From contig NZ_JASGBQ010000021.1 of assembly GCF_030053595.1 (NCBI RefSeq), positions 1 through 53,895 on the forward strand: DNA of 53,895 nt. The letters are read 5' to 3'. This DNA comes from Fusibacillus kribbianus. Lineage in GTDB: Bacteria; Bacillota; Clostridia; Lachnospirales; Lachnospiraceae. Of this stretch, positions 1-53,895 are shown piece by piece (positions within the stretch are counted from its first letter, which is position 1; each line of letters opens with the position of its first letter). The notes beneath the pieces are model-generated. The model saw only the letters and a list, made by a program, of their open reading frames with translations. It was not told the DNA's origin and ran no database searches. The position numbers and the translations under genes were made by a program.

Positions 1-12
1 GTTATCAGACAT
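1..12 (-). CDS. Start of a gene running off the left edge
   Basis: Only the first four codons (Met-Ser-Asp-Asn) lie in the window. The start is supported by an AAAGGAGG ribosome binding site eight bases upstream and by a plausible promoter further up. Nothing can be said about the product. Confidence 0.6.
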
Positions 13-52
13 GGTTTTAGCCTCCTTTGTGAGATTTTTGTGTGGTAACTTA

Positions 53-82
53 ATTCTACCAAACGGCTATAGACCATGTCTA
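53..82 (-). promoter_or_regulatory. Candidate promoter of the left-edge gene
   Basis: On the minus strand TAGACA (82-77) and TAGAAT (58-53) are separated by 18 bases and lie about 40 bases before the start codon at position 12. A second TATAAT is present near 110 but has no good -35 element. An inverted repeat (TTATCA/TGATAA, about 119-139) lies upstream and could bind a regulator. Confidence 0.4.
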
Positions 83-183
83 TTTTTATGAAATTGAATT
101 TGCGAAACTAATTATACGTTATCATGAAAAAGTGATAATCTTTCTGTAAGATTTTATTTAGTGGTATAAATAAATTTTACACC

Positions 184-220
184 AAGAGCCGGGGTTTTCG
201 TAGTCCCGGCTCTTATTTTT
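184..220 (+). terminator. Stem-loop with plus-strand T tract
   Basis: AAGAGCCGGG (184-193) pairs with CCCGGCTCTT (205-214) and is followed by ATTTTT in plus orientation. No plus-strand gene precedes it in the window, so it may instead act as a second stop for transcripts leaving the L,D-transpeptidase gene on the minus strand, where the tail is only A/T-rich. Confidence 0.5.
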
Positions 221-260
221 AATAAAAAGTGCTGCCGCACCAAAATTTTAGTACGACAGC
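220..260 (-). terminator. Terminator of the L,D-transpeptidase gene
   Basis: On the minus strand GCTGTCGTAC (260-251) pairs with GTGCGGCAGC (240-231), with two G-U wobbles and a 10-base loop. The stem is followed by ACTTTTTATT. It lies 26 bases after the stop of the 287-3031 gene and is a standard intrinsic terminator, probably ending the polysaccharide/wall-enzyme transcript. Confidence 0.75.
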
Positions 261-286
261 CCCGTAACTTTAACTCTTATTCTATC

Positions 287-3031
287 TTACGGATTCGGAT
301 CTGTCGGGTCCCATCTTTGATTACTCGGAATAGGATTCACTATCGGCCGATAAAACGGTCCCGGATTTGAACCGTCATTGTAAATAACCACCTTAGTATG
401 AAGGGGACATCTACTATAAATCCAGTATGCCTCACCGCATACTAACCGGATACAGCCCAGAGATTTATTAATTCCTAACATATTATAACCGACTGTCAAC
501 AACGTATGATTATCTCTTTTCTCATAGGTGATGGAGTGGAACAGGAAACCCTGACCGGCTGTCAGTCTGGTAGCATATTGAGCATACGTACCATTCACCA
601 TTGCTCTCCATCTATATTTTTCCGGCGTATAGAAGGTTCCGAGAGGTGTATCGTCTCCAGTGGACGTCAACATGGACTTGACTGGGATCACATATCCATT
701 GATTCCATCGTTTGCATATACCGTCAAACAGTTCATCTGTTTATTCAGTTTCAGAACATATGATGACTGTGGTCCAATTAGATCATCTACATTCTGGCAA
801 AGTACACCATTGGGATAGAAATAATACTTTAATCCTCCAATATACCGCCAGCCAGTCACTGCCGTACCATTTATAAGATAATATCGTTCTCCCAACGAAC
901 CATTCGTATCATACCAACCGGTCGATGTTCCATAGGAAAATACCGGTACAGCAGCATAACAAGCTGCCGCTGATGTTTTTCCTGTGTTATCTGTCACATA
1001 TACATGAGTTGTATAATTTCCCACCTCATAATTATGCTCATTGGCGAAAACCCAGCTTCCCGTAAAGCCACCATTATTTCCTTCTGTTTTCCAGACAATA
1101 TCATCCTGTCCATTATAATCACTCCAAGACGCGAACTGCATTTGGGTAATTGGATGAGCCGCCGCCACATCACAGGCTACATAATACCCCTGTCCTGTCA
1201 CATAAGCGACACGAAGATTGGAAATAACCGGTGCTCCGTCCTTTTCTCTTATCTGCACTGATACCGCATCGGAACAATTACTGTTATACCAGTTTACTCC
1301 ATCATATACTGCCGCATATACCTGATAATCATACCATTTCTCCGGCTCCCCGCTTCTATCCGTATAGGATGTCGCATTTACAGCACCAATCCACTGGTAA
1401 TCACCGGTTCCATGTTCCGCTCTCATGATTCCATATGTTTCCACATCTACGCAAGATGTCCAACTAAGATCGATTCCATAATACTCTGTCGCTGACACTT
1501 CTGCAGTAAAATTCTGGGGTGCCACCATTCCTGGCTCACCTGTAACAATTGATGAATACCCTTCATATCCCCAATTATTATCAACATAACTCAATGATTG
1601 AACCCGGTACTCATAACTTTTCCCCATGGATGCAGTCTGATCCAAATACTCTGTCTGCCAGGTACTTCCAAGCGCCTCCCACGATTCACTTCCGTCTGCT
1701 TTTCTCCAAACAAGATAGCCATTAACACCATTGACTGCACTCCAATTAATTTTTACAGAACGATAAGACAGCGGCTCTGCTGCAATCTGAGAAGGCCCTT
1801 TCAGAACACAACCAGACACTGCGGTTGTCTGCTCACCATTGTACCATTGTCCACTCTCTTCATCATACCATGCTCCGTATATCTTATAATAATAAGTTTT
1901 TTCTGGATCTAATCCAGCATCGTTATATGAAGTTCCCCACGCCGCAGCAATCCATGAATAGTCTCCATCAATCTGTTCTGATCTGAGAATTCCATAACAA
2001 GAAGCATTTCCCTCTGCTTGCCAACTGATTTTTATGCTATTCCATCCATAGCCCGCAGAAACCATCACATTCTTGGGGATTTGGGGCAAAAACTTAAAGC
2101 TTACTTTTTCGCTATCAGGTCCTGCCATCCAGAATCCATTCTCATACTTCAATGCAACAACATAATATGTATATTCTTTTCCAAACTGTACAGATGAATC
2201 CGCATAACTATTTCCCCATGCTGTCCCCACCTGTCTCCATGTTCCGCCTTCCTCCATGCGATATACGTAATAGGCATTCGCATAAGGAACTGCATTCCAG
2301 CGAAGTACTGAAGCCTTATCATCCTGATTTTCGATAGAAAGATTCGTTGCTCCTGTCAGCGCATACGGATCTTTTACACATATTTGAAGCGCTTCAGAAA
2401 AATCCCCATTATAATATGAACCATTCTTATAAACTGCAGCATACACCTTATAATAATACGTCTGCCCCGGATTAACTGTTACATCCTGATAACTCCGATT
2501 GGCAGTTGCCCCGATCCACTGATAATCTCCGTCTTTCGAATCGGAACGTAAGATTCCAAAAAGGTCTGCTCTTCCTTCCAGTTCCCATCCAAATTCCGCC
2601 GCCAAACTATCATTAATGATGTTAACAGTCGAGCAGACTCCTACTTTTGAAATACCGTCTACAACTACACTATAACCGCCATCATACCAACTTTCATTTG
2701 CATAAAGCATACTCTGGATTCGATAACAATACGGCTGGTTTATCTCTGCATTGGTGTCTCTGTATGAAGTTCCACATGTGGTTTCCACACGTGTCCATGT
2801 ACCTCCTCCATCATCCGAGCGATATACAATATAGGCCGAAGCATCAGGAACCTGATTCCAGGATACCATCAGATCCCCATTTTCCTGACAAGTCACTTCT
2901 ACACCATTTGGTGCTTCTAAAACATTCTTCCCCTCCGGCTCCTGCCCGTATACCAGGAGCGGTTGCGTAGACAAGCAGAAAACCAGAAAAATAGCCAATA
3001 TTTTCAACCATCGCTGTTGCTTTTTCTTCAT
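287..3031 (-). CDS. Secreted L,D-transpeptidase with Fn3-like, GBS-Bsp-like and wall-binding repeats
   Basis: This is a 914-residue exported YkuD-family L,D-transpeptidase, expected to form 3-3 peptidoglycan cross-links or attach proteins to the wall. The ATG at 3031 has a GGGAGG site and opens a Lys-rich signal peptide ending near VYGQ; an upstream in-frame start would only add 12 residues before the signal peptide. Six Fn3-like modules of about 95 residues follow, alternating between two types. Then come a GBS-Bsp-like module (APVISNLRVAYV onward), a glucan/choline-type wall-binding repeat (GWRYIGGLKYYFYPNG) and the catalytic domain with His832 (FHSITYE) and Cys860 in SLGCIRL. It lies 19 bases after the GH25 gene, so the two are probably co-transcribed. 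Family and catalytic residues are clear; the substrate is inferred. Confidence 0.9.
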   Translation of the reverse strand: MKKKQQRWLKILAIFLVFCLSTQPLLVYGQEPEGKNVLEAPNGVEVTCQENGDLMVSWNQVPDASAYIVYRSDDGGGTWTRVETTCGTSYRDTNAEINQPYCYRIQSMLYANESWYDGGYSVVVDGISKVGVCSTVNIINDSLAAEFGWELEGRADLFGILRSDSKDGDYQWIGATANRSYQDVTVNPGQTYYYKVYAAVYKNGSYYNGDFSEALQICVKDPYALTGATNLSIENQDDKASVLRWNAVPYANAYYVYRMEEGGTWRQVGTAWGNSYADSSVQFGKEYTYYVVALKYENGFWMAGPDSEKVSFKFLPQIPKNVMVSAGYGWNSIKISWQAEGNASCYGILRSEQIDGDYSWIAAAWGTSYNDAGLDPEKTYYYKIYGAWYDEESGQWYNGEQTTAVSGCVLKGPSQIAAEPLSYRSVKINWSAVNGVNGYLVWRKADGSESWEALGSTWQTEYLDQTASMGKSYEYRVQSLSYVDNNWGYEGYSSIVTGEPGMVAPQNFTAEVSATEYYGIDLSWTSCVDVETYGIMRAEHGTGDYQWIGAVNATSYTDRSGEPEKWYDYQVYAAVYDGVNWYNSNCSDAVSVQIREKDGAPVISNLRVAYVTGQGYYVACDVAAAHPITQMQFASWSDYNGQDDIVWKTEGNNGGFTGSWVFANEHNYEVGNYTTHVYVTDNTGKTSAAACYAAVPVFSYGTSTGWYDTNGSLGERYYLINGTAVTGWRYIGGLKYYFYPNGVLCQNVDDLIGPQSSYVLKLNKQMNCLTVYANDGINGYVIPVKSMLTSTGDDTPLGTFYTPEKYRWRAMVNGTYAQYATRLTAGQGFLFHSITYEKRDNHTLLTVGYNMLGINKSLGCIRLVCGEAYWIYSRCPLHTKVVIYNDGSNPGPFYRPIVNPIPSNQRWDPTDPNP

Positions 3032-3050
3032 TTTTCTTTCCTCCCAATAT

Positions 3051-6000
3051 TTAATAATATATAACATCCATATCTACATTTCCTGTAATTCCTGATACAC
3101 TTCCGCGGTCTGTATACTGCCACATCAGGTAACTTCTTGTATATGTAGTTGTCCCTTCATATGGATACACAGGAACTGTAAGCGGCCACTGGGCCACCCA
3201 AATTGAATAACGCTGCTCCAATTGATCAATCGCCCATGAATTCATCAGATATGATTTACTTCCATACATAAGTGGCGTATAGCCGTTTTCGGCAATCATA
3301 TCCAAAAATGTAATGGCATGACTGGTTCTCTGCTCTATAGAAAGACCAAACATCCGGCTCGTAGTTTTATCATACCCCTCACAGTCATAGGCGACTGGAT
3401 ATGTAATATTATAAGTTTGAATATAATTCAAAACCCACCTGGCTTCCTCCTCAGCTTCCTGTGGTGTGACTGCAGTTGAAAAGAAATATACACCCACATC
3501 CAGCCCCGCTGCCAGAGCTCCCTGCAGATTTTCTGCAGCTCTTACATCTTCAATAATAACTCCATCTGCATTTCTGCGATAACCGATTCGGATCATGGCA
3601 AAACGCACCTGAGTCTGCGCCACTTGATTCCAGTCGATATACCCATTATGATAAGATACATCTATCCCAAGAGCTTTCGTTGCTCTCGGCACCTGAATCA
3701 TATAAGCTTCACTGGTCTCACTGTTTATCCAGCTTCCATTAATATTGACCGCTGCATACACCTTATAGACATACTGCTGTTCGGGCAAACAGTCTTTATC
3801 CTCATAACTATTACTTGAGGAAGTACCAAGCCAAACGTAATCGCCATCCAGCCCCACGGCACGGAATATACCATAACACTGTGCTCCGGGCACTTCCGTC
3901 CATTGAAGACTGACTGTTCGGACATTTCCGTCTGCAGTTGCATGAACCCCCTCTGGTTTCAAAAGTCCCACTTGCTGGATTTGCGATTCAGAATACCCTG
4001 CTAAACCATACTGATTGTCCGCATATACCACACTCTGGACCACATAAGAATACTCCTCTCCTACCTGCAGGCCAGTATCGTAATATTCAGTTTCCCAACT
4101 TCCCCCCAGGAAAGTCTGAACATTTCCCTGCCTCCGATAAACATAATAAGCCGCTGCTCCTGAAACTTTTGACCAGGAAATTCGCAATGAGGTTGACGAC
4201 GCCATCTCAGTCGATATAGATTGAGGCCCTGGACAAACCTGACCGGATACCGTTTCCGACATTTCTCCATTAAGCCACGTGTTATTATTCCATGCTGCAG
4301 CATATAGCTTATAATAATAAGTCTTTCCCGTTTCCAAATTAGCATCTGTATAGCTCTGTCCACCAACAGCTGCCAACCACTGATACTCTCCATCAGGTGA
4401 CTCTGAGCGCATCACACCGTAAACACTTGCCCCCACCACCGAATTCCACGACAATCGGATTGCATTTGTTGCACCTCCCGGCCCTATCGACTGAATAGCC
4501 GGTGCTGCCATAAGTACCGTACCGCTTTCATAATCAGTATTTGCTCCAATTCCGGTTGCTCCATCAACCGTACAAAGCGTCTGAATCACATAATACCTAA
4601 CATCATGTGCTTTGAGACCTTGATGTATATATTCAGTCTGACTGACCACAGCTATACGAGACAGCTCACCGCCATTTTTCTCTGAACAGTATACTGCATA
4701 TCCAGCCGCACCATCCACTGAATTCCAAGTAACACGAAGGGAATTTCCCCCTTGACTATCCACCTGTACCGCATCAGGGGCTGCTATCATTTGACCAGAA
4801 ACTGCGGAGGAGGAAGCCCCATTATACCACATTCCGTTAAGCAATATACTTCCGTAAATCTTATAATAATAAATTTTTCCCGGCTCCAGATTCTCATCCG
4901 TATATGTCTGTCCGTTCACAGCCCCCAGCCACTGATACTCTCCATCAATAGCTTCTGATCTCAAAATTCCATAGACAGACACATTTTCTTGTGTATCCCA
5001 GGAAATTTTTACCGCATGGATACCGCTTCCCGGCTGCGTTTTCACATTCTGAATTGCCTTAAGCTGCGCAACCGTTAACCGTGGTAAACATTCCGGGCCA
5101 TTGACCCATCCAAATTCTGTCATTCTTGCTGGATACACCTTATAATAATACGCTTTTCCAGCTTCAAGATTCGCTTCAACATCGATATAAGAGGTTCCAT
5201 TGATAGCCCCCAGCCAACTGTAACTCCCCTCAGGGGAATCAGCCCGCATAATCCCATAATACTCTGCATTAGAAACCGATGACCAGGTTATCGTGTTTCC
5301 TTCTTCTGAAGAAGAGACCACTACCTCCTTCGGAGCAGTCATTAGAGGAACTTTTATGACCTGAGAACTTTCTCCGCTGACCCAGGTTTCTCCTGTATAT
5401 CGCATAGGAGTAATTCTATAATAGTAAGTTTTCCCTTCCTGCAGCCCTGAATCAATGTACTCATATGCCCATACGGATGCAACCCGCTGGTATCCTTCTG
5501 TTTCTGCCTCCGACCGGAAGACTGCATATGCATCAGCCTCTTCCACATAATCCCAGCCAATTCTAATTTCCTGTGCCCCTCTTTGCTCTACCAGATTAAT
5601 CGTTGGCGCTGTCAATTTATGACAATCAGCACATTCATCATCAACCGGCACTGCACAATCGTGCGTATACGAAACGTCATACTGTTCTTTCAAACGATAC
5701 AAAGTGTAACCATTTTGCAAATAACGATATTGCAAATTTTCTAATGTGTACTGCCCTCCCTTTCCATATCGGGTAATTTTTGTCTGGGGAGGCGTCTGTT
5801 CCGCAATGTCAATATAAACCATTATACCATCGGTATCGTATCCCACGTCATAAACTAAAACCGAATGGTTACCCGGATAAACAAAAGCATCTCCAATTAA
5901 CACATTATACACGCTCTGGGTAGCCACCTGATCTGCACGGCCAGGTATTCCGCTGGTTGTCAATCTCCGATTAGTATTCCAGGCCCAAGATACAAAAGCG

Positions 6001-7124
6001 CTACAGTCACTGGAATAATAAGGTGCCCTCTCATTATAATCCGAATAACTGGTATACATCAGACTATTCACATCCTGTATTGCACTGACAAATTCTGAAA
6101 ATCCAGCATCCCAGGGCACATATTTTGCCCGAACCGGTTGTCCATAAGGAATTCCCTGGTAATCCTTTCCTTTTTGGAACACATAATTACTTTCCCATCC
6201 CAGAATATCCTGTTGAGGAGTCCACTGTACCTCTAACATTTGGCGTGAGCGCTTAACAATATTTTTTTGCCGTTCCGATGCCCAGTCATATGCCGATGAC
6301 ACGCCTTCATTCAAAGTGGATGTTAAAGAAATCACATTTGAAATTTGCAAATTCTGTGCATTGTCCTCACAATATCCACATTCATCAGAATTTAATGCAT
6401 AAACTACCGCTGAACCTGCATATTCTTCTTCCTGATACATCTCTACCGCATCAGAAGCCGCTTTTGCCGTATCCAAAACAGACAGGTTTACCTGAAAAGT
6501 TTTTTCTTTACCATTCAGAATAATATGATCCTGTACCACATAATAGCTCCCCACCTGATTCAGCAATAAACTGCCATTATAATAAATCGTTCGATTCGGA
6601 AAAAGTCCTTTGCTATAAACATATCCTTTCTCTAAAGGAATATATGATGTGATCTGCGAATCCCCATTCCATACTGTCAACTTTCGATCTTGTATATTTA
6701 CAGTACAGATTCTGCCTGCAGACAAATAATATAGTTGGTTTCCTGAAATATAAAGCTGCTCTGCATCCTGTTCTGCCACAAAAAGATCACTGCTCTCCCC
6801 GGTATGTATATCTCTTTTTCGAATTACAGTTCCATTTTCCTGTCTTACCATATAATACAGATTTTCCTGGAAATAATTCAGATATTCTCCCAGATCTTTT
6901 GTGATCAGTATCTCAGACTCCCCTTCTTGTCGGTATATCCCACCATCTGACTCATTCACAAACCAAGTGTCGCCACTGGAATCGCTGACTACTCTTCCTC
7001 CGTTCATGACTATTTCAGGCTCATTACCTAAATCCGTCATGCGCTCTGCATTAACAATCTCGCCCTTCCAAAACACACTCAGAAGCATTATAAGAAACAG
7101 TATTTTCAATCCAGCTTTCCGCAT
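3051..7124 (-). CDS. Secreted bifunctional wall hydrolase: NlpC/P60-like domain, seven Fn3-like repeats, GH25 lysozyme
   Basis: This is a 1357-residue exported protein. The ATG at 7124 has GGAGTG upstream and opens a typical signal peptide; a GTG 33 bases earlier is possible but would put 11 odd residues before it. Residues of about 45-230 look like a beta-propeller-type region. A papain-like Cys domain follows, with Cys374 in DCSAFVSW and His420 in GNHSVLVYDVG (NlpC/P60 or amidase-like). Then come a CxxC-like spacer, seven Fn3-like modules and a C-terminal GH25 muramidase from about residue 1150 (GIDVSYHNG, Asp1247 and Glu1249 in AYDCEGYD). It should cleave both peptide and glycan parts of peptidoglycan. 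Its position, 48 bases after rgpF and just before an L,D-transpeptidase, ties it to wall-polymer maturation. GH25 is certain; the Cys domain is assigned from motif spacing only. Confidence 0.9.
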   Translation of the reverse strand: MRKAGLKILFLIMLLSVFWKGEIVNAERMTDLGNEPEIVMNGGRVVSDSSGDTWFVNESDGGIYRQEGESEILITKDLGEYLNYFQENLYYMVRQENGTVIRKRDIHTGESSDLFVAEQDAEQLYISGNQLYYLSAGRICTVNIQDRKLTVWNGDSQITSYIPLEKGYVYSKGLFPNRTIYYNGSLLLNQVGSYYVVQDHIILNGKEKTFQVNLSVLDTAKAASDAVEMYQEEEYAGSAVVYALNSDECGYCEDNAQNLQISNVISLTSTLNEGVSSAYDWASERQKNIVKRSRQMLEVQWTPQQDILGWESNYVFQKGKDYQGIPYGQPVRAKYVPWDAGFSEFVSAIQDVNSLMYTSYSDYNERAPYYSSDCSAFVSWAWNTNRRLTTSGIPGRADQVATQSVYNVLIGDAFVYPGNHSVLVYDVGYDTDGIMVYIDIAEQTPPQTKITRYGKGGQYTLENLQYRYLQNGYTLYRLKEQYDVSYTHDCAVPVDDECADCHKLTAPTINLVEQRGAQEIRIGWDYVEEADAYAVFRSEAETEGYQRVASVWAYEYIDSGLQEGKTYYYRITPMRYTGETWVSGESSQVIKVPLMTAPKEVVVSSSEEGNTITWSSVSNAEYYGIMRADSPEGSYSWLGAINGTSYIDVEANLEAGKAYYYKVYPARMTEFGWVNGPECLPRLTVAQLKAIQNVKTQPGSGIHAVKISWDTQENVSVYGILRSEAIDGEYQWLGAVNGQTYTDENLEPGKIYYYKIYGSILLNGMWYNGASSSAVSGQMIAAPDAVQVDSQGGNSLRVTWNSVDGAAGYAVYCSEKNGGELSRIAVVSQTEYIHQGLKAHDVRYYVIQTLCTVDGATGIGANTDYESGTVLMAAPAIQSIGPGGATNAIRLSWNSVVGASVYGVMRSESPDGEYQWLAAVGGQSYTDANLETGKTYYYKLYAAAWNNNTWLNGEMSETVSGQVCPGPQSISTEMASSTSLRISWSKVSGAAAYYVYRRQGNVQTFLGGSWETEYYDTGLQVGEEYSYVVQSVVYADNQYGLAGYSESQIQQVGLLKPEGVHATADGNVRTVSLQWTEVPGAQCYGIFRAVGLDGDYVWLGTSSSNSYEDKDCLPEQQYVYKVYAAVNINGSWINSETSEAYMIQVPRATKALGIDVSYHNGYIDWNQVAQTQVRFAMIRIGYRRNADGVIIEDVRAAENLQGALAAGLDVGVYFFSTAVTPQEAEEEARWVLNYIQTYNITYPVAYDCEGYDKTTSRMFGLSIEQRTSHAITFLDMIAENGYTPLMYGSKSYLMNSWAIDQLEQRYSIWVAQWPLTVPVYPYEGTTTYTRSYLMWQYTDRGSVSGITGNVDMDVIYY

Positions 7125-7172
7125 TCTATATTCACTCCGTTCAGTAAACCTCAACACTTACTTCCTTCATTA

Positions 7173-9359
7173 TTATTCTATTGCTCTTGACACTTTTAAT
7201 GAAACTTTCAGCCCCCGTGCCTTAGGATATTCACTAAGAGAAATGTCAATCCAAGGATCTGCATTTTTAAAAACAAGAATATTCCCATCATGTATTCCAT
7301 TATCAATACACCGCTCTAACGCAATCTTTTGTTTCCGCTTATACGGGAGTAATAATTCCAGGCACACATCTTCTAAACAAATCCCCCCCGTCTCTCCCGG
7401 ATCAAATCGAACCTTCAGCGGCATATTACGGATATCCCACTCAAAAAACACATCCAGATATCCAGATTTTCCGATTATAGGTTCTTTTCGAATCACATGA
7501 TTCTCCCGGTATCCATCTCCTTTATCCAAATACAATGAAACCGGAAATATTCCGGATAGTTCTTGGCGATTTTCCAATATTTCTGTCATTTTGTGGCAAA
7601 CCGCTGTATAGTTTCCGCCTTCGATCTTATTATAAAAAATCACTTTATTCATTTCACGAAGCATATATGTGAGATTCGTCAGTTCAACGGCTGCCCCCTC
7701 TTCGCTGAATACCCAGGCCGGATAATAACCGGCATCCTGAGACACCAAGCCATACACACGTTCGATTGTATGGGAAATTGTAGAATCATTTTCCACCCCC
7801 CCTTGTGAAAAGTCCTTATATTCCCACTCATATTTAAAAAGCTTATACAATGCCTTTGTACGAAACCAAAACATATTACCGATTGGTGCAACGGGCTCCT
7901 TTTCCGGATTTAATTTTATTTTTAAATCGAGCTGTAAAGCCATTTTTTTTACATTTTCGAAATTATCCATCCATTCTTTTCCTAACAACGAATGGAAACA
8001 TGCATGATTAGGAGTTGATGGACATAACAACCCCAAACGTGAATTTTCCTCAAACAATCGTATGATATTGCGAACCTGATGCTGATTTTTTAAGATATTT
8101 GAAATACATTTATATGTCCAACTCATGCCCTGCAGCTGAGGATCAAACAATTGCGACTGCTCATCGTGTGCGAAGCAGACATAGTCATAAGCAAATATAA
8201 TATCCTTTGCTCCAACCAAAAGCGCGCTAACATCTCTGCCTATGCTCTCTACCAACCGAATTTCCATTTGATACGGTAAATTCTGAAATGCTTTTTGCAA
8301 TCTGCACTTCTTTTCTTCGCTATCAGTTGTAATATAAATATCAGTTCCTTCCGGCATTGATTTCACATAATGGACACATTCGTCCAGAAGATGCTCATAA
8401 TAAAAATGATAAATTAATGCGACCTTCTTTGTTCTAAGAATCTCAGAAATATCTTCTGATTTTTGTTCAGCTACAACATAATTCAAATTCAGACAATTCT
8501 TAATATCCGCTATATTACCAATTCGTAAAATGTGATCCCATATCAAATCAACATTATAATCCGTTTTTGTCTTCAAATATTCCATTAACTGAACAGAATT
8601 TTCCCCATACGTTTCATGAAGCAATTCTGAATAATCATTTATAAAGCTCTGTCTCATGAAAAAAGGACACTTCTTCTTTGCCAGAAGTTCTGCCGGTATT
8701 TTCAATAGCGGCTGGTAACTGCAATCTTCCAAACCATCCCAATGAGCATAAACACCCCAGCGATATCCCTGTTTTTCAAAATGCTCTGTCAAGGTTGTCT
8801 CAAAATAAGCAACAGATTCCTCATAATTATGGATTTCAGGCACTGTATTCCAATAATCTTTAAAATCATTGCTAACCAAAATAGTATTCCGAAAAGACAA
8901 AAAATGACACTGGACATATCTTTGAATATTCTCTTCTTCCTCCAGGTCATTTATGGTAGACGTGTTCCTGTAGAACTCTGAAAGTCCCCAAAAATCGAGG
9001 TCCTTATCTTCCATAGATGTAAACATCTCTTCAACAGGATAAACCGGTCCCATAAGTTCAGAATCAATCAAAACCAATTCATCATAAGAACATAGTTTTT
9101 CCCAGCCAATTTGGTCAAAGGAATATTGATATGCTTCCATGGCAAACCCTTTATTTTCCCTCTCCCATATCGAATCTGTAACTAAAGTAAGCTTTTCCCG
9201 TCCCTCTGCTGTTAATGTCCCGTTTGCAACCACATATATATCTTTGACGCACGACTTCAGTTCTTTCAATGCATACAATACATAATCATCCACAATTCCA
9301 TCTTCATCGTGAAAGAAATAAATTAACACTCTGTTGGCTGCTTTTTTATCTAACTTCAT
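7173..9359 (-). CDS. rgpF: RgpF-family rhamnan synthesis protein (second copy)
   Basis: This 728-residue protein belongs to the RgpF family (rhamnan synthesis protein F), known from streptococcal rhamnose-glucose polysaccharide loci, where it takes part in extending or decorating the polyrhamnose chain in the cytoplasm. The motifs RVLIYFFHDEDGIVDDY, LKSCVKDIYVVANG and ALIYHFYY.HLLDE recur in the same order in the upstream neighbour at 9382-11604, so the two are tandem paralogues that have clearly diverged. There is no signal peptide. It starts 22 bases after its paralogue's stop, consistent with one mRNA. Family assignment is strong; the exact sugar and linkage cannot be read from sequence. 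Confidence 0.85.
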   Translation of the reverse strand: MKLDKKAANRVLIYFFHDEDGIVDDYVLYALKELKSCVKDIYVVANGTLTAEGREKLTLVTDSIWERENKGFAMEAYQYSFDQIGWEKLCSYDELVLIDSELMGPVYPVEEMFTSMEDKDLDFWGLSEFYRNTSTINDLEEEENIQRYVQCHFLSFRNTILVSNDFKDYWNTVPEIHNYEESVAYFETTLTEHFEKQGYRWGVYAHWDGLEDCSYQPLLKIPAELLAKKKCPFFMRQSFINDYSELLHETYGENSVQLMEYLKTKTDYNVDLIWDHILRIGNIADIKNCLNLNYVVAEQKSEDISEILRTKKVALIYHFYYEHLLDECVHYVKSMPEGTDIYITTDSEEKKCRLQKAFQNLPYQMEIRLVESIGRDVSALLVGAKDIIFAYDYVCFAHDEQSQLFDPQLQGMSWTYKCISNILKNQHQVRNIIRLFEENSRLGLLCPSTPNHACFHSLLGKEWMDNFENVKKMALQLDLKIKLNPEKEPVAPIGNMFWFRTKALYKLFKYEWEYKDFSQGGVENDSTISHTIERVYGLVSQDAGYYPAWVFSEEGAAVELTNLTYMLREMNKVIFYNKIEGGNYTAVCHKMTEILENRQELSGIFPVSLYLDKGDGYRENHVIRKEPIIGKSGYLDVFFEWDIRNMPLKVRFDPGETGGICLEDVCLELLLPYKRKQKIALERCIDNGIHDGNILVFKNADPWIDISLSEYPKARGLKVSLKVSRAIE

Positions 9360-9381
9360 GTATTCGCCCCATTCTATATCT

Positions 9382-11604
9382 TCATCTTTGCAAATCCAGC
9401 GGCTGGTTTTCCTCTGTAACCATCAACTTGATCTTTCCAGAAACAGCAATTCCAACTACATTATTCTGTCCCTGCAGGGAAATATCAATCCATGGGTCCC
9501 CCTTAGTAAATCGGATTATTTTTCCAGAAATACTCCCGTTGCACTGACAGTTTTTTAACGAAATTCGTTTTCTTTTTCCATGAGGCATTAAAAGGTATAT
9601 CTTCAAGCCTTCAAGCTGTATTCCTCCCCTCTCACAAGGATCAAATCGAACACTGTCAGGTGTTTTCTCTTTTCTAGGCCAATAAAAAGACACTTGTATT
9701 TCTTCTCCATACGCTTCATTCTCTTTACGAAGAACCAACTTTTCACTATATCCTTTTCCATAATTGAGATACAACGATGGTGTCAAAAAATTATATGACT
9801 GATTATTAACAGCCATCAAAGTTCTTTGTAAATTAGCACAACTATCTGTAAAATAGTTTCCTCCAATTCCATAAGAAAACAGAATTTGGTTAAAGCCGCG
9901 CAACATATATGTGAGATTCGTCAATTCCTGTTCCATAGTCTCCTCACTGAAAATCCAAGCCGGATAATAACCATACTCCTGAGGAATAAACCCATATAAG
10001 CGTTCAATTGCATGAGAAATTAAACCGTCATTTCCTGCCGGCTCTTCTGGAAAATCTTCATATTTCCAATCGATATCAAACAAAAACTGCATGGCCTTTG
10101 TTCTGAACCAAAAAATCGTTCCTAACGGAGCAATAGGCTCCTTATCTCTTGAAATTGGCACATGCAGCCCCATTTTTTTTGCCAGATCCATCACTCCATC
10201 ATAATTTGCTGCCCATTCCAATCCCAACGTCGGGTAGTAAATTGCATGATTGGGCGGTGCTGGCGTCAAAAGCCCCAGACGCGGATGATCCTCAAATAAT
10301 TTAATTATATTGTTTACCTGATGACGGTTTTTTAAAAGGCTCTCAAAACATTTATAAGACCAGCCACTCCCCTGGGTTTGAGGTTTAACATGAGCAACCT
10401 TTTTATCATGAGCAAAGCAAATATATTCATACCGAGAAACTATATCACGTGCTCCAATCAACAAAGCACTGACATCTCTTCCTCTATTTTCCACAATTAT
10501 AACCTCAATCTTATTGGGAAAATCCTGAAAAGCAGCTTCAAGCCATTGCTTTTTTTCCTCACTCCCTGTTGTTATATAAATATCTGCCTCTTTTGGCATA
10601 GAAGAGGCGTAATGCTTAAGGTCATCCAAACATTCCTTATAATAGAAATGATAAACCAAGGCCACCCTGTGATTCTGAATTACATTACTCATATCATCCG
10701 AGTCCTTGGATGAAGCCACATAGTTTAACCCTAGGCACTGTTTCACATCAGCCATGTTTTCACATCGGAGAATATTCTCCCAAATCATATCCACATCATA
10801 TGATGTTTCTTTCTCCAGAAACTCCATTAAGCGAACAGTTGGCTCCCCTGCAGTATAATGCAAAACATCACCATAGTTATGCATAAAATTTCTTCTTTTA
10901 AAAAACGGACAATGCGTACGTCTTAAAAGTTCAACCGGCATTTTTAACATAGGATAATCTACAATTTTCTCCAATCCGTCCCAGTGGGCATAAGCCTGCC
11001 ACCGGTATCCCATTCCGGCAAAATATCTGGTAAAATAGGTTTCATGATATGCTATAGATTCCTGATAGCTGGTAATTTGGGGAAGCTTTTCCCAATAGTC
11101 GTGGTAAGCCTCACTGCTCACCAATGACCTTCTCGCAACAATAAAATGAGACTGAAGATGGTCTGGAATATAACCGCAATCAATGAGGCCAAATGGATCG
11201 AAATCCACCTTGTAAAAAATATTAGTTCCCCAGAAATCAATATCTTTCTGGTTCATAGTCTCAAACATTTCCTCCAACGGATACACCGGTCCCATGATCG
11301 TATGATTCATGAGAATAAGTTCATCATACGCCTCAAGCTTATCCCAACCGATTTTGTCCAACGCATATTTATAAGCCCAGGCATCCAATCCTTCATTTTC
11401 TCGTTCCCAGACATTCTCTGTAAACTGACAAAATCGTTCTTTTCCCTCATTCGTCAGTTTTCCGTTAATCACCACATAAATATCCTTTACCCATTCTTTC
11501 ATGGCCTCCAGCATATATGCTACATAACGGTCTACCATGCCCTGCTTATCATAAAAGAAATAAATAAGCCCTCTGTTTTTAGTCCCAGACTTCAGTTTCA
11601 TCAA
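9382..11604 (-). CDS. rgpF: RgpF-family rhamnan synthesis protein (first copy)
   Basis: This 740-residue RgpF-family protein is expected to act as a cytoplasmic glycosyltransferase or chain-modifying enzyme of a rhamnose-containing wall polysaccharide. The N-terminal half carries RGLIYFFYDKQGMVDRY and DIYVVINGKLTNEGKE, then DELILMNHTIMGPVYP; the second half carries VALVYHFYYKECLDDL, DIYITTGSEEKK and ENRGRDVSALL. The last resembles glycosyltransferase motifs around an Asp-rich metal site. It follows the reductase gene by 15 bases and precedes its own paralogue. Duplication with divergence suggests the two copies transfer different residues or side groups. Confidence 0.85.
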   Translation of the reverse strand: MMKLKSGTKNRGLIYFFYDKQGMVDRYVAYMLEAMKEWVKDIYVVINGKLTNEGKERFCQFTENVWERENEGLDAWAYKYALDKIGWDKLEAYDELILMNHTIMGPVYPLEEMFETMNQKDIDFWGTNIFYKVDFDPFGLIDCGYIPDHLQSHFIVARRSLVSSEAYHDYWEKLPQITSYQESIAYHETYFTRYFAGMGYRWQAYAHWDGLEKIVDYPMLKMPVELLRRTHCPFFKRRNFMHNYGDVLHYTAGEPTVRLMEFLEKETSYDVDMIWENILRCENMADVKQCLGLNYVASSKDSDDMSNVIQNHRVALVYHFYYKECLDDLKHYASSMPKEADIYITTGSEEKKQWLEAAFQDFPNKIEVIIVENRGRDVSALLIGARDIVSRYEYICFAHDKKVAHVKPQTQGSGWSYKCFESLLKNRHQVNNIIKLFEDHPRLGLLTPAPPNHAIYYPTLGLEWAANYDGVMDLAKKMGLHVPISRDKEPIAPLGTIFWFRTKAMQFLFDIDWKYEDFPEEPAGNDGLISHAIERLYGFIPQEYGYYPAWIFSEETMEQELTNLTYMLRGFNQILFSYGIGGNYFTDSCANLQRTLMAVNNQSYNFLTPSLYLNYGKGYSEKLVLRKENEAYGEEIQVSFYWPRKEKTPDSVRFDPCERGGIQLEGLKIYLLMPHGKRKRISLKNCQCNGSISGKIIRFTKGDPWIDISLQGQNNVVGIAVSGKIKLMVTEENQPLDLQR

Positions 11605-11619
11605 TACCGCCTCTCTCGA

Positions 11620-12453
11620 TCATCCCATTATCTTTTTAATTTTTTGTGCATCCCCCCATACGCCAGGTGAATCATAGGGTCTGTCCGGAAATGCTCCGTA
11701 CTGCGGCCGGATCCGATAATGATTTTCCTTGATATACTCTTCAACTTTATCTGCCAGAGATATCGGATTCCCGCTGCAGCAATTTATGATTCCATCCACT
11801 TCATCCTGGTTTACCACATGAGCGATCTGATCTGCCAGCTGCGTAACATGAATAAAATCATATTTATTTTTTCCACTGGTAAACGGAAAAGTCTCTTTAC
11901 CTTCCTTTTCCATCTGTGCTATCTTCGTAAAAATAGAATGACTCTTGATATCATCGCCGAGAATATAATAAGCTCTGATCCAATAACAAATTGCCTCATG
12001 TTCCTTTGCCAGCTGAAGGGTAATCTGACGCAGTACATTTTTGGACATACCATATAATGATCCGGGATTTGCCGGTGTGTTTTCGTCAATTGCACCTTCC
12101 CAGTATCCAATTTCGTGCATGGTTCCCATAACAGCAATATGCTTTAATCCGCCTTCCAAGAGATTCTTAATAAAATTATAGTGCAGGGGAAGGTCCTCAA
12201 TATGAGAATCCGCATTATGCACGAATCCGTTTCTCCATGCCATATGAATCACAACATCAGGAGAGCCCAGCTGTTCATATATATTTTTATCTCCCGAAAA
12301 AATAGGGACAGAAATTTTTTCTGCTCTCTCATCGATTCCATCCAATACCAGATCATCGGCGATTACCCGGTTACCCATATCAAGAAGTGCTTTTACTACA
12401 TGTCGTCCGATATATCCGTTTGCGCCTGTAACCAATACCGTTCGTCTCTTCAT
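11620..12453 (-). CDS. NAD(P)-dependent sugar-nucleotide epimerase/reductase
   Basis: This 277-residue short-chain dehydrogenase of the epimerase/dehydratase type has a Rossmann motif TGANGYIG at residues 9-16 and a YGMSK catalytic YxxxK. It lacks the usual RmlD N-terminus but sits in a cluster with rmlC. It is therefore a good candidate for the reductase that acts on the RmlC product, giving dTDP-L-rhamnose or its C4 epimer dTDP-6-deoxy-L-talose. That role is inference from context and a general likeness to 6-deoxytalose dehydrogenases. It begins a sub-operon with its own promoter and ends 15 bases before rgpF. Confidence 0.75.
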   Translation of the reverse strand: MKRRTVLVTGANGYIGRHVVKALLDMGNRVIADDLVLDGIDERAEKISVPIFSGDKNIYEQLGSPDVVIHMAWRNGFVHNADSHIEDLPLHYNFIKNLLEGGLKHIAVMGTMHEIGYWEGAIDENTPANPGSLYGMSKNVLRQITLQLAKEHEAICYWIRAYYILGDDIKSHSIFTKIAQMEKEGKETFPFTSGKNKYDFIHVTQLADQIAHVVNQDEVDGIINCCSGNPISLADKVEEYIKENHYRIRPQYGAFPDRPYDSPGVWGDAQKIKKIMG

Positions 12454-12506
12454 TGCTAAACCTCTCCATTTGTGTTTTATGAGTAGTAGACCATTTATTC
12501 CATTTC

Positions 12507-12535
12507 ATTATACTAATATTCACAATTTATTTCAA
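12507..12535 (-). promoter_or_regulatory. Promoter of the reductase-rgpF-rgpF-hydrolase segment
   Basis: TTGAAA (12535-12530) and TATAAT (12512-12507) are exactly 17 bases apart in the 100-base gap between the ABC ATPase stop and the reductase start. This is a near-consensus sigma-A promoter, so the last five genes can be transcribed independently of the upstream polysaccharide genes. Confidence 0.7.
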
Positions 12536-12553
12536 TTACCAAATCCTGCCGTT

Positions 12554-13297
12554 TTATCTGCGGCTGTCCGGTCCCGAAATATCATATGCGTCGCATACTT
12601 CATTGACAGGTCCGAACATTTTCACATTTCCGCCTTCCAGCCAGACAACCCGATCGCACATCTCTCTGATCTGCCAGAGATTATGTGAGACAAACAATAC
12701 TGTCGTTCCTCCGCTCATCAACTCCATCATTCTTTGACGGCTTTTTTGCTGAAAGTTTTCATCTCCCACCGCCAGTATCTCATCCACAATCAATACTTCC
12801 GGTTCGACTACTGTTGCAATGGAAAACGCCAGTCTCATCAGCATTCCGGATGAATAATTCCTTATGGGACTGTAAATAAAATCTCCCAGCTCGGAAAATT
12901 CCAGTATCTCATCATATTTGCTTTCCAGAAATTCTTTTGAATACCCCAGAATAGCACCATTCAGGAAAATATTTTCTTTTCCGCTCAAATCCATGTCAAA
13001 CCCAGATCCCAGTTCCAGCATGGGCACAATATTTCCATACCGTTCTACAGTTCCTGTTGTCGGTTTCATGATTCCCGATATGATTTTCAGTATGGTACTT
13101 TTTCCGGCACCGTTTCGCCCGATGATTCCGACTACTTCACCTTTATTTACCTCAAAGCTTATATTCTTCAGCGCCCAAAATTCTTTGAATTTTAATTTCT
13201 TTTTAACAAATGCCGTTACGAATTCTTTGATACTTGATATATTATCATTTGCCATAAGAAATCGCATCGAAACATCCTTTACCTTTATCATCACCAT
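12554..13297 (-). CDS. ABC transporter ATP-binding protein for polysaccharide export
   Basis: This 247-residue ATPase is of the Wzt/TagH/RgpD type and energises export of an undecaprenyl-linked polysaccharide. Visible are Walker A GRNGAGKST, signature NYSSGMLMRL, Walker B VLIVDEILAVGD and the H-loop VSHN. The start is placed at the ATG at 13297, with AGAGGT eight bases upstream; a longer version would add 20 residues without a ribosome site. It lacks the C-terminal carbohydrate-binding domain found in some Wzt proteins, so it would not read a terminal chain modification itself. It lies 13 bases after its permease partner. Confidence 0.9.
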   Translation of the reverse strand: MVMIKVKDVSMRFLMANDNISSIKEFVTAFVKKKLKFKEFWALKNISFEVNKGEVVGIIGRNGAGKSTILKIISGIMKPTTGTVERYGNIVPMLELGSGFDMDLSGKENIFLNGAILGYSKEFLESKYDEILEFSELGDFIYSPIRNYSSGMLMRLAFSIATVVEPEVLIVDEILAVGDENFQQKSRQRMMELMSGGTTVLFVSHNLWQIREMCDRVVWLEGGNVKMFGPVNEVCDAYDISGPDSRR

Positions 13298-13310
13298 TGA
13301 TCTTACCTCT

Positions 13311-14753
13311 TTAAATATGAAGAATAAACTGATCCTGTGCCTTTTTAAAGACAGCACCGCCTATCGCCAGTGCCAGCACGGCAAATCCTATACAGATCAA
13401 ATAGGCCATCGGTGCGGGCGAAACTCCATCTATGATAATTGTCCTGAAGAATGTAATGTAGTAATAAAGAGGATTAATTTTCTGGAAATGATACAAAAAT
13501 GTCCCTTCCAGAATAGAAATCGGATAAATGATGGGTGTTGCATACATCCACAGCAGGGTAAATACTCCCCACAAAAATTGTGTATCTCTAAAATACACCA
13601 TTGCTGTTGCCAGAAAAAATGCAACACCTATTACAAAGGCCAGAAATGTAATAATCCCAAAAGGCAGCATCAAATAAACCCAATGAATCCCGCGTCCTGT
13701 AATCCATGCCACCAGAAACAGAGGAATCAGAGAAAACAGCAAATTGATCGAGGTGGAAAGAACCTTTGAAATCGGATAAATATACTTCGGAACATAGACC
13801 TTTGTAATCAAAGAAGCATTGCCTGTAATGGCTCCCATGGCCTGAGTTGTTGCTTCATTAAAGAAATTAAAAAGGACGACACCCGTCAACAAATAAACCG
13901 GATATGCCGGTATCTGAAATTTGAAGAGGTGTGAAAACACCATATACTGAACCGCCATTGTAAGGAGTGGGTTCAAAAAGCTCCAGAATACCCCTAATAT
14001 CGAGCGCTTATACTTTGTCTTAAAATCCCGTGATACCAGCTGTTCCAATAAGAACTGATATTTTTCAAGCATCAAAACCAGTTTCAATGCGACCGTAATT
14101 TTTCCCTTTTTTTCTTCCCGGATATTCCAGGCACAAAACGCAGCCAGAAGCAAAAATACAACGCCCAGAATGACTGGATACCATACCGCATTCTGAGAAT
14201 CAGCATATTCAATAACCTTAATGCATAATGCTCTTCCGTCCTGGCGCTCACCATTGACCCACAGTTCCTGATCTGTTTCGCTTACTGCCTGTGTTGTCAT
14301 AGTCACCGCATTGCTCTCTGTTCCGTTCTCAAAAACAAACCGAATTCCAGGCTGTCCCTTCAACTGTGTAACATCGACCGGATGATCCAGTTCAAAAGAC
14401 TGCCATTCTCCATTTCCGAAGGATTTCACCTCACAGGTCGAGGACGCAGCAACACTCTCATCTGATAAGTCCAGAATCTCTACTCGTACACTGCCCTGAT
14501 TCTCCCGTCCGTATGTTAAAAAGTACGCCTCAACACCGCTCAAGTATTTCTGCGTATCAGAAAGTGTCTGGACAATACTGGTTCCATCCACCAGTTCCCC
14601 CAGATCCTTCTCGGGATTTTCCGCAATCACACAGGACTGCTCCGGTGTATAACGAATATGATGATTAGCCAGTACCAAAAACAACACTGCTGCCAGCGCA
14701 TAAACTGCCAACACCATCATGCCATATTTTTTCAGAATATTTTTCTTGTTCAT
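13311..14753 (-). CDS. ABC-2 polysaccharide export permease with an extra N-terminal extracytoplasmic domain
   Basis: The 480-residue protein is about 200 residues longer than ordinary Wzm/TagG/RgpC permeases. Residues 225-480 are the ordinary ABC-2 permease (LVSRDFKTKYKRSILGVFWSFLNPLL, six hydrophobic segments). Before it lie a membrane anchor (about 8-28), some 150 residues of beta-rich, Asn/Ser/Thr-containing sequence expected outside the membrane, and a second membrane segment (about 190-210). The extra domain is reminiscent of the extracytoplasmic part of the large membrane protein at 17907-20414. It may meet the exported chain on the outside. The transport role is firm; the role of the extension is unknown. 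Confidence 0.88.
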   Translation of the reverse strand: MNKKNILKKYGMMVLAVYALAAVLFLVLANHHIRYTPEQSCVIAENPEKDLGELVDGTSIVQTLSDTQKYLSGVEAYFLTYGRENQGSVRVEILDLSDESVAASSTCEVKSFGNGEWQSFELDHPVDVTQLKGQPGIRFVFENGTESNAVTMTTQAVSETDQELWVNGERQDGRALCIKVIEYADSQNAVWYPVILGVVFLLLAAFCAWNIREEKKGKITVALKLVLMLEKYQFLLEQLVSRDFKTKYKRSILGVFWSFLNPLLTMAVQYMVFSHLFKFQIPAYPVYLLTGVVLFNFFNEATTQAMGAITGNASLITKVYVPKYIYPISKVLSTSINLLFSLIPLFLVAWITGRGIHWVYLMLPFGIITFLAFVIGVAFFLATAMVYFRDTQFLWGVFTLLWMYATPIIYPISILEGTFLYHFQKINPLYYYITFFRTIIIDGVSPAPMAYLICIGFAVLALAIGGAVFKKAQDQFILHI

Positions 14754-14783
14754 CTATATACCTTTCTTATGCCGTCCAGACAT

Positions 14784-15338
14784 TTAAAACTTAAATGTCT
14801 CTTTCAATCCCAGCCATTTTTTATCCTTATCGGAAATAATCAGCTCTACGCCCGGCTGAATCGGCCATTCAATTCCAATCTCCGGATCATTCCAGGCTAC
14901 GCCGCCCTCATCTCCCGGATGATAAAAATCTGTACATTTATATACAAACTCTGCTTTTTCACTGAGCACCAAAAAACCATGAGCAAAGCCCGGGGATATA
15001 TAAAACTGCTTCTTATTCTCAGCAGATAATTCTACTCCAAACCATTTTCCATAGGTAGCTGAATCCGAACGAAGATCTACAGCCACATCAAATACCGTTC
15101 CGTTTACAACCCGAACCAGCTTTCCCTGAGGATACTGTTTTTGGAAATGTAATCCCCGAAGCACCCCCTGAACAGACATCGACTGATTGTCCTGGACAAA
15201 AACCATATCAAGGCCGGCTTCTTTAAAATCATTATAATTATAGGTCTCCATAAAATAACCTCTTGCATCCGGAAACACAGTCGGCTCAATTACATACAAT
15301 CCACTAATTCCACATGTAGTTACTTTTATTTTTCCCAT
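14784..15338 (-). CDS. rmlC: dTDP-4-dehydrorhamnose 3,5-epimerase
   Basis: This 184-residue protein matches the full length of RmlC, which converts dTDP-4-keto-6-deoxy-D-glucose to dTDP-4-keto-L-rhamnose in the cytoplasm. Recognisable are FPDARGYFMETYN, the catalytic His in LRGLHFQ, DVAVDLR and the cupin core YISPGFAHGFLVLSE. It has its own strong promoter just upstream and lies 30 bases before the export permease. The other dTDP-rhamnose genes (rmlA, rmlB, rmlD) are not in the window and must be elsewhere if the pathway is complete. Confidence 0.95.
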   Translation of the reverse strand: MGKIKVTTCGISGLYVIEPTVFPDARGYFMETYNYNDFKEAGLDMVFVQDNQSMSVQGVLRGLHFQKQYPQGKLVRVVNGTVFDVAVDLRSDSATYGKWFGVELSAENKKQFYISPGFAHGFLVLSEKAEFVYKCTDFYHPGDEGGVAWNDPEIGIEWPIQPGVELIISDKDKKWLGLKETFKF

Positions 15339-15395
15339 TATCTGTTTCCTCGCTTTCTCTTTCTAAATTATTTTCCAGCTTTCTGAAGCAAAAGA

Positions 15396-15424
15396 ATTAT
15401 ACCATCTATTGCAATTTTTATCAA
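15396..15424 (-). promoter_or_regulatory. Promoter in front of rmlC
   Basis: TTGATA (15424-15419), overlapping the last codons of the glycosyltransferase gene, and TATAAT (15401-15396) are exactly 17 bases apart, about 55 bases before the rmlC start. This is close to sigma-A consensus and would let rmlC and the ABC exporter be expressed separately from the GT genes. Confidence 0.7.
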
Positions 15425-17898
15425 CTGCACCTCTCCGCGATTCCGCTGTCTTCCCTCTCTAAGGTCAGATTCTTATTATAGTACGGATCTCCGGAGGACA
15501 AGATTTTTTTCCACTTTTTCATCATAAAAGCAGCCTCTCCGTTAAATCGTTCCACCTTCTCCGGCGTATTTTCCGCACCGCGGCTTTTTGACTCATAATG
15601 GTACAATTCAGCTCCGGGTTCAAAGACTATCAGGTATCCCTTGTCACGTACTTTAAGGCAGAAATCCACATCATTAAAGGCAACTTCCAGCTTTTCTTCC
15701 AGACCTCCAACCTCTTCAAACACCGTTCTTTTTACCATCAGGCAGGCCGCCGTGACGGCGCTCAGATCCTGTTGAAGGAGAGCCTTCATAAAGTGCCCCT
15801 CATAACCTCGCGGAAAGTATTTGAAAATATGACCGGCCACGCCTCCGATTCCAATGATAACCCCTGCATGCTGAATCGTATCGTCCGGGTAATAGAGCAT
15901 TGCACCCACAATTCCCACTTCAGGACGCATACAGTCTCCCAGCATGCGTGTAAGCCATTCAGGCTCAATGATCTCTGTATCGTTATTTAAAAGCACAAGA
16001 TAATCACCCTTGGCCTCTTTGGCGCCATAATTGTTTATGGCCGAATAATTAAATTTATCCTTCCAGTAAATAACCCGCACTTCCGGTATGTTTTCTATTT
16101 CTTTGTAATAATCAAAAATCTCTTTTTCTGTACTGTTGTTCTCTATAACAACGATTTCAAACTTCCGATAGGCTGTTTTTTCCATAATAGAGCAGATGCA
16201 TTTTTCCAGGCTTTCTTTCTCATTCCTGTTCGGTATTAAAATAGAAACAAGAGGCTGAGACGAAAGCTCATAATCCACCCGATAAAATCCGGCATAGGGA
16301 AGTGAGGATACCGTTCCATTGATCCCCTGTCTCTTCAAATGAGCTTCAACCGCCCCCTTCCCTGCCGCATCGCAATACGCTTTGTTTCCCGCTGAATCGG
16401 CTGTGGAATTGCGGTGAATCCTCCAATGATACAATATTTGAGGAATATGAGAAACCTCCCGTGCCTTTTCTATGCATCGGAAAACAAAGTCATGGTCCTG
16501 CGCACCATCCAGATTTTTGTCAAATCCGCCTACAGAGTCCGCAAGTGTCTTTCTGACCACCAGAAAATGACAAATATAATTATTGCTTCGCAGCAGATCC
16601 AAATTAAAATCCGATTTGAAATAGGGATCCGTATACCGTACGGAATCTGCGGATATCTTATCCTCATCTGTATACAGCAAATCTGTCCCGGGCTTTTTAT
16701 TCAGAAGGCTTACCGCCTCAAAAAGGGCGTTTTCCGCCAACGTATCATCATGATCTAAAAGCCCCACAAATTCCCCGGAAGCCATCTTCATGGCCTGGTT
16801 TGTATTTCCCGCAATTCCCTCATTTCTCTCCAGCTTTTTATAACGAATCCTCTTATCCTTCAAATACACTTCCACAGTTTTTTCAACACTATGATCAGCA
16901 CCGCTTCCATCTGCAATGCAAAGCTCCCAGTTTCCATAAGTTTGCTTTTGCACAGACTCAATCATCTCACACAGATATTTTTTCGGAGTATGGTATGCCG
17001 GCACAATAATACTGATCACCGGTGCATAGGGAAACTCCGTATTTCTCTGTTTCTCAAGTGCTTTTTCTGATAACTTCGTTGTCTGACGCCAATGCTCATA
17101 GATTCCGGCTTCGTTAGAATACCGTTCTCTCCAGCTCTTCTGTAAAGCGGTCTTGCCGTGTGTAAAAAAGAATCCGATATCTTTTAATACCTGTCTCAGA
17201 GTAAGAGATTTTAGAATTTCTTTTCTGGATATATAAGGACCGATTTCCTTATTTGAGTCTTTTTTTATTCTTTCAGGTTTTACCGGAATCTTAACACTGT
17301 AATCATCGCATTGAATAATCAGCTTGTAAGTCTCTCCTTCTGACCCATGAAACTCCAGTTCAAATCCCATATCTTCAGCATCTTCGTCCACCTGAAACAG
17401 GGAATTGAGATCCGGTCGTCTGACCGGTTTATTCTCAAAATCCACTTCTGCCCCACGATTATTTCGCAGCTGAAATTCCGGATGCTCACCAAAAAGAGAA
17501 TATACCCACCCTCTGATTACAATCAGATCATTTTCCATCTCGTATCTGTCTATGGCATAACTAATCGGATACCGTTTTATCATCCTTTGTATTCTGTAAT
17601 ACGGGAATCGATACTCTTCTTTCTTCTGACCTTCGCAAAACAGCAATCGAAACCCGTCTTTCAGCTTTTCAGCAGGAAATTCCCCGCAGACCCGAAACTC
17701 CTTATTCTGATTATGCTTCAATATTTCTTCCCTGCAAGAATTCATTGAAATCCTGGCCCGGGATAATTTCTCCTGTCCAAGCAGAACCTGCAGGCTGTAC
17801 GATTGGTCTTTTTCCATCACACAACTGCCTTTAATACAAAACCGTATAACTGCCTTTCGTCTGGCAAAAAAAGCATTTTCAATCTTAAACTGTCCCAT
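15421..17898 (-). CDS. Large tandem-domain GT2 glycosyltransferase
   Basis: This 825-residue cytoplasmic glycosyltransferase has two family-2 domains. The first begins near residue 292 (VISIIVPAYHTP, then LLDHDDTLAENALFE); the second begins near residue 547 (PLVSILIPNRNEK, then YLVLLNNDTEIIEPEW and an HAGVIIGIGG segment typical of rhamnan and O-antigen transferases). A roughly 290-residue N-terminal region has no domain I recognise. The ATG at 17898 has GAGGAG four bases upstream; a TTG overlapping the upstream stop is less likely. Two catalytic domains suggest that it adds two sugars or polymerises a repeat. Acceptor and donor are unknown. Confidence 0.85.
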   Translation of the reverse strand: MGQFKIENAFFARRKAVIRFCIKGSCVMEKDQSYSLQVLLGQEKLSRARISMNSCREEILKHNQNKEFRVCGEFPAEKLKDGFRLLFCEGQKKEEYRFPYYRIQRMIKRYPISYAIDRYEMENDLIVIRGWVYSLFGEHPEFQLRNNRGAEVDFENKPVRRPDLNSLFQVDEDAEDMGFELEFHGSEGETYKLIIQCDDYSVKIPVKPERIKKDSNKEIGPYISRKEILKSLTLRQVLKDIGFFFTHGKTALQKSWRERYSNEAGIYEHWRQTTKLSEKALEKQRNTEFPYAPVISIIVPAYHTPKKYLCEMIESVQKQTYGNWELCIADGSGADHSVEKTVEVYLKDKRIRYKKLERNEGIAGNTNQAMKMASGEFVGLLDHDDTLAENALFEAVSLLNKKPGTDLLYTDEDKISADSVRYTDPYFKSDFNLDLLRSNNYICHFLVVRKTLADSVGGFDKNLDGAQDHDFVFRCIEKAREVSHIPQILYHWRIHRNSTADSAGNKAYCDAAGKGAVEAHLKRQGINGTVSSLPYAGFYRVDYELSSQPLVSILIPNRNEKESLEKCICSIMEKTAYRKFEIVVIENNSTEKEIFDYYKEIENIPEVRVIYWKDKFNYSAINNYGAKEAKGDYLVLLNNDTEIIEPEWLTRMLGDCMRPEVGIVGAMLYYPDDTIQHAGVIIGIGGVAGHIFKYFPRGYEGHFMKALLQQDLSAVTAACLMVKRTVFEEVGGLEEKLEVAFNDVDFCLKVRDKGYLIVFEPGAELYHYESKSRGAENTPEKVERFNGEAAFMMKKWKKILSSGDPYYNKNLTLEREDSGIAERCS

Positions 17899-17906
17899 AA
17901 TTCTCC

Positions 17907-20414
17907 TCAACCTTTATAATGAACCTGATAGATATAAATACCTGCCTCGTTGTACAATTCATCGAAATATACATATTGATTATCCACTTCTAAAACACTG
18001 TCTGATAAAACATATTGTACTTCTGTTAACTTCATATCCTTATAAGACAGACGGAGCCGCATCCAGTCCGGCTGAATGAGTTCAAAAGAAGTGTCTTCAT
18101 CACAAAATTCCACATTTACATGGGCATATCTGTTATATATGTCATTGTATTGTTTCTCCGGATCCAGTTTATTCCACAATTCAAGATTCGGATAATCATT
18201 GATCGAATTGATTGTGGCAGAACCACAGGCTATCGAATAAGCAGAAAGCGGAGCTGTCTGGCTTACAGCGATCCACTTCTGTCCCGGATCAGCCTCATTA
18301 ACCGAACGGATCTCCTTTGCCGCAGGTTTGCTGTCAATGGCATCAAAACCTCTTTGAATCGGCCGGACACATAATCCGCTCCCAACACAGACTATAATCA
18401 AAACAACATAGACTCCATTAACAGCATGCTTTTTGCATTTTATCAAAAGGCACATGCCGAACAACGTAAGAAGTACGAAAATTCCCACTACATATATTGT
18501 TGACATATAACCCGGAAAATACTTTTTACATACATATACACTTCCAAAAACAGTCAGTCCTGATATTCCCAACGCAATCGGCCATTTTATACTCCATTGC
18601 AGCCTGTCTTTTTCGCTGAGCAATATGATTAACAGATATACGCTGATTAAGGATATGACATCCATTGCCCGCTCTGAAGTTGAATAAGTTAATAATAACA
18701 GCTTTGACAACCACAGTGGAAATCCCACATATACGTATACAGTCAAAACAAGCCCCACTGCTATCAGACCATTGGCAAGCCAGTTTTTTCCTCTGGTTTT
18801 CACCGTATAAACAATACCTATGAGAAAAGGAAGCGGAAACAGCGAACAGAAGGTTCCTCCTTCTGAAGGGTTCCCCACATCCTTAAACGGATATAAAAAA
18901 GTCTGAACATAATAAAACAGCTTACCACTGCCTCCTCCCCCCAGAGAAACTCTTGCCCCCGGATATACAGTGGTCATCAGCCCTTCTAAACGCCCTGCAA
19001 TTGAATATACATAAGTAACCACCAGAGCAATGCATGCTGCCAGCGCGGTTCCAAACAATAGCCAGTCAGCCTTTTTCTGTCCCTTTATTGCATCCCAGTT
19101 TTCATGAAAAATCCAAACCAGAAAAACCAAAAGCACATACGCCACAGGTACCTGCCAGGCCGGATAAAATATTGTAATAAAGTTTGCTGCCGCAACAGGC
19201 TCTCCTATGGCACACAAATACTTGATCTTTTTGTTTTCTGTTGTAAAAAAATAATAGAAAAATACAATAGCTGCATGAATAAAGAGCAAAAACGAAGGTC
19301 TTGCCCACCACAAATGAAACGACGAAAACGCTATAAGAGACGCCCCCAGCAGTGATAAAAGCTTTTTCTTTTTGGTAAGGATCAAAAAGAACTCAAAGGA
19401 AAACAGGAACGTGAGAATAAAGGTCGCCGTCCACTCAAAACAGAATCCATATTCAATTCCAAACAGTCGATAAAAAATTGTAAAAGCACTATATCCAAGA
19501 TTTCCCAGATTATCAATTCCTACATGCACCGGATTAACCGTATCTGCTGCTCTGGCAATATCATTATATTTGCCAAACGGGTCTTCCAGAAAACGAGAAG
19601 AAAATACTCTCGGATTATTTGATACCCATTCATCAGAACGGATTGATCTGGCCTGTCCGAATAATGGCTCCGAAAATTCCGAACCCAACCCCGGCTGAAC
19701 ATAAGTATCATACATATACATGGAGTCGCCGTGAATTTTGTTCAATGTCAAAAATATGATAAGGCAGATTCCCACACACCAGCGATAACGGAACAAAAAT
19801 CCATACAGCTTTTTTGCCCCTACAATCCCATGAAGTCCCAGAAATGCAAACGCAACCAGCAGGAGTTCAAACTGGACCCAAAATCTTGCAGATGACAAAA
19901 TATCCGTAAGGACCATCCTGCGCGGTTTCGAAGGATTCACCGTGACAGTATCGACTTTAACTTTTATCCCCGTGGAATTTCCAATATCTATCCGTATGGA
20001 ACTTGTCACTCCCTCACGCGGAAGTTCAAGTATTGTACTGCCTTTTTGTACCGTATAGAACCCGGACTTTTTTTCACTGAAAGTACTTCCTGCAGTGGTA
20101 TAAAATACCTGAACTCTGCAATCCTCTTCCAGAGGCGCTGTCAGCAGGACCGTAATCCCTGAGATCGAACCATTTATATTATTTATAATGATCTGTGGAT
20201 CCTCAGAAGCCGATACATACCGTTCGCCATCAAATGTATAATTAACATATTCCACATCCTGAATCACCGCACTGACCGGCTTGGCTTTTAGCATCGAAAA
20301 TCGAGAATCCTGATATAAAGCCACACCAAACGCTGCCAGTAATACGATTAGAATAATCAGGCTGTTTTTTAACCATCTTTTTTTCTTAACCGGAAGACTG
20401 CTGGTCATCTCCAT
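17907..20414 (-). CDS. Large polytopic membrane protein, GT-C-like, polysaccharide locus
   Basis: The 835-residue protein has an N-terminal anchor (about 15-35), about 150 residues of beta-rich extracytoplasmic sequence, ten or more hydrophobic segments, and a soluble C-terminal part of about 130 residues. The motif ARSIRSDEWVSNNPR follows a membrane segment, as in uncharacterised families from Firmicute wall-polysaccharide loci that resemble GT-C lipid-linked glycosyltransferases. The start at 20414 has GGGAG five bases upstream and begins 11 bases after the GT2 stop. It is likely to act on the outer face of the membrane, adding side groups from polyprenyl-phosphate sugars made by the GT2/DUF2304 pair. 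That role is inferred. Confidence 0.7.
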   Translation of the reverse strand: MEMTSSLPVKKKRWLKNSLIILIVLLAAFGVALYQDSRFSMLKAKPVSAVIQDVEYVNYTFDGERYVSASEDPQIIINNINGSISGITVLLTAPLEEDCRVQVFYTTAGSTFSEKKSGFYTVQKGSTILELPREGVTSSIRIDIGNSTGIKVKVDTVTVNPSKPRRMVLTDILSSARFWVQFELLLVAFAFLGLHGIVGAKKLYGFLFRYRWCVGICLIIFLTLNKIHGDSMYMYDTYVQPGLGSEFSEPLFGQARSIRSDEWVSNNPRVFSSRFLEDPFGKYNDIARAADTVNPVHVGIDNLGNLGYSAFTIFYRLFGIEYGFCFEWTATFILTFLFSFEFFLILTKKKKLLSLLGASLIAFSSFHLWWARPSFLLFIHAAIVFFYYFFTTENKKIKYLCAIGEPVAAANFITIFYPAWQVPVAYVLLVFLVWIFHENWDAIKGQKKADWLLFGTALAACIALVVTYVYSIAGRLEGLMTTVYPGARVSLGGGGSGKLFYYVQTFLYPFKDVGNPSEGGTFCSLFPLPFLIGIVYTVKTRGKNWLANGLIAVGLVLTVYVYVGFPLWLSKLLLLTYSTSERAMDVISLISVYLLIILLSEKDRLQWSIKWPIALGISGLTVFGSVYVCKKYFPGYMSTIYVVGIFVLLTLFGMCLLIKCKKHAVNGVYVVLIIVCVGSGLCVRPIQRGFDAIDSKPAAKEIRSVNEADPGQKWIAVSQTAPLSAYSIACGSATINSINDYPNLELWNKLDPEKQYNDIYNRYAHVNVEFCDEDTSFELIQPDWMRLRLSYKDMKLTEVQYVLSDSVLEVDNQYVYFDELYNEAGIYIYQVHYKG

Positions 20415-20425
20415 ATTTTCTCCCT

Positions 20426-21280
20426 CTACCTCTTCTTCGCATTCACCCACAAATATATCTGTATCAGCTCGTTTCTCCAATGGCGGATCATCATGCTGAC
20501 CCAGAGTTCAAACCGGTTCAGATGAACCGCTCCCAGGGCATTGTGCTTCTTTAAAAGATTCTTGTGCTCCAGATTGTAAGTCTTCCGGTCATCGTTGATC
20601 AGATTTCCGGTATTGGAATCATTGCGGACACGGAAGCCGTTGAGTTCCTCATGAATGACATAAATCTTGCCCAGGCAGGCCATACGGAGCCACATGTCAA
20701 AATCGAGGATATACGGAAACTCCGGATCAAATCCTCCCACCTGCTCGTAGGAGCTCCTGGGAAACATGGTGTTGCAGGGAGCGCCAAAAAAGCTTTTGAA
20801 AATCAGGGCCCGCTTTGCTACCTTTCTTCCATCCAGGATTCCGGATCTGGGATACCGTTTGAAACAGCCGGTCCGCTTGCCGTTTTCGTCGATGAGCGAC
20901 GTGTCACTCATCACCAGAGTCACCTCCGGGTGGGCAAGAAGCGCCTTTAATTCCTTTTCAATGCTTTCTTCATAAAGGATATCATCGGCACAGATCAGCT
21001 TGATATACTCCCCTTTGGCCTCTGCCAGACACTTGTTCCAGTTGCCCGTCATTCCGAGATTTTTTTCATTCTTCACAAGGCGGATCCTGGGGTCGTCCAT
21101 GGACTCCACAATCTTAACCGTGTCGTCTTTGGAACAGTCATCAACCACAACAAGCTCAATGTTTTTATATTTCTGATTTAGCACGGACTCCATCGTCCGT
21201 TTGATGTATACCGCACTGTTGTAGGCCGGAATACAAACGCTCACCAGCGGTCTCTTCTTCTTTTCCGTTTCCATACTCAT
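20426..21280 (-). CDS. GT2 glycosyltransferase
   Basis: This 284-residue single-domain family-2 transferase has RPLVSVCIPAYNS at the N-terminus, VVVDDCSKDDT as nucleotide-binding segment, the metal-binding LICADDIL and FDPEFPYILDFDMWLRM as acceptor-site region. It has no membrane segments. It is translationally coupled to the DUF2304 gene by an ATGA overlap. It probably adds one sugar of the polysaccharide repeat in the cytoplasm; the sugar cannot be told. Confidence 0.88.
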   Translation of the reverse strand: MSMETEKKKRPLVSVCIPAYNSAVYIKRTMESVLNQKYKNIELVVVDDCSKDDTVKIVESMDDPRIRLVKNEKNLGMTGNWNKCLAEAKGEYIKLICADDILYEESIEKELKALLAHPEVTLVMSDTSLIDENGKRTGCFKRYPRSGILDGRKVAKRALIFKSFFGAPCNTMFPRSSYEQVGGFDPEFPYILDFDMWLRMACLGKIYVIHEELNGFRVRNDSNTGNLINDDRKTYNLEHKNLLKKHNALGAVHLNRFELWVSMMIRHWRNELIQIYLWVNAKKR

Positions 21281-21675
21281 TCCTCTGTTTTCTGCCCTTC
21301 CTGCTGCTTTTCGTCCTTCTTTGCTTCCTTTTTGAGAACCTGCTCCAGTTCGTTATCATCCAGAGCAATTTTCTGAACCAGTTCCTTAAGCTTCGTTTCC
21401 AGCTGAGAAATTCTCATAGACATGGAAAAGCATTTTATCAGCAGCAGGAAAATCATCAGCAGGAAGATAAAATTGGCGGTGGACATGGTCCCCACAAGGT
21501 CAGAAAGCCAATTGGCCGCCTGTGGGAAAACACTGAACACTACCAGAAGCAGGGCAAAAAACACCCAGAACATGGAATCTTCAATCTTTGCCCTCGACTG
21601 GCGGATCTTGCGGACCATAATCACCAGCACAAGAAGAGACATCAGAATTAATACACCGCGCAGCACCGTTGTCAT
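21277..21675 (-). CDS. DUF2304 small membrane protein
   Basis: This 132-residue protein has three hydrophobic segments (residues 5-20, 35-52, 63-83) and a charged, Lys/Glu-rich coiled tail (ISQLETKLKELVQKI onward). This is the layout of DUF2304 proteins, which usually sit beside a polyprenyl-phosphate GT2, as here. It overlaps both neighbours by ATGA, indicating fixed stoichiometry. It is likely an accessory subunit or membrane anchor of the GT2 at 21672-22397. Confidence 0.85.
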   Translation of the reverse strand: MTTVLRGVLILMSLLVLVIMVRKIRQSRAKIEDSMFWVFFALLLVVFSVFPQAANWLSDLVGTMSTANFIFLLMIFLLLIKCFSMSMRISQLETKLKELVQKIALDDNELEQVLKKEAKKDEKQQEGQKTEE

Positions 21676-22397
21676 CTGTCATCCCCTCCATTCTTCTTTC
21701 GATAGCGGCTGTCCCGCTTCCGGAAATTCTGGATCAGCAAAATGGAAAACAGCATTTTGCTCATATATTTCACCGCATTGACCGGATTCAGATAGCTGAC
21801 ACCGGCAATGCGCTCATCCATTGTCACCTGAACCTCGGCAACTTTCGCTCCCTGCTTGATCAGATAAGAAACCGTGTCCGGCTCCGGCCCGTAATTTAGC
21901 CCCAGAGCAAATTCCTCCACCATTTTCCGGCTGAACATCCTCATGCCTGAAGTCGGATCCTTCAGCTTTACGCCGGTCGTCAGGCGAATGGCTGCGGAAA
22001 TCAGATTGCTGCCCAGCATGCGCATGCTTTTCGGTTTTTTCTCCGTCACAAAACGGGAACCGATCACAATATCGTAGCCCTCCTCCATTTTCCGGCGCAT
22101 GCCCTCGATATATTCCGGCCGATGCTGACCGTCTCCGTCAAACTGGATGGCGTAGGCATAATGGTTTCTCCAGGCATATTTAAGCCCCGCCTGAAAGCCG
22201 CCGGCAAGTCCCAGATTCACCGGAAGATCCAACAGATTATACCCATTCTTCCGGCAGATCTCTGCGGTACTGTCCCTGGAGCCATCATTGACGACCACAT
22301 AATCGAACTGCGGATAATTTGTCACAAGATTATCCACGACCCGCTCAATATTCTGTTCCTCATTATAAGCAGGTATCACTACCAGTACATCGGACAT
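21672..22397 (-). CDS. GT2 glycosyltransferase, polyprenyl-phosphate sugar synthase type
   Basis: This 241-residue family-2 enzyme resembles dolichol-phosphate mannose/glucose synthases: VLVVIPAYNEEQNIERVV, VNDGSRDST, AYAIQFDGDGQH (DxD) and GSRFV. The start at 22397 (ATGA with the upstream stop, G-rich site before it) is preferred over one five codons earlier. It has no C-terminal membrane segments, which the neighbouring DUF2304 protein may supply. It is expected to make a lipid-linked sugar donor for an extracytoplasmic transferase, for which the 17907-20414 membrane protein is the obvious candidate. Confidence 0.85.
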   Translation of the reverse strand: MSDVLVVIPAYNEEQNIERVVDNLVTNYPQFDYVVVNDGSRDSTAEICRKNGYNLLDLPVNLGLAGGFQAGLKYAWRNHYAYAIQFDGDGQHRPEYIEGMRRKMEEGYDIVIGSRFVTEKKPKSMRMLGSNLISAAIRLTTGVKLKDPTSGMRMFSRKMVEEFALGLNYGPEPDTVSYLIKQGAKVAEVQVTMDERIAGVSYLNPVNAVKYMSKMLFSILLIQNFRKRDSRYRKKNGGDDR

Positions 22398-23410
22398 CAC
22401 TTGTCCCCCCAATATCGTTTATTCAGACTGCAGGCCCGCACAAATCGTTTCGGCAGCCTTTTATATCGCTTTCCCAACAGATAACCAAGATATTTACATC
22501 CCGTTGTCCACACCATGCCGGGTATTAGATAGAATTTTCCACATTTTAGCAAGTATTTCACTGTGCTTTTCACCAGGCGCAGCCCTTCCCCCTCGGAGCG
22601 GATCCCTGCAAACACTTCCGGATGCTCCGTCTGGGAGACCGCCAGATCAAAATTCCGATGGAACTGCTCCCGGCCTGACAGATTGTGCGAATGGATCACT
22701 CTGGCTTCTGCCGCATAAGCGATCCCATATCCCGCCTTCACGGCCCGTCCCGCAAAAATCATATCCTCATTGAAAATCGTCCTATCAGGAAAACCTCCCT
22801 GTTTCCAAAACAATTCTCTTCGATATGCCGCGCATACATTGGAGGCAAAAAAGGCTTTGATTCCAAGCTCCGGAATATCCTCTGCAGTCTTTAACCGGCT
22901 CTTCTCCGGATAATTAAAGCTTCTTGTATAGCGCTCCACGGTTTTGCACTCCGGGGCCGGAAGCTGTCTTGCATAGGAAATTAAAATCTCCGTCTTCCGG
23001 ATACCCTTATCTGTTTCCGAAACTGAAATGCAGCCGTTCTCTGCTCCGCAGAACACTCCGTAAAACGGGTTCATCAGCGCCTCTGTCAGCTCCTCATTTT
23101 CCGGCACGGCATCCTGCGTCATACAAAGGACGATCTCACTGTCACAGTAACTTATGCCCCGGTTTCTCGTTCCGCCGTGGTCAAACTCCTCCGGAGACAG
23201 AACATGGCATTCCACCGGGATCGTACTTTCCGAAATCCAGCGTTCCAGGCCGCCGTTTTCTGCCTGGCCGACAGCTTCTGTCACCATCAAAACGATCTTC
23301 TCCGGCTTTATCTTCTGCCGGTTCAGCATATACAGCAAATGTCCCAGTTTTTCGTCCGGCCTGTATACCGGTATCAGAACATCAAGCGTTCTGCTGTTCT
23401 TTTCTGTCAT
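22397..23410 (-). CDS. GT2 glycosyltransferase, rhamnosyltransferase-like
   Basis: This 337-residue GT2 protein has LDVLIPVYRPDEKL, SPEEFDHGGTRNRG, VLCMTQDAVPENE and FPDRTIFNEDMIFAGRAVKAG, the pattern of RfbG/RgpB-like rhamnosyltransferases. GAGGAAGG precedes the ATG at 23410. Its start lies 29 bases inside the flippase gene, an unusually long overlap for this cluster. It ends in an ATGA with the next GT. Rhamnose is the likely donor given the motifs and rmlC nearby, but this is inference. Confidence 0.85.
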   Translation of the reverse strand: MTEKNSRTLDVLIPVYRPDEKLGHLLYMLNRQKIKPEKIVLMVTEAVGQAENGGLERWISESTIPVECHVLSPEEFDHGGTRNRGISYCDSEIVLCMTQDAVPENEELTEALMNPFYGVFCGAENGCISVSETDKGIRKTEILISYARQLPAPECKTVERYTRSFNYPEKSRLKTAEDIPELGIKAFFASNVCAAYRRELFWKQGGFPDRTIFNEDMIFAGRAVKAGYGIAYAAEARVIHSHNLSGREQFHRNFDLAVSQTEHPEVFAGIRSEGEGLRLVKSTVKYLLKCGKFYLIPGMVWTTGCKYLGYLLGKRYKRLPKRFVRACSLNKRYWGDK

Positions 23411-24671
23411 GATCCTTCCTCACAGCTTTCTTGTATTGATACCAGGCGCATATCAAAAATGTCATTACAACAACTGCCATGACTCCGGTGTAGGAAACCG
23501 CTCCGCCCATGATGCCGTAATGCTTTACCAGATAAGGAGCCGCCGCCACCGCCAGCAGAAACGAGAACCCATAACAGAAAAGTATCAGGATCTGCTTCCT
23601 CATGGTCGTCAGCGCATAATAGAGAAGCATGGCTGCCGCATTAAACCCACCGCCCAGAATCAGAATGACCAGTGCAGTTCGATATCCTCCCAGATCATGT
23701 CCAAACACCAAGGACAGCACCGGAATCCCCAGGACATACGCCCCCAGACAGCAGACCACCGTCAGTCCAACGATTCCCAAAAGCAGCTTTACCACAATGG
23801 ACCGAAACCGCTTCCATTCTCCCAGCTCATAGCTTAATCCCATAGTGGTTAAAAGCGGCTTGAAAATAAATCCGCTTAACAGATTGATTGTCGAAGTCGG
23901 AAGATAAATATCCGTATAGTAAGTCACTGCCTCCTCTGTCATATAAGCGTCTATGGCATACTTCGCCGCATTGCAGATATAAAGATAAAGAAAACCGCCC
24001 ACAAAAAGCGAAGTGCAGTCCCGCAGAAGTCCAAATACCTTTTTCCATGCTCTCGAAAATGCAATGGGCTCAAATTCTCCTATGATCACAAGGTCAAATA
24101 CCGCGAAGGCAAATACCGCTGCTGCCACCGCCGCTGCACTGGCAATGACAATATCCCGGACAGCATATACCACAATAATAAACATGCCCCCGGAAAAAAG
24201 GGTACGAAAGGCCAATGATTTTCCGGCAATATCCAGACGTCCCTGCCGCTGAAATTCTCCTTCGAAAACATCTGCCACGCCATCCATCAGCTTGTAAAGG
24301 CACATGAGGAAGATCACGGTTCCCTTAACTGCTCCCGGCCTCGAGGCAAGCACATAGACTGCTCCTGCCACCGCCATGGCCACACTGGTGATCACTCTGG
24401 CTGAAAAATAATCCTGGAAGGAATACTGATGAGCCATATCCGTCACCTGGAAGGGACGCACCTCATAATAACCGATGGTCAGAAGAAGCTGCCCCGTTGT
24501 AAAGGCAATGGAAAAGATCCCTCCGTAATATTCTCCCGTTGCCCTGGCCGCCACTGCAAACAGAACAATACTGGCCAGCGCAAAGATCAGACTGCCGATG
24601 ATATTCCATACTACATTTTTTCTTCCCTGGTTTTCTCCGTTTCCGAGAATCAGAGCTTTCCATTTATTCAT
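23382..24671 (-). CDS. Wzx-like oligosaccharide flippase (MOP superfamily)
   Basis: This 429-residue protein has about 12 hydrophobic segments spread over its length and a short basic N-terminus (NKWKALILGNGENQGRKN), as in polysaccharide flippases that move lipid-linked repeat units across the membrane. It overlaps glf by ATGA and the following GT by 29 bases. Its presence in the same cluster as an ABC-2 exporter is notable, since the two normally serve alternative export routes. The family call rests on topology and context rather than a signature motif. Confidence 0.8.
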   Translation of the reverse strand: MNKWKALILGNGENQGRKNVVWNIIGSLIFALASIVLFAVAARATGEYYGGIFSIAFTTGQLLLTIGYYEVRPFQVTDMAHQYSFQDYFSARVITSVAMAVAGAVYVLASRPGAVKGTVIFLMCLYKLMDGVADVFEGEFQRQGRLDIAGKSLAFRTLFSGGMFIIVVYAVRDIVIASAAAVAAAVFAFAVFDLVIIGEFEPIAFSRAWKKVFGLLRDCTSLFVGGFLYLYICNAAKYAIDAYMTEEAVTYYTDIYLPTSTINLLSGFIFKPLLTTMGLSYELGEWKRFRSIVVKLLLGIVGLTVVCCLGAYVLGIPVLSLVFGHDLGGYRTALVILILGGGFNAAAMLLYYALTTMRKQILILFCYGFSFLLAVAAAPYLVKHYGIMGGAVSYTGVMAVVVMTFLICAWYQYKKAVRKDHDRKEQQNA

Positions 24672-25789
24672 TCCAGATTTCCAAACTCCTCTTCCGCCTT
24701 CTCCATGGCAGATTCGATCACCTTATCCATGTCGTAATACCGATACTCGGCCAGACGGCCTCCGAAAAGCACCTTGTCTTCCTTTTTCCCAAGCTCCGCA
24801 TATCTTTGATAGAGGCTTTGATTCTTCTCATCGTTGACCGGATAATAGGGCTCCATGCCCGCTTCCCAGGCCACTGGGTATTCCCTCGTCACCACGGTTT
24901 TGGGATTGGTCCGATAATCCACGGTACAGTCAAAATGCTTATGCTCAATGGTTCTCGTATACGGCACCTCTCTGGCTGTGTGGTTGACTACTGCAACCCC
25001 CTGGAAATTATCCGTATCGTAAATATCATCCTCAAACCGAAGGCTCCTGTACTCCAGCTTCCCATAACAATAGCCGAAGTAGGCATCAATAGTGCCGGTA
25101 TAAATAACCCTGCCTCCCATGGCATTAAAACGATCCCGGTCGGCCAGATAATCCGTCTCCAGCATCACATCACACCCCTCAAACAGCTTTTCTGTGATCA
25201 CATTATAGCCGCCGATGGGGATACCCTGATAAGGGTCATTGAAATAATTATTATCATAGGTGTAGCGGACCGGAAGCCTCTTGATAATAAAGCTGGGCAG
25301 ATCCCGGCAGTCCCGGCCCCACTGCTTCTCGGTATAGCCTTTGATCAGCTTCTCATAAATATCTGTTCCAACCAGTGAAATGGCCTGTTCCTCCAGGTTA
25401 GCCGGCTCGCCGGTGATGCCGGCCCGCTGAGCATCGATCTTTGCTCTGGCCTCCTCCGGCGTAGAGACGCCCCACATTTTGCTGAAGGTATTCATGTTGA
25501 AAGGCATATTATACATCTCGCCCCGGTAATTGGCCACAGGACAATTGGTGAAGCGGTTGAATTCGGCCAGATTGTTCACAAACTGCCAGACTTTTTTGTT
25601 GGAAGTATGGAAAATATGAGCTCCATAGCGATGGACAGGAATTCCCTCCATATTTTCACAGTAAATATTGCCGCCAAGCTGCTTCCTCTTTTCGATCACC
25701 AGGCATGTTTTTCCGTTTTGTCTGGCATACCATGCCATAACTCCACCGAATAATCCGCCTCCGACAATGACATAATCATATTTTTTCAT
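24668..25789 (-). CDS. glf: UDP-galactopyranose mutase
   Basis: This 373-residue flavoenzyme interconverts UDP-galactopyranose and UDP-galactofuranose. The FAD motif is VGGGLFGGVMAWYARQNGK at the N-terminus, followed by GGNIYCEN and RYGAHIFHTSNKKVW. Substrate residues fall in FIIKRLPVRYTYDNNYF and IGGYNVITEKLFEG, with a C-terminal LFGGRLAEYRYYDMD. Length matches the family. It is the first gene of the polysaccharide operon and predicts galactofuranose in the polymer. Confidence 0.95.
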   Translation of the reverse strand: MKKYDYVIVGGGLFGGVMAWYARQNGKTCLVIEKRKQLGGNIYCENMEGIPVHRYGAHIFHTSNKKVWQFVNNLAEFNRFTNCPVANYRGEMYNMPFNMNTFSKMWGVSTPEEARAKIDAQRAGITGEPANLEEQAISLVGTDIYEKLIKGYTEKQWGRDCRDLPSFIIKRLPVRYTYDNNYFNDPYQGIPIGGYNVITEKLFEGCDVMLETDYLADRDRFNAMGGRVIYTGTIDAYFGYCYGKLEYRSLRFEDDIYDTDNFQGVAVVNHTAREVPYTRTIEHKHFDCTVDYRTNPKTVVTREYPVAWEAGMEPYYPVNDEKNQSLYQRYAELGKKEDKVLFGGRLAEYRYYDMDKVIESAMEKAEEEFGNLE

Positions 25790-25847
25790 AAGAACCCTTT
25801 CCGGCCCGCTTTATCCTCAGGGCGCACTTCACCTGTTGTGCATAGTT

Positions 25848-25877
25848 ATTGTAATTTTACTATACTTCCCCGGTAAA
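25848..25877 (-). promoter_or_regulatory. Candidate promoter of the glf-led polysaccharide operon
   Basis: TTTACC (25877-25872) and TACAAT (25853-25848) are 18 bases apart, about 60 bases before the glf start and directly after the leuA terminator stem. The -35 element is weak, so expression may be modest or need activation. Confidence 0.45.
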
Positions 25878-25881
25878 TGCA

Positions 25882-25910
25882 AGAACTCCGGCAGATCAGG
25901 CCGGAGTTCT
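25882..25910 (-). terminator. Terminator after leuA
   Basis: An 11-bp perfect stem AGAACTCCGGC/GCCGGAGTTCT with a 7-base loop lies 20 bases after the leuA stop. The following minus-strand tail (TGCATTTACC) is poor in T, so it is a strong hairpin with an imperfect U tract. Confidence 0.6.
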
Positions 25911-25930
25911 AAGAATTTCTTTCGTTTTGT

Positions 25931-27586
25931 TTATTTAAATAACCGATTCAGTCCGCTGAACAGCGCCCTGTGAGACGCTCTCGTGATGTTGGGGCTGACG
26001 CCTACGCCGTAAGTCACTTTACCAGTGGCCACATCCATCACCTTGATGTACGCGGCGGCCTGTGCATGGGAGCCTTCGCCGAGGGCATGCTCGGAATAAT
26101 CCAGCACCCGCACATGGACGTCAACCGTCTGCTCAATGGCTGCCCGCACTGCATCAATGGGACCGTTTCCGATACCCTTGGCGGCCAGGATCGTTCCGCG
26201 GTACTTGAAGGTAAGCTTCGCCTGGGTGTCGATCTCACCCACGTCGCTTGTCTCACAGCGGATAAAGTTGAAGGGCTCCTTGGCAGCCAGGTATTCGCTC
26301 TTGAAGAGCTCCATGATCTGCTCCGGTGCCACCTCGCCGTGGGCCTCGGCAACACCCTGAACCACGTCGGCAAATTCCTTGTGCATTCCTTTAGGAAGCT
26401 TGAAGCCGTAGAAGGTGTCCATAACGAACGCTACGCCGCCTTTGCCGGACTGGCTGTTGATGCGGACAATGGGCTCGTAATCCCGTCCCAGATCGGAGGG
26501 ATCCACCGGAAGATAAGGAACCTCCCAGTAAGGATTGTTCCGCGCCTTGAGCGCCTTGACCCCCTTGTTGATGGCATCCTGGTGGGAGCCGGAGAAGGCC
26601 GTGAACACCAGCTTGCCCGCATAGGGGTGTCTGGGATCAATACTCATCTTGGTGCATCTTTCATATACTTCTGCGATCTCGCGGATATTTTCAATATTCA
26701 GCTCAGGATTGATGCCCTGAGAAAACATGTTGTAGGCAACAGTCAGCACATCCACATTTCCGGTCCGCTCTCCGTTGCCGAACAGGGTACCCTCCACCCG
26801 GTCTGCGCCTGCCAGAAGGGCCAGCTCTGTCGCTGCCACTCCGGTTCCTCTGTCATTATGAGGATGAACGCTCAGGATAATGGACTCCCGGTTCTTGAAA
26901 TGGGTGTGCATCCATTCGATCTGGTCCGCATAAACGTTGGGAGTTGTCATCTCAACGGTAGCCGGAAGGTTCACGATCATGGGATGCTCCTTCGTCGGCC
27001 CCCATGTCTCCTGAACAGCCGTGCAGACCTCCAGAGCATAATCAAGCTCCGTTCCGGTAAAGCTCTCCGGCGAATACTCCAGGACGATCTCTCCGTCAAA
27101 ATTCTTCGCCCGCTCCTTCACCATCCTGGTTCCCTCGATGGCGATCTGTTTGATCTGCTCCTTGTCCATGCCGAACACCACATCCCTCTGAAGGGTTGAG
27201 GTGGAATTGTAAATATGTACAACAGCCTTCTTGATTCCCTGAAGGGACTCGAAGGTCCTGTCGATCAGGTGCTCCCGGCACTGAACCAGCACCTGGACAA
27301 GCACATCGTCGGGAATCAGCTTTCTGTCAACAAGCTGTCTCAAAAAGTCGTATTCGATCTGGGAAGCTGCAGGAAAACCGATCTCAATTTCCTTAAAGCC
27401 AAGCTTCACCAGCATATTGAACATCTCGATCTTCTCTTCCACAACCATGGGCTCGATGAGAGCCTGGTTGCCGTCGCGCAGATCCACGCTGCACCAGATG
27501 GGAGCTTTCTCGATCTCCTTGCCCGGCCAGGTGCGCTCCGGAAAATCCACTACAGGTACCCGTTTATATCTCGTATAATTTAACAT
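25931..27586 (-). CDS. leuA: 2-isopropylmalate synthase (long, LeuA type 2)
   Basis: This 551-residue enzyme condenses acetyl-CoA with 2-oxoisovalerate, the first committed step of leucine synthesis. The N-terminus APIWCSVDLRDGNQAL and the metal site SVHPHNDRGTG are those of the longer LeuA form also found in actinobacteria. The last ~120 residues (FKYRGTILAAKGIGNGPIDA onward) form the leucine-binding regulatory domain. It stands alone here: no leuB, leuC or leuD follows. It has its own promoter, a 240-base leader and a terminator, so it is a single-gene transcript. Confidence 0.95.
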   Translation of the reverse strand: MLNYTRYKRVPVVDFPERTWPGKEIEKAPIWCSVDLRDGNQALIEPMVVEEKIEMFNMLVKLGFKEIEIGFPAASQIEYDFLRQLVDRKLIPDDVLVQVLVQCREHLIDRTFESLQGIKKAVVHIYNSTSTLQRDVVFGMDKEQIKQIAIEGTRMVKERAKNFDGEIVLEYSPESFTGTELDYALEVCTAVQETWGPTKEHPMIVNLPATVEMTTPNVYADQIEWMHTHFKNRESIILSVHPHNDRGTGVAATELALLAGADRVEGTLFGNGERTGNVDVLTVAYNMFSQGINPELNIENIREIAEVYERCTKMSIDPRHPYAGKLVFTAFSGSHQDAINKGVKALKARNNPYWEVPYLPVDPSDLGRDYEPIVRINSQSGKGGVAFVMDTFYGFKLPKGMHKEFADVVQGVAEAHGEVAPEQIMELFKSEYLAAKEPFNFIRCETSDVGEIDTQAKLTFKYRGTILAAKGIGNGPIDAVRAAIEQTVDVHVRVLDYSEHALGEGSHAQAAAYIKVMDVATGKVTYGVGVSPNITRASHRALFSGLNRLFK

Positions 27587-27670
27587 GATTTATCGTCCTT
27601 TCTTTATTCCAGTTATCAGTTTATGCTGCAGACATGCTGCAAAGTCATCCGGTTTTTCCTGCGGCCGTAT

Positions 27671-27793
27671 TTACAACCGAAGCTCCTGACATAGTCGATA
27701 AATCACGCTGTATTTTCTTATAATGTACATTTTGCTTTTTGTGCCGTTCCTTTCAGTTCCAGCCCCATGTGTCATCAGTCCTATCTTTTTCAT
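27671..27793 (-). CDS. Candidate 40-residue ORF in the leuA leader
   Basis: It starts at ATG 27793 with GGAG four to five bases upstream and encodes 40 residues beginning MKKIGLMTHGAGTERNG, ending in LCQELRL just before a TAA. It has three Leu codons near its end, fewer than classical leu leader peptides. It lies entirely in the roughly 250-base stretch between the leuA promoter and start. Whether it is translated or regulatory is unproven. Confidence 0.3.
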   Translation of the reverse strand: MKKIGLMTHGAGTERNGTKSKMYIIRKYSVIYRLCQELRL

Positions 27794-27835
27794 ATTGCTC
27801 CGGCTACCGGAATCGACCGCCGTTTGGGTTCTTCC

Positions 27836-27864
27836 AGTATAACACACTCATTTCAGGATTACAA
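27836..27864 (-). promoter_or_regulatory. Promoter of leuA and its long leader
   Basis: TTGTAA (27864-27859) and TATACT (27841-27836) are exactly 17 bases apart, about 250 bases before the leuA start. Over its 304 bases, the gap from 27587 to 27890 holds this promoter, the candidate leader ORF and a GCAGCATGTCTGC-type hairpin, but no T-box signature and no clear terminator. Confidence 0.6.
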
Positions 27865-27890
27865 TCAGATTTTCCTGCGATATCAGTCCC

Positions 27891-29297
27891 TTATTTTCCC
27901 CTTATACTCCTTCGGCGGCACTCCCTGCTTTCTTTCCCTCCACGGTCATACCCCACGTACAGATACATCACACCGGTCAGTACAAACCAGAACCAGGTGG
28001 TCGGATTGCTGAACCAGGTGGTAAAAAAGGAAAACACCAGATACATGGCAAGCTGTGCATAAAACAGCAGGGCAATGGGATTTTTCCTGCGTTCTTTCAG
28101 AGACGCCGTCTTCCGGCAGGCCATTCCCAGAATCAGGCCGAACAGGACCACTCCCGCAACGCCGAAATCGTAATAGGCATCATAAATCAGCGTCACCGTG
28201 GTCAGCTCCGTCTTTGTAATATAGATCGGAAAGCTTACCAGCTCGGGCTTCAGAAATTTGAGGCCCGTCAGGGCAAATACCGGAAAAAGCTGGCGAAGGC
28301 CCAGAGTGTGAGCCGGCAGCTCCCTGACCAGACAGTTAAAGTTGTCATAATTGTTGGCCACATACATGTAGGGCTGGGTAATAAAAATCGGTGTGGCGGC
28401 ATTTTTCATTTCAAAGATCCCGTTCAGATATTCCACATCATGATTTCTGGCAACTGTAAGCCCCACATAAAGAGGAATCAGTGCTGCGATCACCAGAAGA
28501 ACATAACGCAGCTTAAACTCCGGCCAGGCCGCCGCCGCGACGCAGACAGAAAGAAGCACTGCCAGCAGCAGCTGAAAACGGGACACACAGAGAATGGGGA
28601 TCGCCAGTGTTGCCCCGCAGCACAGGCAGAGCACCGTCCACTCCCGCCCTGTGAGGGTCCCTTTCACTTTTTTATACAGCACCGACAGGGGCAGTACAAA
28701 AATGCTGCTGACCGTAAAATAATGGACGCCCGACAAATGAAAATAAGAATAGGCGTGAGGCTTGTCAGAAAACAACGGGATCTCCTTTATCACAACGGCC
28801 TCCAGGAGAAAGCAGGCTGCTGACACTGCCAGAACTGCATAAATGCAGCAAAGAAGCCGCCTGGCCGTCCGGTTCCCGCCAGCAGTCTCCGTCGGCTTCT
28901 GTCCCTTTTCAGGGACTGGATTCCCGGCATCCGATTTTCTTCGCTCCCATGCCTTCATCCCTTCATAGCCAAGGATAAAAGCCACATAAACCAGCGCAAA
29001 GCAGATCCAGGTGACGTTTTCCCAATCCTGAGCCAGTCTGGAAAGCTTCATGGCAGAAAGCGCCGTTCCACCGGTCCAGAACAGGGAAAATACTGCCTCC
29101 ATCTGAAGCAGATCGTGTTCCCGGCTATAATAAAACAGATATCCTCCCACCGCCAAAACCATTAAAACAAAACCGGAAAATAGATATTCTCCGGTTTTGG
29201 CAAGAGCACAGGCCAGAACAACTCCGGCCATATAGACCGCCAGAGAGGCGGCCACAGCCTGAAAGGACCACCAAGCTGTGTTTTCTTTTCTCCTCAT
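27891..29297 (-). CDS. Wzy-like oligosaccharide polymerase/ligase membrane protein
   Basis: This 468-residue polytopic protein has about 12 hydrophobic segments and a large extracytoplasmic loop (LTVARNHDVEYLNGIFEMKNA to LVSFPIYITKTELTTV), the layout of O-antigen polymerase-type proteins. The ATG at 29297 has AAAGGAG five bases upstream; an earlier start would run into the HPr gene. It begins 10 bases after the HPr-like gene and is the last gene of the c-di-AMP operon. It may polymerise repeats flipped by the Wzx-like protein encoded 3-5 kb further on. Confidence 0.7.
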   Translation of the reverse strand: MRRKENTAWWSFQAVAASLAVYMAGVVLACALAKTGEYLFSGFVLMVLAVGGYLFYYSREHDLLQMEAVFSLFWTGGTALSAMKLSRLAQDWENVTWICFALVYVAFILGYEGMKAWERRKSDAGNPVPEKGQKPTETAGGNRTARRLLCCIYAVLAVSAACFLLEAVVIKEIPLFSDKPHAYSYFHLSGVHYFTVSSIFVLPLSVLYKKVKGTLTGREWTVLCLCCGATLAIPILCVSRFQLLLAVLLSVCVAAAAWPEFKLRYVLLVIAALIPLYVGLTVARNHDVEYLNGIFEMKNAATPIFITQPYMYVANNYDNFNCLVRELPAHTLGLRQLFPVFALTGLKFLKPELVSFPIYITKTELTTVTLIYDAYYDFGVAGVVLFGLILGMACRKTASLKERRKNPIALLFYAQLAMYLVFSFFTTWFSNPTTWFWFVLTGVMYLYVGYDRGGKESRECRRRSIRGK

Positions 29298-29307
29298 AAA
29301 CGCTCCT

Positions 29308-29577
29308 TTATTCCCCCAGCCCATTCTTCACAATGGTGACCATGGCTCTCAGAGCCTCTTCCTCGTCGGGTCCGTCGCAGATAAACTCCAGTTCATCCCC
29401 GGATTTGATGCAGGCTCCCAGTACGCTGAGCACGCTCTTTGCATTTGCTGTAATATTTTCAAAGCGAAATGTGATAGAGGAAGTGTAATTCATTGCTTCC
29501 TTGCACAACATCCCTGCCGGACGCAGATGCAGACCGGTGGGATTTTTGATAACCACCTTCTCGCTAACCATATCCAT
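29308..29577 (-). CDS. HPr-family phosphocarrier protein
   Basis: This 89-residue protein matches the full HPr length. It has the active His in NPTGLHLRPAG (about residue 17) and a regulatory Ser region NAKSVLSVLGACIKSGDELEF where HPr kinase acts. Both sites are kept, so it could serve as a general PTS carrier or a Crh-like regulator. It sits 18 bases after cdaR and 10 before a polymerase, not beside ptsI, which makes a dedicated regulatory role in wall synthesis plausible but unproven. Confidence 0.92.
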   Translation of the reverse strand: MDMVSEKVVIKNPTGLHLRPAGMLCKEAMNYTSSITFRFENITANAKSVLSVLGACIKSGDELEFICDGPDEEEALRAMVTIVKNGLGE

Positions 29578-29595
29578 TCCTCCCTTTTCTCTTCC

Positions 29596-30930
29596 CTATT
29601 CCTCCGCCGCTGCGGATGTGCTGCCTTCCGATCCGGAAGAGCTCCTCTCCCCGGTCGGATCCGTCTCGCTCTTCACCGATGTGACGATCAGATGCACATT
29701 GGCTGCTGATGACTTATAGAAGCTGCTGTATTCCTCCGGAAGCTCCACCACCGGTTTACAGCTGTAGGTACCCGGCTCCGTGTAACCGGCCACTTCCAGA
29801 AATACGGAAATATCCCGGTTTTTCACTCTGTCCAGATCCTCCTCCAGCCCCTCCAGAGTAACGGTCACCATATCATCCTCACCGAGCTGATAAACAAACT
29901 CATCCGATGCTCCAAGAAGCTCCACCTGATCCCTGCCGATGTAGAAGCTCTTCTGTGCCAGCTTATCCACCTGGTACGTCACCTCAATGGTCGTGGGCTG
30001 TCCTTCCGCAACCTCCAGTCCCTTCGGCAGATATTCCCCGATTTCATAAGTTTTTACTACATTTCCGGCGGCTCCGGTCAGATCCTCCTCAATGGACAGT
30101 TTATCAAAATCGGCGATCAGTGCCTTGGCTCCTGTGACATAAATCGTCTGAGGCTCACAGGTATAGGTGATATATTTATACCCCTCTGCCACCTCATCCT
30201 GCCCTGTCACCCGGACATCCACACTGATCTGGTTTGTTTTCACAACGCCAAGAGTTACCTCTGCCTCAGTTACATTCATGGAAATGCGCGAATCGGACAT
30301 ATCCAGTTCGTTTTTGCTGTTTTCATCGGTATACAGCTTCACCGTGCCGGTCTGCCGGCGGCTGTCGGTGACCCCTGTCACATCAACCTTGATTCCTGCG
30401 TGGTCAATGATCGCCATCACCGATTCCGGAGCAGTTACCCAGACAGAATGAGGCGATACGGAGGTCTCGCTGAAGGTATAGCTTTCTTCCAGCTCACCGC
30501 CGTGAATCACCTGGATCTCAAACTCCTTCGTCTGCATGGCTTCCACGTCGACCCGGATACTCCTGGTGATCTGGGTCCAGGAACGGATCAGATTCTTATT
30601 GTTCACCACTTCTATATTGACAGCCACGGAACCGGTAGCTCCGTAAATCTCATTCATATCAATCGTTGCCTGAAAATCCTCCGCTGAAATTTTCCTTCTG
30701 TCCGTTCTTTTCGCTGTGACCTCGACGCTGACGGTCTGGCCATCCGGAAAATCATAGGTCAGGTTGTTATCCGTAATTGCCGCTTTTTCGTTGAGAACCC
30801 GAACAGGAATCCCGCTTATGGTAAAGGTATCTGTCGGATTGTCAATATTAATGATCACCACCCAGAGAATCACGGCAGCGATGACGGAAACAATTTTCAG
30901 AAGCAGATTATTTGTCAGCCTTTTTTTCAT
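29596..30930 (-). CDS. cdaR: CdaR-like YbbR-domain regulator of diadenylate cyclase
   Basis: This 444-residue protein has an N-terminal membrane anchor (NLLLKIVSVIAAVILWVVII) and about four extracytoplasmic YbbR repeats, each starting with a pattern like TISGIPVRVLNE or VEVTAKRTDRRKIS. It ends in a low-complexity Ser/Ala/Glu tail. CdaR proteins bind the membrane-bound cyclase CdaA and tune c-di-AMP synthesis from the outside. Its start lies 23 bases inside cdaA, as expected for coupled partners. Confidence 0.9.
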   Translation of the reverse strand: MKKRLTNNLLLKIVSVIAAVILWVVIINIDNPTDTFTISGIPVRVLNEKAAITDNNLTYDFPDGQTVSVEVTAKRTDRRKISAEDFQATIDMNEIYGATGSVAVNIEVVNNKNLIRSWTQITRSIRVDVEAMQTKEFEIQVIHGGELEESYTFSETSVSPHSVWVTAPESVMAIIDHAGIKVDVTGVTDSRRQTGTVKLYTDENSKNELDMSDSRISMNVTEAEVTLGVVKTNQISVDVRVTGQDEVAEGYKYITYTCEPQTIYVTGAKALIADFDKLSIEEDLTGAAGNVVKTYEIGEYLPKGLEVAEGQPTTIEVTYQVDKLAQKSFYIGRDQVELLGASDEFVYQLGEDDMVTVTLEGLEEDLDRVKNRDISVFLEVAGYTEPGTYSCKPVVELPEEYSSFYKSSAANVHLIVTSVKSETDPTGERSSSGSEGSTSAAAEE

Positions 30931-31798
30931 TTCTCTGCCATCCTTTCAAAAGCTTCAGCTTACGGCTGCCGGAACCCTCATTTTCTGAGATGAGCTTCTT
31001 AAGTTCCTCCTTGAGCGTATCCGGAGTAAGACCGCGCTGCAGACTTCCCTCGAATGCCACCGATACGCTTCCGGTCTCCTCCGAAACGATCACGGTAATG
31101 CTGTCGCTGGCCTCACTGACTCCCACTGCTGCCCGATGCCTCGTTCCCAGATCCTTGCTGATCTCCATATTGTCGGAAAGAGGCAGATAGCAGGTAGCTG
31201 CCGTCACACGATTTCCGCGCACGATCACAGCGCCGTCATGAAGCGGCGTGTTGTGCTCAAAAATATTCAAAAGAAGCTGGCTGGTCACCACGCCGTCCAC
31301 CACGATCCCCGTCCGCTCATACTCGGCCAGAGGGGTTTTCCGCTCGATGACGATCAGTGCTCCTGTCTTTGCCTTACTCATCTCAAAGGTTGCCTTAACG
31401 ATCTCATTCATGGTTTTGTTGGAGAACCTGTCCTCCATGACCTTCCCATTGTCAGAGATCAGAAATCCCAGCACCCGGTTCCTGCCCAGCTGCTCCAGCG
31501 CCTTCCGAAGCTCCGGCTGAAAAATGATCACAACCGCTATGATGCCCACATTGATGGTCCGCTCCGCCAGCCACAGGATCGTATTCATACGGAATATATA
31601 CGCCAGCAGGATAAATGCAAGCAGGACAAGTATTCCCCTCAAAAGCACCCAGGCCCTTGTGTTTTTGATCCAGAGCATGATATTATACAGGATCACCGCT
31701 ATAATAATCATCTCAATGATATCGGTGATTCTGATGTCAGGAATGCTGTTGGAAAGATAAGATTTTACGATATCAAACATCTTCGTTATGATCTGCAT
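30908..31798 (-). CDS. cdaA: Membrane-bound diadenylate cyclase
   Basis: This 296-residue enzyme makes c-di-AMP from two ATP. Three N-terminal membrane segments (residues 25-42, 50-70, 75-95) precede the DAC domain with the catalytic HDGAVIV and GTRHRAAVG motifs and IIFQPELRKALEQLGR before them. c-di-AMP controls potassium and osmolyte transport and wall homeostasis in Firmicutes. Usual neighbours are cdaR and glmM; here cdaR follows, but glmM is absent and an HPr-like gene and a polymerase take its place. Confidence 0.95.
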   Translation of the reverse strand: MQIITKMFDIVKSYLSNSIPDIRITDIIEMIIIAVILYNIMLWIKNTRAWVLLRGILVLLAFILLAYIFRMNTILWLAERTINVGIIAVVIIFQPELRKALEQLGRNRVLGFLISDNGKVMEDRFSNKTMNEIVKATFEMSKAKTGALIVIERKTPLAEYERTGIVVDGVVTSQLLLNIFEHNTPLHDGAVIVRGNRVTAATCYLPLSDNMEISKDLGTRHRAAVGVSEASDSITVIVSEETGSVSVAFEGSLQRGLTPDTLKEELKKLISENEGSGSRKLKLLKGWQRNEKKADK

Positions 31799-32993
31799 CC
31801 TGTACTTCTCCGTCCTCCATCAGTTTCTCTGTTTCATCTCCATGCTGCAGACGAAGGGTCTCCTCCTCCGCAGCCACGGCTTCCTCCTGCCCGGAATCCG
31901 GCTGATTCTCCGGCTGTGGATCCGACTGTGAATCCGGCTGTCTTTCCCGGAACAGTTCCCTGGTCTCCTCCAGATCCTTGCCCGCGGTCAGAATCTCCGC
32001 CGTATTTCCAAGCTCCCTTCTCAGGGTAAAAAGCTCCTCCTCAACGGCCTTGTCGTCAGGAGTGTTGGAATTGATTTTAGTCACGGTCACCTCCGGCTGG
32101 GTCACAGCCACCTTCGGCACCGCCTTCACATAGTAATAATAATCGTCGTCCTCAAACTGCACATATTCTGTCCGCGAATAATCCAGGTGAAACACAAAAA
32201 ACTCCAGCACCAGACTGCAGCCGGCAGCGCAGACGGCACTCACAATGACCGTAACCACCGGGAAGGTCACGTCCAGCACAAAAACACCTACAAAAATCAG
32301 CACAATATTGGTCACGGTTCCCGCCACGATGGCGATTTCCCAGGAATGACTGACGGACAGCCGCCGGATCACATAGGCCACCAGGAGAGCCGCACAGCAG
32401 GCCGCAACCATCACCCACATCTGCCGGTTTCCCAGAATCCCGTCGATCATCTGCGTATACCGTCCCGGCATGGAAAGGGATCCGTTGCTGGCCAAAAGCC
32501 CTACATTATCCCGGACAAACTTCAGCATATAATAAATGATCACGCCAAAGCTGACCGGTATCACACCGAAAGCCGTACCCACAAGTCCCAGTATCATCGG
32601 AACCACCAATGGCAGCCGGCATACAAACAGCAGCGGAATCAGCACCAGCAGAATGCTGTTTCCCGGCTGAAATACATAATAAAGGCAGAAAAACAGCAGA
32701 AATACTGCCGCCACCACGAAAAAGACCTCCAGGGACACGGCGTACATCTGGGCCAGTACATAAACGCTCACCACAACCACGGTCACCCCATTGGGTAAAA
32801 ACGCACAGGCCGCGGCAAGCAGCACGGCAAGCCAGCTTTTGTTGAGCTTCTCCATATAGCCGATAGTCCTGTTCACAGCAAAAAAGGCAGCGAAGGCCAA
32901 AAGGAACTTAAATACTCTCATCACGATCCCGCCGTAACGGGCATATAACTTTTTTATCCGCTCACGCAGAACCAGAAGGGTCGTCATCCTCAT
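31773..32993 (-). CDS. Polytopic membrane protein upstream of cdaA
   Basis: This 406-residue protein has about eight hydrophobic segments in the first 270 residues, then a cytoplasmic tail. The tail starts VQFEDDDYYYYVKAVPK and ends in a long Gln/Glu/Asp-rich low-complexity stretch. I do not recognise a named family; similar proteins occur upstream of cdaA in Lachnospiraceae. It overlaps cdaA by 26 bases and its upstream neighbour by 32. The position suggests a regulator or partner of the c-di-AMP machinery. Confidence 0.75.
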   Translation of the reverse strand: MRMTTLLVLRERIKKLYARYGGIVMRVFKFLLAFAAFFAVNRTIGYMEKLNKSWLAVLLAAACAFLPNGVTVVVVSVYVLAQMYAVSLEVFFVVAAVFLLFFCLYYVFQPGNSILLVLIPLLFVCRLPLVVPMILGLVGTAFGVIPVSFGVIIYYMLKFVRDNVGLLASNGSLSMPGRYTQMIDGILGNRQMWVMVAACCAALLVAYVIRRLSVSHSWEIAIVAGTVTNIVLIFVGVFVLDVTFPVVTVIVSAVCAAGCSLVLEFFVFHLDYSRTEYVQFEDDDYYYYVKAVPKVAVTQPEVTVTKINSNTPDDKAVEEELFTLRRELGNTAEILTAGKDLEETRELFRERQPDSQSDPQPENQPDSGQEEAVAAEEETLRLQHGDETEKLMEDGEVQDADHNEDV

Positions 32994-33411
32994 ATTCCTC
33001 CGATTCTCTCCATACCTTCACAGTTTCCTGCTCGTACAGATGATTGATTTTCTTCAGGATCGCCTGGTAACTCTTTACCTGTTCCCGTGCTTTCTGATAT
33101 TTTCTCCGGAAAATGAAATATGCCGCCACCAGAAAACACGCCAGCAGGCATGCAAGAGTGATCCCGGCCCGGACAGCCATCTGCGCCAGCTCGCTGACCT
33201 GCTTCGTGGTCATAAGGGGTTCCGCATTGTAAAGGACCCACATGAGGACCAGCAGCCCATAGCCGAAAATAAAACAGATCGCTGCCCGGATCATTTCATA
33301 ACTGATATAGTCGTTTCTGTAAAACCGGTTCAGCTTCAGTGCTTTTCTCTCTTCCTTCACCCGAAAGATCTCTGCTTTTGTCATCAGCTTTGTACGTTCT
33401 GCGTTTACCAT
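32962..33411 (-). CDS. Small membrane protein, first gene of the cdaA operon
   Basis: This 149-residue protein has a basic N-terminal region (TKAEIFRVKEERKALKLNRF), two hydrophobic segments (about 45-65 and 85-105) and a coiled-coil-like tail (KYQKAREQVKSYQAILKKIN) that ends in acidic residues. The ATG at 33411 has GGTGAG upstream; a GTG three codons earlier is less likely. The family is not recognised. It is conserved in position with the next gene and presumably works with it. Confidence 0.7.
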   Translation of the reverse strand: MVNAERTKLMTKAEIFRVKEERKALKLNRFYRNDYISYEMIRAAICFIFGYGLLVLMWVLYNAEPLMTTKQVSELAQMAVRAGITLACLLACFLVAAYFIFRRKYQKAREQVKSYQAILKKINHLYEQETVKVWRESEEYEDDDPSGSA

Positions 33412-33447
33412 TCTTCTCACCCCTGTCCGGACACACTGCTTTATAAT

Positions 33448-33501
33448 AGTATAGCATACGAAGCAGAAAATTTCGAGAAAATATTATTATTTTTCTCGAA
33501 A
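33448..33501 (-). promoter_or_regulatory. Promoter of the cdaA operon overlapped by an inverted repeat
   Basis: TATACT (33453-33448) is a good -10, 37 bases before the start codon. The expected -35 position (about 33476-33471) is poor and falls inside one arm of a perfect repeat, TTTCGAGAAAA (33471-33481) and TTTTCTCGAAA (33491-33501), with a 9-base A/T spacer. This is what a regulated promoter with an operator for a dimeric protein would look like. The regulator is unknown. Confidence 0.5.
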
Positions 33502-33525
33502 GAGTAAAACAACCGGAAACAGGAC

Positions 33526-33562
33526 TACGGCTGCAGATCCAGTTTGCCCCGCTGCAGCCGTA
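33526..33562. repeat. 11-bp inverted repeat, hairpin-forming
   Basis: TACGGCTGCAG (33526-33536) and CTGCAGCCGTA (33552-33562) pair perfectly around a 15-base loop. Neither strand has a T tract after it, so it is not a standard terminator. It lies between a 27-codon ORF and the cdaA operon promoter and may be part of a structured RNA. Confidence 0.6.
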
Positions 33563-33584
33563 CAATCCAGGGCAGATTAATAAT

Positions 33585-33668
33585 CTACAGAGCAGCAGCT
33601 CCCCTTTTGCCCGAAAACAGAAAGCGGGCCCAAAGGACCCGCATCCGTGATGCAATTGAAGCCGGCAT
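33585..33668 (-). CDS. Candidate 27-residue peptide gene with its own promoter and RBS
   Basis: ATG 33668 follows AAAGGAG by seven bases. The peptide starts MPASIASRMRVLWARF and ends GAAAL, giving a basic, amphipathic or membrane-active profile. An internal hairpin GCGGGTCC/GGGCCCGC with a TTTCTGTTTT tail (about 33642-33615) could act as a terminator inside the ORF. It could be a leader peptide, a small toxin-like peptide or part of an RNA gene; I cannot choose. Confidence 0.4.
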   Translation of the reverse strand: MPASIASRMRVLWARFLFSGKRGAAAL

Positions 33669-33704
33669 AGATCTGCTCCTTTGTATTTTTTTCTAATCAA
33701 TTCA

Positions 33705-33733
33705 ATTATACCAAGGGATTGGCTTCTATGCCA
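33705..33733 (-). promoter_or_regulatory. Promoter of the 27-codon ORF
   Basis: TATAAT (33710-33705) is perfect. TGGCAT (33733-33728) at 17 bases is a weak -35. Transcription would begin about 30 bases before the small ORF. Confidence 0.45.
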
Positions 33734-33844
33734 TTTTCATTGCCTGCATTATTGAGTTTTCAAGGTTCAACACACCGTTCTAGTGTGGATAGTTTTAATA
33801 ATCATAAAACTCTTCGTTCAGTAAAATAACATTATTTGAAAGCC

Positions 33845-36800
33845 TTATCTCTTCCGTGCCTTCTTTTTCATTCCCACAAAGACTGCCCCTGCCGCCGCTG
33901 CTCCTGCTGCTGCCAGCAGACCCAGCCACAGAGCGGTCTGACTGTTGTCCCCGGTATTCGGTCCTTTTCCGCCGGAAACGGTTCCCGGATTGTTCGCAGC
34001 CGGTTTGTTTCCTGAAGCAGAATTCCCCGAAGCCTGCGTGGGTTCTGCAGCCGTCGTGGGCTTCGTATCCTCTGTAGGATCTGTTTCCTCTGACGGGTCT
34101 GTTTCTTCCGGTGTCACATCGCTCTGTCTGAAGTCACATTCATACACAGCCAGTGTTCCGGATACCTCGCAGGCTGCCAGCAGAAGCGGCTTTTCGTTCA
34201 CATTGCTCTGGGCGGGGATAAAGCACAGTCCCTCCGGAGAAACGTCACCCTGGATCTCTGCAGCAAATTCCCGGGAATTGATGTAGTTGACAAACACCGT
34301 ATTGCCGGGGTCGGTAATATCGTAGACCATCACGCCGCCGATCCGCTCCAGGGCGATGAAGGCAAAGATCCTGCCGTTCACATTTCCGGTGACAACGCTC
34401 TCCGGCTCAGGTCCCTTCTTTCCGGAGCGGTTGTCAAGGGTGATCTTGTCGTTGGAGGTATTGAAATACTCCGGAAGCACCTCTGCGGTGATCTCCTCAA
34501 ATCCGCTTCCGCTGTCATAGACAAGCTCCAGGCCGTTTCCGGTCACTTCATAGATGGAGAAGGAACGTCCGCCGAACACATAATCCTTTTCGCTGTCCAG
34601 TCCATCCCACATATCCGCATTGAACCAGACGACCTTTTCATCCAGGGCAACATTGCCTGTAGGAGAGATCTTTCCTTCATACTCATTGTCCAGTCCTGCC
34701 CAGTCAGCGCGGCTGTCGCCCTCATTGGCGGTGAGCAGATAGATTTTTCCGCCGATGGAGGTCACAGAGATTCCGTCAGGCATTTTAATGCCGAGGACAT
34801 TTTCATAGGTTTTCAATTCGGTAATGCCGTTTTTCTGAAGATCGACCTTTGTCGTGCCGTAATCCTGGAAGCCGAGAGGATAAACCCCGGTAAAGCTTCC
34901 GGATGCGATGTCCAGAACGGCGATGGCATTTGCCTCCTGTAAAGACACATATGCGGTGCCGCCGGAGACTGCAATATATTCCGGTTCAAAGTCTGTGGAA
35001 GGTAAGGTATTTTTCTGTACAAGCACGCCTGCCCCCACAAGCGACTCCCGTTTTGCGTCGAAGCTGTCAAAATACACAAAATTTGCAGTGAGCGTGTCTT
35101 CGCTGCCGATGGTCACGACGGTTACAGAGCCCTTCGGATCGCTGCCGTTTACGCCCTCTCTCGGCTCTCCCTCATCCGCAGTGAGGATCGTATTGGCATC
35201 CGCAAAGGTCAGCATATCCGGCTGTACGCCTACTCTGACACAGGAAAGCAGCTCTAACGATCCGTCTTCCCTGCAGGAGAACAGTGCCACAGCTCCTGCA
35301 TCCGCGTAATTTTCAGCCTGAACGGCCACCGCAAGTCTGCTTCCATCAGGCGATACTGCCACAGAAGTCATGTCGCCGTAAGGGAACTCCTTCATCATCG
35401 ATTTCACATCATATTCTGTTCCGGACAGAGCAACTGCCGTTTCCCCGGAAAGCCCGCCGTTCAGATCAACCGCGATCAGCTTTCCCTTGATGCCGCTGAC
35501 TGCGTAGGCATAGCCGTTGGCAGAATTGTAGGTGACGATCTCCAGGCTTCCGCCGTCGCCGTTCATGGCGTCGGAATTGTATCGGCCTCCCAGCTCCAGA
35601 TTAAGAGAACCGCTCTCATTATAATATCCCTTTACACGGACATTGTCTGTCACAACCGGGGTATAGGAAGGTTCAGATGCAATTGTGTGAACACTGCCGT
35701 ACTGGCCCTTGCTGTTTCTCGGTGCATTTGCAGCCACATAGGCATCATCCACCGTAACTGATTCCTTTTCCCAGACAACCAGGCCGAACTCTCCATGGTC
35801 GTTTCGTTTCAGGGACTTTTGCTTGGAGATCTTAGTCTCCGCACTGGTTCCGGCTGTGACGGAGTCAATTTCCGTCTCACCGTTCATGAGCCGAATCGTA
35901 TAACTCTTGTTGTCAATTGTCCAGTCACAGTCCATATCTGCCTCCGGCAGATCATAGGTCAGGTATTCGTCCGAGGTGCTCTCCGCTGCCCCGACGATCA
36001 GATAAGAGCCCTTTGCAGGGATCGTGCCGCTGAGTTCCAGCGTTTTGTCTCCGTTTACAAGACTGTAGCCGGTCAGATCTACGTCGGCACTGCCGGGATT
36101 GTACAGTTCAATAAAGCTGTTGGAAACAGGAGTCTCTCCTTTTCCGCCTCCACCATAGACCTGATCGATCAGGAGGCTGTCATTTTTTTCCTCTGCACTC
36201 CGAAGGATGGTAAAGGAATCCACCTCACTCATATCACTGGTGCGGTAAGTCGTGATCTTAAAGGAATTCTCAGTTACCTCCACATTGGAAATATTGGGAA
36301 TCTTTTCCTGGCTCTGTACCGCCGCATAGTCAAAGGTCTCGCTTTTAATATTGTAGAACTTGCTTCCGCTGGCGGAATTGACTGTCACATAGAGAATTCC
36401 GTCAGGATCCGTCACGGTGGATTCTACGGTATCTGTCACCTCCGCTGTCAGACCGTCCATCATATAACTTCTCACATAGACATGATCGTGGCCCATGAGC
36501 ACCACATCCACATCCAGCTCCTTGAACACGGGAACAAGATCATTCCGTCGCTGAAGGATATCACTTTCAGAAGCATGGTTTGCAACACTGAAAATCGAGT
36601 GATGGAATACAACCACCTTCCAGTCCACATTCTTATTGGCATCGATGGCTTCCTTCATAAAGGCCTTGTGTTCCGCAGTGCTCAGATTATTGGAATTGAG
36701 ATTCATAAACAGTACATTGTTGTAAACGTACCAGTAATCGCTTCCTGCCGCGGAAGCTCCGTAAGCCGTTACATTTGGATTGTTAAAATGCTGGCTGTAA

Positions 36801-38038
36801 GAGTTGCTTCCGGAATCATGGTTTCCTACGACAGTTCCCACAGGAAGACCGGTGAGTACCGAATGCTCCAGGTATCCGGCATACTGCGCCTCATTATTAG
36901 CTGTATTGACCTGATCGCCGGCACTGATAAGAAAGCTGGCATCCGGAAATGCTGCCGCAGCCTTATTGAGTGTATCCTCCCAGCCGTTTGTATCTGAAGA
37001 CACATTGCCGCTGGCGCCGATCTGGGGATCGCCGGCCAGAAGGAAGCTGAAGGAATCAGTGCCGCCTGTTTTGAAGCTGTATACATCAGAGACTGTCTCT
37101 CCGTTTACCAGACGGTACACATACTCGGTATTGGCTGCCAGTCCGGTAAGGACAGCCTGATTGCTGTAGAAGCCGCTGTCATTGGCTGCTGCAGCTGTGG
37201 CTTCCGCTTCCGAACAGGTCTCCGGGAAGGTATCCCCCGACTTGGGTGCATACTGTACCTTTCCCGCTGCCTCGCTGTTGACATACCAGGTCAGATTTCT
37301 GGATGAAGCATCTGCCCCCACTGTCAGAGAAACTGCCTTCTGTATCAGAGCATCCGGCTGTGCCCCAACCTTTTCCTGAAGCTTCAGGGAAGACATCTCA
37401 AAATAAATATCGGAGCTTGACTCTCTGCCCTGATGAAGCTCCACTGCCAGTACGTTTTCTCCCGCCTTCAAAGCATCCGTTTCTGCGGTAAAGTTCACTT
37501 CAATAGGAGTTCCCGCATTGGAGCCTCCGTAGGACAGATTGCTTCCAAAACCGCCTGCCGGCTCATCAAAGGCTGCGATCCTTGTACCATTCAGATAAAC
37601 GATCACGGCATCATCATATTTCAGGGTACCCGCCAGCTCCATATTCTCCGGAATGCTGTCCAGAGTGAAGCTGGTACGGAAAAAGAAAGCCGGAATATCT
37701 GAGGTTCCGGAAATATACTGGTTTAACAGCACCGTCGGTATATTGTTATTGCCCAGATCTGCAATGGCTCCATTTTTGGCTCCAAACCTGGCCACTGTGC
37801 TTCCATTGGTTTTCCAGGTGCTGTCATCATAGCCCTCCAGAGTCCAGCTGGTACGCTCTCCGGTGCCCGCCGGATCCGAATTGTTGTCCAGATATTTCCA
37901 GACAGTATTCAGATTGATCAGTTCTTCGCCCTCTCCCTGCGCGTTCGCCTCCAGACGGGAAGCGGGTGCTCCCAGAAAACCGCTGAGGACCAGGGTCATT
38001 GCCAAAAATGCCGCCAGGCATTTTTTCAATTTTTTCAT
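33845..38038 (-). CDS. Surface-anchored metallophosphoesterase with lamin-tail and choice-of-anchor-I domains
   Basis: This 1397-residue secreted protein has a signal peptide (KKCLAAFLAMTLVLSGFLG) and a carbohydrate-binding-like beta domain (about 40-225). A purple-acid-phosphatase-type Fn3 domain follows. The calcineurin-like phosphoesterase spans about 330-590, with GDPQIG, ISAGDQVN, GNHDS, VVFHHS and MGHDHVYVRS as metal ligands. A lamin-tail domain starts near 624 (LIDQVYGGGGKGETP, FIELYNPG). The rest, about 800-1310, resembles a choice-of-anchor-I beta-propeller. It ends in a Thr/Pro/Glu spacer, PNTGD, a hydrophobic segment and KKKARKR, a sortase-type anchor. It likely cleaves phosphoesters at the cell surface for phosphate or nucleotide scavenging; the substrate is unknown. 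It follows the YibE/F gene by 18 bases. Confidence 0.9.
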   Translation of the reverse strand: MKKLKKCLAAFLAMTLVLSGFLGAPASRLEANAQGEGEELINLNTVWKYLDNNSDPAGTGERTSWTLEGYDDSTWKTNGSTVARFGAKNGAIADLGNNNIPTVLLNQYISGTSDIPAFFFRTSFTLDSIPENMELAGTLKYDDAVIVYLNGTRIAAFDEPAGGFGSNLSYGGSNAGTPIEVNFTAETDALKAGENVLAVELHQGRESSSDIYFEMSSLKLQEKVGAQPDALIQKAVSLTVGADASSRNLTWYVNSEAAGKVQYAPKSGDTFPETCSEAEATAAAANDSGFYSNQAVLTGLAANTEYVYRLVNGETVSDVYSFKTGGTDSFSFLLAGDPQIGASGNVSSDTNGWEDTLNKAAAAFPDASFLISAGDQVNTANNEAQYAGYLEHSVLTGLPVGTVVGNHDSGSNSYSQHFNNPNVTAYGASAAGSDYWYVYNNVLFMNLNSNNLSTAEHKAFMKEAIDANKNVDWKVVVFHHSIFSVANHASESDILQRRNDLVPVFKELDVDVVLMGHDHVYVRSYMMDGLTAEVTDTVESTVTDPDGILYVTVNSASGSKFYNIKSETFDYAAVQSQEKIPNISNVEVTENSFKITTYRTSDMSEVDSFTILRSAEEKNDSLLIDQVYGGGGKGETPVSNSFIELYNPGSADVDLTGYSLVNGDKTLELSGTIPAKGSYLIVGAAESTSDEYLTYDLPEADMDCDWTIDNKSYTIRLMNGETEIDSVTAGTSAETKISKQKSLKRNDHGEFGLVVWEKESVTVDDAYVAANAPRNSKGQYGSVHTIASEPSYTPVVTDNVRVKGYYNESGSLNLELGGRYNSDAMNGDGGSLEIVTYNSANGYAYAVSGIKGKLIAVDLNGGLSGETAVALSGTEYDVKSMMKEFPYGDMTSVAVSPDGSRLAVAVQAENYADAGAVALFSCREDGSLELLSCVRVGVQPDMLTFADANTILTADEGEPREGVNGSDPKGSVTVVTIGSEDTLTANFVYFDSFDAKRESLVGAGVLVQKNTLPSTDFEPEYIAVSGGTAYVSLQEANAIAVLDIASGSFTGVYPLGFQDYGTTKVDLQKNGITELKTYENVLGIKMPDGISVTSIGGKIYLLTANEGDSRADWAGLDNEYEGKISPTGNVALDEKVVWFNADMWDGLDSEKDYVFGGRSFSIYEVTGNGLELVYDSGSGFEEITAEVLPEYFNTSNDKITLDNRSGKKGPEPESVVTGNVNGRIFAFIALERIGGVMVYDITDPGNTVFVNYINSREFAAEIQGDVSPEGLCFIPAQSNVNEKPLLLAACEVSGTLAVYECDFRQSDVTPEETDPSEETDPTEDTKPTTAAEPTQASGNSASGNKPAANNPGTVSGGKGPNTGDNSQTALWLGLLAAAGAAAAGAVFVGMKKKARKR

Positions 38039-38056
38039 GTCATTTTTCCTCCTCTT

Positions 38057-39199
38057 TCAGTAGTTTCTTTTTTTTATAAAAAAACCATAGCCGACCGCGT
38101 TTACCGCTGCGCTGATCGGTACAGTCAGAATAACCGCCGCACTCCCGGAAAGCCCCTGAGAAAGCTCCAGTGCCAAAAAATTGGAGGACAGAAGCTGATG
38201 ATACTGTACTCCGTAAGAGATAAAGATCAAAAGTGTGGCAAGGGAGCTGCCTGCAAAAGCAAGAATCAGGGTATTTGTCATGGTTCCCGTCATATCCCTT
38301 CCGATCCTCATGCCGGAACGAAAAAGCTCCCGTCCGGAAAGTCCCGGATTTAATGAGGCGATTTCTCCCAGAGAGGCTCCCATGGATACAGCCACGTCCA
38401 TGACTGCCCCCATGGCCGAAACGATCACGCCGGAATAGAGAACGCTGTTGAGCCTGAGGCCTTCTGCCTGGGCAATGAGCACCAGTGCATCTCCCTCATC
38501 CATGCTGCAGCCATTGAGCCTTAAAACAAAAGTACAGAGCCGGTAGACGGCTCCCGCCGACAGGCTGCCGAGAATGGCGCTGATCACATTGAAGCCCGTC
38601 TTTTTTGTAAAGCCGCCGATACAGAAGCAGGTGACGGCACAGGAGGCTGTGACGGTGACTGCCGCCGCTCCCATCCCGCTGCCCCGATACAGTCCGGGGA
38701 GCAGAAAGCAGACGATCATCGCTGCGGTAAACAGAAGGCCCACACAGCTTAACAGGCCCTGTTTCCTTCCCACAAGCACTGCCAGCAGCAAAAATCCCCC
38801 GACAAGGAGCCAGATTCCCATACTTCGGTCATAATTATATACGGTATAATAAGGCTCTGCGTTTTTCGGTTCATCGGCACAGATGATCAGCCGGCTTCCC
38901 TCCCGGGCAATTACGGGATGCTGCACCGTCACATAATTCTCCAGCTCCAGCTCCTGCCCTTTTTTGTCTCCCTCGAGAAGCTGTATACGCAGCTTCTGAT
39001 AACCGGTCACATATTCTCCGCCGGCGCTGCCTGCCGTGAGCTCCTGCTCCAAAACCTCCACCGTTCTGGCTTTCACATAATGTATGGGATCCGTCTCATA
39101 CCTTTGGTACCGAAAATCCTGTCTTCCGAAGCTCCACAGCAAAAGCCCTGTTACAAACAGAATCATTGCCGTGCAGACTGCCTCCATAATCTTCTTCAT
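38057..39199 (-). CDS. YibE/F-family membrane protein
   Basis: This 380-residue protein has an N-terminal anchor, about 90 residues of extracytoplasmic sequence (VKARTVEVLEQEL to IICADEPKN) and seven or eight membrane segments. The conserved GAVMDVAVSMGASLGEI and GRDMTGTMTNTLILAFAGSSL are typical of YibE/F proteins, a widespread family of unknown transport function. It is encoded directly upstream of the surface phosphoesterase and probably co-transcribed with it. Confidence 0.85.
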   Translation of the reverse strand: MKKIMEAVCTAMILFVTGLLLWSFGRQDFRYQRYETDPIHYVKARTVEVLEQELTAGSAGGEYVTGYQKLRIQLLEGDKKGQELELENYVTVQHPVIAREGSRLIICADEPKNAEPYYTVYNYDRSMGIWLLVGGFLLLAVLVGRKQGLLSCVGLLFTAAMIVCFLLPGLYRGSGMGAAAVTVTASCAVTCFCIGGFTKKTGFNVISAILGSLSAGAVYRLCTFVLRLNGCSMDEGDALVLIAQAEGLRLNSVLYSGVIVSAMGAVMDVAVSMGASLGEIASLNPGLSGRELFRSGMRIGRDMTGTMTNTLILAFAGSSLATLLIFISYGVQYHQLLSSNFLALELSQGLSGSAAVILTVPISAAVNAVGYGFFIKKRNY

Positions 39200-39335
39200 C
39201 TGTTATCCATCCTTTTCGTATCTATTAAACCATGGGAAAAACCTCCCTTCTATCAGAGCATTTGAAAATCCGGGTAATATTAAAGATAGAAAAATATAGA
39301 AAAAGGCTTCTGCAATCAGTTTTTTGTAAAATTGG

Positions 39336-39376
39336 GACAAAAAAAGAAGGAGCGCTGCACAATTGTGCAGCACTCC
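39336..39376 (-). terminator. Terminator of the trp operon
   Basis: GGAGTGCTGCAC (39376-39365) pairs with GTGCAGCGCTCC (39360-39349) around AATT, with one wobble, and is followed by TTCTTTTTTTG. It lies 20 bases after the trpA stop. In the gap from 39200 to 39335 I see no other feature except a weak A/T-rich upstream region of the YibE/F gene. Confidence 0.9.
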
Positions 39377-39396
39377 CGTTCTCTTTCATTAAAAAA

Positions 39397-40167
39397 TCAC
39401 CGTATGGCGTCCTTCATGGATTTCACATAGGCTCCCACGTATGGCGGAGCTTCCTTTCCGTATTTCTCCAGAAGCTTGACAATGGCCGATCCCACAATAG
39501 CTCCGTCGGAAAGGGCTGCCATGTTCTTTGCCTGCTCCGGCGTGGAGATTCCAAAGCCGATAGCACAGGGAATATCCGTATTCCGGCGGACCACCTCCAT
39601 GATGGAGGCCAGATCCGTTTTGATCTCGCTTCTTGTTCCCGTCACTCCCAGGCTGGAGACCACATACAGAAAACCCTCCGCCTCCTTTGCGATCATGGCG
39701 ATCCTGTTTTCGGAGGTGGGTGCGATGAGGGAGATCAGATCCACGTCGTATTTGCGGCACAGCGGAAGAAATTCTTCCTTTTCCTCAAAGGGCAGATCCG
39801 GCAGGATCAGCCCATCGATCCCGATTTCCTGACAGGTTTTTATAAACCGCTCCGCGCCGTAGGAAAACACCACATTGGCGTAAGTCATAAAGACCATAGG
39901 TACCGTCACGTCACGGCGAAGCTCCTTAACAAAGGCGAAAATCCTGTCCGTGGTGACGCCGCCCTGCAAAGCCCGGAGATTGGCCCCCTGGATCACAGGC
40001 CCCTCCGCCGTGGGATCGGAAAAGGGAATGCCCAGCTCAATGAGGTCCGCACCGTTTTCCACCGCTGCGCGTACAGCCGAAGCCGTGGTCTCAAGATCCG
40101 GATCTCCGCATGTGATAAAGGCGATGAATGCCTTTCCGTTCTCAAATGCCTTTCCTATTTTACTCAT
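39397..40167 (-). CDS. trpA: Tryptophan synthase alpha chain
   Basis: This 256-residue subunit cleaves indole-glycerol phosphate to indole and glyceraldehyde phosphate in the alpha2-beta2 complex. Seen are [12 protein letters not shown], the catalytic Glu/Asp in [17 protein letters not shown] and [16 protein letters not shown], and the phosphate site [10 protein letters not shown]. The ATG at 40167 lies eight bases inside trpB and has GAGGAGGG upstream, so translation is coupled. Confidence 0.97.
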
Positions 40168-41350
40168 GGATATCCCCTCCTCTGTATCTGGCAATGGCTG
40201 CACAATCCTTATCGCCTCTGCCAGAAATGGTGATCACAATAATCTGGTCCTTGTCCATCTTCGGCGCGATCTTCATGGCATGGGCAACTGCATGGGCTGA
40301 TTCGATGGCCGGAATGATTCCCTCTGTCTTTGCCAGATATTCAAAGGCACACACGGCCTCCTCGTCTGTGACCGGTACGTATTCCGCCCTTCCCGTGTCA
40401 TGGAGATGGGCGTGCTCCGGACCGATGCCGGGGTAATCAAGGCCAGCCGAAATAGAATAAACCGGCGCGATCTGGCCGTATTCATCCTGACAGAAATAGG
40501 ATTTCATGCCGTGGAAAATGCCGACTCTTCCTGTATTGACGGTCGCGGCAGTCTCAAAGGTGTCGATGCCCCGTCCTGCAGCCTCGCAGCCGATGAGCCT
40601 TACCCCTTCGTCCTCAATAAAATGGTAAAAGCTTCCGATGGCGTTGGAGCCGCCGCCCACGCAGGCGATCACTGCGTCAGGCAGTCGTCCCTCCTTTTCC
40701 ATAAGCTGCTCCTTGATCTCCTTGGAAATGACCGACTGGAAATCCCGCACAATGGTCGGGAAGGGATGGGGTCCCATGACTGAGCCAAGGCAGTAATGAG
40801 TATCGTCGATGCGGGAGGTCCATTCGCGCATAGCCTCGGAAACTGCATCCTTAAGCGTAGCCGTTCCCGTTTTCACCGGAATGACCTCGGCGCCCAAAAG
40901 CCGCATACGGTAAACATTGAGAGCCTGGCGGATGGTATCCTCCTCTCCCATGAACACCACGCACTCCATGCCCATCAGGGCTGCTGCCGTTGCCGTGGCC
41001 ACCCCGTGCTGACCGGCTCCTGTTTCCGCGATGAGCCTGGTTTTTCCCATTTTCTTTGCCAGCAGGGCCTGGCCCAGCACATTGTTGATCTTGTGGGCGC
41101 CGGTGTGGTTTAAATCCTCTCTCTTGAGGTAGATTTTTGCTCCGCCCAGATCCTTCGTCATCTTCTCCGCATAATAAAGTCTGGAGGGTCTGCCGGCATA
41201 GTCGTTGAAGAGCTGCGTAAGCTCCCGGTTGAACTCCTCGTCCTCCTTAAAATGATTGTAGGCTTCCTCCAGCTCGATCACTGCATTCATCAGCGTTTCC
41301 GGAATGTACTGGCCGCCGTGAATGCCAAAACGTCCTTTTGGATTCGTCAT
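40160..41350 (-). CDS. trpB: Tryptophan synthase beta chain
   Basis: This 396-residue PLP enzyme joins indole and serine to tryptophan. Seen are the N-terminal [16 protein letters not shown], the PLP lysine in [21 protein letters not shown], the phosphate-binding [10 protein letters not shown] and the C-terminal SGRGDKD. It is full length and overlaps trpF by ATGA and trpA by eight bases. Confidence 0.97.
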
Positions 41351-41964
41351 CTTGTCTCTCTCCTCCCGCTTCGTACTATCGTTACAAACTGCCTCATTTT
41401 CTCCCTGTCCTTCACGCCATCGGTCTCGATTCCGGAGCTCACGTCCACCGCGTAGGGATGAAACCGCTCCACCGCTTCCGCCACGTTTCCGATATCAAGT
41501 CCGCCTGCAAAGAAATAAGGCCTTTTTATCTGTTTTAAAAAATCCCAGTCAAAAACTGTCCCGGTGCCTCCCCGGCCGGAATCCAACAGGATATAATCCG
41601 CCGTGCTTTCCTGAGCCTGCATGACTGCCTGGGCGGAATCCACCGAAAAAGCCTGGATAAGCGGCTTTTTGGTCAGCTGCCGCAGGCGTTTTATATAGGT
41701 TTCCGTTTCGTTTCCGTGGAGCTGGGCCAGATCAATGATCCCTTCGTTTAAAAGCTCTGCAACCCGCTCCGGGTCTTCGTTCACAAATACGCCGACTGCC
41801 AGGATCGCAGGATCCAGCGCCTGCCTGAGCCCGGCCGCCTGCTCCGGTGTCACATACCGGCGGCTCTTCGCCGCAAAGACGAAGCCGATGTATTCCGGTT
41901 TCAGCTCATTGGCAGCCTCCATGTCACAGAGCCTCGTGAGGCCGCAGAGCTTGATCCCCGTCAT
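41347..41964 (-). CDS. trpF: Phosphoribosylanthranilate isomerase
   Basis: This 205-residue TIM-barrel enzyme converts phosphoribosylanthranilate to the carboxyphenylamino-deoxyribulose phosphate. The N-terminus [12 protein letters not shown] holds the catalytic Cys, then [25 protein letters not shown], the catalytic Asp in [16 protein letters not shown], and [14 protein letters not shown] at the end. It overlaps both neighbours by ATGA. Confidence 0.97.
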
Positions 41965-42743
41965 AGGCTCCCCTTAAGCTCTGCAAGCTTTTTCTTTTTA
42001 TCTTCGGCTCTCATCAGGGTTTCCCCGATGAGGACTGCATTGGCTCCCATTTCCCGAAGGCGTTTCACATCCTCGCCGGTTTTCACACCGCTCTCCGACA
42101 CAAACAGCACCTCCGGCGGAATCAGCTCCCGGAGTCTTCTGCTGTTTTCCGTATCCACCGTAAAATCCTTCAGGTTCCGGTTATTGACGCCGATGATGCG
42201 CGCCCCCGCACGGAGAGCCTTTAAAGCCTCTGCCTCGTCGTGGGCCTCCACCAGAGCCGACAGGCCAAGCTCATCGCAGATATTGCCGTATTCCCGAAGC
42301 TGCTCTTCGCTCAGAATCGCACAGATGAGAAGCACTGCCGAAGCCCCAAGGCATTTTGCCTCGTAGATCATATACTCATCCACCGTAAAATCCTTTCGAA
42401 GGCAGGGAATAGAAACAGTGGCTGCGATCTCCTTCAGGTATTCATCCTTTCCGAGAAACCATTTGGGCTCCGTCAGTACGGAAATGGCATCCGCCCCCGC
42501 CGCCTCGTATTCCTCTGCAATGATAAGATAAGGAAAATCCGGTGCGATCAGGCCTTTGGACGGCGATGCCTTCTTGCATTCACAGATGAAGGACATGCCC
42601 GGCTTTTTTAACGCCTGCTCAAAGGAAAAGCTTCCCTTCGGAAGACCCAGGGCCTGTCTTCTCATTTCCTCGAAAGACATCTTCTTTTTTGCCTCCAGGA
42701 CCCGCTCCTTTGCGTATCCGGCAAGCTGATCCAATATGGTCAT
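41961..42743 (-). CDS. trpC: Indole-3-glycerol-phosphate synthase
   Basis: This 260-residue enzyme closes the indole ring. Seen are [13 protein letters not shown] with the catalytic Lys, [44 protein letters not shown] and VSESGV, in family order and at full length. It has ATGA overlaps with trpD and trpF. Not fused to trpF, unlike in enterobacteria. Confidence 0.97.
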
Positions 42744-43771
42744 GCCTGTACCTCCGCGCGGTTGCTGACCTCTATGAGCTTTTTCAGGGTTTCAAGGGCT
42801 TTTCCCGAATCGATCAGCTCCCCGGCAAGGGCGACGCCGTCCTTCATGGTTTCCGCCTTTCCGGCGATGTAAAGGGCTGCGCCGGCGTTCATAAGCACTG
42901 CGTCCCGCTTATGGCCCCGTTCTCCGCCCAGGATCGCCAGCGTGATCTTCGCATTCTCCTCCGGTGTTCCGCCGACAAGCTCTGACTTTTCGCACCGTTC
43001 AAGGCCAAAATCCTCCGGGGTGATCACGTAGGATTTAAACCAGCCGTCCTTGAACTCGCAGACGGTAGTGGGCGCGCTCACAGAGATCTCATCCAGCTTA
43101 TCCTGTCCGTAGACCACCATGCCCCGCTTCACCCCCAGATTGATGAGGACCTGGGCAAGAGGCTCCACCAGGTAATCATCATAGACGCCGAGGAGCTGCA
43201 TGCTGGGGCTTCCCGGGTTGGTGAGCGGCCCGAGGATATTGAACACGGTGCGGAAGCCCAGCTCCTTCCGGATCGGTCCCACATATTTCATGGAGGTGTG
43301 ATACTCCTGAGCAAAGAAGAAGCACATGCCCACCTCCTTCAGAAGCTCGATGCATTTCTCCGGACTCTGCCGGATGTTGACCCCCAGGGCCTCCAGACAG
43401 TCGGCCGTACCGCACTGGGAGGAAGCCGCCCGGTTTCCGTGCTTTGCCACCTTCATGCCGCCTGCGGCACAGACAAGGGCTGAGGTGGTGGAAATGTTAA
43501 AGCTTCGGGCATTGTCGCCGCCCGTTCCCACGATCTCAAACAGATCCATATCGGTCTCCACCCTTGTGTCATGGGCTCTCATGGCGGCAGCACAGCCGGC
43601 GATCTCGTCTGTCGTCTCCGCCCTTGCACTTTTGGTGGAAAGAGCCGCAAGAAAGGCTGCGTTCTGGGTCGGCGTGGTTTCCCCGTTCATGATCTCATTC
43701 ATCACACAGTAGGCCTCATCGTAGGTGAGATCCTGTTTATTCACGATTTTTACAATTGCTTCCTTAATCAT
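42740..43771 (-). CDS. trpD: Anthranilate phosphoribosyltransferase
   Basis: This 343-residue enzyme transfers the phosphoribosyl group to anthranilate. Seen are the PRPP motif [36 protein letters not shown] and [11 protein letters not shown]. It is a stand-alone protein without a fused TrpG domain, and starts 12 bases after trpG. Confidence 0.97.
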
Positions 43772-43783
43772 GGCTGTATCTCC

Positions 43784-44353
43784 TCACTTCAGATTGATAA
43801 AATTTGCAAGCATCTGCTTTCCGTCCGGTGTCATGATGGATTCCGGATGGAACTGGACGCCGTAAATGGGATATTCTCTGTGCTGCACTGCCATCACCTC
43901 GCCGTCCTCTGTAGAAGCCGTTACCTTCAGACAGTCGGGAATGGTAGCCGCATCCGCCGCCAGGGAATGATACCGGGCCACCGGGGCTGTCTCCGGGCAT
44001 CCGCGAAAGAGCGGGCATTCCCTGTCAAAGTGCACCTGCGACTGCTTGCCGTGCATCAGCCTCTTCGCATAGGTAACCGTTGCCCCAAAGGCCGCGCAGA
44101 TGGCCTGATGGCCCAGGCATACTCCCAGGATGGGAATTTCCTTTCCCAGGCTTTTTGCTGCCTCCACGATAACGCCCGCATCCTCGGGCCGCCCGGGGCC
44201 GGGGGAAAGAATGATCCGGTCCGGCGCAAGCTTTCTTATCTCCTCCACCGTCAGTTCATCGTTCCGTATGACCCGGATATCCGGCTCCAGCTCGCCGATG
44301 AGCTGATACAGATTATAGGAAAAGCTGTCATAATTATCTATGAGCAAAATCAT
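43784..44353 (-). CDS. trpG: Anthranilate synthase component II (glutamine amidotransferase)
   Basis: This 189-residue class-I amidotransferase supplies ammonia to TrpE. Seen are MILLIDNYDSFSYNLYQ, the oxyanion-loop ILSPGPGRPEDAG, the nucleophile in GVCLGHQAI and the His-Glu pair in GVQFHPESIMT. The ATG at 44353 overlaps the trpE stop (ATGA) with GAGGAGG before it; a version 20 residues longer would start inside trpE without support. It might also serve p-aminobenzoate synthesis if no separate pabA exists. Confidence 0.95.
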   Translation of the reverse strand: MILLIDNYDSFSYNLYQLIGELEPDIRVIRNDELTVEEIRKLAPDRIILSPGPGRPEDAGVIVEAAKSLGKEIPILGVCLGHQAICAAFGATVTYAKRLMHGKQSQVHFDRECPLFRGCPETAPVARYHSLAADAATIPDCLKVTASTEDGEVMAVQHREYPIYGVQFHPESIMTPDGKQMLANFINLK

Positions 44354-45816
44354 AAATCCGCCTCCTCTGCAAGCTTCAGCGCGCTGACAACAGCCTTCGC
44401 CTTGTTGATGCACTCCTCATATTCCTTTTCCGGAACAGAGTCGGCAACGATGCCCGCCCCGCTCCTGACAAATACTTTTCCGTCCTTTTTGTAGGCAATG
44501 CGGATCGCAATGCAGGTATCCATATTTCCGGTGAAATCAATGTATCCGATAGCTCCTCCGTAGATTCCCCGCTTGTTGTTTTCCAGCTCCCCGATGAGCT
44601 GGCAGGCCCGGAGCTTCGGCGCTCCGGAAAGTGTTCCCGCCGGAAGGACTGCCTCCACTGCATCCAGGGCATCTGCATCCTCCCGGATCTCGCCTCTTAC
44701 GGTGGAACCAATGTGCATCACGTGGGAAAAGCGGACTACCGTATGCAGCTTTTCCACCTGGACCGTGCCGAACCGGCTGATCTTTCCCAGATCATTTCTT
44801 CCCAGGTCCACCAGCATGTTGTGCTCGGCTAGCTCTTTTTCGTCCGCGAGGAGTCCCCGCTCCAGCTCCTGATCCTCCTCCTCGGAGCTGCCCCTCGGCC
44901 TTGTACCCGCCAGCGGGAAGGTGTGGAGCACTCCGTTTTCCAGCCGGACCAGCGTTTCCGGCGACGCTCCCGCCACCTCCACATCGGTCCCGAAAAAATA
45001 AAACATATAGGGGGACGGGTTCACAGTCCGCAAAATCCGGTAGGTGTTTAAAAGACTTCCCTCGAATGGAGCTTCCAGCCGATTGGAAAGGACGATCTGG
45101 AAAATGTCTCCTTCCCGGATATAGTGCTTCGCCTTTTCCACCATGGCGCAGTAGGTTTCCCGGTCAAATAACGGTGTCACCTCACCAGTGAGATGGCCGC
45201 CAGGCTCATGCTTCTGTTCCCCGTTCCGCAGAAGGCTGCAAAGCTGTGTAAGCTCCATCACCGCCTTGTTGTATGCCGTCTCCGGATCATCCAGAGGCAT
45301 ATTGACAATGAGGACGATCTTCTGTCTGAGGCTGTCAAAGGCGATGACCTTGTCAAAAAGCATCAGATCCACGTCCCGGAATCCCTCCGTATCCTGTACC
45401 TCTCTCCGGACCGACGGCTCGCTGTAGGTGAGATAATCGTAGGAAAAATATCCCACAAGCCCTCCGGTAAAGGGAGGAAGATACGGAAAACGGGGGCTCT
45501 TGTAATCGGCAAGGATCTGACGGAGGACCTCCGACGGATCTTCCGTTTTGATTCTGACGCTTCCTGCCTTCAGCTCCCCATTCATACAGGTGATCTCCAG
45601 CTTCGGATCAAAGCCCAGGAAGGTGTAGCGCCCCCATTTTTCCTTCTGTTCGGCCGACTCCAGCATATAACAGTGGGTCGACACATTTTTCAGTATTTTC
45701 AGTGCTTCCATAGGAGTACAGATATCGGCCAGGATCTCGCAGCTCACCGGCAGGACCCGATACTGCCCCGAGGCGGCGATCCTTCTGACCTCTTCTATGT
45801 CCGGCAAAATCTTCAT
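44350..45816 (-). CDS. trpE: Anthranilate synthase component I
   Basis: This 488-residue enzyme makes anthranilate from chorismate. Seen are the tryptophan feedback-site region YMLESAEQKEKWGRYTFLG, then FTGGLVGYFSYDYL, IFQIVLSNR, SPEMF-like SPYMFYFFG, GTRPRG and the C-terminal GAPKLRACQLIGELE and VRSGAGIVADSVPEKEY. The start at 45816 has AGGAGG seven bases upstream; the open frame continues upstream through the T-box leader but that is non-coding. It is the first gene of trpEGDCFBA. Confidence 0.97.
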   Translation of the reverse strand: MKILPDIEEVRRIAASGQYRVLPVSCEILADICTPMEALKILKNVSTHCYMLESAEQKEKWGRYTFLGFDPKLEITCMNGELKAGSVRIKTEDPSEVLRQILADYKSPRFPYLPPFTGGLVGYFSYDYLTYSEPSVRREVQDTEGFRDVDLMLFDKVIAFDSLRQKIVLIVNMPLDDPETAYNKAVMELTQLCSLLRNGEQKHEPGGHLTGEVTPLFDRETYCAMVEKAKHYIREGDIFQIVLSNRLEAPFEGSLLNTYRILRTVNPSPYMFYFFGTDVEVAGASPETLVRLENGVLHTFPLAGTRPRGSSEEEDQELERGLLADEKELAEHNMLVDLGRNDLGKISRFGTVQVEKLHTVVRFSHVMHIGSTVRGEIREDADALDAVEAVLPAGTLSGAPKLRACQLIGELENNKRGIYGGAIGYIDFTGNMDTCIAIRIAYKKDGKVFVRSGAGIVADSVPEKEYEECINKAKAVVSALKLAEEADL

Positions 45817-45839
45817 AACCTTTTCCTCCTGCGAAATTG

Positions 45840-46143
45840 TGCTTCTGCCAAAAACAAAAACGCCCCTGACAGAATGATCTCTTCTGTCAAGGACGAATAA
45901 AAACTCATTATCCGCGGTGCCACCTTGATTCATGGCCATGACAGCCATGCCCTTGTCAGGATACCAGCATATCCCCGGCAACTGACGTATGCCAACACGT
46001 TGCAGAATACTCGGCACATCTGTTTATGCCTTTGACTGCACCCTCAGCGGCCCATTTGACGACTTGTTTCCTGCCCGACTCTCAGCATCGCGGACTCTCT
46101 GTGAAGGCATCATCGCCGTTACCACCGCTTCAACGGTTTACCA
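45840..46143 (-). promoter_or_regulatory. T-box riboswitch of the trp operon
   Basis: The minus-strand leader carries the T-box core AAGGTGGCACCGCGG (45926-45912). This is followed by a terminator stem TTGACAGAA/TTCTGTCAGG (45892-45865) with a TTTTTGTTTTT tail ending near 45850. The upstream part has stem-I-like elements (GATGATGCC, AGAGAGTC, GCTGAGAG). A TGG at 46054-46052 within CAAATGGGCC is a plausible tryptophan specifier. Uncharged tRNA-Trp would stabilise the antiterminator and switch on trpE to trpA. The T-box core and terminator are plain; the specifier position is my inference. Confidence 0.9.
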
Positions 46144-46149
46144 CTGCGA

Positions 46150-46178
46150 AGTATAGCACAATTTTTTTACCCTGTCAA
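46150..46178 (-). promoter_or_regulatory. Promoter of the trp operon
   Basis: TTGACA (46178-46173) and TATACT (46155-46150) are exactly 17 bases apart, immediately before the T-box leader. The -35 is perfect consensus, so control is likely by the T-box rather than by initiation. Confidence 0.85.
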
Positions 46179-46232
46179 GACGCAGCTCCAGAAAATCTGT
46201 TCTGTTAAATCCGCTCCGTTAAATCTGCTCCA

Positions 46233-46261
46233 TTGAACCCCCACCCGAAACATGGTATGAT
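46233..46261 (+). promoter_or_regulatory. Promoter of the Rrf2-type regulator gene
   Basis: TTGAAC (46233-46238) and TATGAT (46256-46261) are 17 bases apart and lie 28 bases before the start codon, giving a very short leader. It is divergent from the trp promoter, whose -35 is 55 bases away. A self-binding Rrf2 protein at this site could also touch the trp promoter. Confidence 0.65.
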
Positions 46262-46289
46262 AGAGTTATCTATCGGCGAGGTGATTTCC

Positions 46290-46727
46290 ATGAAAATTTC
46301 AACAAAAGGACGTTATGCCCTGCGTATGCTCCTCGATCTGGCAGCCCATCAGGACGGCGGTTATATCGCCCTCAAGGATATTGCACGGCGCCAGGACATT
46401 TCTAAAAAATATCTGGAACAGATCATTCCTACCCTGAACAAAGCGGATATCCTGCAGGCAAGCCGCGGCTTTCAGGGCGGCTACCGGCTGGCCAAAAGCC
46501 CTGACAGCTATACGGTGGGCGAGATCCTCCGGCTGACGGAGGGCGGTCTTTCTCCGGTAACCTGCCTGGAGCAGATGCCCAACAAATGTGTACGCTGCAG
46601 CGAATGCTCCACCCTGCCCGTCTGGCAGGGCCTTTCCCGGGTGATCAACGAATACCTGGACGGGATCACTCTGCAGGATCTTCTTGACCAGCAGGCCGGG
46701 CAGGACCCGGGCGCCTGCGGTTTATAG
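46290..46727 (+). CDS. Rrf2-family transcriptional regulator
   Basis: This 145-residue DNA-binding protein has a winged helix at residues 1-60 (MKISTKGRYALRMLLDLA, DISKKYLEQIIPTLNKADI) and the Rrf2 hallmark RGFQGGYRLAKSP. A Cys-rich stretch of four cysteines within about 17 residues (TCLEQMPNKCVRCSECS) resembles the Fe-S ligands of IscR-type members. The ATG at 46290 has GAGGTG upstream. No isc/suf or cysteine genes are adjacent, so its regulon is unknown. Its stop overlaps the convergent ABC permease gene by six bases. It is the only clear plus-strand gene here. Confidence 0.92.
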   Translation: MKISTKGRYALRMLLDLAAHQDGGYIALKDIARRQDISKKYLEQIIPTLNKADILQASRGFQGGYRLAKSPDSYTVGEILRLTEGGLSPVTCLEQMPNKCVRCSECSTLPVWQGLSRVINEYLDGITLQDLLDQQAGQDPGACGL

Positions 46728-47483
46728 CCGTTTTCTGTCGAAGCAGAGTACGGAGAACAGAAGAAACAGAGCAGTCATGGCACAGGCGATAATCACGTTT
46801 TTAAAATAATCCGCCGGCACGGTGTGTCCCTGCAGCAGGGACATGCCGTCCATAAGCCTGGCCGGAAGCCATCTGCCAGGCGCCGGAAGCATTCCCAGTA
46901 CATAAATGCCCAGGGCTGCGGCTCCTGTCCCGAAAAGGACCTGGGTGCCGGTCCTTGCCGCTGTGGAAAGGAACAGAAGAATTCCAAGGACCCACAGGCC
47001 AAACAGCCAGAAGCAGACTGCTCCGAAAAGAAGGTGGGACGCAATTCCATTCCCCCAGAAATACTCATTGTAAGCGAAAGTGATTCCAAAACTCAGAAAA
47101 TATCCGGCTGTCCACAGGCCCATGATCATCAGGGCCTTTGCGGCCACGATCTTTCTCCGGGAAAGCCCTCTGGTGACCACCGGGATCAAGGTTCCCTTCT
47201 GATATTCTCCGGTGAAGCTGCCGCTTACGAGCAGTACAAAAATAATGAGCGCCAGAGGGATATTCTTATAAAACTGACTCCAGGAGGTCATGGCGTTCAC
47301 CTCTACCGCCGTCATGACAAAACCTGCGTCTCTGAGAGATTCCGACATCACCTTCATCATCCAGGGCGTCAGCCTGGCGATGGCAGGATTCATGATTCCA
47401 AACAGGCCAAAGATAAGAAGCAGCAGAAACCCCCGACCGGTCCGTATCGTCTCCATCCATTCTTTCTTGAGAAATGCCTTCAT
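46722..47483 (-). CDS. ABC-2 transporter permease
   Basis: This 253-residue membrane protein has six hydrophobic segments, with the first after a basic N-terminus (KAFLKKEWMETIRTGRG) and a GEYQKGTLIPVVTRGLSRRKIVAAK cytoplasmic loop typical of ABC-2 permeases. It overlaps the ATPase gene by ATGA. It forms a small exporter with its neighbours; the closest arrangement I know is the Bacillus yxlEFG set and bacitracin-type exporters. The substrate is unknown. Confidence 0.88.
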   Translation of the reverse strand: MKAFLKKEWMETIRTGRGFLLLLIFGLFGIMNPAIARLTPWMMKVMSESLRDAGFVMTAVEVNAMTSWSQFYKNIPLALIIFVLLVSGSFTGEYQKGTLIPVVTRGLSRRKIVAAKALMIMGLWTAGYFLSFGITFAYNEYFWGNGIASHLLFGAVCFWLFGLWVLGILLFLSTAARTGTQVLFGTGAAALGIYVLGMLPAPGRWLPARLMDGMSLLQGHTVPADYFKNVIIACAMTALFLLFSVLCFDRKRL

Positions 47484-48376
47484 TTGCCGATCACCTCCAT
47501 AAAAAGCTCCTCCAGACTCATTTCTCTCCGCTCCATCCGGCGCAGAGAAAGCCTCCGGTCCGCCAGAAACCGAAGCACCTCCGGAAGCGCTTCCGATTTT
47601 TCCAGCAAAAGTCCGTTACTCCCGAGGGGCTTCAGAAACGGAAAGGCTGCTTTCAGCTCTTTGCAGTCCTCCGGCCGCTCCAGTTCCAACTCCATGGCCG
47701 CCTCCTCCCGGATCCTTCGGATCTCCTCCAAAGAACCCTGCAGTGCAATTTTCCCCTCATGAAGGAATGCCATTTCATCGCAGATATGCTCCACGTCCGA
47801 AAGAATGTGTGTAGAAAACAGTACCGTGGTCTGTTCCCTGGCCGCCGTCAGAATATCGAGAAGCTCCTTTCTTCCCGCCGGATCCAGCGCGGAAGTGGGT
47901 TCGTCACAGATCAGCAGCTTCGGCCTGTTGAAAAGGGCCTGCGCGATACCGAGCCGCTGCTTCATACCGCGTGAAAAGCCCCTGATCCGCCGTCTTTCTC
48001 CTTCCAGACCTACCAGGCTCAAAAGCTCGCTGGTCCTGTGTTTGATTTCCCCGGAAGCCATCCCGTTTATCTCCCCGCAGAAGGTCAGATATTCGGCAGG
48101 CGTCATATAGGGATAAAATTCCGGCACATCCGGCAGATAACCGATCAGCCGGTTTGTCCTTGTATTTCCATAGCGGACCGGCTCGCCGCCGACGGTGATC
48201 TCCCCGCCGTCACAGGCCAGAAGTCCCAGTATCAGCTTCATGGAGGTGGTCTTTCCGGCGCCGTTTTGTCCCACAAAGCCAAACACCGTATGCTCCGGCA
48301 CACAGAAGCTCACATCCAGAAGCACCTGTTTTTCCCCAAATCGTTTCTTTACATGGTTCAGTGCAAGCATCTCCAT
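47480..48376 (-). CDS. ABC transporter ATP-binding protein
   Basis: This 298-residue ATPase has Walker A GQNGAGKTT, signature FSRGMKQRLGIAQALF, Walker B LLICDEPTSALDP and H-loop FSTHILSD. A C-terminal extension of about 80 residues follows, as in BcrA/YxlF-type drug or peptide exporters. It is encoded between the PLDc_N protein and its permease, with 1-base and ATGA junctions. Confidence 0.92.
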   Translation of the reverse strand: MEMLALNHVKKRFGEKQVLLDVSFCVPEHTVFGFVGQNGAGKTTSMKLILGLLACDGGEITVGGEPVRYGNTRTNRLIGYLPDVPEFYPYMTPAEYLTFCGEINGMASGEIKHRTSELLSLVGLEGERRRIRGFSRGMKQRLGIAQALFNRPKLLICDEPTSALDPAGRKELLDILTAAREQTTVLFSTHILSDVEHICDEMAFLHEGKIALQGSLEEIRRIREEAAMELELERPEDCKELKAAFPFLKPLGSNGLLLEKSEALPEVLRFLADRRLSLRRMERREMSLEELFMEVIGK

Positions 48377-48377
48377 A

Positions 48378-48581
48378 TCAGCTGTCCTCTTTTCCCAGAA
48401 GAAAATATAACACAGGCCCGATGAATTCCATTCCGACGATGGCGATTACCAGCCAGAGCGCCCGGCTTCCTCTTTTATAGGTGCTGTGCGTCAGAATATG
48501 ATGGATGGTGTAAGCCAGCAGTGCCAGCTCCAGAACAATCAACGGAATCACAAACGGTAACATTTCTTTCAGTTCAGCCAT
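48378..48581 (-). CDS. Small membrane protein with PLDc_N-type domain (YxlE-like)
   Basis: This 67-residue protein has two hydrophobic helices and the pattern ALWLVIAIVGMEFIGPVLYFLLG of phospholipase-D N-terminal-like domains. The start at 48581 lies inside the last codons of the regulator gene with GGGAGG eight bases before it. In Bacillus, such proteins sit with an ABC exporter and act as regulators of an ECF sigma factor; no sigma factor is here, the XRE regulator takes that place. Confidence 0.85.
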   Translation of the reverse strand: MAELKEMLPFVIPLIVLELALLAYTIHHILTHSTYKRGSRALWLVIAIVGMEFIGPVLYFLLGKEDS

Positions 48582-49698
48582 GATAATCTCCTCCCACGAT
48601 TCTTTCATAAATTTTCCGATACTCTTCGGTTTCTTTTATAGTTGAAAAAGCCGGATGGGCCAGAGCCGCCCGGACATTCTGTCCGATAAAGGACTTATCC
48701 CGCGGCATCTGATCTCCCAGCGGCAGCTTTTCGATCCATTCCTCCAGCCGGTCAAAATACCGGTCTCCATGGAGGATCAGATCCCCATGAAGGATCCTCT
48801 CTACCCCTTCCGCAAATGCTGAAAGCTCCCTGAGGGCCAGCTCCTGCTTTCCGTTTTCTCCATACACAACAGCCGCCTGATAGTGGAACTGACTCGCCAG
48901 ATTCGGATGAAGTGCTTCTCCCTGATACAGCTCCAGGAGCCCCTCCGTCCTCCGGATGGTCTCCTCACACCGCTCCGGCTCGTTTTTGAAAAGCTCCAGA
49001 TACTGGATCGCAATGCTGACCAGACTCACCAAATGAATATACAGACGGATCTGGGCAAGACTTCTGGCTTTTTCCGTTTCTCCCGCCAGCTGATATGCCT
49101 GGATGAGAAGGTCGTCATTCTGATCGGAAAGCCGGCCCGGATCGGTGATGGGTTCCAGGATCTCCACGGCCTTTGCCGCCTCCCCCTGCTGGATCTTAAG
49201 GATTGCCTGAAATGCAATGGCGTCGCTGCAGATACTCACATCGCTGCACCGCCTGATGATCCGCTCACACAGATCTTCCGTCTCTTTAAGGAGAGCTCTG
49301 CAGGCCTCCTCCGACCCTGCCAGCATAAAATGGTTGAGATACAGCACGCAGACCTGGAGCAAAAAGGGATAACAGGAATAATAGCGGCGGACAAGGGTTC
49401 TCGTTTTCTCCAGAACCTCTTGAAAGGGACACTCTGCAAAATCTCTGCATAATTCTGCGTAACAGCGCCGGATCTGTTCCTTTGACATCTGTGCCTCATA
49501 GCCGATAAGCTCATCCACGGTGACGCCGAAAAAGGAGGCCAGCTGAGGCAGTAAAAGCAGGTCCGGCACGCTCTGCCTGTTCTCCCACTTGGATACGGCA
49601 GCCTTCGTCACTCCGATAAAATCGGCCAGCTCCTCCTGGGTGATCTTCCGTTCCCGCCGCAGGCGCAGCAGATTCTCTGACAAATTCAGATTGTTCAT
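48574..49698 (-). CDS. XRE-type regulator with TPR-like C-terminal region
   Basis: This 374-residue protein has an N-terminal helix-turn-helix (LRRERKITQEELADFIGVTKAAVSKWE) and about 300 residues of helical repeats resembling TPRs, rich in Leu/Glu/Ala pairs such as QIRRCYAEL and RSLAQIRLYIHL. Such proteins (Rgg/PlcR-like layout) often respond to peptides. The ATG at 49698 has AGGAGGG before it. As first gene of the exporter operon it probably controls it, perhaps by sensing the exported or toxic molecule. Confidence 0.85.
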   Translation of the reverse strand: MNNLNLSENLLRLRRERKITQEELADFIGVTKAAVSKWENRQSVPDLLLLPQLASFFGVTVDELIGYEAQMSKEQIRRCYAELCRDFAECPFQEVLEKTRTLVRRYYSCYPFLLQVCVLYLNHFMLAGSEEACRALLKETEDLCERIIRRCSDVSICSDAIAFQAILKIQQGEAAKAVEILEPITDPGRLSDQNDDLLIQAYQLAGETEKARSLAQIRLYIHLVSLVSIAIQYLELFKNEPERCEETIRRTEGLLELYQGEALHPNLASQFHYQAAVVYGENGKQELALRELSAFAEGVERILHGDLILHGDRYFDRLEEWIEKLPLGDQMPRDKSFIGQNVRAALAHPAFSTIKETEEYRKIYERIVGGDYHG

Positions 49699-49719
49699 AT
49701 TCTCCCTCCTTCTGCCTTC

Positions 49720-49749
49720 ATTGTAACAGGAGAACCGGCTGAAAAGCAA
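49720..49749 (-). promoter_or_regulatory. Candidate promoter of the regulator-exporter operon
   Basis: TTGCTT (49749-49744) and TACAAT (49725-49720) are 18 bases apart and lie about 20 bases before the start codon. It is suboptimal and could be autoregulated. Confidence 0.45.
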
Positions 49750-49812
49750 TGGACAGGCTCGATACTTCAGGAAATAAAATCAACTGTCAGGAAACTTTCT
49801 GAACGATGAACA

Positions 49813-49855
49813 GGAAAAAAGAGAAGTACAAAGAACGAATGTCCCTGTACTTCTC
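49813..49855 (-). terminator. Terminator of the bcp-yaaA operon
   Basis: GAGAAGTACA (49855-49846) pairs with TGTACTTCTC (49830-49821) and is followed by TTTTTTCC. It lies 15 bases after the yaaA stop. It is a clear intrinsic terminator. Confidence 0.9.
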
Positions 49856-49870
49856 CCTCCTCTATTTCAA

Positions 49871-50620
49871 CTATTTTCCGGCCTTTTCAAACACATATTC
49901 CCGATCGGTGGAAAGTGCTTCCCGGAATACATATCCCAGACGGTCAAAGTTCTTCAGTTCCTCCACATTCCGGACAGACTTTTCCGCCATAAAACGGACC
50001 ATTTCTCCCCGGGCCATCTTGGCATAGGTGCCCTTCGTCACCAGCTTTCCTCCGAATTTCTCACAAAAGCTGACCGTGAGGAATACATCCTCCGGTTGCA
50101 GATACTTCTCGATACATTTCGAGTATTCCTTGGAAGCCAGGTTGACAATGACGCCGTCATCATCCCTGACTGACTGATAAAGGCGGTCTCCCCAGAATTC
50201 ATAGAGATTTTTATGGCCGTCGATCTGTGCCTTTGCCTGCATTTCCAGGCGATATGGCGTGACCCCGTCCATGGGCTTTAAACAGCCGTAAAATGCTGAC
50301 AAAATCCGCAAATGGTCCTGAATATAGGAAAGCTGGCTTTCTTCAAAGACCGAAGGCGCCATATACTGATAAACGATCCCTTCATAAGTAAGGATGGCCG
50401 GTGTCAGATTCGTTCTGAGGTCCATGTCCTCCAGGCGGGCGAAGTTTTCTGCCGCAATTTTGTCGTTGCATCCCCACAGCGTCTGCAGTTCTTCGTGGGA
50501 CCGAGACTTCAGCCACTGCAGAATGATCTCTGTTTCAGCCAGAAATTCCGGCAGGCCCTCTGTGGGAAGAAGGTCTGTCTCTCGATTCATTTTCTTCGCC
50601 GGAGATAAAATGATCTTCAT
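49871..50620 (-). CDS. yaaA: YaaA-family peroxide stress protein
   Basis: This 249-residue protein starts MKIILSPAKKMN, contains YQYMAPSVFEESQLSYIQDHLRIL, SAFYGCLKPMDGVTPYRLEM and VNLASKEYSKCI, all diagnostic of YaaA (DUF328). In E. coli YaaA lowers intracellular iron and DNA damage under hydrogen peroxide. Its start overlaps the bcp stop by ATGA, so the two are one peroxide-defence operon. Confidence 0.93.
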   Translation of the reverse strand: MKIILSPAKKMNRETDLLPTEGLPEFLAETEIILQWLKSRSHEELQTLWGCNDKIAAENFARLEDMDLRTNLTPAILTYEGIVYQYMAPSVFEESQLSYIQDHLRILSAFYGCLKPMDGVTPYRLEMQAKAQIDGHKNLYEFWGDRLYQSVRDDDGVIVNLASKEYSKCIEKYLQPEDVFLTVSFCEKFGGKLVTKGTYAKMARGEMVRFMAEKSVRNVEELKNFDRLGYVFREALSTDREYVFEKAGK

Positions 50621-51072
50621 TCCAGAGCCCCCAGCATATTCTCCGCATCGACGGCAGCCTTCACTTTGTCATTGGCCATCACGATCACGCCGTTCTCGTC
50701 GATCAGATAGGTAGTGCGCACGACGCCCATGGAAACCTTGCCGTAATTTTTCTTTTCCTTCCAGACATCGTACGCCTCGATCACCTGGCGTTCCGGATCA
50801 GACAGTATTGTGATGGACAGGTTCTGCTTTTCCTCAAACCGCTTATGGCTTGCAACGGAATCCCGGCTGATCCCCAGCACCACAGCTCCTTTTTCCTCGA
50901 TCTGCGGAAGCAGCACCGAATATCCGCAGGCCTGCTTTGTACAGCCCGGGGTATTGTCCTTGGGGTAAAAGTATAAGATTACCTTTTTCCCCCTGTAATC
51001 CTTTAAGCTGTGATTCTTCCCATCCTGATCCGGAAGAGTAAATTCCGGTGCCTGTGTACCAATTTCCAGCAT
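50617..51072 (-). CDS. bcp: Thiol peroxidase/peroxiredoxin, BCP/PrxQ type
   Basis: This 151-residue peroxiredoxin reduces peroxides using thioredoxin. Seen are EFTLPDQDGKNHSLKDYRGK, VILYFYPKDNTPGCTKQACGYS with the peroxidatic Cys and a second Cys five residues later as resolving Cys, and VVLGISRDSVASHKRF. It has a start site with GGGAGG, its own promoter and a palindromic operator. Confidence 0.95.
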   Translation of the reverse strand: MLEIGTQAPEFTLPDQDGKNHSLKDYRGKKVILYFYPKDNTPGCTKQACGYSVLLPQIEEKGAVVLGISRDSVASHKRFEEKQNLSITILSDPERQVIEAYDVWKEKKNYGKVSMGVVRTTYLIDENGVIVMANDKVKAAVDAENMLGALE

Positions 51073-51101
51073 AAATTTGTTCCTCCCGTCCGCCTTGTTT
51101 T

Positions 51102-51152
51102 AAACAGAACTTCTGTTTTTAATATTGTAATGCAAAATGACCAGTATAACAA
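51102..51152 (-). promoter_or_regulatory. Promoter and palindromic operator of bcp-yaaA
   Basis: TTGTTA (51152-51147) and TACAAT (51129-51124) are exactly 17 bases apart. A perfect 8-bp inverted repeat AAACAGAA-N-TTCTGTTT (51102-51118) begins six bases after the -10, over the expected transcription start. It suits a repressor site. It does not match the PerR box, and the regulator is unknown. Confidence 0.65.
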
Positions 51153-51187
51153 CAAAAAAGCGAAAAATGAAGCCGGGTTTTGTCCCA

Positions 51188-51403
51188 TCAGAAAGCCTGC
51201 CACAGTCTCACCACATTACATTCCAGTGCCGCCGACAGCCAGGAGAGAGAATTTTTTCCTGTTCTGTTGGCGACTGATGAGAAAAATCCGGAAATTCCGC
51301 GGCAAAGCTCCTGCAGCATTCCGCTTCCGTTCCTGTCCAAAATCATCCATCCGATAACAAAAGCCACCAGAATCATCCCCATGACAGCAAACCATTTCTT
51401 CAT
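51188..51403 (-). CDS. Candidate 71-residue membrane-anchored protein
   Basis: ATG 51403 has GGGAG eight bases upstream and a TATAAT (51441-51436) about 33 bases before it. The protein begins MKKWFAVMGMILVAFVIGWM, a single strong membrane segment or uncleaved signal, followed by about 50 polar residues with two Cys. There is no family I recognise. Confidence 0.45.
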   Translation of the reverse strand: MKKWFAVMGMILVAFVIGWMILDRNGSGMLQELCRGISGFFSSVANRTGKNSLSWLSAALECNVVRLWQAF

Positions 51404-51506
51404 ATTCGTCACTCCCGTTCGTTTTTGATAGGACAATTATAATGCCGCCCGGGTGTGTGCCGATAGATGAATTTTATAGGTTAATGTGTTCATTTTTCAG
51501 GCCCTG

Positions 51507-51698
51507 TTATGTCGCTGCCTCTTTGATATAATCGTCAGCAGAAACCCAAATAATATTTCTGCCGTTGGCATAAAGTTTGAAAAGGCACTGTGGATCTGTA
51601 TCAATGTTTCTACAGCTTTGACTGTCCGGAGGTGTCTCAGACCACAGCTTTTCGTTAATGACTGTTGAGTACAACCCCATCCAAAAGGATTTTACCAC
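51507..51698 (-). CDS. Candidate 63-residue ORF downstream of the interrupted gene
   Basis: It opens with GTG overlapping the stop of the interrupted gene by seven bases and encodes 63 residues with aromatic-rich segments (LYSTVINEKLWSETPP, CLFKLYANGRNIIWVSADDY). The composition looks protein-like and the position coupled, but no separate ribosome site is seen and an inner ATG six codons on is possible. It is unrecognised and may be a remnant. Confidence 0.35.
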   Translation of the reverse strand: MVKSFWMGLYSTVINEKLWSETPPDSQSCRNIDTDPQCLFKLYANGRNIIWVSADDYIKEAAT

Positions 51699-51840
51699 TC
51701 CTCATCTTCCATGGCATCATCCACACCTGCCGCATAGTCATCATCGCTCCAGTAGCGATCCCAGTCGTAATCATCGTCCTCATAAATCGCATTGTAACCA
51801 TCATCATAAGAATCAACAGAACTGTAATTCTTCTTTGAAG

Positions 51841-51882
51841 TACTACTGCCGGAGCTTTTAGTACTACTGCCGGAGCTTTTAG
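51841..51882. repeat. 21-bp tandem repeat inside the interrupted gene
   Basis: Two perfect copies of a 21-base unit (TACTACTGCCGGAGCTTTTA plus G) encode KSSGSST twice on the minus strand, extending the Ser-rich linker. Confidence 0.85.
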
Positions 51883-52060
51883 AGCTTCCGCTGTACGAGG
51901 TGCGGCTCTTATACCTGTAAATGCTGTTATCATGTAAGAAACAGTAACCGCCTCCTTCCCTTACATCGTTGTTGCACCCGCTCTTAATACATTTTGGTGT
52001 ACCCAGATCGATCATCCAGCCAATAAAAAGTAAAATACCAAGTGTGCAAAGAATTGCCAT

Positions 52061-52152
52061 TGTTAGCATCGGGCTAAATCAACCATATTTCATCGGGTTA
52101 ATTTAACCAATTCTCATCAGATTAAAATAACCAACGCATCAGATTCAATTAG
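52061..52152. repeat. Left terminal repeats of the IS21-type element
   Basis: CATCGGG/CATCAGA units begin at 52067, 52091, 52115 and 52137 (spacing 24, 24, 22), each followed by TAA..TAACCA-like sequence. IS21-family ends carry such multiple transposase-binding repeats. The last unit touches the istB stop. Confidence 0.88.
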
Positions 52153-52153
52153 T

Positions 52154-52954
52154 TTAATCCTTTCGTGTTACGCCCGGCTTGGGTCTGCCGGTTTCTATTG
52201 CTATTGTTTCCAGACGTTTTCCTCTGTAGCTGTTCCCTTTCATCATGAAGACAGTTGCATCGTCAAAGATTCGATCAAGGGCACACAGAAGTGAGGAGTC
52301 TTCACCGAAGAATTCGCCCCATTTGTTCGGACTCATGTTGCTTGTGAAGATCATGGTATTAGGACCTTCTTTGTTATAGCGTCGGTCCACCATATCGAAA
52401 AACATCCGCGTAGATTCTTTGTTGAAGACACACCGGCCAATCTCATCGATGATCAGACAGGACGGCTTTACCAAAGCACTGATCGTAGAACTTTCGCGGC
52501 CATATTTTACTGCATCTGTCAGACGCTGGTTCAGTTCGGTTGCTTTCAAAAAATAAGTCTTTAATCCATGTATGCAGCACTCTCTTCCATATGCCATAGC
52601 CAGATGAGTTTTTCCAACACCCTGTGGTCCGATAAATGCTAGGTTTCGTCCCGCATTTACTGCTGTCAGAGAGGGCAGGTTTCTTAATGCTTCTATCTGC
52701 TTTCCCTGGACAAGACTAAAATCGAAGCTGTCAAACGTCTTCGGTTCTTTTAACGGAAGCCTACTCATCTTAAGAAGCGTATTTCTGATTGTCTCTTCCT
52801 TTTGATTGCGCAGGTGGGCAAACACAAGCGCTACTGCTTCCAGCTGTTCCGGACTCATTGCTTCTGAATCAAGAAGTTCCATAAGTCCATTGGTATAAGC
52901 ATTGATCTTAAGAGAGTCGATGTCTGCGCTGATCCTTGAAAATACATCATTCAT
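52154..52954 (-). CDS. istB: IstB-like helper ATPase of an IS21-type element
   Basis: This 266-residue AAA+ ATPase, related to DnaC, has Walker A FIGPQGVGKTHLA, Walker B SCLIIDEIGR, sensor MIFTSNMSPNKWGEFFG and a C-terminal RGKRLETIAIETGRP. In IS21, IstB binds target DNA and stimulates the IstA transposase. The ATG at 52954 has GGGGAGGG upstream; a start 20 codons earlier (53014) also has a good AGGAGG site, but its extra residues (RRPYGTPAFPSL) look unlike the family. The end of the gene reaches the left terminal repeats. No istA partner is present. Confidence 0.9.
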   Translation of the reverse strand: MNDVFSRISADIDSLKINAYTNGLMELLDSEAMSPEQLEAVALVFAHLRNQKEETIRNTLLKMSRLPLKEPKTFDSFDFSLVQGKQIEALRNLPSLTAVNAGRNLAFIGPQGVGKTHLAMAYGRECCIHGLKTYFLKATELNQRLTDAVKYGRESSTISALVKPSCLIIDEIGRCVFNKESTRMFFDMVDRRYNKEGPNTMIFTSNMSPNKWGEFFGEDSSLLCALDRIFDDATVFMMKGNSYRGKRLETIAIETGRPKPGVTRKD

Positions 52955-53018
52955 CCCACAGACCCTCCCCAAAATCAAACTTGGAAAAGCCGGAGTCCCG
53001 TATGGTCTCCTCATTCAT
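52947..53018 (-). CDS. 23-codon ORF overlapping the istB start
   Basis: ATG 53018 follows AGGAGG by three bases. The peptide begins MNEETIRDSGFSKFDFGEG and its TGA overlaps the istB ATG by eight bases (ATGAATGA). In complete IS21 elements the istA end overlaps istB in the same way, so this may be the fused start and tail of a deleted istA. It could equally be a short ORF that couples istB translation. Confidence 0.4.
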   Translation of the reverse strand: MNEETIRDSGFSKFDFGEGLWDE

Positions 53019-53078
53019 TGTCCTCCTTTTTTTGATGCGTTGGGTAACATCAGTTTAGGACAAAAAAGGCACTTAGCA

Positions 53079-53160
53079 ATGACTTTTTGGTTATTTTAAT
53101 CCGATGACAATTGGCGATTTTAACCCGATGAAAAATGGTTAATATCACCCGATGCTAACA
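53079..53160. repeat. Right terminal repeats of the IS21-type element
   Basis: Inverted counterparts with GATG ending at 53106, 53130 and 53154, again 24 bases apart, and a degenerate fourth unit near 53081. The outermost 13 bases are identical to the left end in inverted orientation. Confidence 0.88.
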
Positions 53161-53228
53161 CCATTCCTGTACTCACGCCATTTGAATTTCTATTCATAAC
53201 CGCTTCCTCCGTCGACTTCATCTCATCC

Positions 53229-53477
53229 TTATTTACATATGATAAGCCAGAATACCATTCCAATTAATAAGATTACTCCGAGTAACTCATTGACAGCATA
53301 GCCGATAATAAGAGCAAAGATATAGAAGAGCCAAACCTTTCCGCCTGAACCACCTGAGCTGCCTCTTGAACCGGAGGAATAACCTCCTGGTCCGTCTGTT
53401 CCGTCATATATACAATCATTATAATGCCATCCGTCACTTCCGCCACAATCCGGGCAATGTCCTCTGTCTTCACTCAT
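53229..53477 (-). CDS. Small membrane protein with Cys motif and Gly/Ser linker
   Basis: This 82-residue protein has an N-terminal CPDCGGSDGWHYNDCIYDG (a zinc-ribbon-like half-motif), a Gly/Ser-rich linker and two close hydrophobic segments (KVWLFYIFALIIGYAVNE, LLGVILLIGMVFWLII). The ATG at 53477 has AGGAGG eight bases upstream. It ends 31 bases before the start of the interrupted gene, which has a similar Cys plus Ser-rich plus membrane composition, so they likely form one operon. Family not recognised. Confidence 0.75.
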   Translation of the reverse strand: MSEDRGHCPDCGGSDGWHYNDCIYDGTDGPGGYSSGSRGSSGGSGGKVWLFYIFALIIGYAVNELLGVILLIGMVFWLIICK

Positions 53478-53529
53478 ATCGTCTTCCTCCTTTTCCGAAA
53501 ATCATATATTTCTATCCTTGAGAAAACTT

Positions 53530-53646
53530 TTATAGCTCTCCATCGTTTCTGCACTCTCGATAATACGGACACATCAAACAACACTGACCACATTTTTTCT
53601 TCTCCATTCTCTTTTTTCTCTTAAGCCAAAAAATAAATCTGCCCAT
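53530..53646 (-). CDS. 38-residue Cys-rich small protein
   Basis: ATG 53646 follows GGGAG by seven bases. The peptide has a basic start (MGRFIFWLKRKKRMEKKK), then CGQCCLMCPYYREC with five cysteines, then a short polar end. The Cys spacing could bind zinc or a cluster. It is too short for standard gene calling but sits 52 bases before the next small gene in the same direction. Support is by ribosome site, composition and context only. Confidence 0.5.
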   Translation of the reverse strand: MGRFIFWLKRKKRMEKKKCGQCCLMCPYYRECRNDGEL

Positions 53647-53895
53647 TTGATTACTCCCATGTTTTTGTTGTTCATCTTTCTATTACCTTTTCTTAATTCT
53701 ACTTTATCCAAAATGCTGTCCCTTAAAAACACCACCATTTTTCTGTCATTTGTCATTTGTCATTTGTTCATTTTGTAGAATGAATTCCTTATTTCCAGTC
53801 AAACCATTATTTTTTCTCTTGGACTGGAAGTAAGTCTTGCACAAACTCTTTATTTGATTCATGATGATGCTGGTTATCTGTCTGCCAGAAAGGAA
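53647..53895. other. Right-edge non-genic stretch
   Basis: A/T-rich sequence with no convincing gene. It holds three tandem copies of TGTCATT (53744-53764) and an 8-bp inverted repeat TTCCAGTC/GACTGGAA (53793-53800, 53822-53829). A minus-strand frame at 53574-53756 overlaps the Cys-rich ORF in another frame and is not supported. Confidence 0.5.

Follow-up and report, generated by a model that had tools for sequence, protein, structure and literature searches.

Elements of the IS21 family leave target duplications of 4-8 bp. Their transposition is reported to require both IstA and IstB, their terminal inverted repeats typically hold at least two repeated units per end, with which the HTH domains of IstA engage, and for numerous members the target duplication is given as 5 bp (PMC11208146). 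Internally deleted copies of insertion sequences are already in print. The precedents that we compare with the present locus are an IS21 element of the actinobacterium Leifsonia xyli and the MITEs, which usually occur in many copies. The former, ISLxc1, is described as having a truncated istA and a coding istB, as does the copy analysed here; it is a different IS21 element, 2631 bp long, and the two are likened here by description (PMC2516522). MITEs and other non-autonomous elements are described as being moved by a parent insertion sequence, from which MITEs are thought to derive by internal deletion, usually keeping the ends and having no transposase of their own; they are generally shorter than 300 bp, whereas the copy analysed here has 1100 bp and a gene (PMC3189936; PMC3281130). 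Our literature search, with most subscription journals outside its coverage, found no report of this particular element.

The DNA that we analysed is a stretch of 53,895 nucleotides from Fusibacillus kribbianus (contig NZ_JASGBQ010000021.1), referred to here as the window. An IS21-family element of 1100 bp occupies positions 52061-53160, and these coordinates are exact. We call it the window copy; its features and those of its surroundings are as follows.

51692..52060, minus strand: 3' part of a split small gene; the flanks joined with one CCAT make one open frame
52057..52060: CCAT, left copy of the 4-bp target duplication
52061..52134, plus strand: left terminal inverted repeat (istB side), three 24-bp units
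52154..52954, minus strand: istB, 266 aa, AAA+ helper ATPase, open, its start overlapping the istA stop
52947..53018, minus strand: istA remnant, 23 aa, an in-frame fusion of codons 1-2 with the last 21
53012..53013: deletion junction, at which the full element has a further 1248 bp
53087..53160, minus strand: right terminal inverted repeat (istA side), three 24-bp units
53161..53164: CCAT, right copy of the 4-bp target duplication
53165..53197, minus strand: 5' part of the split small gene, counted from an inferred, likely start codon, since the open frame continues upstream of it

Both ends of the window copy are built as those of an IS21 element, with three 24-bp units each. When the left 74-bp terminal inverted repeat is set against the reverse complement of the right one, 63 of 74 bases are identical (85%), while random pairs of 74-base stretches from the window, 100,000 in all, reached 36 at most. 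Each end matches itself at 0.64 when shifted by 24 bases and at no more than 0.47 at the other shifts from 15 to 35, and a separate repeat analysis also gave the 24-bp period for both ends. The outermost 13 bases, TGTTAGCATCGGG at the left, recur as an identical reverse complement at the right terminus. A preliminary description made from the DNA letters had claimed the 24-bp-spaced end repeats, the 13 identical outermost bases and the flanking CCAT duplication, and all of these hold.

The duplication has a counterpart in the flanks: joined with a single CCAT, they form one open frame, MNRNSNGVSTGMAILCTLG..., that runs to a stop at 51692. This is, then, an ordinary insertion event that interrupted a small gene and duplicated 4 bp. 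The ORF of the split gene in the window had no Pfam match, and a 127-bp stretch of the gene recurs at 70% identity elsewhere in this genome, on contig C46. The split gene also has an acidic C-terminal motif, SYDDGY..YDWDRY..DYA.GVD.A.ED, in common with a larger ORF on C46 (L044:4738-5622), and at 51839-51882 it contains a perfect 21-bp tandem repeat of 2.1 copies that encodes a repeated serine-rich stretch. Neither the flanks nor the element itself had a match in the 10 other genomes of the genus. The last 123 bases of the window (53773-53895) recur on C24, C27 and C46 over 122-123 bases at 98-100% identity, and the ORF beside them on C46 is presumably an IS30-type transposase; the contig probably ends at a repeated insertion sequence.

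The istB of the window copy is an open frame. Its mechanically called ORF is 286 aa long, and the start that overlaps the istA stop, at 52954, gives the 266 aa listed above; the preliminary description was right to call the gene open. The product matches Pfam IstB_IS21 with an E value of 2.9e-45 and 155 bits, against 154.3 bits for the istB of the complete copy described below (cut-off 24.1). With NCBIfam IS21_help_AAA the window istB scores 161.1 bits (E 3.4e-47) and the other 161.2 bits, both under the 200-bit equivalog cut-off. It is a helper ATPase by its Pfam score, though it lies under that NCBIfam equivalog cut-off, and it matches the solved IS5376 IstB chains in sequence (best E 5e-36). 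The protein contains a stretch, GPQGVGKT, that we take to be a P-loop-like motif. A scan of 52040-53300 for sigma-70-like promoters found none, against a mean of 2.5 in shuffled sequence, a result that does not exclude a promoter there.

Almost all of istA is gone. The deletion extends from just after istA codon 2 to 21 codons before the end of the gene, and removes a clean, in-frame 1248 bp, or 416 of the 439 codons of IstA, with zero bases common to the two sides of the junction. The remnant retains the istA start, stop and ribosome-binding site (AAAGGAGG), and its stop overlaps the istB start by 8 nt, an overlap kept from the full element. A tblastn search of the window with the complete IstA from the same genome gave no match at E 1e-8. 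The preliminary description had seen no room for istA; this stands for the DDE transposase, which is reduced to 23 codons here and present in the complete copy, but it overlooks the short remnant. With the reading frame preserved across the deletion, coupled translation of istB could continue, so that IstB is probably still made from the window copy and istB expression may survive the loss of istA. As one deletion in three would preserve the frame by chance, the in-frame outcome says little about selection.

We searched the genome with the element and found two elements, the window copy and a second on contig C12 (L008:2468-4815); the four other rows of the result are ends matching each other. 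The C12 copy is 2348 bp long, encodes an IstA of 439 aa as well as IstB, and has ends identical to those of the window copy. It is, in effect, the window copy split by an extra 1248 bp; the aligned bases number 952 on the istB side of that gap and 148 on the istA side. Five substitutions separate the two in their 1100 common bases, none of them in the terminal 74-bp repeats, and their IstB proteins differ at two residues. The IstA of C12 scores 172.8 bits against NCBIfam transpos_IS21 (cut-off 160) and is the only one of three matches in the whole genome to exceed the cut-off; the other two score 72.4 bits, with an internal stop, and 28.5 bits. Among the checks that the preliminary description had proposed was a search of this genome for a longer, istA-bearing element between matching ends, and the C12 copy is such an element. 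Its view of the window element as an IS21 element carrying only istB holds. The alternative that it had raised, the use of another transposase, is unnecessary.

Both copies are flanked by CCAT, for which the random expectation is about 1 in 256, and other relatives are flanked by other bases; a target preference is possible.

The nearest full relative lies in the Lachnospiraceae MAG SUG700 (L016:167-2514, JALFIB010000213.1). This element is also 2348 bp long, has the same gene order and ends, and is 92.5% identical in DNA to the C12 copy; it differs from the window copy in its full-length istA and in the absence of a matching 4-bp duplication (CTTA against AAAG). We used it, together with a Butyrivibrio element (M55), as an outgroup to ask which copy carries the derived base at each difference. 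The two outgroups agreed at all four of the positions polarised on both (52286, 52479, 52540 and 52763). Differences from 53013 onward in the multi-sequence alignment were excluded, as the aligner had misplaced the short right part; that part was instead compared, ungapped, with C12 and SUG700. The window and C12 differ there at one base, 53032, which was polarised on SUG700 alone. The derived bases are in the window copy at 52479, 52763 and 53032 and in the C12 copy at 52286 and 52540, and each copy has one derived change that affects a residue of IstB. Since each copy has private derived changes, the two, judged by sequence, are sister copies, rather than a parent and its fresh deletion.

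We then asked how widely the shortened form is distributed. A 191-bp stretch across the junction was searched against 397 sampled genomes of the family. It matched both copies in the genome of origin, and short matches appeared in five of the other 396 genomes, four of them confined to the istB side. The fifth, in genome G272, was rejected as a junction-crossing match: its 31 bases reach two bases past the junction, but the locus has neither gene. The other 396 genomes thus hold no junction-crossing match, and the genome of origin holds one copy of the 1.1-kb form. No second 1.1-kb form was found in a sample of the order (392 genomes, searched with the 1.1-kb element) or of the class (391 genomes, searched with the full element); the three samples overlap, so we do not add them up, and only the family search used the junction stretch itself. 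Viral contigs contained no match to a 23-base junction pattern or to the end patterns, and none of the five stretches in them that matched an IstB pattern was confirmed. Plasmid records matched the full element only in three Collinsella records, over 11-18% of the query at 65-66% identity, and phage records did not match it.

IstB matches at E 1e-40 or better occur in seven of the 397 family genomes, the genome of origin included, and the genome collection contributed three loci; among named elements, the nearest are in one Lachnospiraceae MAG and two Butyrivibrio. We compared 12 related loci outside the genome of origin (L016, L017, L018, L038-L043 and L059-L061; L054 is the same place as L061). 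Full-length istA stands beside istB in five of them (L016, L018, L038, L040 and L042). L061 has a full istA and an istB cut by the contig end, L039 has an interrupted istA, and in L041, L059 and L060 the contig ends too soon for istA to appear. In L039 (2087-6932, genome G035) istA is split, apparently by a nested second, distant IS21 element. Two loci were considered as members of one istB-only mini-element family and rejected, since an exact-motif scan found no bracketing pair of ends at either: L017 (Butyrivibrio LC3010), with istB and the last 38 residues of IstA, and L043 (G350), with a broken istB and the last 62. We read both as remnants. A 1.1-kb form with both ends was absent from the 12 loci, among which those cut by contig ends cannot be judged. 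Five loci from among the weakest DNA matches were kept out of the 12: L013, L056 and L063 contain neither IstA nor IstB at E 1e-5, while L055 and L064 hold only distant pairs of 26-33% identity. With respect to CCAT, this sequence adjoins three left ends of this IS subgroup in two genomes, at L008:2464-2467 (also at 4816-4819), at window positions 52057-52060 and at L043:1639-1642, a hint of a target preference.

We consider it very probable that the window copy is an IS21 derivative that lost 1248 bp of istA, and with them its autonomy, in one illegitimate internal deletion. A complete 2348-bp element, or an already shortened copy, would have inserted into the small gene and produced the CCAT duplication; the single deletion, as the comparison with C12 shows, took the istA segment and left both ends and istB in place. 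Nothing in our results speaks against the deletion itself. Ribosomes could start at the istA ribosome-binding site, translate the 23 remaining codons and initiate again at the overlapping istB. Without those 416 codons the window copy cannot move alone. The C12 element has identical ends, and its IstA might in principle serve the window copy in trans; the undamaged ends, the open istB and the one above-cut-off IstA make mobility in trans plausible. The single copy, with no second 1.1-kb form found, counts against frequent movement of this kind.

The alternative that survives best is that the shortened element is itself mobile and was carried here by IstA acting in trans, as a member of a family of istB-only mini-elements. 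It overlaps with the explanation that we prefer, which leaves the order of insertion and deletion undecided. The identical ends of the full element in the same genome, the intact CCAT duplication, the open istB and the private changes (three in the window copy and two in C12), which mark a sister rather than a fresh deletion of C12, would all fit it. A duplication is equally expected if the deletion came after the insertion, however, and although the window copy is an internal deletion of a full parent with ends in common, as a mini-element should be, several copies of the deleted form at different sites would also be expected, and the genome has one, with no junction match in the rest of the family sample or in viral contigs. 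The preliminary description's idea of a mobilised derivative family is not supported, for the same reasons, and we regard a mobile mini-element as unlikely, though it deserves some weight.

An error of assembly, in which the true copy is full length and istA was dropped, is very improbable. The genome is a draft of 48 contigs, and this contig ends in another repeat. Against this, the absence of bases common to the junction sides means that there is no repeat on which an assembler could collapse the sequence, the window copy has its own substitutions relative to C12 on both sides of the junction, and the flanks occur once in the genome, except for the last 123 bases and the 127-bp stretch with its 70% relative. 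Least probable of all is that istB was kept as a domesticated ATPase for a host function, with the ends as a relic: the open frame and the P-loop-like motif would suit it, but the element has undamaged ends and interrupts a gene, and copies that differ at five of 1100 common bases are too recent for domestication.

The window copy is, on the evidence of its sequence, a defective derivative of a normal IS21 element, neither an autonomous IS21 nor a new kind of element. That it might be an IS21 mini-element which still makes IstB under the istA ribosome-binding site while living on its parent's IstA, supplying or diverting IstB and so tuning the activity of the parent, strikes us as highly improbable. 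Beyond annotation the finding has little importance, and it otherwise represents an ordinary step in the decay of an insertion sequence. The presence of complete and deleted copies with identical ends in a single genome nevertheless offers a neat natural setting in which to ask whether IS21 ends are open to service in trans, and whether a second source of IstB alters the rate.
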